Part shown: one piece after another, positions 1 to 64,000 of the stretch
Layout of the letters: each line of letters opens with the position of its first letter
Numbering within the stretch: the stretch's first letter is position 1
DNA from: Burkholderiales bacterium
GTDB lineage: Bacteria > Pseudomonadota > Gammaproteobacteria > Burkholderiales > SG8-39
Length of the DNA: 64,000 nucleotides
Assembly: GCA_014860445.1 (NCBI GenBank)
Contig: JACZJT010000032.1
Location: forward strand, 200,268-264,267
Direction: 5' to 3'
The notes under the pieces: generated by a model
What the model was told of the DNA's origin: nothing
The model's input: only the letters and a program-made list of their open reading frames with translations
Databases searched by the model: none
Position numbers and translations under genes: made by a program

Positions 1-1
1 G

Positions 2-160
2 CGCGGCTTTGCGACGGACAATATGCCTGCGAACTTTCCTGTAACCCGGTTGGAAAAGCGCGGAAGCATCGTCTTCTGCCCTCCCGATCCGGCGTCCGAC
101 GCGCTGACCATGAGCGGGTCTCTACCTTTGCAGCGATTCGGACACGGCCATGCCGATTGA
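2..160 (+). CDS. C-terminal fragment of an unrecognised protein (cut by window edge)
   Basis: An open frame enters from the left edge and runs 52 codons to a TGA at 158-160, overlapping the ATG of the next gene by 11 bases. The peptide (RGFATDNMPANF... ending GHGHAD) has ordinary composition and no motif I recognise. The overlap would explain why the downstream gene has no visible ribosome binding site: translation could be coupled. Another frame is also open here, so this is a moderate call. The function cannot be told from the fragment. Confidence 0.45.
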   Translation, partial: RGFATDNMPANFPVTRLEKRGSIVFCPPDPASDALTMSGSLPLQRFGHGHAD

Positions 161-1040
161 CGAGCGCGGCGCGGCGCGGCTCTGGTTGCAGGCAATGCCC
201 GGCCTGTTCGTGCTTTTGTGGAGCACGGGATTTGTCAGCGCCAAATTCGGCTTGCCCTACGCCGAGCCGCTGACTTTTCTGCTGTTGCGCTTCGCCCTCG
301 TCGTTGCGCTGATGTTGCCGCTTGCGCTGATCATGCGCGTCACCTGGCCGGATAGCTTGACCCAACTGGGACATGTCGCGGTCGTCGGCGTGTTGATGCA
401 AGGCGGCTATCTCAGCGGTGTGTTCTGTTCCATTCATCTGGGCATGTCCGCAGGCGTCAGTGCACTGATCGTCGGCATACAGCCCATCCTCACCGCATTT
501 GCGAGCGCGCCCCTGTTCGGTGAACGTTTGCATGTGCGTCAATGGTCGGGACTGGTGCTCGGTTTTGGAGGCGTACTGCTGGTCGTGCTCGGCCGCACGA
601 CGCTGACCGGCATTACGCCGGCGACGCTGGCGCTATCGGTGATGGCGCTGCTTTCGATCACGGTCGGAACACTGTATCAAAAGCGCTACTGCGGCGCGGT
701 CGATCTGCGCGCCGGTTCGGTGATTCAATTCTGCGCCGCCGGTCTGGTCCTGCTACCCCTGGCGCTGGTGTTCGAAACCATGCGCGTGAACTGGACCGGC
801 GAATTCATCGCGACCCTGGCCTGGCTGGTACTGGTACTGTCGATCGGTGCGATTTCCCTGCTGTATATCCTCATACGCAAGGGCGCCGCGACCAGGGTGG
901 CGAGCCTGTTCTATCTGGTCCCGCCGGCGACGGCGCTGATGGCCTATGCCATGTTCGGGGAGACGCTCGGCCCCATGGCAATGGCGGGAATGATGCTGGC
1001 TGCAATCGGCGTCGCGCTGGTGGTCTACCGACGCCAGTAA
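150..1040 (+). CDS. EamA/DMT-family transporter
   Basis: This 296-residue integral membrane protein has the layout of the drug/metabolite transporter superfamily: about ten hydrophobic helices in two homologous halves (residues ~15-145 and ~155-293). Landmarks are WSTGFVSAKFGL near the start and GAATRVASLFYLVPP with a following FGE in the second half, typical of EamA repeats. Such proteins export small metabolites or amino acids at the inner membrane; the substrate cannot be read from sequence. The ATG at 150 lies inside the end of the previous frame, which suggests coupling. Its last 16 bases overlap the 3' end of the convergent lipoprotein gene. Confidence 0.88.
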   Translation: MPIDERGAARLWLQAMPGLFVLLWSTGFVSAKFGLPYAEPLTFLLLRFALVVALMLPLALIMRVTWPDSLTQLGHVAVVGVLMQGGYLSGVFCSIHLGMSAGVSALIVGIQPILTAFASAPLFGERLHVRQWSGLVLGFGGVLLVVLGRTTLTGITPATLALSVMALLSITVGTLYQKRYCGAVDLRAGSVIQFCAAGLVLLPLALVFETMRVNWTGEFIATLAWLVLVLSIGAISLLYILIRKGAATRVASLFYLVPPATALMAYAMFGETLGPMAMAGMMLAAIGVALVVYRRQ

Positions 1041-1540
1041 AAGCCGCCGTATGGATGGAACGGGTAGCCGAAGTTCCATCCGTAGCCTGGGTATGCCGGC
1101 CACCACGGGTCAGGGGGGAAGTCATTGCGGCGCGCTTCCTGCTCGCGCTGCAATTCTTCCGCGTGGCGCTGCTCGCGCCGGTTGATTTCTTCGGCCATGC
1201 GATCGCGCGCATCGCGTTCCTGAGCCGCCTGAATATGGTCCAGCACTTCCGCGGGTACGCCCTGGGCGTGCAGGTCGATCAGTTGCGACGCGCTCAGCTC
1301 ATAGCGTGAGCCTGTCTCGATGATCCCGGCGATGAGCTGTTTCGCAGTGGCACCCTCCCTGGACATGCGCACCAGTTCCGCCAGGGGCAACTTGGGGGTC
1401 GGCTTGGGCAGGATCCGTGCGAGTTCCTCGGGTGAGATCCGCGCGATGCGCGGGCCTGCGACCGGCGGGGCCGGGGCAGTGGCGCAACCCAGCAGCGAAA
1501 GCGCCAGCGCAGCAATCATCATGGTCCGTAATGTTGGCAT
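1025..1540 (-). CDS. putative lipoprotein with aromatic-rich tail
   Basis: The 171-residue product starts with a lipoprotein signal: a short basic N terminus, a hydrophobic stretch, and the lipobox LLGC with Cys at residue 19, so it should be lipidated and membrane-anchored. Residues ~30-100 look globular and helical (a segment like SASQLIDLHAQGVPAEVLDHI). Residues ~105-140 are a charged Arg/Glu-rich helix, likely a coiled coil. The last ~30 residues are dominated by Pro, Trp, Tyr and Gly. I recognise no family with a defined function. The stop lies inside the 3' end of the convergent transporter gene. Confidence 0.75.
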   Translation of the reverse strand: MPTLRTMMIAALALSLLGCATAPAPPVAGPRIARISPEELARILPKPTPKLPLAELVRMSREGATAKQLIAGIIETGSRYELSASQLIDLHAQGVPAEVLDHIQAAQERDARDRMAEEINRREQRHAEELQREQEARRNDFPPDPWWPAYPGYGWNFGYPFHPYGGFYWRR

Positions 1541-1588
1541 CAGTGCTTGGACCGTTCGTCGCGGCGGAAGTGCACTTTCGTTTTGGGA

Positions 1589-3418
1589 TTATTTCCGGGC
1601 TTCGAAAAACCGGTAGGTGCCGCCCGCCTGCTTGGCTTCATACATCGCGGCGTCCGCGGCCTTGACCAGCGCGTCGGCGTCGTCGCCGTCCGCCGGATAG
1701 ACGGCGATGCCGATGCTGGCGCCGATTTCAACCGAGGTCCGCTCCGCACCGAGTTCGAAGGGCACGCCAAGCGCGGCGATGATCTTTATTGCGACGATTT
1801 CCGCTTCCTCGCGCCTGGCGATTTCAGGCAGGATCACCGTGAATTCATCGCCGCCGATGCGCGCCACCGTGTCCGATTCGCGTACCTGGTGACGGATTCG
1901 CGCGGCAAGGGCTTGCAACAACGCGTCGCCTGCGCCATGTCCCAGGGTGTCGTTCACCGGTTTGAATTTATCCAGGTCGAGGAACAGCAGCGCGAACTGG
2001 CGGGAATCGCGTTTGGCAAGACGGACCGCCTGATTCAGCCGGTCGTTGAACAGCAAGCGGTTCGGCAGGTTGGTGAGGCTGTCGTGATGCGCGACGCGCT
2101 GGATGCGCTCCTCCGCGAGTTTGTGCTCGGTGACATCGGTGGTCACCGCGAAACAGCCCATGAATCTTCCTTGGTCGCCGAACTGCGGCAGCAGCGTGAC
2201 CTCGATGTGGCGCGTTTCGCCGTTTGCAAGCACGCTCGCCCTTTGGTAGCTGACCGGATGCCCCTGCATCGCACGCAGGAAATGGCCTTCAATTTTCCGG
2301 TAGGATTCCTCCCCCAGTACCTCCCGCACGTGCTTGCCGATAATTTCCTTGCCGGCAAGGCCGAAAAATTCGATAAACACCTTGTTGGCGAAACTGCAGC
2401 GCAGGTTCTCATCCCAGTAAACGGTCATTGCGGGGATGTTGTCGGTGAACAGACGCAGCTTTTCGATGCTTTCGCGCAAAGCCTGCTCGGTCTGCTTGCG
2501 TGCGGTGATGTCATTGGCGGTACCGCGATATCCCGTGAATTTTCCCCGGGCGTCAAACTGGGGCTCGCCGCGTACGCTGTACCAGCGCAAGCTGCCGTCG
2601 GCGACGGCGATCTGGTATTCAAAGTCAGTGAACGCGCGGTGTGCCTGCAGCGTCGCCCGGTGCTTCGCCCATTCCGCATCGTCGAGCTCGATAGGCAGTT
2701 CCCACCTGGGTTTGCCCAACGCCTCGTTGATCACGAATTTGCCCTTGTTCTCTAGTCCGCCGGACATGACCGTGAAGCGGAAATTCGCGTCTTGCTCCCA
2801 ATACCAATCAGACGACAGTTCCGCCACGGCACGAAAGCGCAGCTCGCTTTCGCGCAATCTGCGCCTGAGCGTGTTGATCTGACCGCCGATGATGCCAAAA
2901 CCGGGAAGGAGCCCCGCGAGTACCAGCCAGCTCATCCATTCGAGGGGCACATCGCGGATGGTTTGCGGCCGCAGATGCATCAGCAGATTGATGACTAGCG
3001 CATAGGCGGCGAGGGTGTAGAGCGTGACAAAGGTGAATTCGCGCATGTTGAAGCGAAATACGCCGAACAGAAACACGACGAAGCAGCCGAACAGGGCGAT
3101 ATTGCGTCCGTCGTCCATGTGGTAGACGATGAACATCAGAACGCTGATCGCGCTCAGAACCTGAAAGCGGGTCAGGCTGGGATCAGCAAAGCGCAGATTG
3201 AAGCCGGAACGGATTGCCGCGTACACGCCGAGGTTGATCGCAAGATAGGCAAGCGCGACTTCCATCATTGCCGCTGCCGGGAGGACGCCGAACAACCAAG
3301 TCACCGCCACGAGTGCCGTGGACGATAAATAGCTGAGCGCGGCGAGACCCAGGCGGCGCAGGCGCAGCGCCTGCTTGGCGTCGAGCGAGGGCGGGATCAG
3401 GAGCGTGGCAAGGTTCAT
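1589..3418 (-). CDS. membrane PAS-PAS-GGDEF diguanylate cyclase
   Basis: The 609-residue protein should make cyclic di-GMP from two GTP. The N-terminal ~170 residues form a five- to six-helix membrane region, followed by two PAS domains (about residues 195-310 and 325-440; the second contains the ITARKQTEQ-like linker before it) and a C-terminal GGDEF domain. The catalytic GGDEF sequence is intact near residues 522-526. The RxxD inhibitory site (RESD) lies exactly five residues upstream, so product inhibition is expected. No EAL domain follows. The ATG at 3418 (MNLATLL) was chosen because the longer frame upstream is low-complexity and lacks a ribosome binding site. It is divergent from the tetR gene. 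Confidence 0.9.
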   Translation of the reverse strand: MNLATLLIPPSLDAKQALRLRRLGLAALSYLSSTALVAVTWLFGVLPAAAMMEVALAYLAINLGVYAAIRSGFNLRFADPSLTRFQVLSAISVLMFIVYHMDDGRNIALFGCFVVFLFGVFRFNMREFTFVTLYTLAAYALVINLLMHLRPQTIRDVPLEWMSWLVLAGLLPGFGIIGGQINTLRRRLRESELRFRAVAELSSDWYWEQDANFRFTVMSGGLENKGKFVINEALGKPRWELPIELDDAEWAKHRATLQAHRAFTDFEYQIAVADGSLRWYSVRGEPQFDARGKFTGYRGTANDITARKQTEQALRESIEKLRLFTDNIPAMTVYWDENLRCSFANKVFIEFFGLAGKEIIGKHVREVLGEESYRKIEGHFLRAMQGHPVSYQRASVLANGETRHIEVTLLPQFGDQGRFMGCFAVTTDVTEHKLAEERIQRVAHHDSLTNLPNRLLFNDRLNQAVRLAKRDSRQFALLFLDLDKFKPVNDTLGHGAGDALLQALAARIRHQVRESDTVARIGGDEFTVILPEIARREEAEIVAIKIIAALGVPFELGAERTSVEIGASIGIAVYPADGDDADALVKAADAAMYEAKQAGGTYRFFEARK

Positions 3419-3619
3419 GTTCGATGGCGATTGCAATCGTCGGATTGAATCGGTACTCCTCGGTGCTTGCCTCGAATGTCTTGTTCGGTATTGCCGGCGG
3501 CACGCGGGCCGGCGGGAGAGTCGAGGTACCTGCTGCGAATTATGTGCCGGTGGCGCCGCGGGCAGCCATATTTCACAAAATTTCACGCAACTCGTGTTTC
3601 GCGTGCTCCCGCCCGGACG

Positions 3620-3648
3620 TTGACCGATCCCGAAAAACGGTTTATAAA
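3620..3648 (+). promoter_or_regulatory. sigma-70-type promoter of the tetR gene
   Basis: TTGACC at 3620-3625 and TATAAA at 3643-3648 are separated by exactly 17 bases and lie 36 bases before the tetR ATG. The -10 box overlaps the left arm of the palindrome at 3644-3669, the geometry expected for autorepression. Seen by eye; no transcript data. Confidence 0.6.
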
Positions 3649-3669
3649 GCAAACAGTCGTTTGTTTTAT
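3644..3669. promoter_or_regulatory. TetR-type operator palindrome
   Basis: A 26-base inverted repeat has 11-base arms matching at 10 of 11 positions around a 4-base AGTC spacer. Its core is CAAAC-N4-GTTTG (3650-3663). This core fits the G/CAAAC-N2-4-GTTTG/C pattern described for PsrA, a TetR-family fatty-acid regulator of Pseudomonas. It sits 15 bases before the tetR start and over its -10 box, so it is probably the site where the TetR protein binds its own promoter. Confidence 0.65.
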
Positions 3670-3684
3670 TTATATCCGGACCCC

Positions 3685-4269
3685 ATGGCACAGACCCTAC
3701 GCGTCTCACGCAGCGACAGCCGCCTGCCGCAAATCCTCGACGAGGCGGCGCGCCTGTTTCGCGAAAAAGGCTATGCGGCGACGTCGATGCGCGACATCGC
3801 CGCGGCGGTGGACATGCTGCCCGGGTCGCTCTATTACCATTTCGCTGCCAAGGAAGATCTGCTGGTCGCGGTGTACGAGGAGGGGGTGCGCCTGATTTCC
3901 GAAAAAGTGCGCGCCGCCATCAGCCGGCACGAGGAGCCCTGGCAGAAACTGGAGGCGGCCGCCGTCGCGCATCTGGAAGCCTTGCTCAAGACCGGCGACT
4001 ACGCGCTGGTGGTGATCCGCGTGCTGCCGCAGGATGTGCCCAAGGCGGCGGCGCGCCTGGTCAAATTGCGCGACAGCTATGACCGCCTGTTCGCCGAGCT
4101 GGTGGCGGCCTTGCCGCTGCCGCCCGAAACCGACCGCCAGAGCTTCCGCCTGCTGCTTCTGGGCGCGCTCAACTGGAGCCAGCACTGGTTTCGCGAAAGC
4201 GGCAGAAACTCTCCGCGCAGCATCGCGCGCAGCTTTCTCAGGCTGCTGCGCGAGGAGCAGAAGACATGA
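3685..4269 (+). CDS. TetR/AcrR-family transcriptional regulator
   Basis: This 194-residue protein has a classic TetR N-terminal DNA-binding domain: residues ~12-58 read ILDEAARLFREKGYAATSM, then IAAAVDM and SLYYHFAAKEDLL. The C-terminal two thirds are helical and would bind a ligand, plausibly an acyl-CoA given the neighbours; they resemble the KstR2-like group in general style only. The ATG at 3685 gives a normal-length protein beginning just before the HTH; longer upstream starts would run through the promoter and operator. It is the first gene before the acyl-CoA mutase operon and is the probable local repressor. Confidence 0.9.
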   Translation: MAQTLRVSRSDSRLPQILDEAARLFREKGYAATSMRDIAAAVDMLPGSLYYHFAAKEDLLVAVYEEGVRLISEKVRAAISRHEEPWQKLEAAAVAHLEALLKTGDYALVVIRVLPQDVPKAAARLVKLRDSYDRLFAELVAALPLPPETDRQSFRLLLLGALNWSQHWFRESGRNSPRSIARSFLRLLREEQKT

Positions 4270-4284
4270 GTTGGACTCTGAGAA

Positions 4285-4367
4285 TTGTCATTCCGAGGCC
4301 TGTGGCCGAGGAATCTGCTTTCTTAGAGCCCGTAAAAGCAGATTCCTCGCTTTGCTCGGAATGACAG
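4285..4367. repeat. REP-like palindromic repeat (TCATTCCGAG family)
   Basis: Two nested inverted repeats make one ~83-base element. The outer arms TGTCATTCCGAG (4286-4297) and CTCGGAATGACA (4355-4366) are perfect, and so are the inner arms GAGGAATCTGCTTT (4308-4321) and AAAGCAGATTCCTC (4335-4348). Similar TCATTCCGAG...GAGGAATCT palindromes are scattered through many bacterial genomes. It lies between tetR and the mutase operon and could fold in RNA. I see no second copy in this window. Confidence 0.75.
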
Positions 4368-4425
4368 AATTGGGATTATCTGAGATGCCCGTAGAAGATT
4401 TATCGACCTTTTTAGGCAGCGCGCC

Positions 4426-4842
4426 ATGACCACGCAACCACCCAAGGTTCTTGTGACCAAAATCGGCCTGGACGGCCACGACCGCGGCAGCCGCGTGGTT
4501 GCTTCCGCTTTGCGCGATGCAGGCATGGAGGTGGTCTATACGCCGCCCTGGCAGGACATTGCCGCAGTGGTGAAGCTGGCGATGGAGGAGGACGTCGATG
4601 TGATCGGCGTGTCCTCGCTGGCAACCGACCACCTGATCGTGCCCAAGCTGATGCAGGCGCTGCGCGCGGCGGGGCTGCAGGATATCGCGGTCATCGTCGG
4701 CGGCATCGTGCCCGACGCGGACGAGGCGAAGCTGCTCGAGGCCGGCGTGGCGAAGGTATTCCATCCGGGCAGTTCGCTGGCGGACATTGCGGCGGAGGTT
4801 GGCCGGCTGACGCGCGCGCGGCGCGCGCTCAATGTTACATAG
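4426..4842 (+). CDS. B12-binding small subunit of an acyl-CoA mutase
   Basis: The 138-residue protein is a stand-alone cobalamin-binding domain of the methylmalonyl-CoA mutase type. The base-off/His-on motif DxHxxG is intact at residues 16-21 (DGHDRG), so His18 should ligate cobalt. The later SSL and VIVGG segments match the nucleotide-loop pocket. A separate small subunit is the arrangement seen in isobutyryl-CoA and 2-hydroxyisobutyryl-CoA mutases rather than in fused methylmalonyl-CoA mutase. It is followed after 12 bases by the large subunit and should form a heteromer with it in the cytoplasm. Confidence 0.92.
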   Translation: MTTQPPKVLVTKIGLDGHDRGSRVVASALRDAGMEVVYTPPWQDIAAVVKLAMEEDVDVIGVSSLATDHLIVPKLMQALRAAGLQDIAVIVGGIVPDADEAKLLEAGVAKVFHPGSSLADIAAEVGRLTRARRALNVT

Positions 4843-4854
4843 AAGGGGGTGAGG

Positions 4855-6534
4855 ATGAACAAGCCAGTGGATGCCGGTACGCTTGCCGCGCAGGAAACCG
4901 CAGATGAACGATGGCAGCGCGAATTCGCAGCAAGCGCCCGCAGCGACAAACCGACGCGCAATCGTTCGGGCGTCGAAGTCAAGCCCTTGTACACGCCCCA
5001 GGATTGGAGCGGCGACTATGCAGCCGAGCTTGGATACCCGGGCCAGGCACCTTACACACGCGGCATCTATGCGAGCATGCACCGCGGCCGCACCTGGTCA
5101 CAGCGCCAGTTGATCGGGCTGGGCACGCCGGCGGATTACAACGCGCGCCTGCTCGAGATGATTGCGCAGGGAACGACGGCGGTATCGCTGATTCCATGCA
5201 ACTCGGTGTTTCGCGGCTACGACATGGACGAGGTGCACGCGGAGTTGCTCGGCACCTGCGGCGTCGTCGCGAACACGGTCGAGCATATGGAGGAATGCCT
5301 GGCCGGCGTGGATCTGGCGCGCACCTCCTGCGCCATGAACGACCCTTCGCCGTTCACCCTGTTCGCACTCATGCTGGCAACCGCGAAACGGCGCGGCGTC
5401 GACTGGCGCACGATCAGCGGCACCTCCAATCAGAGCGACTACCTGAGCCATTACGTTGCCAACCATATGTTCTTCCGCATCGCACTGCCGGGTGCGCGGC
5501 GCGTCCTCAGCGATCACATTGAATTCTGCAACCGCCATGTGCCCAACTGGAACCCGATGTCGGTGGTGGGGCAGCACATGCAGCAGGCGGGCGCCACGCC
5601 GGCGGAGGCCATGGCCTTCACCCTGTCGTCCGCGATTCAATACGCGGAGGACTGCAGGGCGCGCGGCATGCAGGTGGACGCCTTCCTGCCGCGATTCACC
5701 TTTTTCTTCGACATATCGCTCAGCCTGTTCGAGGAGATCGCCAAGTTTCGCGCCGGCCGGCGCATCTGGGCGCGGATCACGCGCGAGCGCTTTGGCGCAC
5801 GCGACCCGCGCTCCTGGCGATTCAAATTCCACGGCCAGACTTCGGGCGTGGATCTGACGCGCCAGCAGCCCCTCAACAACATCGCGCGCGTCACGATCCA
5901 GGCCATGGCCGGTATTTTCGGCGGGCTGCAGTCGCTGCATACCGATGCCTACGACGAGGCGCTGTCCTGCCCGACCGAGTTCGGCGCGCGCATCGCCGTC
6001 AACACGCAGAACATACTGCGCGAAGAGGCGCACCTCACTGACGTGATCGATCCGCTCGGCGGGAGCTATTACGTCGAGTCGCTCACCGACGAAATGGAGC
6101 AGAAAATCCTGGACGTCATGGCCCAGGTCGAATCTGCGGGCGGCATGTACGCAGCGGTGGAGCAGGGGCTGGTGCAGAAAATGATCGGCGCCTCGGCGCG
6201 CGGTTTCCAGGAGCAAGTGGAGTCGGGCGAGCAGACGGTGGTCGGCGTCAACGCCTACCAGGTGGAAGAGGGCGCCGGCGAACGCCAGGCCCTGCCCACG
6301 CCGGATCCGGCGAAAATGCAGTCACACATCGCCGCGTTCAAGGCTTACAAAGGCGCGCGTTCGCAGGCCGCGGTGCAAGCGGCGCAGGGTCGTCTTGCCG
6401 CTGCGGCGGGCGACCCGCAGCAGAACCTGTTCGAGCGCGTGGTCGAAGCCGCCGAGGCGGGCTGCACCCATGGCGAGATCTGCGCGACGCTGCGCAGGGA
6501 ACTCGGTTTCGGCCAGCCGCTGGTCATGGTCTGA
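4855..6534 (+). CDS. divergent adenosylcobalamin-dependent acyl-CoA mutase, large subunit
   Basis: The 559-residue TIM-barrel subunit catalyses a carbon-skeleton rearrangement of an acyl-CoA with B12 supplied by the preceding gene product. Family landmarks are TRGIYASM (68-75), the conserved Arg at 79 and 84, Gln193, His241 (GQHMQQAGA), [14 protein letters not shown] and [10 protein letters not shown]. Aligned by eye to Propionibacterium methylmalonyl-CoA mutase, Tyr89 becomes Leu86 and Arg207 becomes Asn203. Arg207 binds the substrate carboxylate, so methylmalonyl-CoA is unlikely. The pair also differs from Phe/Gln (isobutyryl-CoA) and Ile/Gln (2-hydroxyisobutyryl-CoA). The ATG at 4855 was chosen over GTG at 4849 because AGAAGGGGG is correctly spaced for it. 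Confidence 0.9.
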
Positions 6535-6544
6535 CGGGGGCGAG

Positions 6545-6979
6545 ATGTCGGCCGAAACGGCAATCGAGACCTATCGCGGCGTGGTCTATCCGTGGCACCT
6601 GGACCAGATGGATCATATGAATGTGCAGTTCTACACCGCTTTCTTCGATGCGGCGACCTGGCATTTTTTCGCGGCGCTCGGGATGACGACCAGCTATTTC
6701 AAGGTGAACGGGCGCGGCATGGCGGCGCTGGACATGCGCACGCTTTTCAAGCGCGAACTGCATGCCGGTGCGCTGGTGCGCATCACCTCTGAATTGCTCG
6801 AAGCAAAGCCGAAGACCATCCGCTTCCTGCACCGCATGTATGAAAGCGAAGGCGGGGGCGAGGCGGCCACGGCGGAAATCGTCGGCGCACACATCGACAC
6901 CGCGGCGCGCAGGTCCGTGCCGTTTCCGGAGGACATCGTCCGACGGCAAAACGACTTTATCGGCAGGCGCGCAGGATAG
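6545..6979 (+). CDS. hotdog-fold acyl-CoA thioesterase (4HBT/YbgC-like)
   Basis: The 144-residue protein carries the opening motif of the 4-hydroxybenzoyl-CoA thioesterase family: VYPWHLDQMDHMNVQFYTAFF, whose Asp in the DQMDHMN block corresponds to the usual catalytic Asp. It should hydrolyse an acyl-CoA to the free acid and CoA in the cytoplasm. The ATG at 6545 lies 10 bases after the mutase stop and is preceded by a GGGGGCGAG-like ribosome binding site. Tight linkage to the mutase suggests that the mutase substrate or product is its target, which is inference. Confidence 0.88.
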   Translation: MSAETAIETYRGVVYPWHLDQMDHMNVQFYTAFFDAATWHFFAALGMTTSYFKVNGRGMAALDMRTLFKRELHAGALVRITSELLEAKPKTIRFLHRMYESEGGGEAATAEIVGAHIDTAARRSVPFPEDIVRRQNDFIGRRAG

Positions 6980-6981
6980 TC

Positions 6982-7941
6982 ATGAGCGCGGGATTGCAGG
7001 CCGATGCGAACCCGCTGGCCGCCATCCTCGCCGGCGAGCGCCGGGCGCTGGCACGCGCGATGTCTGCAGTCGAGAACGAAACCGCCGCAGGCAAGGCGCT
7101 GCTGCATGAATTGCAGCCGCACCTCGGGCGCGCGCGCGTGCTCGGCGTCACCGGCCCGCCCGGTGCCGGGAAGTCCACGCTGGTCAGCGCGCTGATCGGC
7201 GCATGGCTCTCGCGTGGCGCGACCGTCGGCGTGGTGGCGGTCGACCCGTCTAGTCCTTTTTCCGGCGGCGCAATCCTCGGTGATCGCATACGCATGGGTG
7301 CGCACCAGGCGGACGAACGCGTGTTCATTCGCTCGCTGGCTTCGCGCGGCCATGGCGGCGGCTTGTCGCGCACCGCCGCGCGGGTCATCGATCTGCTCGA
7401 CGCGGCCGGCTACGACCAGATCATCGTCGAGACCGTTGGCGCCGGGCAGTCCGAGGTCGAAGTCGCGGAAATCGCCGATACGCGCGTCGTGGTCTGTCCG
7501 CCCGGCCTCGGCGACGAGGTGCAGGCGCTCAAGGCGGGCATCCTGGAAATCGCCGACATCCTGGTGGTCAACAAGGCCGATTTGCCGCTTGCGGATCGCA
7601 CCGAGCGGGAACTGCTGGCCATGCTTTCGCTGCGGCATTACGACGTCTGGACGCCGCAGGTTCTGCGCACGATCGCGACCAGCGGCGAGGGCGTGGCCGA
7701 ACTTGCGGATCTGATCGAGCGCCATGCGCTCGCCTGCGCCAGCCAGCGGCGCTCGCACGGCGGCCGCGTGCGGCGGCTGATTGCGGCTAGCGCTGCAGAT
7801 TGGGTGAAGCGGCGCGTCGAGGGCCTTGCCGGCGATGAATTCGAGGAACTTTGCGCCCGGGTGCAAAGCGGCGAACTCGACTACGCCAGCGCGGACCTGC
7901 GCGCGGTCGCGCTCGTTCTGCGCGCCGAGAAGCAAGCTTGA
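6982..7941 (+). CDS. meaB: MeaB/ArgK-family G-protein chaperone of the mutase
   Basis: This 319-residue GTPase of the MeaB/ArgK/MMAA family protects B12-dependent acyl-CoA mutases and gates cofactor loading. Visible motifs are the Walker A GPPGAGKST near residue 52, the VAVDPSSPFSGGAILGDRIRM segment (Mg and base II region), the ETVGAGQSE switch, and NKAD for guanine recognition. It begins two bases after the thioesterase stop, so it is cotranslated with the mutase, the classical partnership. Length and motif order are normal. Its stop TGA overlaps the TTG start of the following exporter. Confidence 0.95.
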   Translation: MSAGLQADANPLAAILAGERRALARAMSAVENETAAGKALLHELQPHLGRARVLGVTGPPGAGKSTLVSALIGAWLSRGATVGVVAVDPSSPFSGGAILGDRIRMGAHQADERVFIRSLASRGHGGGLSRTAARVIDLLDAAGYDQIIVETVGAGQSEVEVAEIADTRVVVCPPGLGDEVQALKAGILEIADILVVNKADLPLADRTERELLAMLSLRHYDVWTPQVLRTIATSGEGVAELADLIERHALACASQRRSHGGRVRRLIAASAADWVKRRVEGLAGDEFEELCARVQSGELDYASADLRAVALVLRAEKQA

Positions 7942-8870
7942 GCGCCGAGCAGCGCCAGGGATTTCCACGCTCGATCCTGTGGTTGCTGGTGGCGCTCACG
8001 CTGGGCTGGGGATTCAACTGGCCGATGATCAAGCTGGCGCTGACCGAGATGCCCGCGCTCAGTTTCCGCAGCGCCTGTCTGCTGGGAGGCGCGACCGGCC
8101 TGTTTGCCGTCGCCGCCCGCGCCGGATTGCGCTTGCGGCCGCCACGGGGCCAGTGGGGCAGGTTGCTGTTGATCACGCTGTTCAACATCACCGTCTGGAA
8201 TCTGTGCGTCGTGTACGGCATCAGCTATATGGCGTCAGGTCGCGCCGCGATCCTCGCTTTCACCATGCCGCTTTGGGGCGTGCTGCTCTCGGCCTGGATC
8301 CTGAAAGAGCGCCTCACCGCACGGCGCATGCTCGGCGTCGTGCTGGGCATGGGGGCGATGCTGCTGTTGTTGTCGAATGAGCTGCAGGCGGTGCGGGCGG
8401 CGCCCAAGGGCACGCTGCTGATGCTCGGTGGTGCGCTGTCCTGGGCGTTTGGCACGGTCATGATGCGGCGCTTCCCGGTGGATCTGCCCGTGACCTCGCT
8501 CACGGCCTGGCAACTGCTCCTGGGTGGCATCCCGATCGTCGCCGGCGCGCTTGCCTTCGACCTGGACAGCCTGCGGCCCTTGTCGCCCGGTCCGGCCATC
8601 GCCGTCGTCTACAATGTCCTTGTGTCCTTCGTTTTTTGCCAGTGGGCCTGGTTCAAGATCGCGACGACGGTTCCGGTGGGCGTGTCTTCCTTGTCCGTGC
8701 TCATGATACCGGTCGTGGGGGTATTCAGCGGCATGCTGGTCCTGGCCGAGGTTCCGCATTGGCAGGATTTCGCGGCACTGGGGCTGGTTCTGCTGGCCCT
8801 TGCCACGGTCATGCTGCCGCCGGGTTCGATGCGCGCGCGGTTTATACGGGCGCCCGTACCGCGTCAATAG
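7938..8870 (+). CDS. EamA/DMT-family transporter coupled to the mutase operon
   Basis: The ~310-residue protein has ten predicted helices in two EamA halves. It opens with WLLVALTLGWGFNWPMIKLAL and includes GISYMASGRAAILAFTMPLWGVLLSAWILKE at the end of the first half, the normal DMT signature. The likely start is TTG at 7938, which overlaps the meaB stop as TTGA and leaves no untranslated gap, so it appears to belong to the mutase operon. It may export the acid released by the thioesterase, which is inference. An upstream in-frame start inside meaB is possible but would add a non-hydrophobic tail. Confidence 0.82.
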   Translation: MSAEQRQGFPRSILWLLVALTLGWGFNWPMIKLALTEMPALSFRSACLLGGATGLFAVAARAGLRLRPPRGQWGRLLLITLFNITVWNLCVVYGISYMASGRAAILAFTMPLWGVLLSAWILKERLTARRMLGVVLGMGAMLLLLSNELQAVRAAPKGTLLMLGGALSWAFGTVMMRRFPVDLPVTSLTAWQLLLGGIPIVAGALAFDLDSLRPLSPGPAIAVVYNVLVSFVFCQWAWFKIATTVPVGVSSLSVLMIPVVGVFSGMLVLAEVPHWQDFAALGLVLLALATVMLPPGSMRARFIRAPVPRQ

Positions 8871-9124
8871 GATTCAATGGGACGGGCGGTTCTTGGGAGC
8901 GCACCTCGATTTCTACAATTATTAAGATGCTGAAAATAAACGGTTAAATACAATACGCAAGGTTTATGCAACGATATGTTTTGAGGTTGCAATGATATAA
9001 CGCGTTAGGTTCGCGAGTATAAACGCGTTTAAATTCAGGCGATCAGCGGTGCCAGTCCCTAGGGAGCCTATGCTTACGATGCCGCCTAGCCCATCCGGCC
9101 ATAGGATCCAAGCCGCAGCGACGA
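8871..9124. other. AT-rich intergenic stretch
   Basis: These 254 bases between two convergent genes contain a distinctly AT-rich patch (about 8915-9040) with no credible ORF, hairpin terminator or RNA gene that I can identify. Confidence 0.5.
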
Positions 9125-10018
9125 TCAAGGCGCGGGCAGGCTCAGCCGGCGCGGAATCCTTTCCAAGGTCCAGTTCGAAATTGCCCAGTTCCAGAATTCG
9201 GGCGGGGTCGACTGCCACAAGGCCTGAGGCGGCGATAGCCCGAGAAAAACCAGAACTTGCGCCAGCGCCGGCACCGGATTGCGCTCGTCCACCGGCGGAG
9301 CCAGCGTCTGCTTGGACAGCTTTTCTCCGGCGGCATTCACGGCCAGCGGCAGGTGCAGATAACGCGGGCTGGGCAGGCCGAGCAGGCGCTGAATAAAGAT
9401 CTGCCTGGGCGTTGATGCGAGCAGGTCGGCACCACGCACCACGTCCGTGATTTCCTGCTCGGCATCGTCGACCACCACGGCCAGCTGGTAGGCATGCAGA
9501 CCATCGGCGCGCCGCAGCACGAAATCACCGGCCTCGGTGGCGAGATTCTGGCGCATCGGCCCCTGCAGCGCGTCCTCGAATTCGATCCGGGCGTCGTCCA
9601 CGCGAACGCGCTTGGCGCGCTCCGCTTTGCCCTGTGCAAGTCCATTGCGGCAGGTGCCGGGGTAGATGAGCGCGCCGTCCGGCGCCAGCCCCGAATCGGC
9701 AATTTCCTTTCTCGAACAGCCGCAGGCATAGACCCGCCCCTTTGCTTCGAGGCGCGCCAGTGCGGCGCGATAGGTCTCGCTGCGCCGGCTCTGATAAAGA
9801 ATGCTGCCGTCCCAGCCCATACCGCAGGCTTCGAGGGTGCGCAGTATTGCATCGGCCGCACCCGGCTGCGTGCGCGGTGCATCCAGGTCTTCCATGCGCA
9901 CCAGCCAGAGTCCGTCGCGGCTCCGGGCTTCGAGGTAACTGCCCACGGCGGCGACCAGCGAGCCGAAATGCAGGGGGCCGGTGGGCGAAGGGGCAAAGCG
10001 GCCGCGATAGGGGTCCAT
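9125..10018 (-). CDS. gluQ: glutamyl-Q tRNA(Asp) synthetase
   Basis: The 297-residue protein is a shortened glutamyl-tRNA synthetase catalytic domain without an anticodon-binding domain. It attaches glutamate to the queuosine base of tRNA-Asp. The start APSPTGPLHFGSL holds the HIGH-type ATP motif, KLSKQ near residue 238 is the KMSKS equivalent, and CGCSRKE followed by YPGTC supplies the zinc ligands that mark GluQ. RMEDLD is the conserved glutamate/adenylate loop. It is a single gene facing the transporter; queG, which makes the queuosine it modifies, is at 44.2 kb. Confidence 0.95.
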   Translation of the reverse strand: MDPYRGRFAPSPTGPLHFGSLVAAVGSYLEARSRDGLWLVRMEDLDAPRTQPGAADAILRTLEACGMGWDGSILYQSRRSETYRAALARLEAKGRVYACGCSRKEIADSGLAPDGALIYPGTCRNGLAQGKAERAKRVRVDDARIEFEDALQGPMRQNLATEAGDFVLRRADGLHAYQLAVVVDDAEQEITDVVRGADLLASTPRQIFIQRLLGLPSPRYLHLPLAVNAAGEKLSKQTLAPPVDERNPVPALAQVLVFLGLSPPQALWQSTPPEFWNWAISNWTLERIPRRLSLPAP

Positions 10019-10106
10019 GACCCGATTCTAGGGCAAGCAAGAATCGGGTGGCGCCCCCTTATCGGCGATCGATAGAATGGCGGCGTCATCAACCGAGTCG
10101 AATCCA

Positions 10107-10946
10107 ATGTCCGCTAACGATTACCAACTGGTCGAACAGGCCATTCGCTTTCTCGACAACAGCGTGCAGCGCCAACCAGGCTTGGGGGAGATTGCCGCCA
10201 GCGTGGGCCTGTCCGAATTCCATTTCCAACGGCTGTTCCAGCGCTGGGCCGGCGTCAGCCCCAAGCGCTTTTTGCAGTTCCAGACGGCGCAGGAAGCGAA
10301 ACGCGTGTTGCGCGAAAGCGGGGATCTGTTGGACGCGAGTTATCAGTCGGGACTGTCCGGGCCCGGGCGGCTGCATGACTTGATCGTCAATATCGAAGCG
10401 GTGACGCCCGGCGAGTACAAGCTTCGCGGCGCGGGACTGGCGATTTCCTGGGGTGTCCACGCGAGCCCGTTCGGCGCATGCCTGCTCGGCTTGACGCCGC
10501 GCGGTGTGTGCGCGCTGGAGTTTCTGCAACCGGAAAGCGAAGACCAGGCGCTCGCGCGACTGCGCGCCCTTTGGCAGGACGCGGAGTTGGTGCACCTGCC
10601 GCGCGTTACTGCGCCTGTCGCAGCGCGCATCTTCGGTAGCGGCAAACGCTGGGATGAACCGCTGGCCCTGTTGGTGAAGGGCACGAATTTTCAGGTCAAG
10701 GTGTGGGAGGCGCTGCTGCGCGTGCCGGCCGGCGCGGTCACGACCTACGCACGGCTCGCCGGGAGCGTGGGTCGGCCCAAGTCAGCGCGTGCCGTCGGCG
10801 GCGCCGTCGCCGCCAACCCCGTCGCCTACCTCATTCCCTGCCACCGCGTCATCCGCAGCACCGGCGCGTTCGGCGAATACCGCTGGGGCGCGCTGCGCAA
10901 GCGCGTGCTGCTTTCCGCTGAACTCGCACGGATGCAATCCGCTTAG
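10107..10946 (+). CDS. AraC-HTH/O6-methylguanine-DNA methyltransferase (Ada-like, lacking the N-terminal zinc domain)
   Basis: The protein joins an AraC-type helix-turn-helix (residues ~5-90; SVGLSEFHFQRLFQRW) to a C-terminal alkylguanine transferase domain with the active-site PCHRVI, whose acceptor Cys is residue 245. It should repair O6-methylguanine by irreversible methyl transfer. The N-terminal Cys/zinc phosphotriester domain that switches E. coli Ada is absent, so its activator role is doubtful although the HTH remains. The ATG at 10107 was chosen because the earlier ATG at 10077 overlaps a TAGAAT promoter-like -10 box. Confidence 0.9.
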   Translation: MSANDYQLVEQAIRFLDNSVQRQPGLGEIAASVGLSEFHFQRLFQRWAGVSPKRFLQFQTAQEAKRVLRESGDLLDASYQSGLSGPGRLHDLIVNIEAVTPGEYKLRGAGLAISWGVHASPFGACLLGLTPRGVCALEFLQPESEDQALARLRALWQDAELVHLPRVTAPVAARIFGSGKRWDEPLALLVKGTNFQVKVWEALLRVPAGAVTTYARLAGSVGRPKSARAVGGAVAANPVAYLIPCHRVIRSTGAFGEYRWGALRKRVLLSAELARMQSA

Positions 10947-11051
10947 CGCCGTCAGCTGTTTTGCCAGCGGCGCCGCGCTTGACTATGATGGGGGCATGAG
11001 CCGGCAACTGCGTTTCTTATCCAGCTTCAGCCCTCGCTGCATGCGCGGAAC

Positions 11052-11876
11052 TTGAACACAACTCTGAAAGCCAGAATGCTCGACTGGCTCAAACTCGCCG
11101 GCTGCATCGTGCTGGGCTTCCCGATACTGATTTATTTGTTTCAGGAGCGGCTGATTTTCTTCCCCCAGCCGCTCACCCAGGATCCGCTCAAAGCCAATTC
11201 GGGTGCGGCGATAGAAGAAGTAAGTCTGGAGGTGGGCGACGGCGTGACGCTACACGGCTGGCTGGCGCATGCGACAGTCGCGCAAGAACCGGCGCCGGTA
11301 TTGATTTATTTCGGCGGAAACGCCGAGGAAGTGTCCTGGCTGGGCGCGACCGCCGGTGGATACGCAGGCTGGTCCCTGCTGCTCATGAACTACCGCGCTT
11401 ACGGCAGGAGTGGAGGCAAGCCGGACGAGGCCGCGTTCTTTGCCGACGCCCTGAAAATTCATGAATATGCCGCACGCCGCGCAAAGGGCGGTCGCGTGGC
11501 CGTGATGGGGCGCAGCCTCGGCAGCGGTGTCGCAGTCTATCTTGCCTCGCAGCGGCAGCTCGCAGGTGTGATCCTGGTGTCGCCCTACGACAGCATCGAA
11601 AGCGTGGCGCGGGGTGTCTACCCTTTTCTGCCCATCGGTCTGATGCTCAAGCACCGCTTCGATTCGCTCTCGCGCGCGCCGCAAATCGCGGCGTCGCTGC
11701 TGTGCCTGGTCGCGAGTGACGACCAGGTGATTCCGCGGCCGCACTCCGAGCGCCTGTACGCTGCGTGGGGCGGGCCGAAGCAATGGCGCGAAATTCGCCC
11801 GGCCGCGCACGACAGCATCGCGGATGCCCCGGAATATTGGCGGGCGATTGCGGATTTCCTACAGGCCCTGGGCTAA
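11052..11876 (+). CDS. membrane-anchored alpha/beta hydrolase (BEM46/YfhR-like)
   Basis: The ~274-residue protein has one N-terminal membrane helix (about residues 12-32) followed by an alpha/beta hydrolase fold. The nucleophile elbow GRSLGSG (Ser in GxSxG), the acid Asp in ASDDQVIP and the His in AHDSIAD make a full Ser-Asp-His triad. Fold and layout match the BEM46/YfhR group, whose substrates are mostly unknown. The start is uncertain: TTG at 11052 or ATG at 11076, both just ahead of the helix. Confidence 0.82.
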   Translation: MNTTLKARMLDWLKLAGCIVLGFPILIYLFQERLIFFPQPLTQDPLKANSGAAIEEVSLEVGDGVTLHGWLAHATVAQEPAPVLIYFGGNAEEVSWLGATAGGYAGWSLLLMNYRAYGRSGGKPDEAAFFADALKIHEYAARRAKGGRVAVMGRSLGSGVAVYLASQRQLAGVILVSPYDSIESVARGVYPFLPIGLMLKHRFDSLSRAPQIAASLLCLVASDDQVIPRPHSERLYAAWGGPKQWREIRPAAHDSIADAPEYWRAIADFLQALG

Positions 11877-11930
11877 GTTTGCGCTGCGCTGCGCCCTGAT
11901 ATACTTGCCGCCGCACATAGGGAGATGCGC

Positions 11931-12299
11931 ATGGCTACCGTAGACCTCAACAAGGACAACTTCGAGCAAGTCGTCACCGGCAATGACGTGGTGATCGTCG
12001 ATTTTTGGGCGCCCTGGTGCGCGCCCTGCCGTGCCTTCGCGCCGACCTTCGAACAGGCGTCCGAACAGCACGCCGACGTGGTGTTCGCAAAGGTCAACAC
12101 CGAGGAGGAGCAGGAGGTCGCGGGCGCATTCAACATCCGCTCCATCCCGACGCTGATGGTGTTTCGCGAGAAAGTCATACTCTACGCCGAGGCGGGCTCG
12201 CTGCCTGCGCCGGCTCTGGAACAGGTCATTGCACAGGCCAAAGAGGTCGACATGGCCGCAGTGCACCGCGAGATTGCGGAACGCGGAGCCGAAGGCTAA
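11931..12299 (+). CDS. thioredoxin-family protein
   Basis: This 122-residue thioredoxin has the active site WCAPC (residues ~29-33, FWAPWCAPCRAF) and the conserved cis-Pro in IRSIPTLMVF. It should reduce protein disulfides in the cytoplasm; no signal peptide is present. The C terminus carries an extra helical segment of about 15 residues compared with TrxA. ATG at 11931 was preferred to ATG at 11925 because GGAGA lies 6 bases before it. It is followed 20 bases later by a catalase-like gene. Confidence 0.92.
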   Translation: MATVDLNKDNFEQVVTGNDVVIVDFWAPWCAPCRAFAPTFEQASEQHADVVFAKVNTEEEQEVAGAFNIRSIPTLMVFREKVILYAEAGSLPAPALEQVIAQAKEVDMAAVHREIAERGAEG

Positions 12300-12319
12300 C
12301 TCTTTCCTGCGAGGTGTCA

Positions 12320-13306
12320 ATGGCCGAACCCAGCACCGAATGGCGCGAGACCATCGCGCCGGATGAAGCGTCGCGCTTTGCCGACTACGCCGAGCAGTTC
12401 GTGGATATGCAAAAGCGAAAGTCCGCGAAGTACGGCAATGGACGGGCCTTGCACCGCAAGCAACTACTCGCGCTGCGCGCAAGTTTCGAGGTCCTGCCCG
12501 ATCTCCCTGAATACGCGCGCCACGGCCTGTTCGCGCGACCGGGCTCCTACGACGCCTGGGTGCGCTTGTCCAACGGAGGCACCGACCGCGCGCGCGACGC
12601 GACGCCCGACATCCGCGGTTTCGCGATCAAGGTGCGCGGCGTGCAGGGGGCGGGCGCGCTGGGCAAGCCCACGGAAGCGCAGGATTTTCTGCTGATCAAC
12701 CAGGAGAAATTCGCCTTTCCGAAGAGCGACGAGTTCGTCGGCCTGGTGATGGCGGCGTCCAAGGGCAACGGTGCGCTGTTCGGATATTTGCTGCGGCGCT
12801 ACGGGTTGCTTGGCGCGCTGAAGTTCATGGTGAAGTTCGCGGCGACCCTGGGACGAAAATTCAGCGGGTTCGCGACAGAGCGCATGCATTCGGCGACGCC
12901 GATCGCATGCGGGCCTTACGCGGTGCGCGTGCGCCTGCTGCCTGCGCGCGAAAAGCCCCTCGCGGATGCGTCTAACGACTGGGCGGCCGATTTCGGCAGG
13001 CAGCTCGCAAGCGCGCCGCTGGTGCACGAACTGCAGCTGCAGTTCTTCGTCGACGAGCAGCGCACGCCGATCGAGGACGCCTCGGTCGACTGGAGCGAGG
13101 AAGTGTCGCCCTATGTCACGGTCGCGCGCCTCAGCATTCCGCAGCAGTCCTTGGACGATGCGGCCGCAGCCGCGCTGACCAAGGAGGTCGAGCAGGCGGT
13201 GTTCGATCCCTGGGATGCGCTCGTCGAGCACCGCCCGCTGGGCGACGTAATGCGCGCGCGCAAGGCCGTCTATTTCGCCAGCCAGCAGGCGCGCGGAGCG
13301 GCTTGA
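12320..13306 (+). CDS. catalase-related heme protein (y4iL/SrpA-like)
   Basis: The 328-residue protein resembles the small catalase-related family rather than true catalase (about 480 or more residues). A distal His lies in GRALHRKQ, a conserved Asn follows in VRLSNGG, and the C-terminal RPLGDVMRARKAVYFAS block carries the Tyr expected as proximal heme ligand. It probably acts as a peroxidase-like heme enzyme; catalase activity is not assured. There is no signal peptide. ATG at 12320 follows GCGAGGTG. It lies between a thioredoxin gene and a DUF1499 gene, with a 4-base overlap to the latter. Confidence 0.83.
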   Translation: MAEPSTEWRETIAPDEASRFADYAEQFVDMQKRKSAKYGNGRALHRKQLLALRASFEVLPDLPEYARHGLFARPGSYDAWVRLSNGGTDRARDATPDIRGFAIKVRGVQGAGALGKPTEAQDFLLINQEKFAFPKSDEFVGLVMAASKGNGALFGYLLRRYGLLGALKFMVKFAATLGRKFSGFATERMHSATPIACGPYAVRVRLLPAREKPLADASNDWAADFGRQLASAPLVHELQLQFFVDEQRTPIEDASVDWSEEVSPYVTVARLSIPQQSLDDAAAAALTKEVEQAVFDPWDALVEHRPLGDVMRARKAVYFASQQARGAA

Positions 13307-13824
13307 CTCGCAGGTCCGGCATAGCCGGCAAGCTGCTGCGCGCGGCGGCCGCGATCGCCGCCTTGTTTGCATTGATCATCGTCATCGGAGCGCCCATGGG
13401 ATTATTCAGCGGCACGCGGCCGGACAATCTTGGAGTGCATGACGGGCGCCTGGCGCCGCCCAAGCCCACCCCCAATAACGTCAACAGCCAGATCGACAGG
13501 AATGCGGATGCGCTGCATTACATCGAACCGCTGCACTACAGCGGCGATGCCGGGCAGGCCTGGGCGGCCTTGAAGCGGGTCGTCGAGGGCATGCAGCGCG
13601 TTACTGTGGTGAAAGCGGGTCCGAATTATCTTTACGCCGAATTCACCAGCAAACTGATGGGTTTTGTCGACGATACCGAGTTCTACCTGGACGGGAAGGC
13701 CGGCGTGATTCAGGTGCGTTCGGCTTCGCGTCTGGGAAGAGGTGATCACGACGTCAACCGCGGGCGCATCGAATACATACGCGCGAAGCTCGCGCAGGCG
13801 CAAGCCGGCGGCGGGGCTCAGTAA
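13303..13824 (+). CDS. DUF1499 family membrane-anchored protein
   Basis: This 173-residue protein has one N-terminal hydrophobic helix (residues ~12-33) and a DUF1499 domain (NNVNSQIDRNADALHYIEPL, then the VDDTEFYLD and IQVRSASRLGRGDHDVNRGRIEYIR blocks characteristic of the family). The function of the family is not established. It starts with TTG at 13303, which overlaps the catalase-like stop as TTGA, so the two are likely cotranslated. Its 3' end overlaps the convergent LysR gene by 7 bases. Confidence 0.8.
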   Translation: MTRRSGIAGKLLRAAAAIAALFALIIVIGAPMGLFSGTRPDNLGVHDGRLAPPKPTPNNVNSQIDRNADALHYIEPLHYSGDAGQAWAALKRVVEGMQRVTVVKAGPNYLYAEFTSKLMGFVDDTEFYLDGKAGVIQVRSASRLGRGDHDVNRGRIEYIRAKLAQAQAGGGAQ

Positions 13825-14723
13825 CGCAGCAGGGAAGCGCGCACGTCCTGATCTTCCAGACGCTTGAGAAACCAGCGCAGCGCCTTGCCTTTTTCGCGCG
13901 AGCGCCATGCGTAATAGAGGTTGCCGACGGGCTTGACCTCCTCGACTTCCTTCACAAGCAAGTGTTTGGACTTGATCATAGGCGCGGCGGCATGCGTGGG
14001 CAGATAGCCGCAGCCCAGGCCCGCCGCTTGTGCCGCTACCTTGGACGTGAGGTCCGGAACGGTGAGTACATCCTGGCCCGTCAGTAGGCCGACAGATCGC
14101 AATTGCAGATTGCGTGAGCTGTCGCCGATGGCAACGGCGCGGTGCGCGACGATCTGCTCGTGCTTCAGCGGTTCGGGCAGGCTGGCCAGTGGATGCCCGG
14201 GTGCGACGGCGAAAACGAAGTCCTTGTAGCCGAGCATGCGAATGGCGTATCCGCCGCCGGCCGGCGCGTCGCCCGATACGCCCAGCGCCAGTTCCGCCCG
14301 GCCGGAAGCCAGCGCATCCCAGGTTCCGGCGAGCACTTCGTACGCAAGCCGTATGCGCGTGCCTGATTCTTCCGCATAGAAATCGGCGATCAAAGGGAAC
14401 AGCTGCGCGGCCGGGATCACGATGTCGACGGCAATGCGCAGTTCGGTCTCCCAGCCGGTGGCGACGCGCTTCACCCGGCATTCGATCTCGCCCGCGGCGC
14501 GCAGCAGCTGCCTGCCCTCGCGCATCAGTTCCTCGCCGGCCGCTGTCAGCCGTGCGCGGTGGCCGCTGCGATCGAACAGCGCCACGCCCAGATCCTGCTC
14601 CAGCTTCCGCACCGTATAGGTCAGCGCGGAGGGCACGCGGTGCAGCTCCGCCGCTGCGGCGGCAAAGCTGCCTTTGCGCTCGATTGCGTCCATCGCCTGC
14701 AGGGCATCCAGGCTCAGTTTCAT
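13818..14723 (-). CDS. LysR-family transcriptional regulator
   Basis: The 301-residue protein has a LysR winged HTH at residues 1-62 (SFAAAAAELHRVPSALTYTVRKLEQDLGVALFDR) and a periplasmic-binding-protein-like effector domain at ~90-295. It is divergent from a pirin-DoxX pair with a 126-base gap, the classic arrangement in which a LysR protein controls both itself and its neighbour. The effector is unknown. Length is normal for the family. Confidence 0.93.
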   Translation of the reverse strand: MKLSLDALQAMDAIERKGSFAAAAAELHRVPSALTYTVRKLEQDLGVALFDRSGHRARLTAAGEELMREGRQLLRAAGEIECRVKRVATGWETELRIAVDIVIPAAQLFPLIADFYAEESGTRIRLAYEVLAGTWDALASGRAELALGVSGDAPAGGGYAIRMLGYKDFVFAVAPGHPLASLPEPLKHEQIVAHRAVAIGDSSRNLQLRSVGLLTGQDVLTVPDLTSKVAAQAAGLGCGYLPTHAAAPMIKSKHLLVKEVEEVKPVGNLYYAWRSREKGKALRWFLKRLEDQDVRASLLRY

Positions 14724-14849
14724 CGCCGTAGGGGTTGTTCAGTAAATGTGAATGTATACGTCAAAATTATTCGCTTTTTTTCCCATTAAGGCAAGTCTAT
14801 ATTCTCATCCACTGGTTCAAAACATCAGAACTATTTATTGGAGAAAAGC
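14724..14849. promoter_or_regulatory. divergent LysR/pirin control region
   Basis: The gap between the LysR gene and pirin is AT-rich around 14745-14815, in contrast to the coding DNA on both sides. A GGAGA ribosome binding site (14840-14844) decides the pirin start at 14850. I cannot pick a single LysR T-N11-A site with confidence. Confidence 0.4.
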
Positions 14850-15548
14850 ATGCTACAGATTCGTAAAGGTAATGAGCGCGGCTACGCCGACCACGGCTGG
14901 CTCAAGTCCTTCCATACGTTTTCCTTCGCCGACTACCACGATCCGGAGCACATGGGCTACGGCAGCCTGCGCGTGATCAACGAAGACCGCATCCTGCCCG
15001 GCAGCGGTTTCGGCACCCACGGCCACCGCGACATGGAAATCATCAGTTACGTACTCGAAGGCGCGCTGGCGCACGAGGACAACATGGGCAATGGTTCCAG
15101 CATCGTCCCCGGGGACGTGCAGCGCATGAGCGCGGGCAAGGGCGTGCTGCACTCGGAATACAACCATTCCAAGGACGGCACGACGCATTTCCTGCAGATA
15201 TGGATCGAGCCGAATGTAACCGGCATCCGGCCGAGCTACGAGCAGAAGCATTTTGACTCCGCGTCCAAACGCGGGCGCCTGCGCCTGATTGCGTCCGGCG
15301 ATGCGCGCGAAGGCTCGGTGCAGATCCACCAGGATGCGTCGGTGTACGCGGCATTGCTCGACGGCAAGGAGCGCGCAAGCCACCCGCTCGCGCCGGGGCG
15401 CAGGGCCTATGTGCATGTGGCGCGCGGCAGGCTAACGGTCAACGGCCAGCGGCTCGAAGCGGGCGACGCGCTCAAGGCCGGCGGGGTGGACGAAATCGTG
15501 CTGGAGAATGGCGAGCAGGCGGAAGTAATTCTGTTCGATTTGGCTTGA
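14850..15548 (+). CDS. pirin family protein (YhhW-like)
   Basis: The 232-residue bicupin opens with HTFSFADYHDPEHMGYGSLRVINEDRI, the pirin N-terminal signature. Metal ligands His-x-His (GTHGHRDME) and the later His/Glu pair (LHSEYN) are all present in the first cupin, so an iron- or other metal-dependent quercetin 2,3-dioxygenase-like activity is possible. In bacteria such genes often answer redox or electrophile stress. ATG at 14850 has GGAGA 6 bases upstream; a TTG at 14838 is less likely. Confidence 0.92.
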   Translation: MLQIRKGNERGYADHGWLKSFHTFSFADYHDPEHMGYGSLRVINEDRILPGSGFGTHGHRDMEIISYVLEGALAHEDNMGNGSSIVPGDVQRMSAGKGVLHSEYNHSKDGTTHFLQIWIEPNVTGIRPSYEQKHFDSASKRGRLRLIASGDAREGSVQIHQDASVYAALLDGKERASHPLAPGRRAYVHVARGRLTVNGQRLEAGDALKAGGVDEIVLENGEQAEVILFDLA

Positions 15549-15574
15549 ACAACGCAACTGAAAGGAAGAAATTC

Positions 15575-15985
15575 ATGAACACCAATGTGCAACATTCCGC
15601 GGCCCTTGCGGGGCGCATCCTGCTCGCGCTGATTTTCATCATCTCCGGCTACGGAAAGCTCAAGGGTTATGATGCTACCGCCGCTTACATGGCGAGCAAG
15701 GGCCTGCCCCTGGTCGCCCTGCTGCTGCCGCTTACCATCCTGATAGAACTCGGCGGCGGCCTGCTGATCGCGATCGGCTGGAATGCGCGCTGGGTCGCGG
15801 CTGCGACCTTCCTGTTCCTGATCCCGGTCACGCTGGTGTTCCACAATCCGGCCGGACTGGACGCGGCACAGGCGCAGGGGCAGACGATCCAGTTGCTGAA
15901 GAATATTTCCATCATGGGCGGCATGCTGGGCCTATTCGCTTTCGGCCCGGGACGCTTTAGTATTGAATCCTGGAAAAGCGCGTAA
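15575..15985 (+). CDS. DoxX family membrane protein
   Basis: The 136-residue protein has four hydrophobic helices and the DoxX N-terminal pattern RILLALIFIISGYGKLKGY, followed by the IELGGGLLIAIGW block. DoxX proteins are linked to redox homeostasis and often accompany pirin or LysR genes; the biochemical role is unclear. ATG at 15575 has AAAGGAAG at 8 bases. It lies 26 bases after pirin and is probably cotranscribed under the LysR regulator. Confidence 0.88.
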   Translation: MNTNVQHSAALAGRILLALIFIISGYGKLKGYDATAAYMASKGLPLVALLLPLTILIELGGGLLIAIGWNARWVAAATFLFLIPVTLVFHNPAGLDAAQAQGQTIQLLKNISIMGGMLGLFAFGPGRFSIESWKSA

Positions 15986-15998
15986 GAGTCTGATTCAA

Positions 15999-16060
15999 TA
16001 TGAGGGGATACGCCCCGAAGGAAGTCCCCTTGGGGGATATCCCCTCATACTCCCCTATAT
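15999..16060 (-). repeat. palindromic repeat, copy 1 (GGGGAGTATGAGGGG family)
   Basis: A strong hairpin: TATGAGGGGATA at 15999-16010 pairs perfectly with TATCCCCTCATA at 16038-16049, with further CCCC-AAGG/CCTT-GGGG pairing inside. Read on the minus strand, its first 20 bases match copy 2 (16721-16740) at 19 of 20. Copies 1 and 2 are in opposite orientation and bracket the VOC gene. Confidence 0.8.
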
Positions 16061-16155
16061 CGGGCGTTGCAGAATTGTTTTTTGCAACGGGTTCTAATTG
16101 CAAAACGCGGACCGGCGGCTAGTCGGTCCGCGGCACCACCGGAGGAGATTCGAAC

Positions 16156-16656
16156 ATGATCAAAGGACTCCATCACAACGCCTACCGCTGCCGTGATTCG
16201 GAGCAGACGCGGCAGTTTTACGAGGATTTTCTCGGACTGCGCCTGGCCGGCACGCTGGAAATCAAGGAAACGAAAAGCGGCCGCAAGACCGATACGCTGC
16301 ATACCTTCTACGAACTCGACGACGGCTCGTACCTGGCGTTTTTCGAGGCGCCGGACATGGCGTTCGAATTCAAGCGCCAGCACGATTACGATCTGCATAT
16401 CGCGCTGGAGGTCGAGGAGCCCACGCTGAACGATATGATGGCAAGAGGAAAGGCGAGCGGTATCGAAACCCGCGGCATCTCCGACCATGGGTTCATTCGT
16501 TCCATCTACTTTCGCGATCCGAACGGCTATGTGATCGAACTGACCGCAAAAACGCCCGGCCATGAACAGGCAATGGATCCGGCGACGAATGGCGCGCGTG
16601 CCAAGCTCGATCAATGGAGCGCGCAAAAACTGGACGAATCGAAGGCTGCGCGCTGA
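16156..16656 (+). CDS. VOC/glyoxalase-bleomycin resistance family protein
   Basis: This 166-residue vicinal-oxygen-chelate protein begins IKGLHHNAYRCRDSEQTRQFYEDFLGL, the usual first beta-alpha unit. Candidate metal ligands are His in LHHNA, Glu in LAFFEAP, His in DLHIALEVE and Glu in YVIELT, so a metallo-enzyme (lyase or dioxygenase type) is plausible; the substrate is not defined. GGAGGAG lies just before the ATG. It sits alone between two inverted repeat copies, upstream of an FMN reductase and a Kef-type antiporter. Confidence 0.86.
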   Translation: MIKGLHHNAYRCRDSEQTRQFYEDFLGLRLAGTLEIKETKSGRKTDTLHTFYELDDGSYLAFFEAPDMAFEFKRQHDYDLHIALEVEEPTLNDMMARGKASGIETRGISDHGFIRSIYFRDPNGYVIELTAKTPGHEQAMDPATNGARAKLDQWSAQKLDESKAAR

Positions 16657-16720
16657 AGCGCAAGCGATTTGGCGGTGCCGTTGCTAACAGGCCTTTTCAG
16701 AATTCACGAAATGGCCGCTA

Positions 16721-16788
16721 ATTTAGGGGAGTATGAGGGGATGTCCCTCAAGGAAACTTCCTTCGGGGCGTATCCCCCCATTTTCAAA
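16721..16788 (+). repeat. palindromic repeat, copy 2 (GGGGAGTATGAGGGG family)
   Basis: The ~68-base element begins ATTTAGGGGAGTATGAGGGG and folds back on CCTTCGGGGCGTATCCCCCC. Over its whole length it is nearly the reverse complement of copy 1, and its first 20 bases match copy 3 (41299-41318) at 18 of 20. It lies 24 bases before the next ATG, so it is in the leader of that gene. Confidence 0.8.
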
Positions 16789-16811
16789 TACTCTCTGAAG
16801 GAGAGAAATTC

Positions 16812-17387
16812 ATGACCGTAAAAATTGTCGTATTTGCCGGTAGTGCACGAAAGGACTCGCTGAACAAGAAGCTGGCGCGGGTCGCGGCTGAGTCGGTGCG
16901 CGCGGCAGGCGCAACGGCAACCTTCGTCGATCTGGCGGACTACCCGATACCGCTCTATGACGGCGACCTGGAAGCCAGGGACGGCCTACCGGTCAATGCG
17001 CGCAAACTCAAGGATTTGTTCATCGCGCATCAGGGCCTGCTGATTGTTTCTCCGGAAAACAACGCCTCGATATCGTCCCTGCTCAAAAACACGCTCGATT
17101 GGATTTCGCGCCAGGACGGCAAGGAAAGCGGTCTGGTGCCGTATCAGGGCAAGGTCGCAGCGATTGCGGGTGCGTCGCCCGGGGCGCTGGGCGGCCTGCG
17201 CGGCCTGACGCACTTGCGTGCGATTCTGCAGAATTTGCGCGTGCTGGTGCTGTCCGAACAGTTCGCGCTCGACCACGCGGACGCGGCGTTTGATGCGGAC
17301 GGCAAGCTTAAGGATGCAAAACATCTGTCTGCGATCAGCGCGCTCGCGAAGCGGCTGGTGGACGTGAGCGCGAAACTCGCGTCCTAA
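16812..17387 (+). CDS. NADPH-dependent FMN reductase family protein
   Basis: The 191-residue flavodoxin-fold protein has the FMN phosphate loop VFAGSARKDSLN near its start and the LLIVSPENNASISSLLKNTLDW segment that covers the flavin, typical of the NADPH-dependent FMN/azo/chromate reductase family. It probably reduces quinones or other electron acceptors with NAD(P)H. GAAGGAGAG precedes the ATG. It stands ~100 bases before a Kef-type antiporter; in E. coli a flavodoxin-fold oxidoreductase (KefF) activates KefC, so a comparable partnership is possible. Confidence 0.9.
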   Translation: MTVKIVVFAGSARKDSLNKKLARVAAESVRAAGATATFVDLADYPIPLYDGDLEARDGLPVNARKLKDLFIAHQGLLIVSPENNASISSLLKNTLDWISRQDGKESGLVPYQGKVAAIAGASPGALGGLRGLTHLRAILQNLRVLVLSEQFALDHADAAFDADGKLKDAKHLSAISALAKRLVDVSAKLAS

Positions 17388-17490
17388 GTAGCATCCGATC
17401 GGCCCAAGCTGCGCCGGTCCAGCCGATACAATCCGGTTTCGGGCGATCCGCGCAGAATCGCCCGCGACCGTGTTCAATCGAGGGGTTTCC

Positions 17491-19308
17491 ATGCATCTGC
17501 TCGAACAGGCTGCAGTTTTCTTGCTGACCGCCGTGTTGCTGGTACCGTTGTTTCGACGGCTCAAACTCGGGGCGGTGCTTGGTTACCTGGCCTCAGGCAT
17601 GGCCATCGGTCCATGGGGGCTGGGGCTCGCCGGCGAAGTTCAGGCGACGATGAATTTCGCCGAATTTGGCGTGGTGCTGTTGCTGTTTCTGATCGGCCTG
17701 GAGTTGCAGCCGAGCCGGCTATGGGTGCTGCGGCGACCGGTATTCGGGCTGGGCGGCGCGCAGGTGGCGGTGACCACGCTCGTCTTGCTCGCGGCCTGCC
17801 TGCCCTTCGGCCTCGATTGGCGCGCAGCGCTGGTCGTCGGTTTCGGCCTGGCAATGTCCTCGACGGCCTTGGTGATTTCCTCGCTTGCCGAGCGTGGCCA
17901 GCTTGCCGAGCGACACGGACGCAATGCCTTTGCTGTCCTGCTATTCCAGGACCTGTCGGTCATCCCGATGCTGGCGCTGCTGCCACTGCTGGGCGCCAGC
18001 GCGGCGCAGGCGGGCGGCAACTGGATGGCGGCCTTGAAGGGGGTCGCCGTCATTGTCGCGGTGATCGCCGGCAGCCGGCTCGTCGTGCGCCCGTTGCTCA
18101 AGCGTGCCGCAAACTATGGAGGCCGCGAGGTGTTCACCGCCGCGGCTTTGCTGCTGGTTGTCGGCGCCGCTCTGATCATGGAGAAAATCGGCCTGTCAGC
18201 GTCGCTCGGTGCATTTCTCGCAGGGGTGCTGCTTGCGGACTCGGAATTTCGCCATGAGCTCGAGGCGGATATCGAACCATTCAAGGGTCTGCTGCTTGGA
18301 TTGTTTTTCATCGCAGTGGGCATGAGCGCGAATCTCGATCTGGCCTGGCAGCAGCCGCTGGCGGTGTTCGGGTTGGCATTGGGGCTGATGGCGGTCAAGT
18401 TCGCGCTCGTGTACGCGATTGCGCGCGCCGGCGGTTCGCCCAACGAAACGGCGCAGCGGCTTGCGGCGGCGCTGGCACAGGGCGGGGAGTTTGCCTTCGT
18501 GCTGTTCGCGGCTGCGCTCGGCCTGGGCGTGTTCGCCGCGACGACCGCGCAGCTGCTGGTGATGGTGGTGACGCTGTCCATGCTGCTCGCGCCGCTGTTA
18601 TTCACGCTGCACGAGCGTTTGCTCGAGCGCTGGCTGGCGCGCAATGCGGCGCCCGAATACGACAGCATCGACGGGCCGGGCAACCCGGTGATCATCGCCG
18701 GCTACGGCCGCTTCGGACAAATCATCTCGCGCGTGCTGCTGATGTGCGGCCTGCCGTTCACTGCGTTGGAGGTGAACTACCAACAGGTGGATTTCGTGCG
18801 CCGCTTCGGCAGCAACAAGGTCTATTACGGCGACGCTTCGCGGCTCGAGCTGCTGGAGGCAGCCAAGGCGGGCGAAGCCAGGCTGTTCATCCTGGCGATC
18901 GACGACGTCGAGGCCTCGGTCAAGACCGCGGAAGTGGTACGCAGGCATTTTCCGGATCTGCCCATCCTCGCGCGCGCGCGCAACCGCGTGCACTACTACC
19001 GGCTGCGCGACCTCGGCATCAAGGTCATCCATCGCGAAACCTTTCCAGCGAGCCTCGATGTCGCGCGCCAGGCGCTGCTGCGCCTGGGAATGCGCGCGGC
19101 GGCCACGGAGCACGCGATCGCGCTGTTCCGCCAGCACGACGAGGCCCAGCTTGATGCGCAGTACGCGGTGAAGCACGATGAAGCAAAGCTGATCCAGACG
19201 GCGAAACAGGCGGCTGAGCAGTTACGCGAACTGTTCGAAGCCGACAGCGTGGGGCCGATAGCGGAATTCCCGCGCGTCGCGGCCGGGAGTGCCCAACCCA
19301 AGACCTGA
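17491..19308 (+). CDS. KefB/KefC-type K+/H+ antiporter with RCK domain
   Basis: The 605-residue protein has an N-terminal CPA2 antiporter domain of about 12 helices (residues ~5-380; FLIGLELQPSRLW and FQDLSVIPMLALLPLLG are family hallmarks). It is followed by a Rossmann TrkA-N/RCK domain starting VIIAGYGRFGQIIS (~400-520) and a basic/acidic cytoplasmic tail. Kef systems let K+ out and acidify the cytoplasm during electrophile stress under glutathione control. The ATG at 17491 has GAGGGG upstream; a GTG at 17470 would add seven residues. It is the last gene of the stress cluster. Confidence 0.92.
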   Translation: MHLLEQAAVFLLTAVLLVPLFRRLKLGAVLGYLASGMAIGPWGLGLAGEVQATMNFAEFGVVLLLFLIGLELQPSRLWVLRRPVFGLGGAQVAVTTLVLLAACLPFGLDWRAALVVGFGLAMSSTALVISSLAERGQLAERHGRNAFAVLLFQDLSVIPMLALLPLLGASAAQAGGNWMAALKGVAVIVAVIAGSRLVVRPLLKRAANYGGREVFTAAALLLVVGAALIMEKIGLSASLGAFLAGVLLADSEFRHELEADIEPFKGLLLGLFFIAVGMSANLDLAWQQPLAVFGLALGLMAVKFALVYAIARAGGSPNETAQRLAAALAQGGEFAFVLFAAALGLGVFAATTAQLLVMVVTLSMLLAPLLFTLHERLLERWLARNAAPEYDSIDGPGNPVIIAGYGRFGQIISRVLLMCGLPFTALEVNYQQVDFVRRFGSNKVYYGDASRLELLEAAKAGEARLFILAIDDVEASVKTAEVVRRHFPDLPILARARNRVHYYRLRDLGIKVIHRETFPASLDVARQALLRLGMRAAATEHAIALFRQHDEAQLDAQYAVKHDEAKLIQTAKQAAEQLRELFEADSVGPIAEFPRVAAGSAQPKT

Positions 19309-19402
19309 AGTGACTGCGTCCCGCAGACGCGGTTTGGTTTGCCAGCCGTCGTCGCAGCGAGGAAGCCGAATCCCGATCGCCTGTAGGCTTTAGAATGCCG
19401 GT

Positions 19403-20017
19403 ATGAAGAACATGGTCGTACTTATTTCGGGCCGCGGCAGCAATATGCAGGCCCTGGTCGAAGCCGGCCTGCCGGTCAAGGGGGTGATCAGCAATCGGGC
19501 GGACGCCGCCGGGCTGGAGTACGCCTCCGGCCGCGGCATAGCGACGGCCATCGTTTCGCACCGCGACTATGCAGCACGCGAAGCCTTCGACGCGGCGCTG
19601 GCGCTGGCGATAGACGGCTTTCAGCCCGACCTGGTGGCGCTGGCCGGGTTCATGCGCATACTCACAGCGGGCTTCGTGCAGCGCTACCAAGACCGCCTGC
19701 TCAACATCCATCCTTCGCTGCTGCCCGCGTTTCCCGGGCTCGACACCCATGCCAGGGCGCTCGCGGCGGGGGTGAAGCTGCACGGATGCACGGTGCACTT
19801 CGTCACGCCCGAACTCGATCATGGTCCGATCGTCGTCCAGGCGGCGGTGCCCGTGTTGGCGCACGATGATGAAACGGTGTTGGCGGCACGCGTGCTGGCG
19901 CAGGAACATCGCATTTACCCACAGGCGGCGCGCTGGTTTCTCGACGGGAAGCTGGTCATCGACAACGGCGTCGTGCGCGTTAACGGGGATCATCCCCAAC
20001 AGTTGTACGCGCCTTGA
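19403..20017 (+). CDS. purN: phosphoribosylglycinamide formyltransferase 1
   Basis: The 204-residue enzyme transfers a formyl group from 10-formyl-THF to GAR in purine synthesis. Visible motifs are the N-terminal LISGRGSNMQAL phosphate-binding loop, the AGFMRILT segment, NIHPSLLPAFPGLDTHARAL with the catalytic Asn and His, and the HFVTPELDHGPIV segment with the catalytic Asp. Length is normal. Its stop overlaps the TTG start of the DUF3108 gene as TTGA, and it heads an operon of five overlapping genes. Confidence 0.96.
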   Translation: MKNMVVLISGRGSNMQALVEAGLPVKGVISNRADAAGLEYASGRGIATAIVSHRDYAAREAFDAALALAIDGFQPDLVALAGFMRILTAGFVQRYQDRLLNIHPSLLPAFPGLDTHARALAAGVKLHGCTVHFVTPELDHGPIVVQAAVPVLAHDDETVLAARVLAQEHRIYPQAARWFLDGKLVIDNGVVRVNGDHPQQLYAP

Positions 20018-20715
20018 TCAAATTTTCGGTTTTTCTAACCGCTTGTATCGTTGCCGGCGCATGCGCCGCGCAGCCACCGCACAAGCTGAGCCTGAGCTAC
20101 GACCTCAGTTACAACGGTGTGGTCGCGGCCGAATTGACCGAGGTACTGGAGCACGACGGCAAGCGCTTTTCGCTGAGTTCGGAGGGGCGCGGTGTCGGGA
20201 TCGGCGCGCTCCTTTATCGCGGCGCAGCCAGGCGCTCCTGCCGCGGCGAGATCACCAGCGAAGGTCTGCGCCCGCTGGAATACCGCGACCAGCGCGGCGA
20301 CAAGCCCGCAGCGGTGGCGAAGTTCGATTGGCTAAAGAAAACCCTGACGCAGGAGCATGAGGGCAGAACGGAAACCACGAACATGGTCCTGCCGCTGCAG
20401 GATCGCCTGAGTTTTCTTTACAACTTCGCCTTCCAGCGCGCACCCGGGCTCGAGCAGGGCAGGGAGATCCGGATCACCGTAACCGACGGCAAAGGCCTGA
20501 CGCAATTTCGATACAAGGTCGCCGGTAAAGAAATGCTGAAGACACCGGCGGGCGAGTTGGAAACCGTGCGCCTGGAAAAGCAGCGTGAGAGCAAGGAAGA
20601 CAAGCAAACGGAAATCTGGTTTGCAATCGGCCGCAACTATCTGCCCGTGCGTGTTCTGGTCGTCGAGAAAGACGGCACACGCATCAATCAGGTGCTGACG
20701 CGCATCGGAAACTAA
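20014..20715 (+). CDS. DUF3108 family exported protein
   Basis: The 233-residue protein has a Sec-type signal peptide (residues ~1-20) and a mostly beta-strand DUF3108 domain starting LSYDLSYNGVVAAELTEVLE, with the DRLSFLYNFAF segment. This family is commonly next to purN in betaproteobacteria and is probably periplasmic or envelope-associated; no function is established. TTG at 20014 overlaps the purN stop. Confidence 0.8.
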   Translation: MIKFSVFLTACIVAGACAAQPPHKLSLSYDLSYNGVVAAELTEVLEHDGKRFSLSSEGRGVGIGALLYRGAARRSCRGEITSEGLRPLEYRDQRGDKPAAVAKFDWLKKTLTQEHEGRTETTNMVLPLQDRLSFLYNFAFQRAPGLEQGREIRITVTDGKGLTQFRYKVAGKEMLKTPAGELETVRLEKQRESKEDKQTEIWFAIGRNYLPVRVLVVEKDGTRINQVLTRIGN

Positions 20716-20730
20716 AACCGTCACCAGGAT

Positions 20731-21987
20731 ATGCAAATCCCACGCGCACTTCTCGACCACACCGTAGGCGCGCTTGCCAAGGTACTGGAATTCACGTACC
20801 CGGCCGACGCGGTGCTGTCGCGCTATCTGCGTGCTCACCCTGTGCTCGGCCAGCAGGATCGCGCCTTCGTGGCCGAGACCGTGTTTGCGGTATTGCGTCG
20901 TCTGCGTTTGCTGGAAACGCTGTGCGCGGGCCGGGATCCGCGCCGCCTGGTGCTGGCGGCACTGACACGCTTGCGCGGCCTCAGCCTGCGCGAGCTGGAT
21001 GCGGTAATCAGACCGCAGGAACATGACTGGCTCGCCGAACTCAAGGCGGCGAAGGAGAACGATTCCCTGGCCGTGCGTTGCGATTTCCCCGACTGGCTGC
21101 TGGCGAGACTGCAGCGACAGTACGGCGCCGAGGAATTGCTCGCGCTTGCGCTCAGCCTGCAAAATAGCGCGCCCCTGGACTTGCGCGTCAACCTGCAGAA
21201 GGCCGAGCGCGAGGCGGTGCTCGTCCGCCTCGCAGCCGATGGCTTCGGCGCGCAGGCGACCAGCTATTCGCCGGTCGGTGTGCGGCTGGAGGGCAAGCCG
21301 CAGATCAACCGGCATCCGCTGTTTCTCGAAGGGGCGATCGAAATACAGGATGAGGGCAGTCAGCTGTTATGTCAGCTGCTTGCGCCGCGCCGCGGCGAGA
21401 TGGTGGCGGATTTCTGCGCCGGCGCGGGCGGCAAGACGCTTGCACTGGGGGCGCAGATGCGCTCCAGCGGCAGGTTGTACGCTTTCGATATTTCGGAAAA
21501 GCGCCTGGCGGGCCTGAAACCGCGGCTCGGCCGCTCGGGCCTTTCCAATGTGCATCCCCAGTGGATTGCGAGCGAAAACGATGCACGTCTGAAGCGTCTT
21601 GCCGGCAAGCTCGATCGTGTGCTCGTGGATGCTCCGTGCACGGGTATCGGGACCCTGCGGCGCAACCCCGATCTCAAATGGCGGCAGGACGAGGGGGCGC
21701 TGGCCGGATTCCGGGCGAAGCAGGATGTCATCCTGGCAGCAGCGGCAAGACTCGTGAAGCCGGGCGGCATGTTGCTGTATGCGACCTGCAGCCTGCTTGA
21801 CGAGGAAAACGCGGAAGTGGTGCAGTCGTTCCTGGCCGCACACGCGCAATTCGAGTTGCGTCCGGCCAACGCGGCCCTGGCGCAGCAGCGCATCGAACTC
21901 GACACCGGCGAGTACCTGCGCCTTGCCCCGCACCTGCATGAAACAGACGGCTTTTTCGCGGCGTTGCTGGCGAAGAAAAAGGAATGA
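20731..21987 (+). CDS. RsmB-type (NOL1/NOP2/sun) 16S rRNA m5C methyltransferase
   Basis: The 418-residue protein has an N-terminal NusB-like helical domain (~1-140) and a C-terminal SAM-dependent methyltransferase domain. Its signatures are FCAGAGGKTLALGAQM (SAM loop), DAPCTGIGTLRRNPDLKW and ATCSLLDEENAEVV, whose two Cys residues (PC and TC motifs) are the catalytic pair for cytosine-C5 methylation of RNA. It is likely an RsmB relative. It overlaps the next gene by four bases (ATGA). Confidence 0.9.
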   Translation: MQIPRALLDHTVGALAKVLEFTYPADAVLSRYLRAHPVLGQQDRAFVAETVFAVLRRLRLLETLCAGRDPRRLVLAALTRLRGLSLRELDAVIRPQEHDWLAELKAAKENDSLAVRCDFPDWLLARLQRQYGAEELLALALSLQNSAPLDLRVNLQKAEREAVLVRLAADGFGAQATSYSPVGVRLEGKPQINRHPLFLEGAIEIQDEGSQLLCQLLAPRRGEMVADFCAGAGGKTLALGAQMRSSGRLYAFDISEKRLAGLKPRLGRSGLSNVHPQWIASENDARLKRLAGKLDRVLVDAPCTGIGTLRRNPDLKWRQDEGALAGFRAKQDVILAAAARLVKPGGMLLYATCSLLDEENAEVVQSFLAAHAQFELRPANAALAQQRIELDTGEYLRLAPHLHETDGFFAALLAKKKE

Positions 21988-22571
21988 AGCACACACTGTT
22001 TGCCCTCGCCATACTGGCGGCATGTGCATCGGGTGCGCAGGCGCAGCCGCGGGAGCCGGGTGCGGAAGCCGCAGCGCCGAGGCAGGCCAGGGCGGCCATG
22101 CCGGCCACGGTACAGCTGGCGTTCACGCCCTGGGACGATGCCGAGGGCATGATCGTAGACGGCATACGCCAGGCACGGCAGCAGATACTGGTACAGGCTT
22201 ACAGCTTCACCAGCAGGACCATAGCGAATGCCTTGATCGCGGCCATGAGGCGCGGCGTGGACGTTCGGGTCATGGCCGACAGGGAACAGACATTTGGCGG
22301 CGAGTCGAGCCGTATTCCCGATCTGGTTCAGGCCGGTATTCCGGTGGTTCTGGAAGCGCGCTACCAGAGCGCGCACAACAAAGTGATGGTCCTGGACGTC
22401 GGGACGGCCGGTGCGGCAGTCATTACAGGAAGCTACAATTGGACCTATGCTGCGCAATACAAAAATGCCGAAAACGTGATCATTCTGCGCAACAACCCTG
22501 ATATCGTGAGCGCCTACGCCGCCAACTGGCGGCGGCACTACGCCGAGGCCCTGCCCTACGCCGCACCATGA
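21984..22571 (+). CDS. phospholipase D-family nuclease-like protein with one HKD motif
   Basis: The 195-residue protein carries a signal peptide (cleavage near ASGAQA) and one PLD/HKD domain: HNKVMVLD supplies the HxK-x4-D motif and GSYNWT the GSxN part. Single-HKD proteins of this size (Nuc-like) dimerise to form the active site and act as nucleases or phosphodiesterases, here in the periplasm. It is embedded in an operon with ATGA overlaps at both ends. No conjugation genes are near, though Nuc-like proteins are often linked to them. Confidence 0.86.
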   Translation: MKHTLFALAILAACASGAQAQPREPGAEAAAPRQARAAMPATVQLAFTPWDDAEGMIVDGIRQARQQILVQAYSFTSRTIANALIAAMRRGVDVRVMADREQTFGGESSRIPDLVQAGIPVVLEARYQSAHNKVMVLDVGTAGAAVITGSYNWTYAAQYKNAENVIILRNNPDIVSAYAANWRRHYAEALPYAAP

Positions 22572-23851
22572 AAGAACCCTTCAGCACGATGCTCGGAAAC
22601 GCCTGGGTCGATCTGCACGATCCGCAGGTCGCATGGCAGATCGTCATCCTGCTGTGCTGCTTTGCGCTGGCCTGGGGTGCCGGGCGCGCGTTGCGCCTTT
22701 CCCGTGTCGAGGCGGATGGCATCTGGAAGTTCGGCGTCGGCGGCCTGCGGCGCATCCTGTTCCCGGCCGTGGCGCTGATCCCGCTGACGCTCTCCATCGG
22801 CGTGCTCAAGCGTTTGAAATGGATCGAAGTCGATCTGCTGCGGCTGTTCGTGCCCTTGCTGCTGTCCCTGCTGATGGTGCGCTTTTTCTTCTATTTGCTG
22901 CGCCACGTATTCGCCCGGGAAAGCATCGCGCGCAGCTTTGAACGGGCCATTGCGGTACTGGTCTGGGGCGGTTTGGTGCTGTATATCTCCGGCCTGCTGC
23001 CGGATGTGATCGCCTATCTGGATGACATCAGCTTCAAGCTTGGCACGCAGAAGTTCACGCTGTGGCTGGTGCTGCAGGGCGTGTTCTGGGTGGCGATCAC
23101 CATGCTTGCAGCGATGTGGGCTTCCGGCACCATCGAGGCGCGGCTGATGCGCGCCGAATCGCTGCATTCGAGCCTGCGCGTGGTGTTCTCGCGTCTGGCT
23201 ACGGCGCTGCTGGTGCTGCTCGCCGTGCTCATCGTTCTGCCGCTGGTGGGCATCGACCTCACGGTGTTGACGCTGTTCGGCGGCGCCATCGGTGTCGGCC
23301 TGGGATTTGGCCTGCAGAAAATCGCCAGCAACTATGTCAGCGGCTTCATCATCCTGCTCGACCGGTCGATCCGCATCGGCGACCTGATCACAGTGGACAA
23401 TTTCTACGGCGAAGTGAAAAACATCACCACGCGCTACGTTGTCGTGCGCGCACTTGATGGACGCGAGGCGATTATTCCGAATGAACTGCTGATTTCCACG
23501 ACGGTCCTCAACCACTCCTACTCCAACCGCCAGATCCGTCTGGGTCTGGATATTCAAATCGCCTATCGCAGCGATCTGCAAAAGGCGATGCAACTGATGG
23601 AGGAGGTGGCGCGCAAGCACTCGCGCGTGCTCGCTGACCCGCCTCCGAAGGCGGTCCTGGTTCGCTTCGCCGACAGCGGCATCGATCTCGAGCTTGGCAT
23701 CTGGATCGACGATCCCGAGAACGGCGTGCTCGCCATCCGCTCGGATCTGTTCCTGGAAATCTGGAGCGGTTTCAAGGCGGCGGGCATCGAGATTCCATTT
23801 CCTCAGCGGGAAGTCCGCATCCTGCCCGAGGCGGACGGCGCTCCCGGTTGA
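22568..23851 (+). CDS. MscS-family mechanosensitive channel with extra N-terminal helices
   Basis: The 427-residue membrane protein has about five to six helices, followed by the MscS pore-lining and beta domain: LTLFGGAIGVGLGFGLQKIASNYVSGFIILLDRSIRIGD is the hallmark of the pore helix and adjacent beta domain. It is longer than E. coli MscS (286 residues) because of extra N-terminal helices, as in YbdG/YnaI-type members. It should open on hypo-osmotic shock. Its start overlaps the PLD gene stop as ATGA. Confidence 0.93.
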   Translation: MKEPFSTMLGNAWVDLHDPQVAWQIVILLCCFALAWGAGRALRLSRVEADGIWKFGVGGLRRILFPAVALIPLTLSIGVLKRLKWIEVDLLRLFVPLLLSLLMVRFFFYLLRHVFARESIARSFERAIAVLVWGGLVLYISGLLPDVIAYLDDISFKLGTQKFTLWLVLQGVFWVAITMLAAMWASGTIEARLMRAESLHSSLRVVFSRLATALLVLLAVLIVLPLVGIDLTVLTLFGGAIGVGLGFGLQKIASNYVSGFIILLDRSIRIGDLITVDNFYGEVKNITTRYVVVRALDGREAIIPNELLISTTVLNHSYSNRQIRLGLDIQIAYRSDLQKAMQLMEEVARKHSRVLADPPPKAVLVRFADSGIDLELGIWIDDPENGVLAIRSDLFLEIWSGFKAAGIEIPFPQREVRILPEADGAPG

Positions 23852-23957
23852 ATCGCTGCGCGACAGGCTGCGCCGCCCGCATTGCGCGGACCTTCATTGC
23901 TGTATACTTCAAGCGACACAGAAAGCCGGCACGCTTTACGAACTCAATGGAGAGTTG

Positions 23958-25133
23958 ATGCTTTTTTCGGGAATATTGGATCTGCCCTGGTGGGGCCTGG
24001 TCTTCGTGACGCTCGCACTGACCCATGTAAGCATTGCCGCCGTAACCATCTACCTGCATCGCCACCAGGCGCACCGTGCGCTGGATCTACATCCCTTGGC
24101 GAGCCATTTTTTCCGTCTCTGGCTGTGCCTGACCACGGGCATGGTAACCAAGGAGTGGGCCGCGATCCATCGCAAGCATCACGCGAAATGCGAGACCCGG
24201 GATGATCCGCACAGCCCTCAGATTTACGGCATTAACCGCGTGCTCTGGGGCGGCGTATTTCTCTACGTGAAGGAGTCCTACAACAAGCAGACGCTGGAGC
24301 GCTACGGCCATGGTACGCCGGATGACTGGCTGGAGCGCAACATCTACAGCAACCGCGCGAAGATAGGCCTGATCGTCATGGGGCTCGTCAACATGGGCCT
24401 GTTCGGCGTCGTGCCCGGCCTGCTGATTCTGGCCGTGCAGATCGCATGGATTCCGTTCTGGGCTGCGGGCGTGATCAACGGCATCGGGCACTACTGGGGC
24501 TACCGCAATTGGGCTACGCCGGACGCGAGCACGAACATATTTCCCTTTGGCATCCTGATAGGCGGCGAGGAGTTGCACAACAATCACCACGCCTATGGCT
24601 CATCCGCCAAGCTCTCCAACAGATGGTACGAGTTCGACATAGGCTGGGCCTATATACGCATGCTCGAAATGCTCGGTCTGGCTTGCGTCAAGAAGATCGC
24701 GCCCAAGCCGCGATTTACCGAGGCGAAGCCGGTTGCCGATTTCGAGACACTGCAGGCGGTCATCGCCTGCCGCTATGATGTGCTGGCGAAATACGCGAAA
24801 TCGTTCAAAAAGACCTACAGCGAAGAAGTGCGCGCATTGCGCCGCTTTGCACCGCACGAAGCGCATTTGCTGAAGGACCTGAAACGCTGGCTCAACCGCG
24901 ACGAACAGCAAATGTGCGGCGAAGAACGCGCCAAACTGGCGGAGGCCTTGGCGAGAAGCGAAAAACTGTCGACGTTCTACGCCATGCGCAAGGAACTGTT
25001 GGCGCTGTGGGAACGCTCCAATGCCTCGCGCGAGCAGTTGCTGAAGCAGCTGCAGGACTGGTGCCGGCGCGCCGAGGAGAGCGGAATCCGGCAGCTGGAG
25101 GAGTTCTCCTTGAGGCTGCGTAGTTACGCTTGA
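23958..25133 (+). CDS. acyl-CoA/fatty acid desaturase (delta-9 type)
   Basis: The 391-residue membrane di-iron enzyme introduces a cis double bond into a fatty acyl chain. All three His boxes are present: HRHQAHRAL, HRKHH and HNNHH, placed among four membrane helices. The last ~110 residues form a charged helical extension beyond the usual desaturase core. ATG at 23958 was chosen for the GGAGAG just before it; a longer frame runs back into the MscS gene. A terminator follows directly. Confidence 0.93.
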   Translation: MLFSGILDLPWWGLVFVTLALTHVSIAAVTIYLHRHQAHRALDLHPLASHFFRLWLCLTTGMVTKEWAAIHRKHHAKCETRDDPHSPQIYGINRVLWGGVFLYVKESYNKQTLERYGHGTPDDWLERNIYSNRAKIGLIVMGLVNMGLFGVVPGLLILAVQIAWIPFWAAGVINGIGHYWGYRNWATPDASTNIFPFGILIGGEELHNNHHAYGSSAKLSNRWYEFDIGWAYIRMLEMLGLACVKKIAPKPRFTEAKPVADFETLQAVIACRYDVLAKYAKSFKKTYSEEVRALRRFAPHEAHLLKDLKRWLNRDEQQMCGEERAKLAEALARSEKLSTFYAMRKELLALWERSNASREQLLKQLQDWCRRAEESGIRQLEEFSLRLRSYA

Positions 25134-25137
25134 AATG

Positions 25138-25164
25138 AAAAAGGCCGCGGGAGCGGCCTTTTTT
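25138..25164. terminator. bidirectional terminator between desaturase and rpmG
   Basis: The GGCCGC stem pairs with GCGGCC across a GGGA loop, with five A on the left and six T on the right. It can end the desaturase transcript on the plus strand and the rpmB-rpmG transcript on the minus strand. Confidence 0.85.
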
Positions 25165-25180
25165 ATGCATCCGGATACGC

Positions 25181-25336
25181 TTACTTCAGCTTGGTCTCTT
25201 TGTAGAGCACATGCCTGCGCACCTTGGGATCGAATTTCATGATTTCCATTTTGTCCGGCATGGTGCGCTTGTTCTTGTTCGTGGTGTAAAAGTGGCCGGT
25301 TCCGGCCGTCGATTCCAGTTTGATCTTGTCGCGCAT
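25181..25336 (-). CDS. rpmG: 50S ribosomal protein L33
   Basis: The 51-residue basic protein reads [19 protein letters not shown]... and ends YKETKLK, a standard L33 without the zinc-binding Cys pairs (the C-minus form). It is two bases downstream of rpmB and cotranscribed with it. Confidence 0.97.
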
Positions 25337-25338
25337 GA

Positions 25339-25572
25339 TTAAATTTCCCCCTTGGCGCGCAGGTCTTTCAACACCGCGTCTATGCCTCTCTTGTCGATGG
25401 TGCGCAGACCATTGGCGGACACGCGCAGGCTGATCCAGCGGTTTTCGCTCTCGACCCAGAAACGGCGATAGTTCAGGCTGGGCAGAAAGCGACGGTTGGT
25501 CCGGTTGTTGGCGTGGGACACATTGTGCCCAGCCATAGGCTTCTTGCCGGTTACTTGGCATACACGCGCCAT
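25339..25572 (-). CDS. rpmB: 50S ribosomal protein L28
   Basis: The 77-residue protein starts [25 protein letters not shown], the L28 signature, and contains NLRRFW-type and [15 protein letters not shown] segments. It forms an operon with rpmG from the promoter at 25602-25631. Confidence 0.97.
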
Positions 25573-25601
25573 AACGGTACTCCGAATTCGGAAAAGGGCG
25601 A

Positions 25602-25631
25602 ATTATACGCTACTATCTCGCGGAATTTCAA
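25602..25631 (-). promoter_or_regulatory. rpmB-rpmG promoter
   Basis: Read on the minus strand: TTGAAA (25631-25626), an 18-base spacer, then a perfect TATAAT (25607-25602), 30 bases before the rpmB ATG. This is a good sigma-70 promoter. Confidence 0.75.
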
Positions 25632-25756
25632 GCAGAAGTTCTCTCCGGCGTGGTGCTGCGGAACGCACGGAAAGCGGTTCAAACGACTGTTTTGCAAGCA
25701 ATTCGGGACGCGCAGTCAGGTCCCGGTTGAGCTGAATCGGGGCCTGCAATTTGAAT

Positions 25757-26431
25757 TCAGATCAAGCCACGTTCGGCAAATGACAAGGCCGAAGCTCCCG
25801 CGACGATGAAATGGTCCAGGACTTTGATGTCCACCAGACCCAGGGCTTGTTTGAGCGACTGCGTCAGCACCTGATCGGCGTGGCTGGGTTCGGCCACACC
25901 GGATGGGTGGTTGTGCGCGAAAATCACCGCGGCGGCATTGTGCTCCAGGGCGCATTTGACCACCTCGCGCGGATAGACACTGGTCTGAGTCAGCGTGCCA
26001 CGAAACAACTCTTCGCAGGCGAGGACCCGGTTCTGCGCATCCAAAAGTACCAAGACGAAAACTTCGTGTTCGCGCGCGGCCAGCGCGAGCCGCAAATAAT
26101 CGCGCACCGCGCCGGGCGAGTTGAGTGCGTCGTGCGTGCGCAGCGTTTCCGCAAGTGCCCGGCGGGCCATTTCCAATACCGCCTGCAACTGGGAATACTT
26201 GGCGTCGCCCATGCCCGGCAGCTCATGCAGTTCGGTGCGCTTTGCCGCAAACAGCGCGCCAAGGCTGCCACAGCGCACGAGCAGTTCACGCGCGAGGTCG
26301 ACCGCGCTCTTGCCGCGTACGCCGGTGCGCAGGAAGATCGCCAGCAACTCGGCGTCCGACAGACTTGCCGGTCCCAGTTGCAGCAATTTTTCTCTCGGCC
26401 GTTCGAGTTCCGGCCAGTCGCTGATCGCCAT
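25757..26431 (-). CDS. radC: RadC family JAB/MPN protein
   Basis: The 224-residue protein has an N-terminal helix-hairpin-helix-like region (LREKLLQLG...[14 protein letters not shown]) and a C-terminal JAB1/MPN metalloprotease-like domain with [14 protein letters not shown] (HxH-x7-S-x2-D). Despite its name the role in repair is unproven. ATG at 26431 was used because GAAAGGG lies 6 bases before it. It is divergent from coaBC. Confidence 0.93.
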
Positions 26432-26493
26432 GTGCCGCCCTTTCAATTGGCGTAAAATCCTTTTTCCAATTTAACGCGCAGTTGCTGATTTCG

Positions 26494-27684
26494 ATGACCG
26501 ATCTCAAAGGCAAACGCATCCTTCTCGGGCTGTCCGGCGGAATCGCCGCGTACAAGGCGGCCGAGTTGACCCGTTTGCTTACCCAGGCAGGCGCGGAAGT
26601 GCAGATAGTCATGACCGCCGCAGCCTGTCGCTTCATCACGCCGGTGACCATGCAGGCGCTTTCCGGAAATCCGGTGCATAGCGACCTGTGGGACGCTAGC
26701 GTGCCCAATAACATGGCGCACATCGAATTGTCGCGCGGCTGCGACGCCATCGTGGTTGCACCTGCGAGCGCGGATTTTCTCGCCAAACTCGCGCAAGGGC
26801 TGTGCGACGACCTGCTCTCGACGCTGTGTCTGGCGCGCGAATGTCCGCTGTTGGTCGCGCCGGCGATGAATCTGCAGATGTGGGGCAATCCCGCAACGCA
26901 GCGCAACATGAAGCAGCTGCGCGAGGATGGGATCGCGATCCTCGGGCCCGCGAGCGGCGACCAGGCCTGCGGCGAAGTGGGCATGGGGCGCATGCTCGAG
27001 GCGGACGAGATCTTCGAGGAAATCGAAGCCTTCTTTCAGCCGAAATTGCTGGCCGGGAAGCGGGTGCTGATCACGGCAGGGCCGACCTTCGAGCCGATCG
27101 ACACCGTGCGCGGTATTACCAATACCAGTTCCGGAAAAATGGGTTACGCGGTGGCGCGTGCGGCGCGCGACGCGGGTGCAGTCGTAACGCTGGTAAGCGG
27201 ACCGACGGCGCTGGCAGCGCCGCGCGGCATGGAGCGCATCGACGTCTCCAGCGCGCAGGAGATGTACGACGCGGCGATGGCGCGCGTCGCGAAGGCCGAT
27301 GTATTCATCGGCGTCGCCGCGGTCGCAGACTACCGGCCCAAAAACGCAAAGCCCCACAAGCTGAAAAAGGGTACAGGCGACATGACCCTGCAATTGCAGC
27401 CCAACCCCGATATCCTCGGAACCATCGCCGCGCGCCGGAAAGCACCTTTCTGCGTGGGATTTGCCGCTGAGACGGAGAATCTGGACGCGTATGCGGACGC
27501 CAAACGCCGTCGCAAGAAAGTGCCGCTGCTCGCCGCCAATCTCGCCCAGCACGCGTTCGGAGCCGACGACAACCAATTGATACTGTTTGACGATAAAGGC
27601 AGGCACGAGCTTGCGCGCGCCCCGAAATTGGAGCTTGCACGCGCGTTGGTGGCGCATATAGCGAAACTGTTGCCGAAGAAATAG
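26494..27684 (+). CDS. coaBC: bifunctional phosphopantothenoylcysteine decarboxylase/phosphopantothenate-cysteine ligase
   Basis: This 396-residue fusion carries out two steps of coenzyme A synthesis. The N-terminal CoaC flavoprotein domain (~1-180) has GGIAAYKAAELTRLL, the catalytic His in NMAHIEL, the VAPASADFLAK flavin loop and Cys in ACGEVGMGRM. The CoaB domain (~185-396) has ITAGPTFEPIDTVRGITNTSSGKMG, which binds CTP. The ATG at 26494 begins MTDLKGKRILLGLSGGIA. dut follows 88 bases later, the usual coaBC-dut order. Confidence 0.96.
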   Translation: MTDLKGKRILLGLSGGIAAYKAAELTRLLTQAGAEVQIVMTAAACRFITPVTMQALSGNPVHSDLWDASVPNNMAHIELSRGCDAIVVAPASADFLAKLAQGLCDDLLSTLCLARECPLLVAPAMNLQMWGNPATQRNMKQLREDGIAILGPASGDQACGEVGMGRMLEADEIFEEIEAFFQPKLLAGKRVLITAGPTFEPIDTVRGITNTSSGKMGYAVARAARDAGAVVTLVSGPTALAAPRGMERIDVSSAQEMYDAAMARVAKADVFIGVAAVADYRPKNAKPHKLKKGTGDMTLQLQPNPDILGTIAARRKAPFCVGFAAETENLDAYADAKRRRKKVPLLAANLAQHAFGADDNQLILFDDKGRHELARAPKLELARALVAHIAKLLPKK

Positions 27685-27772
27685 CAGCCTTCGACCGGCG
27701 GGAAACCAATGACCCGCGGTTTCGAACATTCGACCTGTCCCTAGTACCCAATAACCAGACCAGGAATTTTTC

Positions 27773-28222
27773 GTGCAAAAACTCGACGTAAAGATTCTCG
27801 ACCCGCGCCTCAAGGACAATCTGCCTCACTATGCCACCGCCGGCGCCGCGGGCCTGGACCTGCGGGCCTGCATCGACGCGCCGATGGAGCTCAAGCCCGG
27901 CGCAACCGAGCTGGTTCCCAGCGGCATCGCCATCCATCTCAGTGATCCCGGTCTTGCGGCCATGGTGCTGCCGCGCTCGGGCCTGGGGCACAAGCACGGC
28001 ATCGTGCTGGGCAATCTCGTCGGATTGATCGATTCCGATTACCAGGGACAGATCTTCGTATCCTTATGGAACCGCGGTGGCAGCGCGTTCATGCTCAATC
28101 CGCTTGAGCGCATAGCCCAACTGGTGGTGGTGCCGGTAGTGCAGGTGCAACTCAATGTAGTCGACGACTTCGCTGCGAGCGAGCGCGGCGCCGGCGGGTT
28201 CGGTAGCACCGGCAAGGCTTAG
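27773..28222 (+). CDS. dut: dUTP diphosphatase
   Basis: The 149-residue trimeric dUTPase hydrolyses dUTP to dUMP and PPi. All five motifs are visible: [46 protein letters not shown] and the C-terminal [11 protein letters not shown] arm. It starts with GTG at 27773. A bidirectional terminator follows. Confidence 0.97.
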
Positions 28223-28239
28223 CCTTTATTCGTAAGTCG

Positions 28240-28270
28240 AAAAAAAGGCCGCTTGCGCGGCCATTTTTTT
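28240..28270. terminator. bidirectional terminator between dut and clpA
   Basis: A run of A, the stem GGCCGC, loop TTGC, stem GCGGCC, then A and seven T. It lies between the convergent dut and clpA genes and can serve both strands. Confidence 0.85.
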
Positions 28271-28284
28271 GCGTGAAAGACGCT

Positions 28285-30564
28285 TCAGCCCGCCTGTACG
28301 ACCGGTGGCGGCTCGACCGGTGTGTCGTCGGCAAAAACCAGACTCACCTTGTCCTCTGTGTCGATGTCGATGCTGACCTTGCCGCCGCTTACCAGTCGGC
28401 CGAAAAGCAATTCGTCTGCCAGGGCGCGACGCACCGTGTCCTGTATCAGTCGCGCCATCGGCCGCGCACCCATGAGCGGATCGAAGCCGTGCTTGGCCAG
28501 GTGCGTTTTTAGCGCGTCGGTGAAAATCACCTCTACTTTCTTCTCGTGCAGCTGTTCCTCCAGCTGCATCAGGAACTTGTCCACCACGCGCAGAATGATG
28601 TCGTGGTCGAGTGCGGCAAACGAGATGATCGCGTCCAGGCGGTTTCTGAACTCTGGGGTGAACATGCGTTTGATTTCAGCAAGTTCGTCGCCGGTGGTGC
28701 GCGACTGGCTGAATCCTATGCTTGCTCGATTCAGGGCCTCGGCGCCGGCATTGGTCGTCATGATGATGACGACATTGCGAAAATCCGCCTTGCGTCCGTT
28801 GTTGTCGGTGAGTGCGCCGTGGTCCATCACCTGAAGCAGGATATTGTAGACATCCGGGTGCGCCTTCTCGATCTCGTCGAGCAGGAGCACGCAGTGCGGC
28901 TTCTTGCTGATCGCCTCTGTCAGCAGGCCGCCCTGGTCGAAGCCGACATATCCCGGCGGCGCGCCGATCAGTCGCGACACGGCATGGCGCTCCATGTATT
29001 CGGACATGTCGAAGCGTATCAATTCGATGCCCATGCAGTAGGCGAGTTGTCTAGCCACCTCGGTCTTTCCGACGCCTGTGGGGCCGGAAAACAGGAACGA
29101 GCCGATCGGTTTGGTGGGTTGTCCCAGACCACTGCGCGCCATCTTGATCGCGGCGGCGAGCGCGTCGATGGCCCTGTCCTGGCCGAACACTACGGCTTTC
29201 AGATCGCGGTCGAGATTTCTCAATGACTCGCGGTCATCGGAGGACACGCTGCGCGGCGGGATGCGCGCGATCTTGGCAATGATCTCTTCGATCTCGAGCT
29301 TGCCCACGATCTTTCTTTGCTTGGTCTTGGGCAGGACGCGCTGTGCCGCGCCGGCTTCGTCGATAACGTCGATGGCCTTGTCCGGCAGATGCCTGTCGTT
29401 GATGAAACGCGCAGACAACTCGGCGGCGGTGGTGAGAGCCGCTGCCGAATACTTGATGCCGTGGTGTGCTTCAAAGCGGCTTTTCAGGCCGCGCAGGATG
29501 GCCACGGTTTCTTCCACTGAAGGTTCGACGACATCGATCTTCTGAAAGCGCCGCGACAGGGCGTGGTCTTTTTCGAATACGCCGCGATACTCGTTGTAGG
29601 TCGTCGCGCCGATGCACTTCAGTTGACCCGAAGAAAGTGCCGGTTTGAGCAGGTTGGACGCGTCCAGGGTTCCGCCGGACGCGGCGCCGGCGCCGATCAG
29701 TGTGTGGATCTCGTCGATGAACAGGATGGCGTTGCAATTGTCCAGCAGCTGCTTCAACACGGCCTTCAGGCGCTGTTCGAAGTCGCCCCGGTACTTGGTC
29801 CCGGCGAGAAGTGCGCCCATGTCCAATGCGTAAACCTGGCAGCGCGCCAGCACCTCGGGCACGTTGTTTTCGACGATGCGCCGTGCCAGGCCCTCGGCAA
29901 TGGCGGTCTTTCCCACCCCGGCTTCGCCAACCAGCAGCGGATTGTTCTTGCGCCGCCGGCACAGGGTCTGGATGACCCGCTCGAGCTCGCGTTCGCGGCC
30001 GATGAGAGGGTCTATTTTCCCGACCAAAGCCTGGGCATTCAAATTGAGGGTATAGGTTTCGAGCGCACCGTGGCCAGCCTGCTCGTCCGGCTGTTCTTCG
30101 CCGGCTTCCGGCTTGCTTCCCGGGCTCTGCGGCGTCTTGGTGATTCCGTGCGATATGAAGTTGACCACATCCAGGCGCGTGATGCCCTGCTGGTGCAGAA
30201 AGTACACGGCGTGCGAATCCTTTTCGCCAAAAATGGCCACCAGCACATTCGCGCCGGTCACTTCCTTCTTGCCGGACGACTGCACGTGCAGAATGGCGCG
30301 CTGTATGACGCGCTGGAATCCAAGCGTCGGCTGTGTGTCGATCTCCTCGGTGCCGGCCACGGTCGGCGTATGTTCGGCGACAAAGCCGCTCAGGCTCTTG
30401 CGCAGTTCGTCTATGTTGGCGGAGCACGCCCGCAACACTTCGGCAGCGGTGGGATTGTCCAGCAGCGCCAGCAGCAGATGTTCGACCGTAATGAACTCAT
30501 GGCGCTTTTGCCGTGCTTCGACAAAGGCCATGTGCAAACTGACTTCGAGTTCCTGCGCAATCAT
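28285..30564 (-). CDS. clpA: ATP-dependent Clp protease ATP-binding subunit ClpA
   Basis: The 759-residue AAA+ unfoldase feeds substrates to ClpP. It has a Clp-N repeat domain (~1-145), D1 with Walker [16 protein letters not shown] and Walker B in [15 protein letters not shown], and D2 with Walker [16 protein letters not shown] and [13 protein letters not shown], plus a C-terminal D2 small domain. It starts with ATG at 30564, overlapping the clpS stop as ATGA; ClpS is its adaptor. The absence of a long middle coiled coil separates it from ClpB. Confidence 0.97.
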
Positions 30565-30872
30565 TCAGTCTCCTCCATCACGCATTGAAGCGGATGTTGA
30601 TGCTGACGGGCGAAACTGCCCACCTGCTCTACCTTGGTAACCGCTACATCTTTCGGATACACGCCGCATACGCCCATTCCTTCCCGGTGCACCTTCAGCA
30701 TAACCTGTGTCGCCTGCTCGCGGCTCAGGCTGAAGAACGTCTGCAGCACGACGACCACGAATTCCATGGGGGTGTAGTCGTCATTCAGCAGCATAACCTT
30801 GAACAGCGGCGGCGGTTTGACCTTGGCCTTTTTCGCCTCTAATACGGTCCCCTCGCGTGCCCGGTTCGCCAT
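30561..30872 (-). CDS. clpS: ClpS adaptor protein
   Basis: The 103-residue adaptor delivers N-degron substrates to ClpA. Typical segments are [24 protein letters not shown] (binding pocket Asn-Asp and Met) and the [16 protein letters not shown] block. It lies immediately upstream of clpA with a 4-base overlap. Confidence 0.96.
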
Positions 30873-31351
30873 ACTCGTGTACCCACTTAGACATAGACAC
30901 TATGCCAGATTCTACACTCAGCCTGTTTATTGACTGCCGTTCATTGCAAAGTGGGGATCGATATCTGAAACGCAAGGATCCCACCTCATATTCGTTCAGG
31001 CTGTCCCTTAAATGAGAGCAAAGCCCGCGGCCCATTCGGAGATTCGGAAACGTCCGCTTCGGCAAAAAAGCCCCAAACCGCATTCCACCTACGCTTGCTG
31101 CATTATCGCCCGAATAGAGCGTTGTCTGTGTGTAATCCTAAACGCTGTCGCGACGCCGCGCAATGCTTGCCGGCAGCGTGAATTCAGTGCGTTCGTGCCG
31201 GCGGCGCGGCGACTTGACTTGAGTCCGCAAAATCAGTTAAAAACGCGTGGTGTTCGGTCTCAGACGGTATGCGCAACGCACTTGCATTACGGCGTTGATC
31301 CGGGCACGAAAAGATGGTTTCCCAATTACGCGATTAGCTCCGGAACTTCAT
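30873..31351. other. divergent intergenic: clpS promoter side and cold-shock leader
   Basis: These 479 bases hold no convincing ORF. A weak promoter-like TTGACT (31214-31219) with a 17-base spacer to TTAAAA would give the cold-shock gene a leader of about 100 bases, in keeping with the long structured leaders of csp genes. The spacing is right but the -10 is poor, so this is tentative. Confidence 0.4.
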
Positions 31352-31558
31352 ATGCCAACAGGTACCGTAAAGTGGTTCAATGACGCCAAGGGTTACGGCT
31401 TCATCACGCCGGACGATGGTAGCGAAGATTTGTTCGCGCATTTCTCGGCGATCCAGATGGACGGATTCAAGACCCTCAAAGAGGGCCAGAAGGTGAAGTT
31501 CGAGATCACCCAAGGCACCAAGGGCAAGCAGGCGTCGGGGATTCAGTCGGCCGACTGA
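31352..31558 (+). CDS. cspA: cold-shock domain protein
   Basis: The 68-residue OB-fold protein reads [21 protein letters not shown], which includes the RNP1 motif KGYGFI, and has DLFAHFSAI as RNP2. It binds single-stranded RNA and DNA and acts as an RNA chaperone. The ATG at 31352 gives exactly the family length; upstream extension has no family resemblance. Which csp paralogue it is cannot be told. Confidence 0.93.
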
Positions 31559-31670
31559 TCCGCCGCCCTCGCCGGTCGGTACTTGGTTCACGCTGCCGAT
31601 AAACCGCAGCGGAACAGGCGACATCAGGCGCGAGTCGGGGCCGGCGCTGCGTTTTCGCGAACCGAACAGA

Positions 31671-31706
31671 AAAGCGGCAGCAGGCGTTGCAGCCTGCTGC
31701 CGCTTT
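31671..31706. terminator. bidirectional terminator between csp and icd
   Basis: A perfect 15-base inverted repeat (AAAGCGGCAGCAGGC at 31671-31685, its complement at 31692-31706) with a 6-base loop lies between the convergent csp and icd genes. The flanking A and T runs are short. Confidence 0.75.
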
Positions 31707-31756
31707 ATTCTTTCTCGTGCCAGTCAGCCGGCGCGCGCTGATGGCGAAGTGCCGCC

Positions 31757-33019
31757 TCAGCGCATTTTGTCAATCATCGCCTGGCCGAAGCCGGAGCACG
31801 AAACCTGCTTGGCACCGGTCATGAGTCGGGCGAAGTCGTAGGTTACGGTCTTGGCGTTGATCGCCGCTTCCATGGACTTGATGATGAGATCGGCAGCTTC
31901 GGCCCAGCCCATGTGCCGCAGCATCATTTCCGCCGAGAGGATTTCCGAGCCGGGATTGACGTAGTCCTTGCCTGCGTATTTGGGCGCGGTGCCATGGGTG
32001 GCTTCGAACATGGCGACCGTATCCGACATGTTGGCACCGGGTGCGATGCCTATTCCGCCGACCTGGGCGGCGAGTGCATCGGAGATGTAATCGCCGTTCA
32101 GGTTTAGCGTGGCAAGCACGTCATATTCCGCCGGCCGCAGCAGGATTTGCTGCAGCATCGCGTCCATAATGATGTCCTTCACCACGATGTCCTGGCCCGT
32201 TTTCGGGTTTTTGTAGCTCATCCACGGACCGCCATCGAGCAACTTGGCACCGAACTCCTTCTGTGCCAGCGCGTAGCCCCAGTCGCGGAACGCACCCTCG
32301 GTAAATTTCTGGATGTTGCCCTTGTGGACCAGGGTGACCGACTTGCGGTTATTGTCGATTGCGTACTGGAACGCTTTCCGGGTCAGTCGCTCGCTGCCTT
32401 CGCTCGAGACCGGCTTGATGCCGATCGCAGCGGTCGCCGGGAAACGGATCTTGGTTACCTTCATTTCCTTGATCAGGTAGTCGATCAGTTTCTTCGCCTC
32501 CGGCGTACCGGAAGCCCATTCGATGCCTGCGTAGATATCCTCGGAGTTCTCGCGGAAGATCACCATGTCCGTCTTTTCCGGCTCCTTGACCGGACTAGGG
32601 ACGCCGGGGAAGTAGTGTATCGGGCGCAGGCAGACGTACAGATCGAGTTGTTGGCGCAAGGCCACGTTGATGGAGCGGATGCCGCCTCCGACCGGCGTGG
32701 TCAGCGGACCTTTGATCGACACGACGAACTCCTTGGACGCTTCCAGGGTTTCGTCCGGCAGCCAAACGTTTTCGCCGTATACCTTGCAGGATTTTTCGCC
32801 GGCGTACATCTCCATCCAGGAGATTTTGCGCTTGCCGCCGTATGCCTTGGCTACTGCCGCGTCGACGACCTTGATCATCACCGGCGTGATGTCGACGCCG
32901 ATGCCGTCGCCCTCGATAAACGGAATGACCGGCTGGTCCGGTATTTCCAGAGAATTGTCCGGCCGGACGCGAATCTTTTCGCCTACGCCGGGGACTTTGA
33001 TGTGTTTGTAGCTGGCCAT
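31757..33019 (-). CDS. icd: NADP-dependent isocitrate dehydrogenase
   Basis: The 420-residue enzyme oxidises isocitrate to 2-oxoglutarate in the TCA cycle. It is the E. coli Icd type: [14 protein letters not shown] contains the substrate and regulatory segment, [16 protein letters not shown] opens the fold, and [26 protein letters not shown] carries metal- and cofactor-binding residues. Length is normal. It is divergent from aceA, its competitor for isocitrate. Confidence 0.97.
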
Positions 33020-33559
33020 GGAGACTCCTTTGATGATGAAAGGGATTGGGAAAATCGGGGGGAGGGGGTTGACAACTCTTATGTCTTATATATGATACAC
33101 GACATGCGCGCGGTAAGGCCGTATTTTACTCCCGTTCGTATGGTGATTTGACTGCGACTGGCGGGGCCACACAGGGTGGCTTTGCGGTGCCGCACCAAAT
33201 TATTGAAATGACATTCCGTAATGCGGAAAATACTGCATGTGTCTGTTTATAACATATTGTATATAAGCGATTTATCGGAATACTTTTTTATGTTGCGTAG
33301 CGGCGTAACTTTCGATAATCTGTATTCGTTTATACCGCGGGATGGCTGTTCCCGTGTGCTGAAAACCGGACCGATGCTGACCGCATCGATCGCCCGGAAG
33401 ACTGCCGGCGACAATGCCGAGCAGTCGCAGGTGGCGCACCCAAACAGGGTGACGCACGGCGGGAAGGCAGGAGTATCCAACCCAGAAGGGTCTCTTTGTC
33501 CGCGCAGAAAAGACAGGCGCATGACGCGCACTGCCCATTAATATTTTCGAGAGGAAATC
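33020..33559. promoter_or_regulatory. 540-base icd/aceA divergent control region
   Basis: No convincing gene is present; short open frames here lack a start site or family resemblance. The stretch 33180-33340 is AT-rich. It contains CTTATATA at about 33085-33092, an inverted TATATAAG around 33253-33260, and the palindrome at 33214-33228. TTGACA (33069-33074) is a promoter-like hexamer on the plus strand. The size and position suggest joint regulation of the isocitrate branch point. Confidence 0.5.
33214..33228. promoter_or_regulatory. candidate operator TTCCG-N5-CGGAA
   Basis: A perfect dyad of five-base arms around TAATG in the aceA upstream region. Its form resembles sites bound by IclR-family regulators, and IclR proteins control aceA in enterics; assignment here is inference. 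Confidence 0.45.
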
Positions 33560-34867
<1,308 letters not shown>

Positions 34868-34887
34868 GTTAGGGTTCGCCCAATCCG

Positions 34888-34919
34888 ACGCCGCAGCGCA
34901 GTACGCTGCGGCGTTTTTT
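34888..34919 (+). terminator. aceA rho-independent terminator
   Basis: ACGCCGCAGCG and CGCTGCGGCGT form an 11-base stem with a CAGTA loop followed by a run of T, 20 bases past the aceA stop. Confidence 0.9.
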
Positions 34920-34976
34920 GTTGCACGGCAGGAACTGCAGTTAAACTGTAGGCGGTAGAAACAAGAGCGTGCATCC

Positions 34977-35534
34977 ATGGCCAAAGTGATTCTTTTCAAC
35001 AAACCCTTCGGCGTGCTGTGCCAGTTCACCGCGCCCGCGGAACGCGCCTGCCTCAAGGATTACATTGCGATTCCCGGCGTCTATCCGGCGGGGCGGCTGG
35101 ACACGGACAGCGAGGGCTTGCTGGTACTTACCGACGACGGCCCGCTTCAGGCGCGCATCAGCGAACCGCGTCATAAACTGACGAAGACGTACTGGGCGCA
35201 GGTCGAAGGCGTGCCGGCGGAGCCTGCGCTGCAGCAGTTGTGCCAGGGACTGAATCTGGGCGACTTCATATCGCAGCCTTGCTTGGCGCGCCGCATGGAC
35301 GAGCCAGCGGGCCTGTGGCCTCGCGATCCGCCGATACGGATCAGGAAGCAAATTCCCACCGTATGGATTGAGTTGAAGCTGAGGGAAGGCAAGAATCGCC
35401 AGGTGCGACGCATGACCGCGAAGATAGGGCACCCGACCGTGCGCCTGATACGCTGGGCCGTGGGCTCTTGGACACTGGCAGGTATTGCGCCCGGGCAGTG
35501 GCGCGATGCGGACGCGGCCGAGACAGGCTTATAG
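34977..35534 (+). CDS. rluE: RluE-type 23S rRNA pseudouridine synthase
   Basis: The 185-residue protein is of the RsuA/RluB/E/F family without an S4 domain. The catalytic block PAGRLDTDSEGLLVLT carries the essential Asp, and RKQIPTVWIELKLREGKNRQVRRM is the family C-terminal signature. It should isomerise a uridine in 23S rRNA (U2457 in E. coli). It starts at ATG 34977. Confidence 0.93.
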   Translation: MAKVILFNKPFGVLCQFTAPAERACLKDYIAIPGVYPAGRLDTDSEGLLVLTDDGPLQARISEPRHKLTKTYWAQVEGVPAEPALQQLCQGLNLGDFISQPCLARRMDEPAGLWPRDPPIRIRKQIPTVWIELKLREGKNRQVRRMTAKIGHPTVRLIRWAVGSWTLAGIAPGQWRDADAAETGL

Positions 35535-35633
35535 CCCGCCAACCATGAGGCCGGAGAATGGAACACAATGGTTGCCGGAGCCGACGGATGTCTTAGCTCC
35601 GCCTTTTTTCCGACCCGAGGTGAGTCTCGATCT

Positions 35634-36119
35634 ATGAAACGCAATTTCTGCAGTTGTTTGAAGCGCGGTGCGAGCCTCATTGCCGCCGCCTTGGCAGGCT
35701 TGATATTCGGTCTCGGGCCGGCGCGGGCGCAACAGCCATTCCTGCCCGCGGTCGCGCTCAATGCCGGTATTCACGTGATTCAGGCCGAGGTGGCCGATAC
35801 GCCGGCGACGCGCTCGCAGGGATTGATGCTGCGAAAGTCCATGGCGCAGGGCGCCGGGATGTTGTTTCTTTTCGATGAACTGGCAACGCATTGCATGTGG
35901 ATGAAGAACACGCTCATCCCATTGAGCGTGGCATTTATCGATGCTGGCGGTCGGGTCGTCAACATTGCCGACATGCAGCCGCTGGACGAAACGTCGCATT
36001 GTGCGACACGGCCGGCGCGCTACGCGCTGGAAATGAATCAGGGATGGTTCAAAAAACGCGGCATCGTCGCCGGCGCTGTGATCCAGGGCCTGGAGCGGTT
36101 TTCGCCCGCCGCGCGCTGA
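35634..36119 (+). CDS. DUF192 family exported protein
   Basis: The 161-residue protein has a signal peptide (residues ~1-32, ending PARAQ) and a DUF192 domain: VEVADTPATRSQGLMLRKSM-like opening, HCMWMKNTLIPLSVAFID and ALEMNQGWFKKRGI. The family is periplasmic or secreted and its role is unknown. The ATG at 35634 was chosen because it begins the signal peptide. It ends 6 bases before the convergent PuuD-like gene. Confidence 0.85.
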   Translation: MKRNFCSCLKRGASLIAAALAGLIFGLGPARAQQPFLPAVALNAGIHVIQAEVADTPATRSQGLMLRKSMAQGAGMLFLFDELATHCMWMKNTLIPLSVAFIDAGGRVVNIADMQPLDETSHCATRPARYALEMNQGWFKKRGIVAGAVIQGLERFSPAAR

Positions 36120-36125
36120 ACGGTT

Positions 36126-36611
36126 TTAGAAGTAGGTCGCGCTGTGTCCTGCCGCGCCCATGAAGAACAGCAGCGGAAAAGACAGCACCAGATTCAGCCT
36201 CGATACGATGAAAGCGCGCCGGCGCGCCGCGACTTTTTGCGCCTCGCTCGCCTCCACCAGCCCAAGAACCATTTTTTGCGCGGGCCACAGCAGCGCCCAT
36301 ACGTTGACCAGCATGATGGTGCCCAGCCATGCGCCTATCCCGATCAGGACATGCCCTGGCCGCAAGGCGAACGCTGCGGTGAAATTTGCGCCGAGCAGCG
36401 CGGCCCCGGTGAGCCAGGTCGCTACGGAGGCCCAGCGGAACCAGGCAAGTGCGCGCGGCACGACGTGGCGGTTGATGGCTGCTGCACTGCCGTCGGCCAT
36501 CGCGGATTTCAGCGCCGCCATCTGAACGAAATTGAAGTAGTAAAGCAAGCCGACCCACATGATGCCTGCCATGAAGTGGAACCAGCGCGCCAGCGACGGG
36601 ATGACGTCCAC
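36126..36611 (-). CDS. PuuD-like membrane protein (urate hydroxylase N-terminal family)
   Basis: The 161-residue protein has four predicted helices and begins WFHFMAGIMWVGLLYYFNFVQ, the signature of the membrane part of bacterial PuuD urate oxidases. The C-terminal cytochrome c domain of PuuD is missing, and no purine-degradation genes are near, so urate oxidation is unlikely. The conserved His may still bind heme. It starts with GTG at 36611, one base after the stop of a 32-codon ORF. Confidence 0.8.
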   Translation of the reverse strand: MDVIPSLARWFHFMAGIMWVGLLYYFNFVQMAALKSAMADGSAAAINRHVVPRALAWFRWASVATWLTGAALLGANFTAAFALRPGHVLIGIGAWLGTIMLVNVWALLWPAQKMVLGLVEASEAQKVAARRRAFIVSRLNLVLSFPLLFFMGAAGHSATYF

Positions 36612-36612
36612 A

Positions 36613-36711
36613 TCAGCCTCCGATCACGTAGCGTACCAGGAGGTACAGCGCGAGCGTCAGTGCAAGCCCGCAGGCAACCGTTGCCGGCAGTGAATCCAGT
36701 GGGTTTTTCAT
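36613..36711 (-). CDS. 32-residue putative small membrane protein
   Basis: A short ORF (MKNPLDSLPATVACGLAL... ending RYVIGG) encodes a single hydrophobic helix (residues ~9-28) with a basic residue near its end. It ends one base before the GTG of the PuuD-like gene, a sign of translational coupling. Its ribosome binding site is weak, and the name of any family is unknown to me. The reading-frame fit and composition are what support it. Confidence 0.55.
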   Translation of the reverse strand: MKNPLDSLPATVACGLALTLALYLLVRYVIGG

Positions 36712-36759
36712 CGAGTTTTCAGACCCGCGCCATGGTCAAAGCGCAGGTCCGAAACTGAA

Positions 36760-37341
36760 TCAGCCGGCGAAATTCTTCGCCACGAAATCCCAGTTCACCA
36801 GATTCCAGAATGCTTCCACGTACTTCGGGCGGGCATTGCGATAATCGACGTAATAAGCGTGTTCCCAGACATCGCAAGTCATGAGTGGCTTGTCGGCGCC
36901 GGTCAGCGGAGTGCCTGCATTGCTCGTGTTGGCGATGTCAACGGAGCCGTCGGCCTTTTTCACCAGCCAGGTCCAGCCTGATCCGAAATTGCCCACCGCT
37001 GATTTGGAGAAGGCTTCCTTGAACGCGTCGAACGAACCCCATTTCTTTTCGATCGCCGCGCCGAGCGCGCCGGAAGGTGCGCCGCCGCCCTTGGGCGACA
37101 GGCAGTTCCAGTAGAAAGTATGGTTCCAGACCTGGGCTGCGTTGTTGAACACGCCGCCGGTCGCTTTCTTGCTGATTTCCTCGAGACTGGCGTTCTCGAA
37201 TTCCGTGCCCTTGATGAGGTTGTTCAGATTGGTCACGTAGGCCTGATGATGTTTGCCATAGTGGAATTCGAGCGTTTCCTTCGAGATGTGCGGCTGCAAT
37301 GCGTCCATCGCAAAAGGTAAAGGCGGCAATTTGTGTTCCAT
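36760..37341 (-). CDS. sodB: superoxide dismutase [Fe]
   Basis: The 193-residue SodB converts superoxide to peroxide and oxygen. It has the start [32 protein letters not shown] with the first metal His, NHTFYWNC with the second, and [13 protein letters not shown] with the Asp and His ligands. Features such as [10 protein letters not shown] and the Gln/Gly pattern favour Fe over Mn. It stands beside xseA as in Burkholderiales. Confidence 0.95.
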
Positions 37342-37428
37342 TCTGGATTCTCCTTGATTATCTGTTGCGGCTGCGAAAACGACGATTGTAGGCGATATGC
37401 CACGCCAGTAGCAACGAAGCCCCCCAAC

Positions 37429-38784
37429 TCATTGGGGTTTTAGGACCTGGACCGCGGCCGCGCCGCGCGCGAACGACAATTCCAGCCGATCGCCGGTGCG
37501 CAGATCGGCGCTGCTGCGTACAACGCTGCCTTCCGGCGTGCGCGCGATCGCGTAACCGCGCTCCAGCACCGCGGCAGGGTCCAGATGAGCGAGTCCCAGG
37601 GAAGATCGCGCAAGATCCTCGGCCAGCATCGCCAGGCGCTGCGGTGTAGCGCGCCGGAGCGCAATGTCCAGTTGCCCGATTCTATTCTGCAGCACGCCCA
37701 GATTGGGCATTGCCGCCGTCAGGCGCCGGACCGCGTGCGACAGACGCCACTCCGCGTCGCGCCTGCCCAGCGCAAACGCCGCGCTCAAGCGGGCGCGCGC
37801 CGCGTCCAGGCGTGCAGCGCCGGCATCCAGCCGGTCTGCCGGGCTCTGCAGGCGCGCGGCCAGGGAATCCAGGCGCTGCGCTTTTGCGTCGAGCGCGCTT
37901 TGAATATGCCGCAGCAGCGATCGTCGCGCCTGTATCAGGCCGGCGAGCAGCTCGGCGCGCGCCGGGCTCGCCAGTTCTGCCGCTGCGGTAGGCGTCGCTG
38001 CCCGCCTGTCGGCGACGAACTCCGCGATGGTGAAGTCCGACTCGTGTCCGATTCCGGTCACGATCGGGATCGGGCAGGCGTGGATCGCGCGCGCCAGGGC
38101 TTCATCGTTGAACGCCCACAGATCCTCGATCGCGCCGCCGCCGCGGCAAACGATGAGTACGTCGCATTCCTTGCGTCTTGCCGCCGCCGCGATCGCCTCT
38201 GAAAGTTGTTTCGCGGCGCCCTCTCCCTGCACCTGCGAGGGATAGATGACTACGGGGATGGACGGATTGCGCCGTGCAAGCGTGGTGAGCACGTCGCGCA
38301 ATGCGGCGGCCTGCGGCGAGGTGACGATGCCGATGCGTTGCGCATACCGGGGAAGTGGCTTTTTGTGTGCGGGATCGAACAGGCCTTCCTTGTCCAGTTT
38401 GTCGCGCAGCCTGATAAATGCTTCGAACAGGGCGCCCTGACCGGCGCGGCGCATTGATTCCACGCCGAGTTGAAAGTCACCGCGAGCTTCGTACAAGGTA
38501 ACCAGGGCGCGCACTTCCACCCTGAGCCCTTCGCGCGGCTCCCAGTCCAGGTGCTGGCCGCGATTGCGGAACATCACGCAGCGAACCTGCGCCGTTTCGT
38601 CCTTGAGAGAAAAATACATATGTCCGGATTTTGCGCGAACGAAATTGGAGATTTCGCCCGACACCCACAGTAGCGGATAGCGATGTTCGAGCAGGTCGCG
38701 CACGCTACGCGCCAGCGCGGATACGGTCAGAATCTCCGCAGGGAGAGGGCTGGAAACCCGCGTCAAATCTGGCTCTGAAGGCAT
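37429..38784 (-). CDS. xseA: exodeoxyribonuclease VII large subunit
   Basis: The 451-residue single-strand exonuclease subunit has an N-terminal OB-fold (LLEHRYPLLWVSGEISNF...GHMYFSLKDE), a catalytic domain with the IGIVTSPQAAALRD and CRGGGAIEDLWAFND motifs and GIGHESDFTIAEFVADRRAATPTAAAE, and a C-terminal coiled-coil region. xseB is not in the window. It begins next to a 411-base intergenic with DnaA boxes. Confidence 0.96.
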   Translation of the reverse strand: MPSEPDLTRVSSPLPAEILTVSALARSVRDLLEHRYPLLWVSGEISNFVRAKSGHMYFSLKDETAQVRCVMFRNRGQHLDWEPREGLRVEVRALVTLYEARGDFQLGVESMRRAGQGALFEAFIRLRDKLDKEGLFDPAHKKPLPRYAQRIGIVTSPQAAALRDVLTTLARRNPSIPVVIYPSQVQGEGAAKQLSEAIAAAARRKECDVLIVCRGGGAIEDLWAFNDEALARAIHACPIPIVTGIGHESDFTIAEFVADRRAATPTAAAELASPARAELLAGLIQARRSLLRHIQSALDAKAQRLDSLAARLQSPADRLDAGAARLDAARARLSAAFALGRRDAEWRLSHAVRRLTAAMPNLGVLQNRIGQLDIALRRATPQRLAMLAEDLARSSLGLAHLDPAAVLERGYAIARTPEGSVVRSSADLRTGDRLELSFARGAAAVQVLKPQ

Positions 38785-39195
38785 GTCGCGATATTACACT
38801 ATCCACAGCAAGCCCTTACGCGGGACCTGCTCGTTAATTGGGCAATATCCTCTCCTCTGGTGGGCGCGTAACATGCTGTATTTACATGTAAAAAAGTGCA
38901 GATTAATTTTTGGGCGGCGACAGAAAAGCCTTTTGGGTACTCCACTTAAGTGGCTTTCGTCGAAACTGTGCACAACTTTATCCACACTAATTGTGGATAA
39001 ACTTTTTGCGCCTTTTTGGTGTGGCAAACACTGTTCGTTTGGTATGTGCGCAGTGAATTCGAAACCACAAAGTTACCTACGGGCTCAGGGAAACAATGGT
39101 GGGGGTATTCCTCGTATCACGATGAATGCCAAGCCTTGCTGAAAAGTGCTGCAGAAGCTAAAGTGACGTCGGTAAAATTTATTCAGGAGAGTTAA
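38785..39195. other. 411-base palindrome-rich intergenic with DnaA boxes
   Basis: No gene is seen. The stretch is AT-rich and holds a one-mismatch DnaA box CTATCCACA (38799-38807), the palindrome TTTACATGTAAA (38881-38892), the perfect palindrome CCACTTAAGTGG (38942-38953) and the inverted perfect boxes at 38977-39001. AGGAGAG at 39185-39191 is the ribosome binding site for exbB. The divergent promoters of xseA and exbB must also lie here. Confidence 0.6.
38977..39001. promoter_or_regulatory. inverted pair of perfect DnaA boxes
   Basis: Two exact consensus DnaA boxes, TTATCCACA on the plus strand and its inverse TGTGGATAA, face each other across a 5-base spacer; with flanking bases the arms are 10 bases long (TTTATCCACA and TGTGGATAAA). 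Confidence 0.7.
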
Positions 39196-39843
39196 TTGTT
39201 TGCGATCATCGCCGCTGCAGGCTGGCCTGTCTATCCGCTGCTGATCGCATCGGTCATCGCAGTCGCCCTGATCATCGAGCGCCTGATGATGCTGCGCAAA
39301 GCCAAGATCGTGCCAGCCGATTTGTTCGGGAAGGTGGTGAATGCGTACCGGCAGCAGGGTGTGAACCCGCAGATGCTGAACCAGCTTGCCAAGGATTCTC
39401 CGCTGGGCCAGGTGCTCGCCGCCGGTCTGAGAAATCACAAAAGCTCGCGCTATGTCATGAAGGAAGCCATCGAAGAGGCCGGTCATGCGGTGTCGCACGA
39501 ACTGGAGCGCTTTTTGACCACCTTGGGGACGCTCGCAACGATTGCGCCGCTGATGGGCTTGTTCGGAACGGTAGTCGGCATGATCGAGATTTTCGGCTCC
39601 CAATCGCCCTCGGGCACCAATCCCCAGGTGCTGGCGCATGGCATCTCGGTGGCGCTTTATAACACCGCGCTCGGCCTCGTGGTCGCGATTCCGGCAATGA
39701 TTTTCTACCGTCATTTCCGCGCCAAGGTGGAGAGCTTTCTGGTTGAGATGGAGCAGCAGGCGAGCAAGCTGGTGGATCTGATACACGGCGAGCGGCTCGA
39801 TTTCGAAGAAGGCAAATCCTCGCAGTCTACGGACAGGACATGA
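39196..39843 (+). CDS. exbB: ExbB/TolQ-family proton channel protein
   Basis: The 215-residue protein has three membrane helices and the MotA/TolQ/ExbB core, with LERFLTTLGTLATIAPLMGLFGTVVGMIEIF and the TALGLVVAIPAMIFYRHF helix. With the adjacent ExbD-like protein it uses the proton gradient to energise outer-membrane transport or TolA-type work. The start is TTG at 39196, chosen for AGGAGAG five bases ahead. No tonB is in the window, so ExbB and TolQ roles cannot be separated by context alone. Confidence 0.92.
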   Translation: MFAIIAAAGWPVYPLLIASVIAVALIIERLMMLRKAKIVPADLFGKVVNAYRQQGVNPQMLNQLAKDSPLGQVLAAGLRNHKSSRYVMKEAIEEAGHAVSHELERFLTTLGTLATIAPLMGLFGTVVGMIEIFGSQSPSGTNPQVLAHGISVALYNTALGLVVAIPAMIFYRHFRAKVESFLVEMEQQASKLVDLIHGERLDFEEGKSSQSTDRT

Positions 39844-40259
39844 ATTTTCAGCGCTTCCACTCCAGGGAACCCCTGGAGATGAACCTGATTCCCTTGATAG
39901 ACGTCCTGCTGGTGATCCTTATTTTTCTCATGATCACCACCACCTATTCCAAGTTTGCCGAATTGCAGATTAATCTGCCTACCGCGGATGCACAGAAACA
40001 GCTGGAACGGCCCAACGAAATCAATATCACCGTCGACGCCGGCGGGCAGTACACCATCAATCGCAGGCCGGTGGCATTTCGCGACGTTTCCGAGTTGTCC
40101 GACGAAATGCGCCGCGCCGCGGGCGAACTCAAGGACCCGGTCGTGGTGATCAATGCCGATGCAAACGCAACCCACCAGTCGGTAATCCACATCATGGAAG
40201 CCTCACGGCTGGCCGGATACGGTCATATTTCCTTCGCCACGCAGACCAAGAGCAAGTAG
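39840..40259 (+). CDS. exbD: ExbD/TolR-family protein
   Basis: The 139-residue protein has one N-terminal helix with the functional Asp (NLIPLIDVLLVILIFLMITTTY) and a periplasmic domain. It pairs with ExbB in the proton-driven motor. Its ATG overlaps the ExbB stop as ATGA. Confidence 0.93.
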   Translation: MNFQRFHSREPLEMNLIPLIDVLLVILIFLMITTTYSKFAELQINLPTADAQKQLERPNEINITVDAGGQYTINRRPVAFRDVSELSDEMRRAAGELKDPVVVINADANATHQSVIHIMEASRLAGYGHISFATQTKSK

Positions 40260-40293
40260 TCGGCTGTCGCGGTCCTCGCCCCGGAGGTTCGAA

Positions 40294-41304
40294 GTGCGAG
40301 CAAACTTTCCGGAAAAACACTGGTATCGCCTGAGCGCGATGTCCCTGGCCCTGTGGCCGGCGAGCCAGTTGTTTCGACTGCTGGTCGCGCTGCGCCGGGT
40401 CGCCTATCGTAGCGGGCTGCTGACCGCGGTGAAGCTGCCGGTGGCTGTCATTGTCGTCGGCAATCTTGTGGCGGGAGGCACCGGCAAGACGCCGTTGGTG
40501 CTATGGCTCGCCGCAATGCTGAAGAAAAGCGGGCGCAAACCGGGCATCGTCAGCCGCGGTTATGGCGGCGGCGCCGCGGCTTCGATGGCGGTTGCGGCGA
40601 CCAGCCCGGTTGAACTGGTGGGCGATGAGCCGCTGTTGCTGGCGCGCGCCAGCGACTGTCCGGTATGGATAGGGAGGAATCGTGCCGACGCCGCCTTGGG
40701 ATTGCTGGGCGCACATCCGGAGTGCGACGTGCTGATACTCGACGACGGGTTGCAGCATTATCGACTTGCGCGCGACATTGAAATTGCAGTCGAGGACGCG
40801 CGCGGCGCCGGCAACGGATTCTTGTTGCCGGCGGGGCCGCTGCGCGAGCCGCTTTCGCGGCGGGTCGACGCCTGGGTGGTTAACTCCGCTTCACCCGGAA
40901 GTCATGGTTCCGCATACCGGATGGACCTGCGCGGCGATAGGTTCCGCCGTGTGGCCGCACCGCGCGATTGCAGGCCGGCGGCGTCGTTCGCGGACAAAAA
41001 AACGCTGCATGCCGTGGCGGGAATCGGCAACCCAAAACGCTTTTTCGATCAGCTCGCGGGCTTGGGTCTGGTCGCGGCCAGCCACGCATTTCCCGATCAC
41101 CACGCGTACACGGCGGGTGATCTCGATTTCGGCGATTGCGATGCCGTGCTTATGACCGAGAAGGATGCGGTAAAATGCGAAGCGTTTGCGCGCGAGAATT
41201 GGTACGCGCTGCAGGTCGAGGCGGAACTGGCCCCGGCATTTTTCGAATTTATCCTGGCGAAACTAAGAGCGTCTAACAGCAATACTGTTAGACGTCCGAT
41301 TTAG
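40294..41304 (+). CDS. lpxK: tetraacyldisaccharide 4'-kinase
   Basis: The 336-residue inner-membrane enzyme phosphorylates the lipid A precursor. It has an N-terminal membrane-associated helix, the P-loop GNLVAGGTGKTPLVLWLA and VDDGLQHYRL-type substrate segment (ILDDGLQHYRLARD). It starts with GTG at 40294. Its last codons lie inside a perfect hairpin, and its TAG stop is provided by the first bases of a palindromic repeat, so the C terminus may have been reset by the repeat. Confidence 0.95.
   Translation: MRANFPEKHWYRLSAMSLALWPASQLFRLLVALRRVAYRSGLLTAVKLPVAVIVVGNLVAGGTGKTPLVLWLAAMLKKSGRKPGIVSRGYGGGAAASMAVAATSPVELVGDEPLLLARASDCPVWIGRNRADAALGLLGAHPECDVLILDDGLQHYRLARDIEIAVEDARGAGNGFLLPAGPLREPLSRRVDAWVVNSASPGSHGSAYRMDLRGDRFRRVAAPRDCRPAASFADKKTLHAVAGIGNPKRFFDQLAGLGLVAASHAFPDHHAYTAGDLDFGDCDAVLMTEKDAVKCEAFARENWYALQVEAELAPAFFEFILAKLRASNSNTVRRPI
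41270..41294. other. hairpin in the last codons of lpxK
   Basis: CGTCTAACAG and CTGTTAGACG are perfect 10-base arms around CAATA, encoding the last residues (SNSNTVR) of LpxK. There is no T run after it, so it is not a typical terminator. Confidence 0.6.
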
Positions 41305-41366
41305 GGGAGCACGAGGGGCCAGGGAAAGGGAGGGGCCCTTCCTTTCCCTCCCGGTCCCCTCGCATA
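41299..41366 (+). repeat. palindromic repeat, copy 3 (diverged)
   Basis: The element begins ATTTAGGGGAGCACGAGGGG, 18 of 20 identical to copy 2, and folds back on GGTCCCCTCGC at its end, but the middle differs. It supplies the lpxK TAG at 41302-41304 and ends 13 bases before the next ATG. Confidence 0.65.
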
Positions 41367-41379
41367 GTGAGGACTCTCA

Positions 41380-41565
41380 ATGGACTCAAGACTGCTTGAT
41401 ATTCTGGTGTGTCCGATCTGCAAGGGACCCTTGCTCTATCGCAAGGCCGAACAGGAACTCGTCTGCAAGGCGGACCGCCTGGCATTCCAAATTCGCGACG
41501 GCATTCCCGTCATGCTCGAGGAAGAGGCGCGCAAGCTGGATCCCGCTGAAGAAATCCAGTCGTAA
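41380..41565 (+). CDS. ycaR: Trm112/UPF0434 family protein (YcaR-like)
   Basis: The 61-residue protein reads [16 protein letters not shown] (CxxC zinc-type knuckle) and ...[24 protein letters not shown], the UPF0434 signature. Homologues lie between lpxK and kdsB in many Gram-negatives; the function in bacteria is poorly defined. Here kdsB does not follow but is at 61 kb. Confidence 0.93.
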
Positions 41566-41685
41566 CGGCGCTACGCGCGCAGCACCTGCCTGCTTCCGGG
41601 ATGATCCGGCCAGGCGCATTGGTGCTGAGGCATCCACAGTTAGGCTAGGACTTCCGCGTCCCCAGCGGAACATCTCCGGTTCGAT

Positions 41686-43575
41686 ATGATCACACTCCGC
41701 CAACTCACCCTCGCACGCGGCAGCAAGCTGTTGCTCGAAAACGTCGACCTCACTTTGCACGCCGGTCAGAAAATAGGCGTGGTTGGGCCGAACGGTTGCG
41801 GCAAGTCGAGCCTGTTTGCGCTGCTGCTGGGTGAACTGCACCAGGAGGCGGGGGATCTCGAATTACCCGGGCGGCTCGCAGTTGCGCATGTGGCACAGGA
41901 CATCCCGGCAAGCGCACAGGTGGCGGTCGAGTTCGTCATCGATGGCGACGCGCCGCTGCGCATGCTCGAGCGGGAACTGGCGCACGCGCATGAACACGAC
42001 GAAGGTGAGCGACTCGCGAGACTCTACGAAGAGTTCGACCATGCCGGTGGCTATAGCGCGCGCAGCCGTGCCGCCAGCCTGATGCACGGGCTGGGCTTTG
42101 TCGCGGACGAACTGGAGCAGGCGGTGGACGCCTTCTCCGGCGGCTGGCGCATGCGCCTGAAGCTCGCGCGCGCGCTCATGTGCCGCTCGGACCTGCTGCT
42201 GCTGGACGAACCCACCAACCACCTCGACCTGGACGCCGTGATCTGGCTCGAACAATGGCTGCGGGACTATCCAGGAACGCTGCTCGCGATTTCGCACGAC
42301 CGGGATTTTCTCGACGGCACGGTCGGGCACATTCTCGCCATCGAACAATGCAGGGTGAAGCTGTATACGGGAAACTACTCGGCGTTCGAGGAGCAACGCG
42401 CGATGCAGCTCGCGCAGCAGCAGGCGGCCTTCCAGAAGCAGCAGCGCGAGATCGCGCACCTGCATTCATACGTCGAGCGCTTTCGCGCCAAGGCGACCAA
42501 GGCGCGCCAGGCGCAGAGCCGGCTGAAGGCCCTGGCGCGGATGGAACTCATCTCGCCGGCGCACGTGGACACGCCGTTCGACTTTCGCATGCGCGAGCCT
42601 CTCGCCGGTCCCGACCCACTGCTCGTTCTGGACGATGCCGCAGCCGGCTATGACGGGAAAGCCGTGATTTCAGGGATAAAGCTCAGCATCGCGGCGGGCG
42701 GGCGCATCGGTCTGCTGGGGCGCAATGGCGCGGGTAAATCGACACTCATCAAGCTCCTGGCCGGCGCCCTCGCCCCGCTGCAAGGTACGCGCCAGGAGGG
42801 CAAGGGTCTGGCAATCGGGTATTTCGCACAGCACCAGATAGAGGTGCTGCGGCCGGATGAATCGCCGTTGCAGCATCTGGTACGCCTGGATAAACGCACC
42901 CGCGAGCAGGAGTTGCGGGATTTTCTCGGCGGCTTCGACTTTCGCGGCGACATGGCGCTGGATCCGATTGCGCCGTTTTCAGGCGGCGAAAAAGCCAGGC
43001 TCGCCTTGGCCTTGCTCGTGTGGCAGCGCCCGAACCTGCTGCTGCTCGACGAGCCGACCAATCATCTGGACCTGGAAATGCGCCATGCGCTCACGCTCGC
43101 GCTGCAGGAATACGAGGGCGCGATCGTGCTGGTATCGCACGACCGGCACCTGCTGCGCACTACCGCGGACAGTTTGTGGCTCGTGGCCGGAGGTGCGGTG
43201 CAACCCTTCGACGGCGATCTGGATGACTACCGTGACTGGCTGCGCCAGCGCGAATCCGGCACCGCTGTCAGCGAGCCGGGCGGAACGACGCGAAAACAGA
43301 AAAAGCGCGACGAAGCCGATGCGCGCAACCGTCGGTACGCACAGAAGAAACCGCTGACGCAGCGCCTGGCCAAGCTGGACAAACGCATAGTCGAACTGGA
43401 GCGCGATCGCGCGCTGCTCGGCAAATGGCTGGCTGACCCGGAAAGCTATGCCGATGCCAACAAGTTCAAGGCCGAACTCGTGCGCGAAGGCAAGCTCGCC
43501 GCCGAACTTTCCCGGGCCGAAGAGGAATGGCTGGCGCTGCAGGCGGAGTTGGAGACGCTGGACGACCCAAGCTGA
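41686..43575 (+). CDS. yheS: ABC-F family ATPase (YheS/Uup-like)
   Basis: The 629-residue soluble protein has two ABC domains in tandem and no membrane region. First: GPNGCGKSSLFALLLG, FSGGWRMRLKLARAL, LLLDEPTNHLDL; second: GRNGAGKSTLIKLLAGAL, FSGGEKARLALALL, LLLDEPTNHLDLEM. They flank an ABC-F linker with SYVERFRAKATKARQAQSR and a C-terminal charged coiled coil. ABC-F proteins act on the ribosome; YheS is the closest group by layout and length. A function in transport is unlikely. Confidence 0.93.
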   Translation: MITLRQLTLARGSKLLLENVDLTLHAGQKIGVVGPNGCGKSSLFALLLGELHQEAGDLELPGRLAVAHVAQDIPASAQVAVEFVIDGDAPLRMLERELAHAHEHDEGERLARLYEEFDHAGGYSARSRAASLMHGLGFVADELEQAVDAFSGGWRMRLKLARALMCRSDLLLLDEPTNHLDLDAVIWLEQWLRDYPGTLLAISHDRDFLDGTVGHILAIEQCRVKLYTGNYSAFEEQRAMQLAQQQAAFQKQQREIAHLHSYVERFRAKATKARQAQSRLKALARMELISPAHVDTPFDFRMREPLAGPDPLLVLDDAAAGYDGKAVISGIKLSIAAGGRIGLLGRNGAGKSTLIKLLAGALAPLQGTRQEGKGLAIGYFAQHQIEVLRPDESPLQHLVRLDKRTREQELRDFLGGFDFRGDMALDPIAPFSGGEKARLALALLVWQRPNLLLLDEPTNHLDLEMRHALTLALQEYEGAIVLVSHDRHLLRTTADSLWLVAGGAVQPFDGDLDDYRDWLRQRESGTAVSEPGGTTRKQKKRDEADARNRRYAQKKPLTQRLAKLDKRIVELERDRALLGKWLADPESYADANKFKAELVREGKLAAELSRAEEEWLALQAELETLDDPS

Positions 43576-43642
43576 TTTCCAAAGGATGGAACCGCCCGCC
43601 GCGCCCCTCTAGACCAGACGCCAAACGGCAATGGGGGCGGTC

Positions 43643-44164
43643 CTAATTCAAGGTTTTCGGCGCAGCCGCATCATCGGCAGCGGTCCGAGCCGGCAGTTCC
43701 AGCACGATATCCCATTCCGATTTTGCCACGGCGTTCTGCAGCAATCGGCACAAGGAGTGCAGCAGGTTGTTGTCCAGCGTCAGATGTATTCCCTGCCCTT
43801 GTTGAGGCAGCAGCGCCAATACGTGATTACCCTGTTCGTCTTTGCTGGTCTGAATGCGTGCGACCAGTATGGGTTCGGCGCCCAGCGGCATCTCGCGGAG
43901 TGTCTCCTCGAACGCGTCGGCGAAGTTGGCCTGACGCAGCGCGCGTTCATGCTGCATGCCGACCAGCGCGTCGCGTGCCTGGGGATTGCTTTGCAGTACG
44001 ACCTCGGGCGAGGCGCGCGCCATCTGCAGCATCAGCGGCCAAAGCAGCCGCAGCGCACGCCGCGTCAGCCACAAACGCACCTCGATCTTGTTGTCGGTGC
44101 TGACGCGCAACAACAAGCGGTCCTGTTCGGGGAGGAAGTCGAGTTTGAGTTGGTGCAGGCGCAT
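43643..44164 (-). CDS. unrecognised conserved-looking protein next to queG
   Basis: The 173-residue protein (MRLHQLKLDFLPEQDRLLLRVSTDNKIEVRLW... region) has no signal peptide, membrane helix or catalytic motif I can name. The first 45 residues look like paired beta strands, then helices. It is 18 bases downstream of queG on the same strand, so it is probably cotranscribed. I cannot assign a function. Confidence 0.7.
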   Translation of the reverse strand: MRLHQLKLDFLPEQDRLLLRVSTDNKIEVRLWLTRRALRLLWPLMLQMARASPEVVLQSNPQARDALVGMQHERALRQANFADAFEETLREMPLGAEPILVARIQTSKDEQGNHVLALLPQQGQGIHLTLDNNLLHSLCRLLQNAVAKSEWDIVLELPARTAADDAAAPKTLN

Positions 44165-44182
44165 GGTCGTAGACGAATACTA

Positions 44183-45253
44183 TCAAATCGAAATGCCATG
44201 GCGACGAAGCGCCCATGCGACATGTTCGCGCACCAGCGGTGAAGGATCGTCCGCGCGTGATCCCAGGGCGCTGACCACTGTGGCGCCGTCGCTTGCATTA
44301 CCCAATCCAACGGCAAGATTGCGCGACCAGCGCTCGAAACCAATCCGGCGAATGGCGCTGCCGGCCATGCGATCACAAAACTGGCTTTCGCTCCACGCGA
44401 AAAGCTCAGCAAGCTCTGCAGTGTCCAGCCCATGGCGCACGCGAAAATCCGGCTCGCCGCTGATTTGCGCGTAGCGATTCCACGGGCAGGCAAGCTGGCA
44501 ATCGTCGCAACCATAGACGCGATTGCCGATCAGTGGCCGCAGTTCGAGCGGAATGGCGCCTTTCAATTCGATGGTGAGATAGGAAATGCAGCGCCTTGCG
44601 TCGACCCGGTAGGGGGCCACGATGGCGCCGGTGGGGCAGACGGCCAGGCACTTGCTGCAGGATCCGCAATGGTCCGTGATCGGTTCATCCGTCGGCAGCG
44701 GCAGGTCCGTGTAGATTTCTCCCAGAAAAAAATACGAACCGGCGTCGCGTGTAAGCAGTAGCGTATGCTTTCCGCGCCAGCCCAGGCCACTCTTTGCCGC
44801 GAGTTCCACCTCCATCACCGGGGCCGAATCGGTATAGGCCCGATATCCGAAAGCGCCGATTTCCGCCTCGACGCGCTGCGCGAGTTGCTCGAGCCGCTTG
44901 CGCAGCACCTTGTGGTAATCGCGGCCTGTGGCGTAGCGTGCGATATAGGCTCTGTCGGGGGCACCGAGGACCGACCAGCCTTCAGCCGCCTCGGGCTGGT
45001 AGTTCATGCGTGCACTGATGACCCGCAATGTTCCATGCTGAAGTTCCGCCGGGCGCGCGCGTTTGGATCCGTGCCTTGCCATATAATCCATCTCGCCGTG
45101 GAAACCCGCGGCGAGCCATTCCGCGAGGCGGACTTCCGCGGCGCCGAGATCAGTGTCGGCGATGCCCACCGCCTGAAAGCCGAGTTCGCGCCCCCAAACC
45201 TTGATTTTCCGGGCGAGCAGGGCGTAATCGGAATGCGTTGCTGCTTCGGTCAT
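44183..45253 (-). CDS. queG: epoxyqueuosine reductase
   Basis: The 356-residue enzyme makes the last step of queuosine synthesis in tRNA using cobalamin and two 4Fe-4S clusters. The cluster ligands are CGSCSKCLAVCPTGAI and CDDCQLACPWNRYA, and the C-terminal helices resemble HEAT repeats. The ATG at 45253 (MTEAATHSDYALL) was chosen because upstream codons lie in the divergent tsaE promoter. Divergence of queG from tsaE is also the E. coli arrangement. Confidence 0.95.
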   Translation of the reverse strand: MTEAATHSDYALLARKIKVWGRELGFQAVGIADTDLGAAEVRLAEWLAAGFHGEMDYMARHGSKRARPAELQHGTLRVISARMNYQPEAAEGWSVLGAPDRAYIARYATGRDYHKVLRKRLEQLAQRVEAEIGAFGYRAYTDSAPVMEVELAAKSGLGWRGKHTLLLTRDAGSYFFLGEIYTDLPLPTDEPITDHCGSCSKCLAVCPTGAIVAPYRVDARRCISYLTIELKGAIPLELRPLIGNRVYGCDDCQLACPWNRYAQISGEPDFRVRHGLDTAELAELFAWSESQFCDRMAGSAIRRIGFERWSRNLAVGLGNASDGATVVSALGSRADDPSPLVREHVAWALRRHGISI

Positions 45254-45381
45254 GGCCAGGCTGTCGACATCAACATTATGAAAACGAACGGATATTTCAT
45301 TTATGCCATTCTTTCGCAGCGGATGTTTTTCACCGTCTCCGATTTTGGGAAGCGATGGGGGGGCGGGCCTCATTTTGCCCG

Positions 45382-45870
45382 ATGAGCACGCATCATAACC
45401 ACAGCATGATCAAAATGCATTTGCCAGACGAAGCCGCAACGCGCGCACTGGGTGCGCGCCTTGCTCGGGTGGTCGTGCCCGGCCTTGCCCTGTATCTGCA
45501 TGGCGACCTGGGCAGCGGCAAGACGACGCTGGTGCGTGGGCTGCTGCGCGGCCTGGGCTATGCGGGCCGGGTAAAAAGCCCGACTTACGCCCTGGTTGAA
45601 CTTTATGCGGTTTCTAGGTTAAACTTGTACCACTTTGATTTTTATCGATTCAAGGAACCTAAGGAATGGCGTGATGCAGGCTTTAGCGAGAATTTCAACG
45701 GCACTTCCGTATGCCTGGTCGAATGGCCGGAAAAGGCGGCTGGTCTGTTGCCTGTTGCCGATCTCGATATTGCACTTGAGTTTGCCGGCGACGGGCGTGA
45801 CCTGAGCATAGGCGCCGGAACCGAAAGTGGCAAAGCATGTATAAATCAACTGGTGCAAATGCCGCTCTGA
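45382..45870 (+). CDS. tsaE: tRNA t6A synthesis ATPase TsaE
   Basis: The ~162-residue protein has the P-loop GDLGSGKTTLVRGLLRGLG, the SPTYALVELY switch, NLYHFDFYR and a VEWPEK end, all TsaE hallmarks. It acts with TsaB, TsaC and TsaD in t6A37 formation. ATG at 45382 was used; an ATG at 45406 is also possible. It overlaps the next gene by 34 bases. Confidence 0.94.
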   Translation: MSTHHNHSMIKMHLPDEAATRALGARLARVVVPGLALYLHGDLGSGKTTLVRGLLRGLGYAGRVKSPTYALVELYAVSRLNLYHFDFYRFKEPKEWRDAGFSENFNGTSVCLVEWPEKAAGLLPVADLDIALEFAGDGRDLSIGAGTESGKACINQLVQMPL

Positions 45871-47156
45871 AATGCGCGCTGGGCAATTTGCTTCTGCTTG
45901 GGTGTGCGCTCACCGCCGGTGGTGCCGGCGCGGCCGACCGTATCGCCGCAGTGCGCGTCTGGCCGGCCCAGGATTACACCCGCATCACCATCGAGGCCGA
46001 CCGGCCGATCCGGCATGAACTGCTGCTGGTGAAAAACCCGGAGCGCCTAGTGCTCGACCTTGAAGGCGTCGACTTCACCAGCGTGCAACGGGAGATTGCC
46101 GACAAGATTCTTCCGGACGACCCGTATATCGCGCAGATGCGTGCCGGCCGTTATAAGCCCGGTGTGGTACGCGTGGTGCTCGACCTCAAGACCGAAGTCC
46201 AACCGCAGATTTTCACGCTCAAGCCGGTGGGCGAATATGGACACCGGCTGGTGCTCGACGTCTATCCCTTGGCGCCGGTTGATCCACTCATGGCCTTGTT
46301 GCAGAAGCCCGAATTGAGGATTGGGGCGGATGAGCAGCAAGCAGAGTCGGCAGCGGTTGCCGCACCGGACACCGGCCACGCGGGCGTAAGCAAGTTCGAA
46401 GGGTCCGGTAAAGGCAGGCCGTTGGTGGCGCGTATGGTGACCATCGTGGTCGATGCCGGTCACGGTGGTGAGGATCCGGGCGCGAGGGGCCGGCGCGGCA
46501 GTCGCGAAAAGAACGTGACCCTCGTCATCGCGAGAAAGCTCAAAGCGATCATCGATGCCGAACCCAATATGCGCGCCGTGCTGACGCGCGACGGAGACTA
46601 CTTCATCCCGCTGCATGTGCGGGTGCAAAAAGCGCGCAGGGTGCGTGCCGATCTGTTTGTGTCGGTGCATGCCGACGCCTTCGTGAAGTCGCACGCACGC
46701 GGCTCTTCGGTATTTGCGCTGTCCGAACGCGGTGCCACCAGCACCGCGGCGAAATGGCTGGCCAAGCGCGAAAACGATGCCGACCTGATCGGAGGGGTCA
46801 ACCTGGACGTCAAGGACCGCTATCTTGCGATGACGCTGGCCGATCTGAGCCTGACTGCGCAGATCAACGACAGCCTGAAGCTGGCCAAGGCGGTGCTGTC
46901 TGAACTGGGCGGCGTCAATACCTTGCACAAACACGATGTGGAGCAGGCCGGTTTTGCCGTGTTGAAGGCGCCCGATATCCCTTCGATCCTGGTAGAAACC
47001 GCCTTCATCAGCAATCCGGAAGAAGAGCGCAAGCTGAACGACGAGGGCTACCAGGAGAAAATGGCGCAGGCGATTTTCAAGGGCATCAAACGCTACTTCA
47101 CCAGGAATCCGCCGCTGGCAAGGTCCACGCTGGCAGCCAACGAACGAAGCAATTGA
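45837..47156 (+). CDS. amiC: N-acetylmuramoyl-L-alanine amidase AmiC-type
   Basis: The 439-residue exported amidase splits septal peptidoglycan. It has a signal region (residues ~1-32), an AMIN targeting domain (~36-140; AVRVWPAQDYTRITIEADRPIRHELLLVKNP), a linker and a zinc amidase-3 domain (~200-425) with VVDAGHGGEDPGARG, HADAF and the ILVETAFISNPEEE segment carrying the catalytic Glu. It overlaps tsaE by 34 bases. Confidence 0.95.
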   Translation: MYKSTGANAALKCALGNLLLLGCALTAGGAGAADRIAAVRVWPAQDYTRITIEADRPIRHELLLVKNPERLVLDLEGVDFTSVQREIADKILPDDPYIAQMRAGRYKPGVVRVVLDLKTEVQPQIFTLKPVGEYGHRLVLDVYPLAPVDPLMALLQKPELRIGADEQQAESAAVAAPDTGHAGVSKFEGSGKGRPLVARMVTIVVDAGHGGEDPGARGRRGSREKNVTLVIARKLKAIIDAEPNMRAVLTRDGDYFIPLHVRVQKARRVRADLFVSVHADAFVKSHARGSSVFALSERGATSTAAKWLAKRENDADLIGGVNLDVKDRYLAMTLADLSLTAQINDSLKLAKAVLSELGGVNTLHKHDVEQAGFAVLKAPDIPSILVETAFISNPEEERKLNDEGYQEKMAQAIFKGIKRYFTRNPPLARSTLAANERSN

Positions 47157-47181
47157 CCGTGGCGGGGGGCGAAGCGGCGCC

Positions 47182-47823
47182 TCAGGTTTTGCTTAGCTTG
47201 TGTCGCGCGTATTCGAGTGCGATTGGCGCCAGCGACAGTCCGATAATTCCGAATATCACCAGCGTCAGATTGTTCCTGATGAATCCGATGTTGCCGAAGA
47301 AGAACCCTGCGTAGAGCAGGCTAGCCACCCATAGCACGCCTCCGGCGATGTTGAACATCTGAAAGCGCGCGTGGGTCATGCTGCCGACCCCGGCGACGAA
47401 GGGTGCAAAGGTGCGGATGATCGGGACGAAGCGCGTGATCACGATCGTCTTGCCGCCGTGGCGTTCGTAGAACTCGTGCGTGCGATCCAATGCCTTTCGG
47501 TTGAACCAGCGCGAGTCTTCCCAGTGAAAGACCTTCGGGCCGAGATAGCGGCCGATCCAGTAATTGGTCGTATTTCCCGTTATTGCGGCAAAAATGAGCA
47601 GGGCGGCGAGCGCGTGCACGTTCAGTCCGGCCGCTGCCCAAAGCGTGCCGGCCACGAACAGCAGCGAATCGCCGGGGAGGAAAGGCGTCACCACCAGCCC
47701 GGTTTCGCAGAACACGATCAAAAACAAGAGCAGATATACCCAAACGCCGTACTGCAGCAGCAGGTTGGCGAGATGCTTGTCAAGGTGGACCAGAAGGTCC
47801 CAGAAAAACAGCAGCAATTCCAT
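47182..47823 (-). CDS. DedA family membrane protein
   Basis: The 213-residue inner-membrane protein has the DedA core: FCETGLVVTPFLPGDSLLFVAGTLWA, then the GRYLGPK segment, and ITRFVPIIRTFAPFVAGVGSM with conserved Arg and Pro. Such proteins help with envelope and lipid-carrier flipping. It is opposite to amiC and mutL, so it interrupts the amiC-mutL unit found in other bacteria. Confidence 0.93.
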   Translation of the reverse strand: MELLLFFWDLLVHLDKHLANLLLQYGVWVYLLLFLIVFCETGLVVTPFLPGDSLLFVAGTLWAAAGLNVHALAALLIFAAITGNTTNYWIGRYLGPKVFHWEDSRWFNRKALDRTHEFYERHGGKTIVITRFVPIIRTFAPFVAGVGSMTHARFQMFNIAGGVLWVASLLYAGFFFGNIGFIRNNLTLVIFGIIGLSLAPIALEYARHKLSKT

Positions 47824-47926
47824 CGATACCCTATCAGCAGAAATTCAAGGCTTGATACGCAGGCGGTATCTTACCGCAAGCCCACCGCGTTCCCGGTATA
47901 CTTGGCCGCAGAAAAAACGCCCATAC

Positions 47927-49717
47927 ATGCCATCAATCCGCCTTCTTTCCGATACCCTGATCAGCCAGATTGCCGCCGGCGAGGTGGTGGAGCGGCCCGC
48001 GTCGGTCCTCAAGGAATTGCTAGAAAACAGCCTGGACGCGGGCGCGACCGAAATCAGCGTCAGCCTGATGCAGGGCGGGATCAAGCAGCTCAAGGTCACG
48101 GACAACGGCGCCGGCATAGGTGCGCCGGATCTGCCGCTCGCGTTCGCACGGCACGCCACCAGCAAAATTGCCAGCCTTGATGACCTCGAACAGGTGCGAT
48201 CGCTGGGTTTCCGCGGCGAGGCGCTGGCTTCGATTGCCTCGGTCGCGCGTATCGACCTTACCACCCGTACCGCGAGCGCGCCCCATGCCTGGAGCTTGAG
48301 CGCAGAAGGCGGTGTGCACGGTGTACCACAGCCGGCGGCACACCCGGGCGGTACCAGTGTCGAAGTCAGCGATCTGTATTTCAATACGCCGGCGCGGCGC
48401 AAGTTCCTGCGCACGGAGGCGACCGAATTCGGACACTGCGAAGACGTGTATCAGCGCGTCGCGCTTTCCCGCCCCGATGTTGCGTTCAGCCTGAAGCACA
48501 ACGGCAGGGTGATCTCGCATCTGCAGGATGGGACCGCGGCGCGGCGCGTCGCCGCAGTGGCGGGGGAGGAGTTTGCCGGCACGGCGCATGCTATGGACGA
48601 GCATTCCTCCGGTCTGCGGCTGGCGGGTTTTGCGGGCTCGCCGTCATTCTCGCGTAGTTCGCGCGATGCGCAGTTCGCCTTCGTCAACGGACGCTTCGTG
48701 CGCGACAAGTTGCTTTCACATGCCTTGCGCCAGGCCTACCAGGATGTGCTGCACGGCAACAGGCACGCGGCCTATGTGTTGTTCCTCGAACTCGATCCGC
48801 AGGGTGTGGACGTGAATGTCCACCCCGCCAAGACCGAAGTGCGCTTCCGGGACGGGCGCGCCGTCCACCAGTTTGTGTTTCACGCCGTCAGCAAGGCGTT
48901 GTCCGGGAGTGCGGCGCAAACGAGTGCGGCTACGGTCCAGCCTGTCGCTGCACCCGAGGGCATGAATTTCCGGCGTATTCCCTCTCAGTCGAGCCTCGGC
49001 GTGGAGCAGCCCGCCGCTGCCTATCAGGCGATGTTTTCACCGCCGCCCGGACCCGTCGCCGTTCCGTCAGGCGGCACGGCGCGCGCCGCATACCAAAGCA
49101 TACGCGACGGTGCACCCACCGAAGCCGAAACCGATGCACCGCTCGGCTACGCCATTGCGCAACTGCATGGCATTTATATTCTCGCGCAGAACCGGCAGGG
49201 CCTGGTGCTGGTGGACATGCACGCGGCGCACGAGCGCATCCTGTACGAGAAGCTCAAGGGCGCGCTGGATACCCGCGGCATGAGCATGCAGAAACTGCTG
49301 ATACCGGTGACTTTCAATGCGGACCGCCTGGAGGTGGCGACGGCGGAGGAGCATGCAGGTGTGCTGCAGCAACTGGGCTTCGACATGGCACCCTTGTCGC
49401 CGACCGCGCTGGCGGTTCGCTCAGTGCCATCCATGCTCGCATCGGCGGATGTCGCCGAACTGTCGCATGCGCTGCTGCGGGAGGTGCGCGAATACGGCGG
49501 CAGCCGGGTGCTTACCGAGCACCAGCACGAACTGCTGTCGACCATGGCCTGCCATGGCGCGGTGCGTGCGCATCGGCCGTTGACCGTAACCGAAATGAAT
49601 GCGCTGCTGCGTGAGATGGAAGTCACGGAACGTTCGGGGCAGTGCAATCACGGCCGGCCGACCTGGTACCAGATGAGCATGGCGGACCTGGACAAACTGT
49701 TCTTGCGGGGACGATGA
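47927..49717 (+). CDS. mutL: DNA mismatch repair protein MutL
   Basis: The 596-residue protein has an N-terminal GHKL ATPase (IAAGEVVERPASVLKELLENSLDAGA; DNGAGI; GFRGEALASIASV; NTPARRKFLR) and a C-terminal dimerisation domain. The C-terminal domain keeps the endonuclease signature: DMHAAHERILYE (from residue 430), ACHGAVRA, CNHGRP (573-578) and a terminal FLR. This suggests a nicking MutL in an organism without MutH. The ATG at 47927 opens the canonical MPSIRLLSDTLISQIAAGEVV. Confidence 0.96.
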   Translation: MPSIRLLSDTLISQIAAGEVVERPASVLKELLENSLDAGATEISVSLMQGGIKQLKVTDNGAGIGAPDLPLAFARHATSKIASLDDLEQVRSLGFRGEALASIASVARIDLTTRTASAPHAWSLSAEGGVHGVPQPAAHPGGTSVEVSDLYFNTPARRKFLRTEATEFGHCEDVYQRVALSRPDVAFSLKHNGRVISHLQDGTAARRVAAVAGEEFAGTAHAMDEHSSGLRLAGFAGSPSFSRSSRDAQFAFVNGRFVRDKLLSHALRQAYQDVLHGNRHAAYVLFLELDPQGVDVNVHPAKTEVRFRDGRAVHQFVFHAVSKALSGSAAQTSAATVQPVAAPEGMNFRRIPSQSSLGVEQPAAAYQAMFSPPPGPVAVPSGGTARAAYQSIRDGAPTEAETDAPLGYAIAQLHGIYILAQNRQGLVLVDMHAAHERILYEKLKGALDTRGMSMQKLLIPVTFNADRLEVATAEEHAGVLQQLGFDMAPLSPTALAVRSVPSMLASADVAELSHALLREVREYGGSRVLTEHQHELLSTMACHGAVRAHRPLTVTEMNALLREMEVTERSGQCNHGRPTWYQMSMADLDKLFLRGR

Positions 49718-49739
49718 ATTCGAATTGGGGAGGGCGGCA

Positions 49740-50681
49740 ATGAAAGTACTGATTCTCGGCGCAGGCGCGGTCGGCGGATATTTTGGCGGCCGGCTGGTGC
49801 AGGCTGGAACCGATGTGACGTTTCTGGTGCGGCCGCAGCGGGCGCAATTGTTGGAGCGTACCGGCATCGTCATCCGGAGCCCGCTGGGTGACGCGCAGAT
49901 CCCGGTGCGTACGGTGCTGCAGGAAGCCGTGCGGCCTAACTATGACCTGGTTATGCTGTCATGCAAGGCCTACGATCTGGAAGCGTCCATTGCGGCCATC
50001 AGAGGCGCCATGGGCCCGGATACCATGCTTTTGCCATTGCTCAACGGCATGGCGCACCTCGGACAGCTGGACCAGGTTTTCGGCAGCGAGCGCGTGCTGG
50101 GCGGCGCCTGCTATATCGCGTCGACACTCGACGCGGACGGCGCGATCTGCCATCTGAGCAAATTCCAGGGCATCACCAGTGGCACGCGGACGGGCAACCA
50201 CGCGCATGCCGAAAAATTGCTGCAGGAATTGGCGCAAGCCTATGCAGGTGATTCCGTGGAATTCAAGCTCAGCGGCGACATCGAGCAGGACATGTGGGAA
50301 AAGTTCGTGCTGCTGGCGAGCCTGGCCGCGATGACCTGCCTGATGCGCGCCAGCGTCGGTGAGATTCTCGCCGCCGCGGAAGGCGAAATGTTGATGCGCG
50401 AAATGCTGTCGACCAGCGTCGCCACCGCGACTGCTGCCGGCCATGCGCCGCGCGCCGAATCGTTGCAGCGCACCGAAGGCATGCTGTTTGCGCGTGGATC
50501 CGCATTTACCGCATCGATGTTGCGCGACATCGAATCCGGCGGGCGCGTCGAGGCCGATCACATTGTCGGCGACATGCTGCGGCGCGCGCGCATCGCCGGC
50601 GTCGACACTCGCCTCATGAGCGCTGCGTTATGCCATCTGCAGGCCTATGAGGCGCGGCGCCTGCGCGGCGCGAATGCCTGA
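49740..50681 (+). CDS. panE: 2-dehydropantoate 2-reductase (PanE-like)
   Basis: The 313-residue NADPH-dependent protein reads KVLILGAGAVGGYFGGRLVQAG, the Rossmann loop, and has CKAYDLEASI and the KFVLLASLAAMTCLMR segment carrying the conserved Lys-type helix of ketopantoate reductases. It should reduce ketopantoate in pantothenate synthesis, though the ApbA/PanE family includes paralogues of other specificity. GGGGAGGG precedes the ATG at 49740. panB is also in the window (63.0 kb). Confidence 0.87.
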   Translation: MKVLILGAGAVGGYFGGRLVQAGTDVTFLVRPQRAQLLERTGIVIRSPLGDAQIPVRTVLQEAVRPNYDLVMLSCKAYDLEASIAAIRGAMGPDTMLLPLLNGMAHLGQLDQVFGSERVLGGACYIASTLDADGAICHLSKFQGITSGTRTGNHAHAEKLLQELAQAYAGDSVEFKLSGDIEQDMWEKFVLLASLAAMTCLMRASVGEILAAAEGEMLMREMLSTSVATATAAGHAPRAESLQRTEGMLFARGSAFTASMLRDIESGGRVEADHIVGDMLRRARIAGVDTRLMSAALCHLQAYEARRLRGANA

Positions 50682-50720
50682 GCCCGGAAGCATTGCGCTG
50701 AATCGCCCTTACGCCCCGTG

Positions 50721-51689
50721 ATGCGTGCGGCGATTTCTGAATTGCCCCCGGTGATTTTGCTGATGGGGCCCACTGCCAGTGGCAAGTCCGCGCTCGCCCT
50801 CGAGATCGCGCGGCGTTTTCCGGTTGAAATCATCAGCGTCGATTCCGCTCAGGTGTACCGCGGCATGGACGTGGGTACGGCCAAGCCCGCTGCTAAAGAG
50901 CGTGCCGCAGTGCCGCATCATCTGATTGATGTCATCGACCCTGATCAGAGCTATTCCGCCGCGCGGTTTCGCACGGATGCGGCGCAACTGATGGGGGAGA
51001 TTGCCGGCCGCGGCCGCATCCCGCTGCTGGCTGGCGGCACCATGCTTTATTTCAAGGCGCTGCGCGAGGGCTTGTCCAATTTGCCGCAGGCCGATCCCGC
51101 GGTGCGCGCGACGATCGAGGCGGAGGCGCGGGATAAAGGCTGGCCCACGATGCACGCCGAACTCGCGCGCATCGACGCGGTGACTGCGGCGAAGCTCAAG
51201 CCCGGCGACGCGCAGCGCATCCAGCGCGCGCTCGAAGTATTTCGCATCACCGGAAAGCCCTTGTCGGCACTGCAGGGCGCGCGCGTCCACGTCGCAGCGC
51301 CGTATCGTTTCATCGCGCTGGCCCTGGTTCCGGCGGAGCGCGTGCTCCTGCACCGCAGGATCGAATCACGTTTCGAAGCCATGCTGGCAGCGGGTTTGGT
51401 GGAGGAACTCGCGACCTTGCGCGGAAAATATGCGCTAAATGCGGGCCTGCCTTCCATGCGCTGCGTCGGCTACCGTCAGGCTTGGGAATATCTCGAGGGT
51501 GCCTATGACCGCGGCATGCTGCGCGACCGCGGTATTTACGCTTCGCGCCAGCTGGCTAAGCGCCAACTCACCTGGCTTCGTGCGATGCCTGAGCTGAAGG
51601 TTTTCGATTGTTTCTCGCCGCCTCTAAACGCCCAGGTGCGGCGCTTTCTCGCGGACCAAGACTTGCCAATCCAATTCGGCCACCATTGA
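50721..51689 (+). CDS. miaA: tRNA dimethylallyltransferase
   Basis: The 322-residue enzyme transfers a dimethylallyl group to A37 of tRNAs reading U-starting codons. [17 protein letters not shown] is the P-loop, [18 protein letters not shown] carries the catalytic Asp, and [12 protein letters not shown] and [10 protein letters not shown] match the family. ATG at 50721 was preferred to the overlapping GTG at 50718. hfq, which follows miaA in many proteobacteria, is not next; an unrecognised low-GC gene is. Confidence 0.95.
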
Positions 51690-51733
51690 ACGGTTTCTTC
51701 TGTCGGCCTTTCGCTAGCCGATCGGCGCAGACG

Positions 51734-52900
51734 CTAGCTCGAAGAAGTCAGGTTTTCTCCCCTGGATTCGTTGCGCTCGACCTTGTCGATGCATCTCACT
51801 ACCAGCTTATTCAAGGCATCCGGGTTAAATGTGGTGACGTTGGATTTTTTGGAATGATGCATTAGCGCCGACAAGGCGGCGCCGAGCTCGGATGCGGCAA
51901 ATGCGGCTGACAGGCCGTCCTTCATGACGTCAATAAAATACGGGTAAAACAGGTGCCCGGTAATGCGCGCATCTCCGCGCCCGACCTGGTATTTTCCATC
52001 AAGCGCGGGGTCGACCAGCGCATCGTCAAAACCTTCCGCAATTCTTTTTGAGTCCTGCGCATCCAGGGGCAGGTGGATCAGGTATTGCTTGTTCTGGTAT
52101 TGATAGCACGTCAATGACCCGCCATTCGAGAAACCCAGCGCAAAGGTCATGCTGGGATTCATGTGCGGGTTATGATTCTTGGTGAATCTTTCAGTGATTT
52201 TCAACAGCACTTCATTCGACATCTCGTCCGGAAAAATTTGCGTGCCGAACTTTTCGATCAATTCGTCATCATTCAGGCAGACTATAACGTCGTTGTTGCC
52301 GACGCGCGGTTTGATCGAATCGAAGCCGATGCCCGTGGGTACAATGATCTGCGGGCCCAGGTAACTGTTCAGGTATCCCGGTGTGATGATCGGGACGTCA
52401 TCCGCCCTCCTGAACCTCGTCTTGATTTCGTCATCCAGGGTGTCGATCGGCGGGTGTGGCGAAACAAGCAGATAGGTTCGACCGTGGGCGTTGCCGTTGT
52501 AGCACTCGCGCGGGCCCCAGATAGGCGTATGCACCTGAACGATGTTCACATCGTTATAAACGTGATCGTTGATTTCCTGCTGGGCGATGGACGATCGGTC
52601 GTCTGGTAAGATGATCTTGAACTGGATATCCACCTGCATCGCCGAATAAAGCGCTACCAGTCCCAGGAAGACATTTGACGTGTTGCCGCCCGAATTGGGG
52701 GCCGAAACGTCCTTCCTCGCTATGAAATATTCGGGGTGATCTTTTTCATCGAGTCTTAGGCGGAATCCTTCTTTGTCCTTGGCGACCGTCTGGAGCGGAA
52801 TTTTGTTGTAACGAAATTTTGGAATATCCACAAACTCTTCAACAAAATAGTCGTTGACCGGCACGCCGATCGCGCGCATTTTTGGCATCAGTGTACGCAT
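51734..52900 (-). CDS. unrecognised 388-residue orphan protein, lower GC than neighbours
   Basis: The product (start MRTLMPKMRAIGVPVNDYFVEEF) has no signal peptide or membrane helix. It is polar and beta-rich, with a run of Asp/Asn/Tyr-rich loops (NDVNIVQVHTPIW; GNAHGRTYLLVSPHPPID; FSNGGSLTCYQYQNKQYLIHLPLD; RGDARITGHLFYPYFIDVMKDG). I recognise no family. GC content is visibly below that of the adjacent genes, and it stands alone where hfq/hflX often follow miaA. Codon use and AT-rich runs suggest acquisition; I cannot give a function. Confidence 0.7.
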   Translation of the reverse strand: MRTLMPKMRAIGVPVNDYFVEEFVDIPKFRYNKIPLQTVAKDKEGFRLRLDEKDHPEYFIARKDVSAPNSGGNTSNVFLGLVALYSAMQVDIQFKIILPDDRSSIAQQEINDHVYNDVNIVQVHTPIWGPRECYNGNAHGRTYLLVSPHPPIDTLDDEIKTRFRRADDVPIITPGYLNSYLGPQIIVPTGIGFDSIKPRVGNNDVIVCLNDDELIEKFGTQIFPDEMSNEVLLKITERFTKNHNPHMNPSMTFALGFSNGGSLTCYQYQNKQYLIHLPLDAQDSKRIAEGFDDALVDPALDGKYQVGRGDARITGHLFYPYFIDVMKDGLSAAFAASELGAALSALMHHSKKSNVTTFNPDALNKLVVRCIDKVERNESRGENLTSSS

Positions 52901-53195
52901 GACCCGATCCTTCTCTTATTCTCAATCACTTCGAAAGGGCAAATAGCAGCCGGGCCATCTTGCCAGAGATTCGGGAGAGGAAAAGGAAGTCTGCGATAGA
53001 ATATTCACATGCGCTGATAGGTACTTATGTTCATTCCTGCCGCTACTCTGTGGCGAATCGCATGGATTTCGAATGGCAGATTGGTCCGAGGGTCGGTCAA
53101 TCCAGAACGATCGCAGGCGTGGCGCAACAGTCCTTGCTTTCTACTAGCAGCCTGCGGAAACTTCGCCGCGCGGGAAGGCTGTGGCCGATAAGCGC
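52901..53195. other. intergenic upstream of the orphan gene
   Basis: A 295-base gap upstream of the orphan and downstream of ggt, both on the minus strand. I see no gene, clear terminator or perfect repeat in it; it must hold the promoter of the orphan gene. Confidence 0.5.
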
Positions 53196-54959
53196 TTAAT
53201 CGCCTTTTGCACTTCCCTCGCGTCGCGCATCCGCGCCGCCGCGCCAGCCCTGGTGTGTGCGCTGGATAGCGTGTACGCCGCTGTTCATGTCGATCACGCG
53301 GACGTCGTGCCCCAGGGCTTCCAGCGGCGCTGCCCAGCTCTCCGCAACTGTGCTCCGTTCCAGCTCGGTGGGGCCATTGCGGCTGCCGAAATTGGGCAGG
53401 TCGATTGCCTGCTGTATGTCAAGTTCGCGATCGAGCACGGCGATCAGGGTTTTGACCACGTGATTGATAATTGCGCTGCCGCCGGCCGAGCCCAGTACGA
53501 GCATCAAAGCCCCGTTGCGGTCGAACACCATGGTCGGTGCCATGGAACTGCGCGGTCGCTTGCCCGGTTCGATCCGGTTGGCCACCAGTTTCCCGTCTTT
53601 CTCCGCAACGAAGGAAAAATCGGTCAGCTGATTGTTCAACATGAAGCCGTGCGTCATTTGCTGGCTGCCGAAGGCGAATTCGATGGAACTGGTCATGGCC
53701 ACCGCATTGCCCGCCGCGTCGACGATGGACATATGACTGGTGGACGGCAGTTCCGGTGATTCGTCCGGCGCGAGTTCGGCCAGCGGCGCGCCTGGCGGTG
53801 TACCGGGTCGTGCATGGCCCAGCGACTGATCCGGGCGCACCAGCGCGGCGCGCCCGGCCAGATATTCCGGCGCGAGCAGTCCTGCAACAGGAACCGGAAC
53901 GAAGTCCGCATCCGCGAGGTAGCGCTCGCGGTCGGCATAGGCGAGCCGCTCGGACTCGGCGACCAGGTGCGCAGCGCCGACGGGATCGGATGGCAGATGT
54001 CCCGGCGCAAGCCGCTGAAGCATGCCCAGAACCTGCAGCACGGTGATACCGCCAGAGGTCGGTGGCGGCATGCCGCAGACTTTCCATTGCCGGTAAGGCG
54101 CGCAAACCGGTTCGCGCGCGCGCGCGCTGTAGTGAGCCAGATCGTCCATGCCGAGGTCGCCCGGATTGAGTGAGTCGTTTACAGCTTTTGAGATGTCGCG
54201 CGCGATCTCGCCTTCGTAGAATGCGTTCGCGCCCTGCACCGCGATGCGGCGCAGCGTAGCCGCAAGTGCGGGGTTCTTAAGCAGCGTGCCCACGGGTTTG
54301 GGTGTGTCGTCGTCCTGATAGTACATGCGCCGCATCGCCTCGCTGCGCCCTGCGAGATGAACCCAGGCGAGCAGGCGGTGCAGTCGGGGCGACAGGGGAA
54401 ATCCTTCGCTTGCGATCCGGATGGCGGGCTGAAACAACTCCGCCCAGGGCAGCCGGCCATGCCTGGCGTGCGCCAGTTCAAGCGCGCGCAGCACACCGGG
54501 CGTGCCCACCGATTTTCCGCCCACCACCGCTTCGAGAAATCTGAGCGGCTTGCCGTCGGCGCCGATGAAGCGGTCGGCGCGCGCCGCACCTGGTGCAGTC
54601 TCGCGCCCGTCGTAGGCGGAAAGCTTCGCGTCGCCCGCCGAGTAATGCAAAATGAACGCGCCGCCGCCTATGCCCGAGGATTGGGGTTCGACCAGATTGA
54701 GGACCATCTGCACTGCCACTGCGGCGTCGATCGCCGATCCACCGCGTCGCAACAGGTCGTATCCCGCCTCAACCGCCAGCGGGTGTGCAGCCGCAAGCAG
54801 GAAATGCTTCGCTTCGACGGCGTGCTTTTGGCTGAAACCCGAAGCCGGCTCGGGTGCGGGTTGCGCCAGGGCGCATCCCGTCCACAAAAGCGCAGCTGCC
54901 AGTGCGGGCCGGAAAAGAAAAAAGGGCAGCCGGGTGGCTGCCCTTTTTGTGGTTGTCAT
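53196..54959 (-). CDS. ggt: gamma-glutamyltransferase
   Basis: The 587-residue periplasmic enzyme cleaves gamma-glutamyl bonds such as those of glutathione. A signal peptide covers ~1-33, and the precursor splits at the catalytic Thr in STSHMSIVD (about residue 405). GIGGGAFILHY and the late GSAGGSAIINHVV are family marks. Oddity: its first ten or so codons (KRAATRLPFF) are the two arms of a strong hairpin that looks like the terminator of hppA, so expression needs read-through or an internal start. Confidence 0.94.
   Translation of the reverse strand: MTTTKRAATRLPFFLFRPALAAALLWTGCALAQPAPEPASGFSQKHAVEAKHFLLAAAHPLAVEAGYDLLRRGGSAIDAAVAVQMVLNLVEPQSSGIGGGAFILHYSAGDAKLSAYDGRETAPGAARADRFIGADGKPLRFLEAVVGGKSVGTPGVLRALELAHARHGRLPWAELFQPAIRIASEGFPLSPRLHRLLAWVHLAGRSEAMRRMYYQDDDTPKPVGTLLKNPALAATLRRIAVQGANAFYEGEIARDISKAVNDSLNPGDLGMDDLAHYSARAREPVCAPYRQWKVCGMPPPTSGGITVLQVLGMLQRLAPGHLPSDPVGAAHLVAESERLAYADRERYLADADFVPVPVAGLLAPEYLAGRAALVRPDQSLGHARPGTPPGAPLAELAPDESPELPSTSHMSIVDAAGNAVAMTSSIEFAFGSQQMTHGFMLNNQLTDFSFVAEKDGKLVANRIEPGKRPRSSMAPTMVFDRNGALMLVLGSAGGSAIINHVVKTLIAVLDRELDIQQAIDLPNFGSRNGPTELERSTVAESWAAPLEALGHDVRVIDMNSGVHAIQRTHQGWRGGADARREGSAKGD
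54918..54948 (-). terminator. hppA terminator located inside the 5' end of ggt
   Basis: GGGCAGC (54924-54930) and GCTGCCC (54937-54943) form a 7-base stem with a 6-base loop. It is flanked by six A (54918-54923) and five T (54944-54948) as written on the plus strand, so a U run follows on the minus-strand transcript. It lies 20 bases after the hppA stop and within the first codons of ggt. Confidence 0.75.
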
Positions 54960-54967
54960 ATGGACAG

Positions 54968-57034
<2,067 letters not shown>

Positions 57035-57379
57035 GAACTTCTCCCCGAGATCGGCCGACCGTGACCGCCGGAAGGCCAGTTTTTTGAAAACCCCGAATTG
57101 TAACAGGACGGACCCACTCTGGAACAGGGCCCAGCAGGGCTATATTTCGAATTCTGGGCCGTTTCAATCTCGGCTTCGCCCGCTCCAAATCGCTGCAATA
57201 GGACTCACCAACCGCGAGTCCGCATGCATCCGCGCGAGACGCGCGCGGGTGTTGGCGAATATAATAGAAGCCGATTTGCTGGCGGTTGCCCGTGGTCGCC
57301 TTTTCGCGCAACACGACGCGGCCGTGCAGGACCTTCAGCCATCCATTCGATCCTAGCAATCAAAGGGAGCAGCCAGATC
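57035..57379. promoter_or_regulatory. hppA/pfp divergent intergenic
   Basis: 345 bases with no clear gene. It should carry the promoters of both hppA and pfp. A weak inverted repeat GGCCCAG/CTGGGCC (57128-57134 and 57154-57160) spans an AT-rich centre. AAAGGGAG (57362-57369) is the pfp ribosome binding site. Confidence 0.45.
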
Positions 57380-58600
57380 ATGCCGTACGGGAAGGTTTTA
57401 GTCGCTCAAGGTGGCGGGCCGACCGCTGTGATCAACCAGTCGATGGCGGGTGTCGTCCTGGAAGCGCGCAAGTTTCGCAACGTCGAACTGGTGTACGGCG
57501 CCTATCACGGGGTATCCGGGATTATCAACGAGGAATTTCTCGACCTGACGCAGGAAACCAGCCACAACATCGAGATGGTCGCGGACACGCCCTCGTCTGC
57601 GCTCGGTTCGACCCGCGACAAGCCCGACCTGCAGTACTGCCAGGAGATTTTCAAGGTTCTGAAGGCGCACGGCATCGGATACTTCTTCTACATCGGCGGC
57701 AACGATTCCTCCGACACGGTGCGCATCGTCAATGAAGAGGCTGCGCGCGCGGACTACCCGCTGCGCTGCATCCACATACCGAAAACCATAGACAACGACC
57801 TCGTAGGCAACGACCATACGCCGGGCTTTCCCTCGGCGGCCCGCTTTGTCGTGCAGGCATTCATGGGTGCAAACCTGGACAACGCTGCGCTGCCGGGTGT
57901 CTACCTGGCGGTGGTCATGGGCCGGCACGCGGGTTTTCTGACGGCGGCATCTGCGTTGGGCAAAAAATTTCCAGACGATGGCCCGCACCTGATTTACATA
58001 CCGGAACGCACTTTCAGCATCGACAAGTTCTTGGCTGATGTTAAGTCGACCTACGAAAAGCACGGGCGCTGCGTGATAGCAGCCTCCGAAGGCATCCACG
58101 ACAGCCAGGGCAATCCCATCATCACCCAGCTGACTGCCAAGGTGGAGCGCGATGCGCACGGCAATGTGCAGCTTTCCGGTACCGGTGCGCTGGCCGACTT
58201 GCTGTGCGACGAAATCAAGAGCAATCTGGGTATCAAGCGCGTGCGCGGAGACACCTTCGGTTACGTGCAGCGCTCGTTCATGGGCTGCGTCTCCGATGTC
58301 GATCAGCGCGAGGCGCGCGAGGTCGGCGAAAAAGCGGTGCAGTTCGCCATGTGGGGCAATTGCGATGGCTCCGTGGCGATCAAGCGCACGGGTTTTTATT
58401 CGGTCGACTATCAGCTGGTGCCGCTGGAGTCCGTGGCCGGAAAAACGCGCGTCATGGAAGACGAATTCATCGCGCCCGGCGGAACCGATGTTACCGATGC
58501 CTACCGGCTCTATTTGCGCCCGTTGCTCGGTTCGGGCATGCCGGATGCCTACCGCCTGCGATCAAATCGGGTCGACAAGATTCTGAATTCGGGGAAATAG
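57380..58600 (+). CDS. pfp: pyrophosphate-type 6-phosphofructokinase
   Basis: The 406-residue enzyme phosphorylates fructose 6-phosphate, probably with PPi. The nucleotide site is VAQGGGPTAVINQS and the phosphoryl-donor loop is GGNDSSDT (106-113), with Asp replacing the second Gly of the ATP-type GGDGS. PKTIDND (134-140) has the Lys that marks PPi use. MGRHAGFLTA is also normal. The ATG at 57380 is preceded by AAAGGGAG. It is divergent from the H+-pyrophosphatase, a PPi producer/consumer pair. Confidence 0.9.
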   Translation: MPYGKVLVAQGGGPTAVINQSMAGVVLEARKFRNVELVYGAYHGVSGIINEEFLDLTQETSHNIEMVADTPSSALGSTRDKPDLQYCQEIFKVLKAHGIGYFFYIGGNDSSDTVRIVNEEAARADYPLRCIHIPKTIDNDLVGNDHTPGFPSAARFVVQAFMGANLDNAALPGVYLAVVMGRHAGFLTAASALGKKFPDDGPHLIYIPERTFSIDKFLADVKSTYEKHGRCVIAASEGIHDSQGNPIITQLTAKVERDAHGNVQLSGTGALADLLCDEIKSNLGIKRVRGDTFGYVQRSFMGCVSDVDQREAREVGEKAVQFAMWGNCDGSVAIKRTGFYSVDYQLVPLESVAGKTRVMEDEFIAPGGTDVTDAYRLYLRPLLGSGMPDAYRLRSNRVDKILNSGK

Positions 58601-58632
58601 CGGGCGAGACGCCGCTGCTTCGACGATTGCGC

Positions 58633-59742
58633 TCAATCGCCGAAGCAGATTCCCATGTCTCTTGCGGTCTGCAGGGTGTCGCAGTCCATGGGCACACCCT
58701 TCATTCGACCGGCGACATCCTCCAGGGCGACGTAGTTCACGTTGGGGAAGGCCAGCGCCACCATGACGCCGGACAGGCCTTCCGCCAGCCCGCGCACGGC
58801 AGCCGTGCCAAAGCGCATGGCTGCCACGCGATCGAAGGAGGTCGGACTGCCTCCGCGCAGCAAATGGCCCAGCACGACCACCCGGGTGTCCTTGTCCGAA
58901 CGTTCCTGCAGTACCCTGGCGATGCGTTCCCCGATCCCGCCCAGGCGCTCGGCGTGGCCGATTTCGGCCGGTGCCACGATTGCGCGATGTCCGCCGGCAG
59001 GCTCGGCGCCCTCGGCGACGACAACGATGGAATACATGCGTCCCAGGCTGTCCCGGCGGAGTATTTTCGCAACGACCTTGTCCAGATCGTAGGGAATCTC
59101 GGGGATCAGGATGGCGTGCGCGCCGCCGGAGATGCCCGCGTGCAGCGCGATCCAGCCTGCATAGCGTCCCATCACTTCCACCACCATTACCCTTTGATGG
59201 CTTTCGGCGGTGCTGTGCAGTCGGTCCAGGCAAGCCGAGGCGAAGTCCACGGCCGTATCAAAACCGAAAGTGGTAAAGGTCTTGTCCAGGTCATTGTCTA
59301 TGGTCTTGGGGACGCCGATCACGCGCAGACCTTTCTGGTGCAGCGCATTGGCAATGGTGAGCGATCCGTCGCCGCCGACGGAGACCAGTGCATCCAGTTC
59401 CTGCTTGGCAAAGAAATCCAGAATCTCGCCGGTACGGTCCACTTCCTTGATGGTGCCGTCCGACATTTTCATCGGGAACTGCAGCGGGTTGCCCTTGTTG
59501 GTCGTGCCTAGCATGGTGCCGCCCAGGTGCCCGATGCCCCGTACTTTTTCCGGGGTGAGGCGAAACACGCCACCGTCGGGATAGCGTTCGTGAAAAAGGA
59601 TGCCGTTGTATCCCTCGCGGATGCCGTAGCATTCCCAGCCTCGCTTTGCGGCGCTGATGACCACGGAGCGAATGACCGCATTGAGACCGGGGGCGTCACC
59701 CCCGCCCGTGCAGATGGCAATGCGTCGGATGTGCCTGGCCAT
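58633..59742 (-). CDS. pfkA: 6-phosphofructokinase with mixed donor signature
   Basis: The 369-residue PFK has CTGGGDAPGLNAVIR, GGDGSLTIA (123-131), PKTIDND (145-151) and VMGRYAGWIALH. The second Gly of GGDGS normally favours ATP, while Lys at PKT favours PPi, so the donor cannot be told from this pair alone. It is transcribed convergently with pfp, with 32 bases between them. Two PFK genes of different donor type in one place are unusual. Confidence 0.88.
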   Translation of the reverse strand: MARHIRRIAICTGGGDAPGLNAVIRSVVISAAKRGWECYGIREGYNGILFHERYPDGGVFRLTPEKVRGIGHLGGTMLGTTNKGNPLQFPMKMSDGTIKEVDRTGEILDFFAKQELDALVSVGGDGSLTIANALHQKGLRVIGVPKTIDNDLDKTFTTFGFDTAVDFASACLDRLHSTAESHQRVMVVEVMGRYAGWIALHAGISGGAHAILIPEIPYDLDKVVAKILRRDSLGRMYSIVVVAEGAEPAGGHRAIVAPAEIGHAERLGGIGERIARVLQERSDKDTRVVVLGHLLRGGSPTSFDRVAAMRFGTAAVRGLAEGLSGVMVALAFPNVNYVALEDVAGRMKGVPMDCDTLQTARDMGICFGD

Positions 59743-59844
59743 GAGAATTCCTTTGCCGGTATATGAGAGAGCGTGAGAGTCCGTTTAAAAGTGTGTGCAG
59801 AATGCCTCTACGTATCTGCCTTAAGGGGATCCTTTTAGGCGTCT

Positions 59845-61331
<1,487 letters not shown>

Positions 61332-61575
61332 GATAGTGAGGCGGGAGAAGAAACGGAGCCTATAAAGCGATTATTTTAGCTGATTGGACCGGTACGGGGC
61401 GGAAATCCGAGGCCGATAGGCAAGCGCTAAAGGCACGACGAGCCTATAATGGCGGTTCGTTCCATCCTGGCGCCCCCGTCTGACAGGGCCGCCCAATCTG
61501 GTACTACGTGGATATATCAGCGAACTTATACAGCGTCAACGCAGCTTTGCCCCCGCGCTTCGCCCAGCAGGGTTT

Positions 61576-62985
61576 ATGACCGCCGTTTCCTTTTCCGATC
61601 TTGGTCTGCTGCCGCAATTATTGCAGGCAGTCACCGAGAAGGGCTATACCGAGCCTTCCCCGATTCAGGCGCAAGCGATCCCTGTGATCCTGCAGGGACT
61701 GGACGTCATGGGCGGCGCACAGACCGGCACCGGCAAGACTGCGGGCTTTACGCTGCCGCTGTTGCAGCGTCTGGCCCCGCACGCCAATACCAGCGCATCG
61801 CCTGCACGCCATCCGGTGCGCGCGCTGATCATTACGCCTACGCGCGAACTCGCCGCGCAGGTCGCCGAAAGTGTGCGCGACTACGGCAAGCACCTGGGTT
61901 TGCGGCCGGGCGTGGTGTTCGGCGGGGTCGATATTCACCCGCAAATACAGATGCTTCGCGCCGGCGTGGAGGTTCTGGTGGCAACGCCGGGTCGATTGCT
62001 CGACCACGTTCAGCAAAAGACGGTGATGCTGGGTCAGGTTGAAATTCTGGTGCTGGATGAAGCAGACCGCATGCTCGACATGGGTTTCATGCCCGACATT
62101 CGCCGCATCCTCGCGCTGTTGCCGGCCAAGCGCCAAAGCCTGTTGTTTTCAGCGACGTTCTCGGAGGAGATCAAGCGGCTCGCTGACAATATGTTGAAGC
62201 AGCCGGTGCTGATCGAGGTCGCCCGACCCAATGCCATGGCCGAACTGGTGAGCCACGAGGTCCATCCGGTCCGACGGGAGAGAAAGCGCGACCTGCTCGC
62301 GCACTTGGTGCGCACGCAGAACCTGCAGCAGGTACTGGTGTTCGGCGGCACGCGTCTGGGCGTGAACCGGCTCGCGTACCAGTTGCAGAAGGACGGCATC
62401 CATGCCGCTGCGATCCACGGCGACAAATCACAGGTGGAACGCATACAGGCGCTGGCGGATTTCAAGTCCGGCAAGACACCGGTGCTGGTGGCCACGGATG
62501 TTGCCGCGCGCGGCCTGGACATTCAGGAATTGCCGGCAGTGATCAATTTCGAGCTTCCCGGCGCGCCCGAAGATTACGTGCATCGCATCGGTCGAACCGG
62601 CCGCGCCGGTTCGACCGGCCGCGCCATATCCCTGGTATGCGCGGACGAGCACGAAAAACTGGCGGCGATCGAAAAGTTCATCAAGCAACGCATTCCGCAG
62701 ACCATCATCGCGGGTTTCGAGCCGGACGCCTCGGGCGTATCGGCGCTGATGCATACAGAGCGCGAGCGGCCGGAACGCCGCCCGGATCGTGGCAGCAGCC
62801 TTACGCGCGGCGGTTCACGCGCGCACGCGGGGAAACCTCCCGCGAAGCCCGTGGATGCGATTTTTTCAGCGCCTTACGTGCCCAGCGACACGGCGCCCCC
62901 CGCCGCTGAACCTGCGCAGAGCGCAACGCAGAAGCCGAGGCGCCAGGTGGCCGCATTGCTGGGCGGTTTGCGCAAGTCCGGCTGA
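61576..62985 (+). CDS. rhlE: DEAD-box RNA helicase (RhlE-like)
   Basis: The 469-residue helicase unwinds RNA in ribosome assembly or decay. The motifs are [19 protein letters not shown] (I), PTRELAAQV (Ia), DEADRML (II), SATFS (III), [11 protein letters not shown] (V) and [10 protein letters not shown] (VI). A basic C-terminal tail follows. The segment coding motif VI is a perfect 27-base palindrome because its repeated Gly-Arg codons mirror one another. Confidence 0.93.
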
Positions 62986-63003
62986 CCGGCCGGACTCAGC
63001 AAC

Positions 63004-63804
63004 TCAAAAGCAGTGTTCCGGCCCCGGAAAGGAGCCGTCTTTTACGGCGCGCACGTAGTTCTCAATAGCTTTCTGGATGCTTGCTGCACCGTCCATGAAA
63101 TTGCGCACGAACTTTGCCTTCTTGCCCGGAAAGATCCCCAGCAGATCGTATAAGACCAGAACCTGGCCGGAACAGTCGCGCCCCGCGCCTATGCCTATGG
63201 TCGGAATCGACAGGCTGGCCGTGACTTCCGCAGCGAGTTTTGCCGGTATCGCTTCCAGCACGATCAGCCCGGCTCCCGCACGCTCCAGCGCGAGCGCGTC
63301 CTCGATCAACTGGCGGGCTGCATCCACTGTCTTGCCCTGTACGCGAAATCCGCCCAGCTGATGCACCGATTGTGGCGTGAGCCCGAGATGGCCGCAAACG
63401 GGCACGCCCCGTTTTACGAGAAATTCGGTGGTTTGCGCAAACGTAACACCACCTTCCAGTTTGACCATGTGAGCGCCGGCCGCCATCAGCTCGGCTGAAC
63501 TGCGAAACGCCTGTTCGACATTCTCCTGATAGCTGCCGAACGACAGGTCGCCGATAAGAAAAGCGCGCTTTGCGCCGCGTGCGACGCAGCCCATGTGATA
63601 CGCCATGTCGTCCAGTGAAACCGGCAAGGTGGTGCCGTGTCCCTGCACCACGTTGCCCAGGGAATCACCCACTAGAATGCTGTCGACGCCGGCGTTCTCC
63701 AGCAGAGCGGCAAAGCTTGCATCGTAGGCGGTGAGCATCGCGATTTTGCTGCCCTCGTGGCGCAGCTTGTGCAGATCGGTGAGAGTGATCGGTTTTTCGC
63801 TCAT
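63004..63804 (-). CDS. panB: 3-methyl-2-oxobutanoate hydroxymethyltransferase
   Basis: The 266-residue enzyme forms ketopantoate, the step before PanE. The sequence has [31 protein letters not shown], and the [14 protein letters not shown] and [15 protein letters not shown] blocks that carry the Mg2+ and substrate ligands. Length is normal. The usual partner panC is not in the window. Confidence 0.97.
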
Positions 63805-63988
63805 GGATGCCGTCCGAAGGAGGGGAGGGCTATAGCTTATTACAAAATGAAAGGATGCATTCCGCCGCGCGCGCCTGTCTTACAATAAGCGCGCAACGGG
63901 TGGCAGACTCAGAAAGGCAGCAAGCTGGTCTGGTCGAGCCCGAATTACATATTTCGCTGAGTTCTTTCCACTTCCAGCTAGGCGCACC

Positions 63989-64000
63989 ATGAATCTTGAC
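63989..64000 (+). CDS. possible start of a gene cut by the right edge
   Basis: ATGAATCTTGAC (MNLD) is preceded by a TACAATA-like -10 at about 63880 and no clear ribosome binding site. Only four codons are visible, so the product is unknown and the call is weak. Confidence 0.3.

Follow-up and report, generated by a model that had tools for sequence, protein, structure and literature searches.

A putative, conserved TetR operator with a PsrA-type core on the promoter of a B12-dependent acyl-CoA mutase operon

The 22 bp at positions 3646 to 3667 of the window, the 64-kb stretch of DNA analyzed here, very probably form the operator of an autorepressor, the dedicated TetR protein encoded just downstream, which would keep the tetR-mutase-MeaB operon repressed until released by a CoA thioester from the mutase pathway. 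Judged by its sequence, the site is a genuine and well-conserved TetR operator. An earlier note labeled it PsrA-like, which is correct only as far as the core goes, and proposed an acyl inducer, which is plausible. In the proposed mechanism, which is ordinary for TetR proteins, a TetR dimer would cover the start-site region along with the end of the -10 box and, once bound, would block RNA polymerase and so repress its own gene together with the rest of the operon. Release would come from a small ligand, for which a CoA thioester from the mutase-containing pathway is the most likely candidate.

A palindrome on the promoter of a tetR-mutase-MeaB operon

The promoter described in the earlier note, TTGACC-17-TATAAA just before tetR, is present at 3620 to 3648, and the ATG of tetR at 3685 lies downstream of the -35 hexamer, the -10 hexamer, and the core (Table 1). 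TTGAC-N18-TATAAA occurs once in the 64 kb when both strands are searched, as does the exact core CAAACAGTCGTTTG, found in the window only at 3650 to 3663. From the -10 box, transcription is predicted to start near 3654 to 3656. A promoter scan of 3400 to 4500 listed no promoter; the scan accepts a -10 box only if its sixth base is T, and TATAAA ends in A.

The site had been described as a near-perfect 26-base palindrome with its core laid over the -10 box. A palindrome is indeed present, but the wording is generous, as the 26-mer at 3644 to 3669 pairs at 10 of 13 positions and is one of 31 26-mers in the window that pair as well or better. Likewise, the outer AAA (3646 to 3648) of the 22-bp operator does overlap the -10 hexamer, whereas the core itself begins 1 nt past it. 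The palindrome by itself is unremarkable, and the window sequence, taken alone, would make only a weak case. That the site is almost certainly not a product of chance rests on its conservation and not on the palindrome.

The genes follow in the order tetR, small subunit, large subunit, 4HBT_2 thioesterase, and MeaB GTPase, then an EamA transporter gene, and those from tetR to meaB are predicted to be co-transcribed. The divergent neighbor of tetR encodes a PAS-GGDEF protein (1589 to 3418). The TetR_N helix-turn-helix (HTH) scores 66 bits against PF00440 (cut-off, 24). The REP/MITE-like element after tetR has 76 match rows in the source genome, mostly both strands of palindromic copies; in several close relatives (L035 to L037, L041), the tetR and small-subunit matches are just 38 nt apart.

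Table 1. Features of the operator, promoter, and operon, with window coordinates
Feature	Position	Strand	Evidence
-35 hexamer TTGACC of tetR promoter	3620-3625	+	Sequence
-10 hexamer TATAAA of tetR promoter	3643-3648	+	Sequence; 17-nt spacer from -35
22-bp operator AAAGCAAACAGTCGTTTGTTTT of mutase-operon TetR, putative	3646-3667	.	Conservation; extended motif once in source genome
Core CAAACAGTCGTTTG (CAAAC-N4-GTTTG)	3650-3663	palindrome	Sequence
tetR, proposed dedicated repressor (TetR_N + TetR_C_24), 194 aa	3685-4269	+	Pfam PF00440, PF17932; NCBIfam; model pLDDT 91.7
REP/MITE-like palindromic element (inverted repeat) between tetR and small subunit gene, outside operator	4283-4372	.	Source-genome matches
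Small, B12-binding acyl-CoA mutase subunit, 138 aa	4426-4842	+	TIGR00640, PF02310
Large subunit of unusual acyl-CoA mutase, 561 aa	4849-6534	+	PF01642; clade-specific active-site residues
4HBT_2 thioesterase	6545-6979	+	PF13279; start codon inferred by eye
MeaB-type GTPase chaperone	6982-7941	+	TIGR00750, PF03308

The putative operator is conserved before orthologous tetR genes

A scan of a wider collection gave 270 relatives, and the loci described below include the best 80 of these (66 to 91% identity); more distant cassettes fall outside them. The order tetR, small subunit, large subunit, meaB is found in 66 of the 80 loci, and several of the other 14 end at contig ends. By tblastn, MeaB has a match in 75 of the 80 and the 4HBT_2 thioesterase in 7.

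The earlier note had named absence of the motif upstream of orthologous cassettes as evidence against the operator. Instead, 63 of 70 orthologous tetR-mutase cassettes have at least 9 of the 10 core bases upstream of tetR, compared with 9 of 1,440 base shuffles made from 72 upstream regions (8 at 9/10 and 1 at 10/10). This presence before most orthologous cassettes, together with the sequence itself, supports reading the site as a TetR-type operator that lies on the promoter of tetR. The best 14-mer core match is 10/10 in 48 cassettes, 9/10 in 15, 8/10 in 6 (L045, L075, L076, L085, L088, and L099), and 7/10 in 1 (L009). Among the seven below 9/10, L076 has a symmetric core variant (CGAACGATCGTTCG), and the others include weak sites. 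The scored region ended at residue 15 of tetR and comprised at most the 300 nt preceding it. From 84 loci considered, 10 without a usable tetR match and 2 with too little upstream DNA (L063 and L086) were removed, leaving 72 that were scored; L049 (tetR cut by the contig end) and L094 (a duplicate of L007) were then dropped, and L058 (a weak, partial tetR match) was retained among the 70. A random-window control, in which 28 of 1,433 windows matched at 10/10 and 9 at 9/10, was set aside, since these windows probably largely overlap the operator itself. Across the 80 fetched loci (best 80 of 270; 896,720 bp, with a few duplicates), 47 of 48 exact cores lie at tetR starts, and the reversed control gives 0.

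For a sequence logo, the 70 were reduced to 67 by omitting L009, L085, and L099, and near-identical sites among these were merged to 62, one of two tied registers being used for L088. This merging reduces relatedness among the sites without fully removing it. The prevailing pattern over the 62 nonredundant sites is WWA-V-CAAAC-R-N-N-Y-GTTTG-B-T-W-W. TTGAC stands 25 to 38 nt upstream of the core in 34 of the 62, with a window-like layout (30 nt between TTGAC and the core) in L007, L008, L035, L037, L038, and L040 to L044. A second layout, with a -10-like box one base downstream of the core, is found in 19 sites, 2 of which also have an upstream TTGAC; here the right half-site may supply the TG of an extended -10. 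Layouts were thus recognized in 51 of the 62 sites and neither layout in 11. Operator and promoter thus remain together under differing arrangements. In the regulator, 7 of the 10 recognition-helix positions (residues 44 to 53) show little or no variation across 47 TetRs.

The extended motif is nearly unique in each genome and follows tetR

Further copies of the motif, which the earlier note suggested looking for, were found in the source genome (4.61 Mb) for the bare core, with 6 copies versus 2 for a reversed-pattern control. This excess vanishes when one mismatch is allowed (100 matches versus 106 in the control), and the bare core is therefore weak evidence. Of the five exact cores besides the window site, two fall within open reading frames (L001 and L004), two lack the extended flanks and stand some 170 and 125 nt upstream of plausible gene starts (L002 and L115), and one precedes a PsrA-like gene (L003). 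The extended motif WWAVCAAACRNNYGTTTGBTWW, built from the orthologous promoters and searched with up to one mismatch, occurs once in the source genome, at the window site (control, 0). The 100 versus 106 matches and the single extended site rule out a wide regulon in this genome.

The same search, with up to one mismatch, was applied to 50 cassette-bearing genomes (the first 5 and 45 further ones). As the motif was derived from tetR promoters, it matches there by construction, and its scarcity elsewhere is the informative part. Genomes G000, G271, and G132 each have one extended site, at tetR; G011 has one away from tetR, its own tetR site having diverged; and G010, whose contig ends inside the mutase gene, has none. 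In the 45 further genomes there are 43 extended sites in 39 genomes, 38 of them at the tetR promoter, compared with 1 for the reversed control. The six without an extended site divide evenly: three (G336, G344, and G340; loci L101, L105, and L110) have cassettes with no tetR match despite at least 2.5 kb of upstream DNA, and three (G325, G330, and G335; loci L077, L089, and L099) have tetR beside the cassette. In L077 and L089 the core is retained but its flanks have diverged; in L099 the tetR and mutase genes are 0.6 kb apart, and a weight-matrix scan finds an operator-like site before the small subunit gene. The 25 loci of other mutases in the order, 111,602 bp in all, contain neither the exact core (0/25) nor a tetR match (0/25). 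A weight-matrix scan of 1,056,312 bp at scores of at least 13 gave 92 matches, 78 of them near tetR (three permuted controls, 5, 4, and 20); matches away from tetR were considered only above a score of 24. At about one site per genome, the extended motif is specific enough for finding the whole regulon.

Extra sites in relatives adjoin acyl-CoA catabolic genes

Beyond the tetR promoters, six sites were found in the 50 genomes, four of them by acyl-CoA catabolic genes. Two (L193:6816 and L194:9495) lie between the start of a BktB-like thiolase gene and those of genes assigned by eye to a LIV-type ABC importer, whose substrate-binding protein in L193 matches PF13458, with AMP-ligase genes near both and acyl-CoA dehydrogenase genes also near the L194 site. 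A third (L196:242) precedes a thiolase gene of the same BktB-like type, and a fourth (L195:6067) is where two carboxyltransferase genes, with inferred start codons, begin divergently. L193:9460 is an intact operator before a second, truncated copy of the mutase tetR (minus strand). The last, L160:3129, precedes a gene run (L160:1-3150) that adjoins the mutase cassette. This run codes for an M24 peptidase, a PaaI-type thioesterase, and a flavodoxin-like protein and ends with a PduO-type cobalamin adenosyltransferase, the enzyme that would supply the mutase with its cofactor. The source genome has no second extended site, and its best match to the extra-site thiolase is 40% identical, so the catabolic link comes from the relatives only.

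The core is of the PsrA type, the flanks and the regulator are not

As claimed in the earlier note, the core CAAACAGTCGTTTG fits the PsrA half-site pattern, published as G/CAAAC(N2-4)GTTTG/C (PMC13104628, PMC10304680). A PsrA site in the strict sense is not supported, however: its flanks differ, and its regulator is PsrA-like in the HTH only. Against the PsrA model NF053516 (cut-off, 300), the window TetR scores 34.4 bits over residues 15 to 80, whereas another TetR of the source genome scores 158.8 bits over residues 4 to 208, below the cut-off of this Vibrio model. These scores rule out PsrA orthology of the window TetR. The PsrA-like TetR has an upstream site of its own, TTCAAACGCTTGTTTGAA (TTCAAACN4GTTTGAA type; L003:1501-1514); downstream of its gene lies an acyl-CoA dehydrogenase-like gene, judged by eye.

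PsrA-type genes of the order gave 37 matches, 30 with loci, of which 5 lacked the HTH by pattern and 25 were scored; the 23 with at least 9/10 core bases were used. All 23 sites (TT-CAAACN4GTTTG-AA) have T at -1 and A at +14, compared with 0 of 62 mutase-TetR sites for either base; the window site has G before the core and T after it. The published PsrA site on Pseudomonas putida rpoS is TTCAAACN4GTTTGAA, as in the PsrA-type sites of the order, and the Pseudomonas aeruginosa psrA site is reported as GAAACN4GTTTC, so that PsrA sites vary between groups (PMC13104628). Going by these sites, whose counts are uncorrected for kinship, the two TetRs share a core and probably discriminate by the next base pair. 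The genome thus offers a testable case of two TetRs with the same core operator that are apparently kept apart by a flanking base pair.

The mutase belongs to a clade with its own active-site residues

Among 300 genomes of the order, a mutase match at an E value of 1e-100 or below is present in 27; 5 of these, the source genome included, are at 68 to 100% identity, and none of the other matches listed exceeds 40%. All 83 orthologues examined have Leu, Cys, Asn, and Gln at the positions of methylmalonyl-CoA mutase (MCM) Tyr89, Asp118, Leu119, and Tyr243, and in 82 of 83 those of Phe117 and Arg207 are Pro and Asn. The 25 other mutases of the order keep Asp118 in 25/25 and Tyr243 in 23/25. Besides these Leu, Pro, Cys, Asn, Asn, and Gln residues, the clade has a one-residue insertion (GTSNQSD).

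Neither the MCM residues Tyr89 and Arg207 nor the 2-hydroxyisobutyryl-CoA mutase (HCM) residues Ile90 and Asp117 are kept in the window mutase, which speaks against either identity. For MCM, Tyr89 and Arg207 are replaced by Leu88 (L in 83/83 orthologues) and Asn205 (N in 82/83); for HCM, Ile90 and Asp117 are replaced by Leu88 (L in 83/83) and Ile115 (I in 72/83, L in 11/83). Because the MCM Arg is absent, a dicarboxylic substrate such as methylmalonyl-CoA seems unlikely for the window mutase. The best PDB match of the large subunit is HcmA (4r3u; E value, 1.5e-114).

Several neighborhoods in the relatives have further features. The MeaB GTPase frame at L162:11102-12604 seems, by eye, to continue into a PaaI-type thioesterase domain, a possible fusion. 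A downstream gene at L161:2343-3392, with a similar gene at L162:10059-11102, encodes a protein without a Pfam match at an E value of 1e-5 or an NCBIfam match at 1e-20. Near the cassette in four loci is a protein (L095:11280-12062) that by eye resembles 2-ketocyclohexanecarboxyl-CoA hydrolase; this hydrolase-like neighbor hints at alicyclic acid catabolism.

Fold and candidate ligands of the TetR protein

The TetR model is confident (pLDDT 91.7). Its top fold match by Z score is the AibR-isovaleryl-CoA-DNA complex (5k7z; Z, 20.2; root mean square deviation, 2.4 over 179 residues), nearly tied, within about 1 Z, with a Bordetella TetR (20.0), PfmR (19.3), FadR (19.2), and DarR (19.1). By sequence profile, the best PDB match is DarR (E value, 3e-31), followed by AibR (1.7e-24). 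The step from motif to fatty-acid inducer taken in the earlier note does not follow from the motif by itself, as AibR, FadR, PfmR, and the c-di-AMP sensor DarR match the fold about equally. Such a fold would permit an acyl-CoA ligand without proving one, and the gene neighborhoods make an acyl-CoA likelier; taken together, the two make an acyl-CoA inducer plausible.

Discussion

Three other readings of the site were weighed against an operator of the dedicated TetR. A functionless palindrome that happens to fall on a promoter would account for the ordinary pairing, equaled or bettered within a group of 31 26-mers of the window, and for the lack of enrichment of the one-mismatch core in the genome; its probability is nonetheless negligible, given its retention upstream of tetR in 63 of 70 cassettes, under two promoter layouts, and its near-uniqueness in each genome. 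It is also very improbable that the site belongs to the global regulator PsrA and places the mutase operon in a PsrA fatty-acid regulon. The identical 14-bp core pattern speaks for this, as does a PsrA-like TetR with its own TTCAAACGCTTGTTTGAA site in the same genome, but the T at -1 and A at +14 that mark 23 of 23 PsrA-type sites (core at least 9/10) occur in none of the 62 mutase-TetR sites. Moreover, the site follows tetR, and the extended motif is missing from the genomes of the three tetR-less cassettes.

A weightier alternative, though still an unlikely one, is that the TetR binds the site and responds to something other than an acyl-CoA: a second messenger, as DarR does, a free acid, or a drug-like compound. 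DarR, a c-di-AMP sensor, is the best PDB profile match (E value, 3e-31), and a GGDEF gene lies divergently next door (1589 to 3418). On the other hand, the published DarR operator, ATACTN4AGTAT (PMC10636190), differs from the window operator. No GGDEF protein was recognized by eye among the 40 neighbor clusters listed for the relatives, and four of the six extra sites are by acyl-CoA catabolic genes.

With a CoA-thioester-responsive autorepressor as the preferred reading, a broader proposal is possible, if not quite probable: an undescribed catabolic regulon in which a dedicated TetR has a PsrA core but is distinguished from PsrA through the flanking base pair, responds to the CoA substrate of a B12-dependent carbon-skeleton mutase that catalyzes a novel reaction, and, in some relatives, also controls importer, thiolase, carboxyltransferase, or cobalamin adenosyltransferase genes. 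Among the titles and abstracts searched, we recognized no work on TetR control of such a mutase or on this mutase clade. The regulon offers a route to the substrate of an uncharacterized clade of B12-dependent acyl-CoA mutases found on contigs of at least 80 genomes.

Comparison with known systems

Among solved mutases, the 2-hydroxyisobutyryl-CoA mutase HcmA (4r3u) is the nearest relative of the window mutase, whose active-site residues differ from it. Among regulators, AibR of Myxococcus xanthus, an isovaleryl-CoA-responsive TetR (5k7f, 5k7h, and 5k7z), has the highest Z score, tied with others, and the window TetR is 26% identical to it. Bacillus FadR, Thermus PfmR, and mycobacterial FasR and KstR2 have the same fold (Z about 18 to 19) at about 18 to 24% identity. 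These four are TetRs of fatty-acid or steroid metabolism and probably use operators other than the window type. DarR of actinobacteria, a c-di-AMP-responsive TetR and the best profile match, also recognizes an N4-spaced palindrome (PMC10636190). PsrA of Pseudomonas and relatives, also of the TetR family, has the same core pattern on its own promoter (PMC13104628, PMC10304680). Compared with PsrA, the mutase TetR has flanks that are never T/A in the order, about one site per genome, and a regulator match confined to the HTH.
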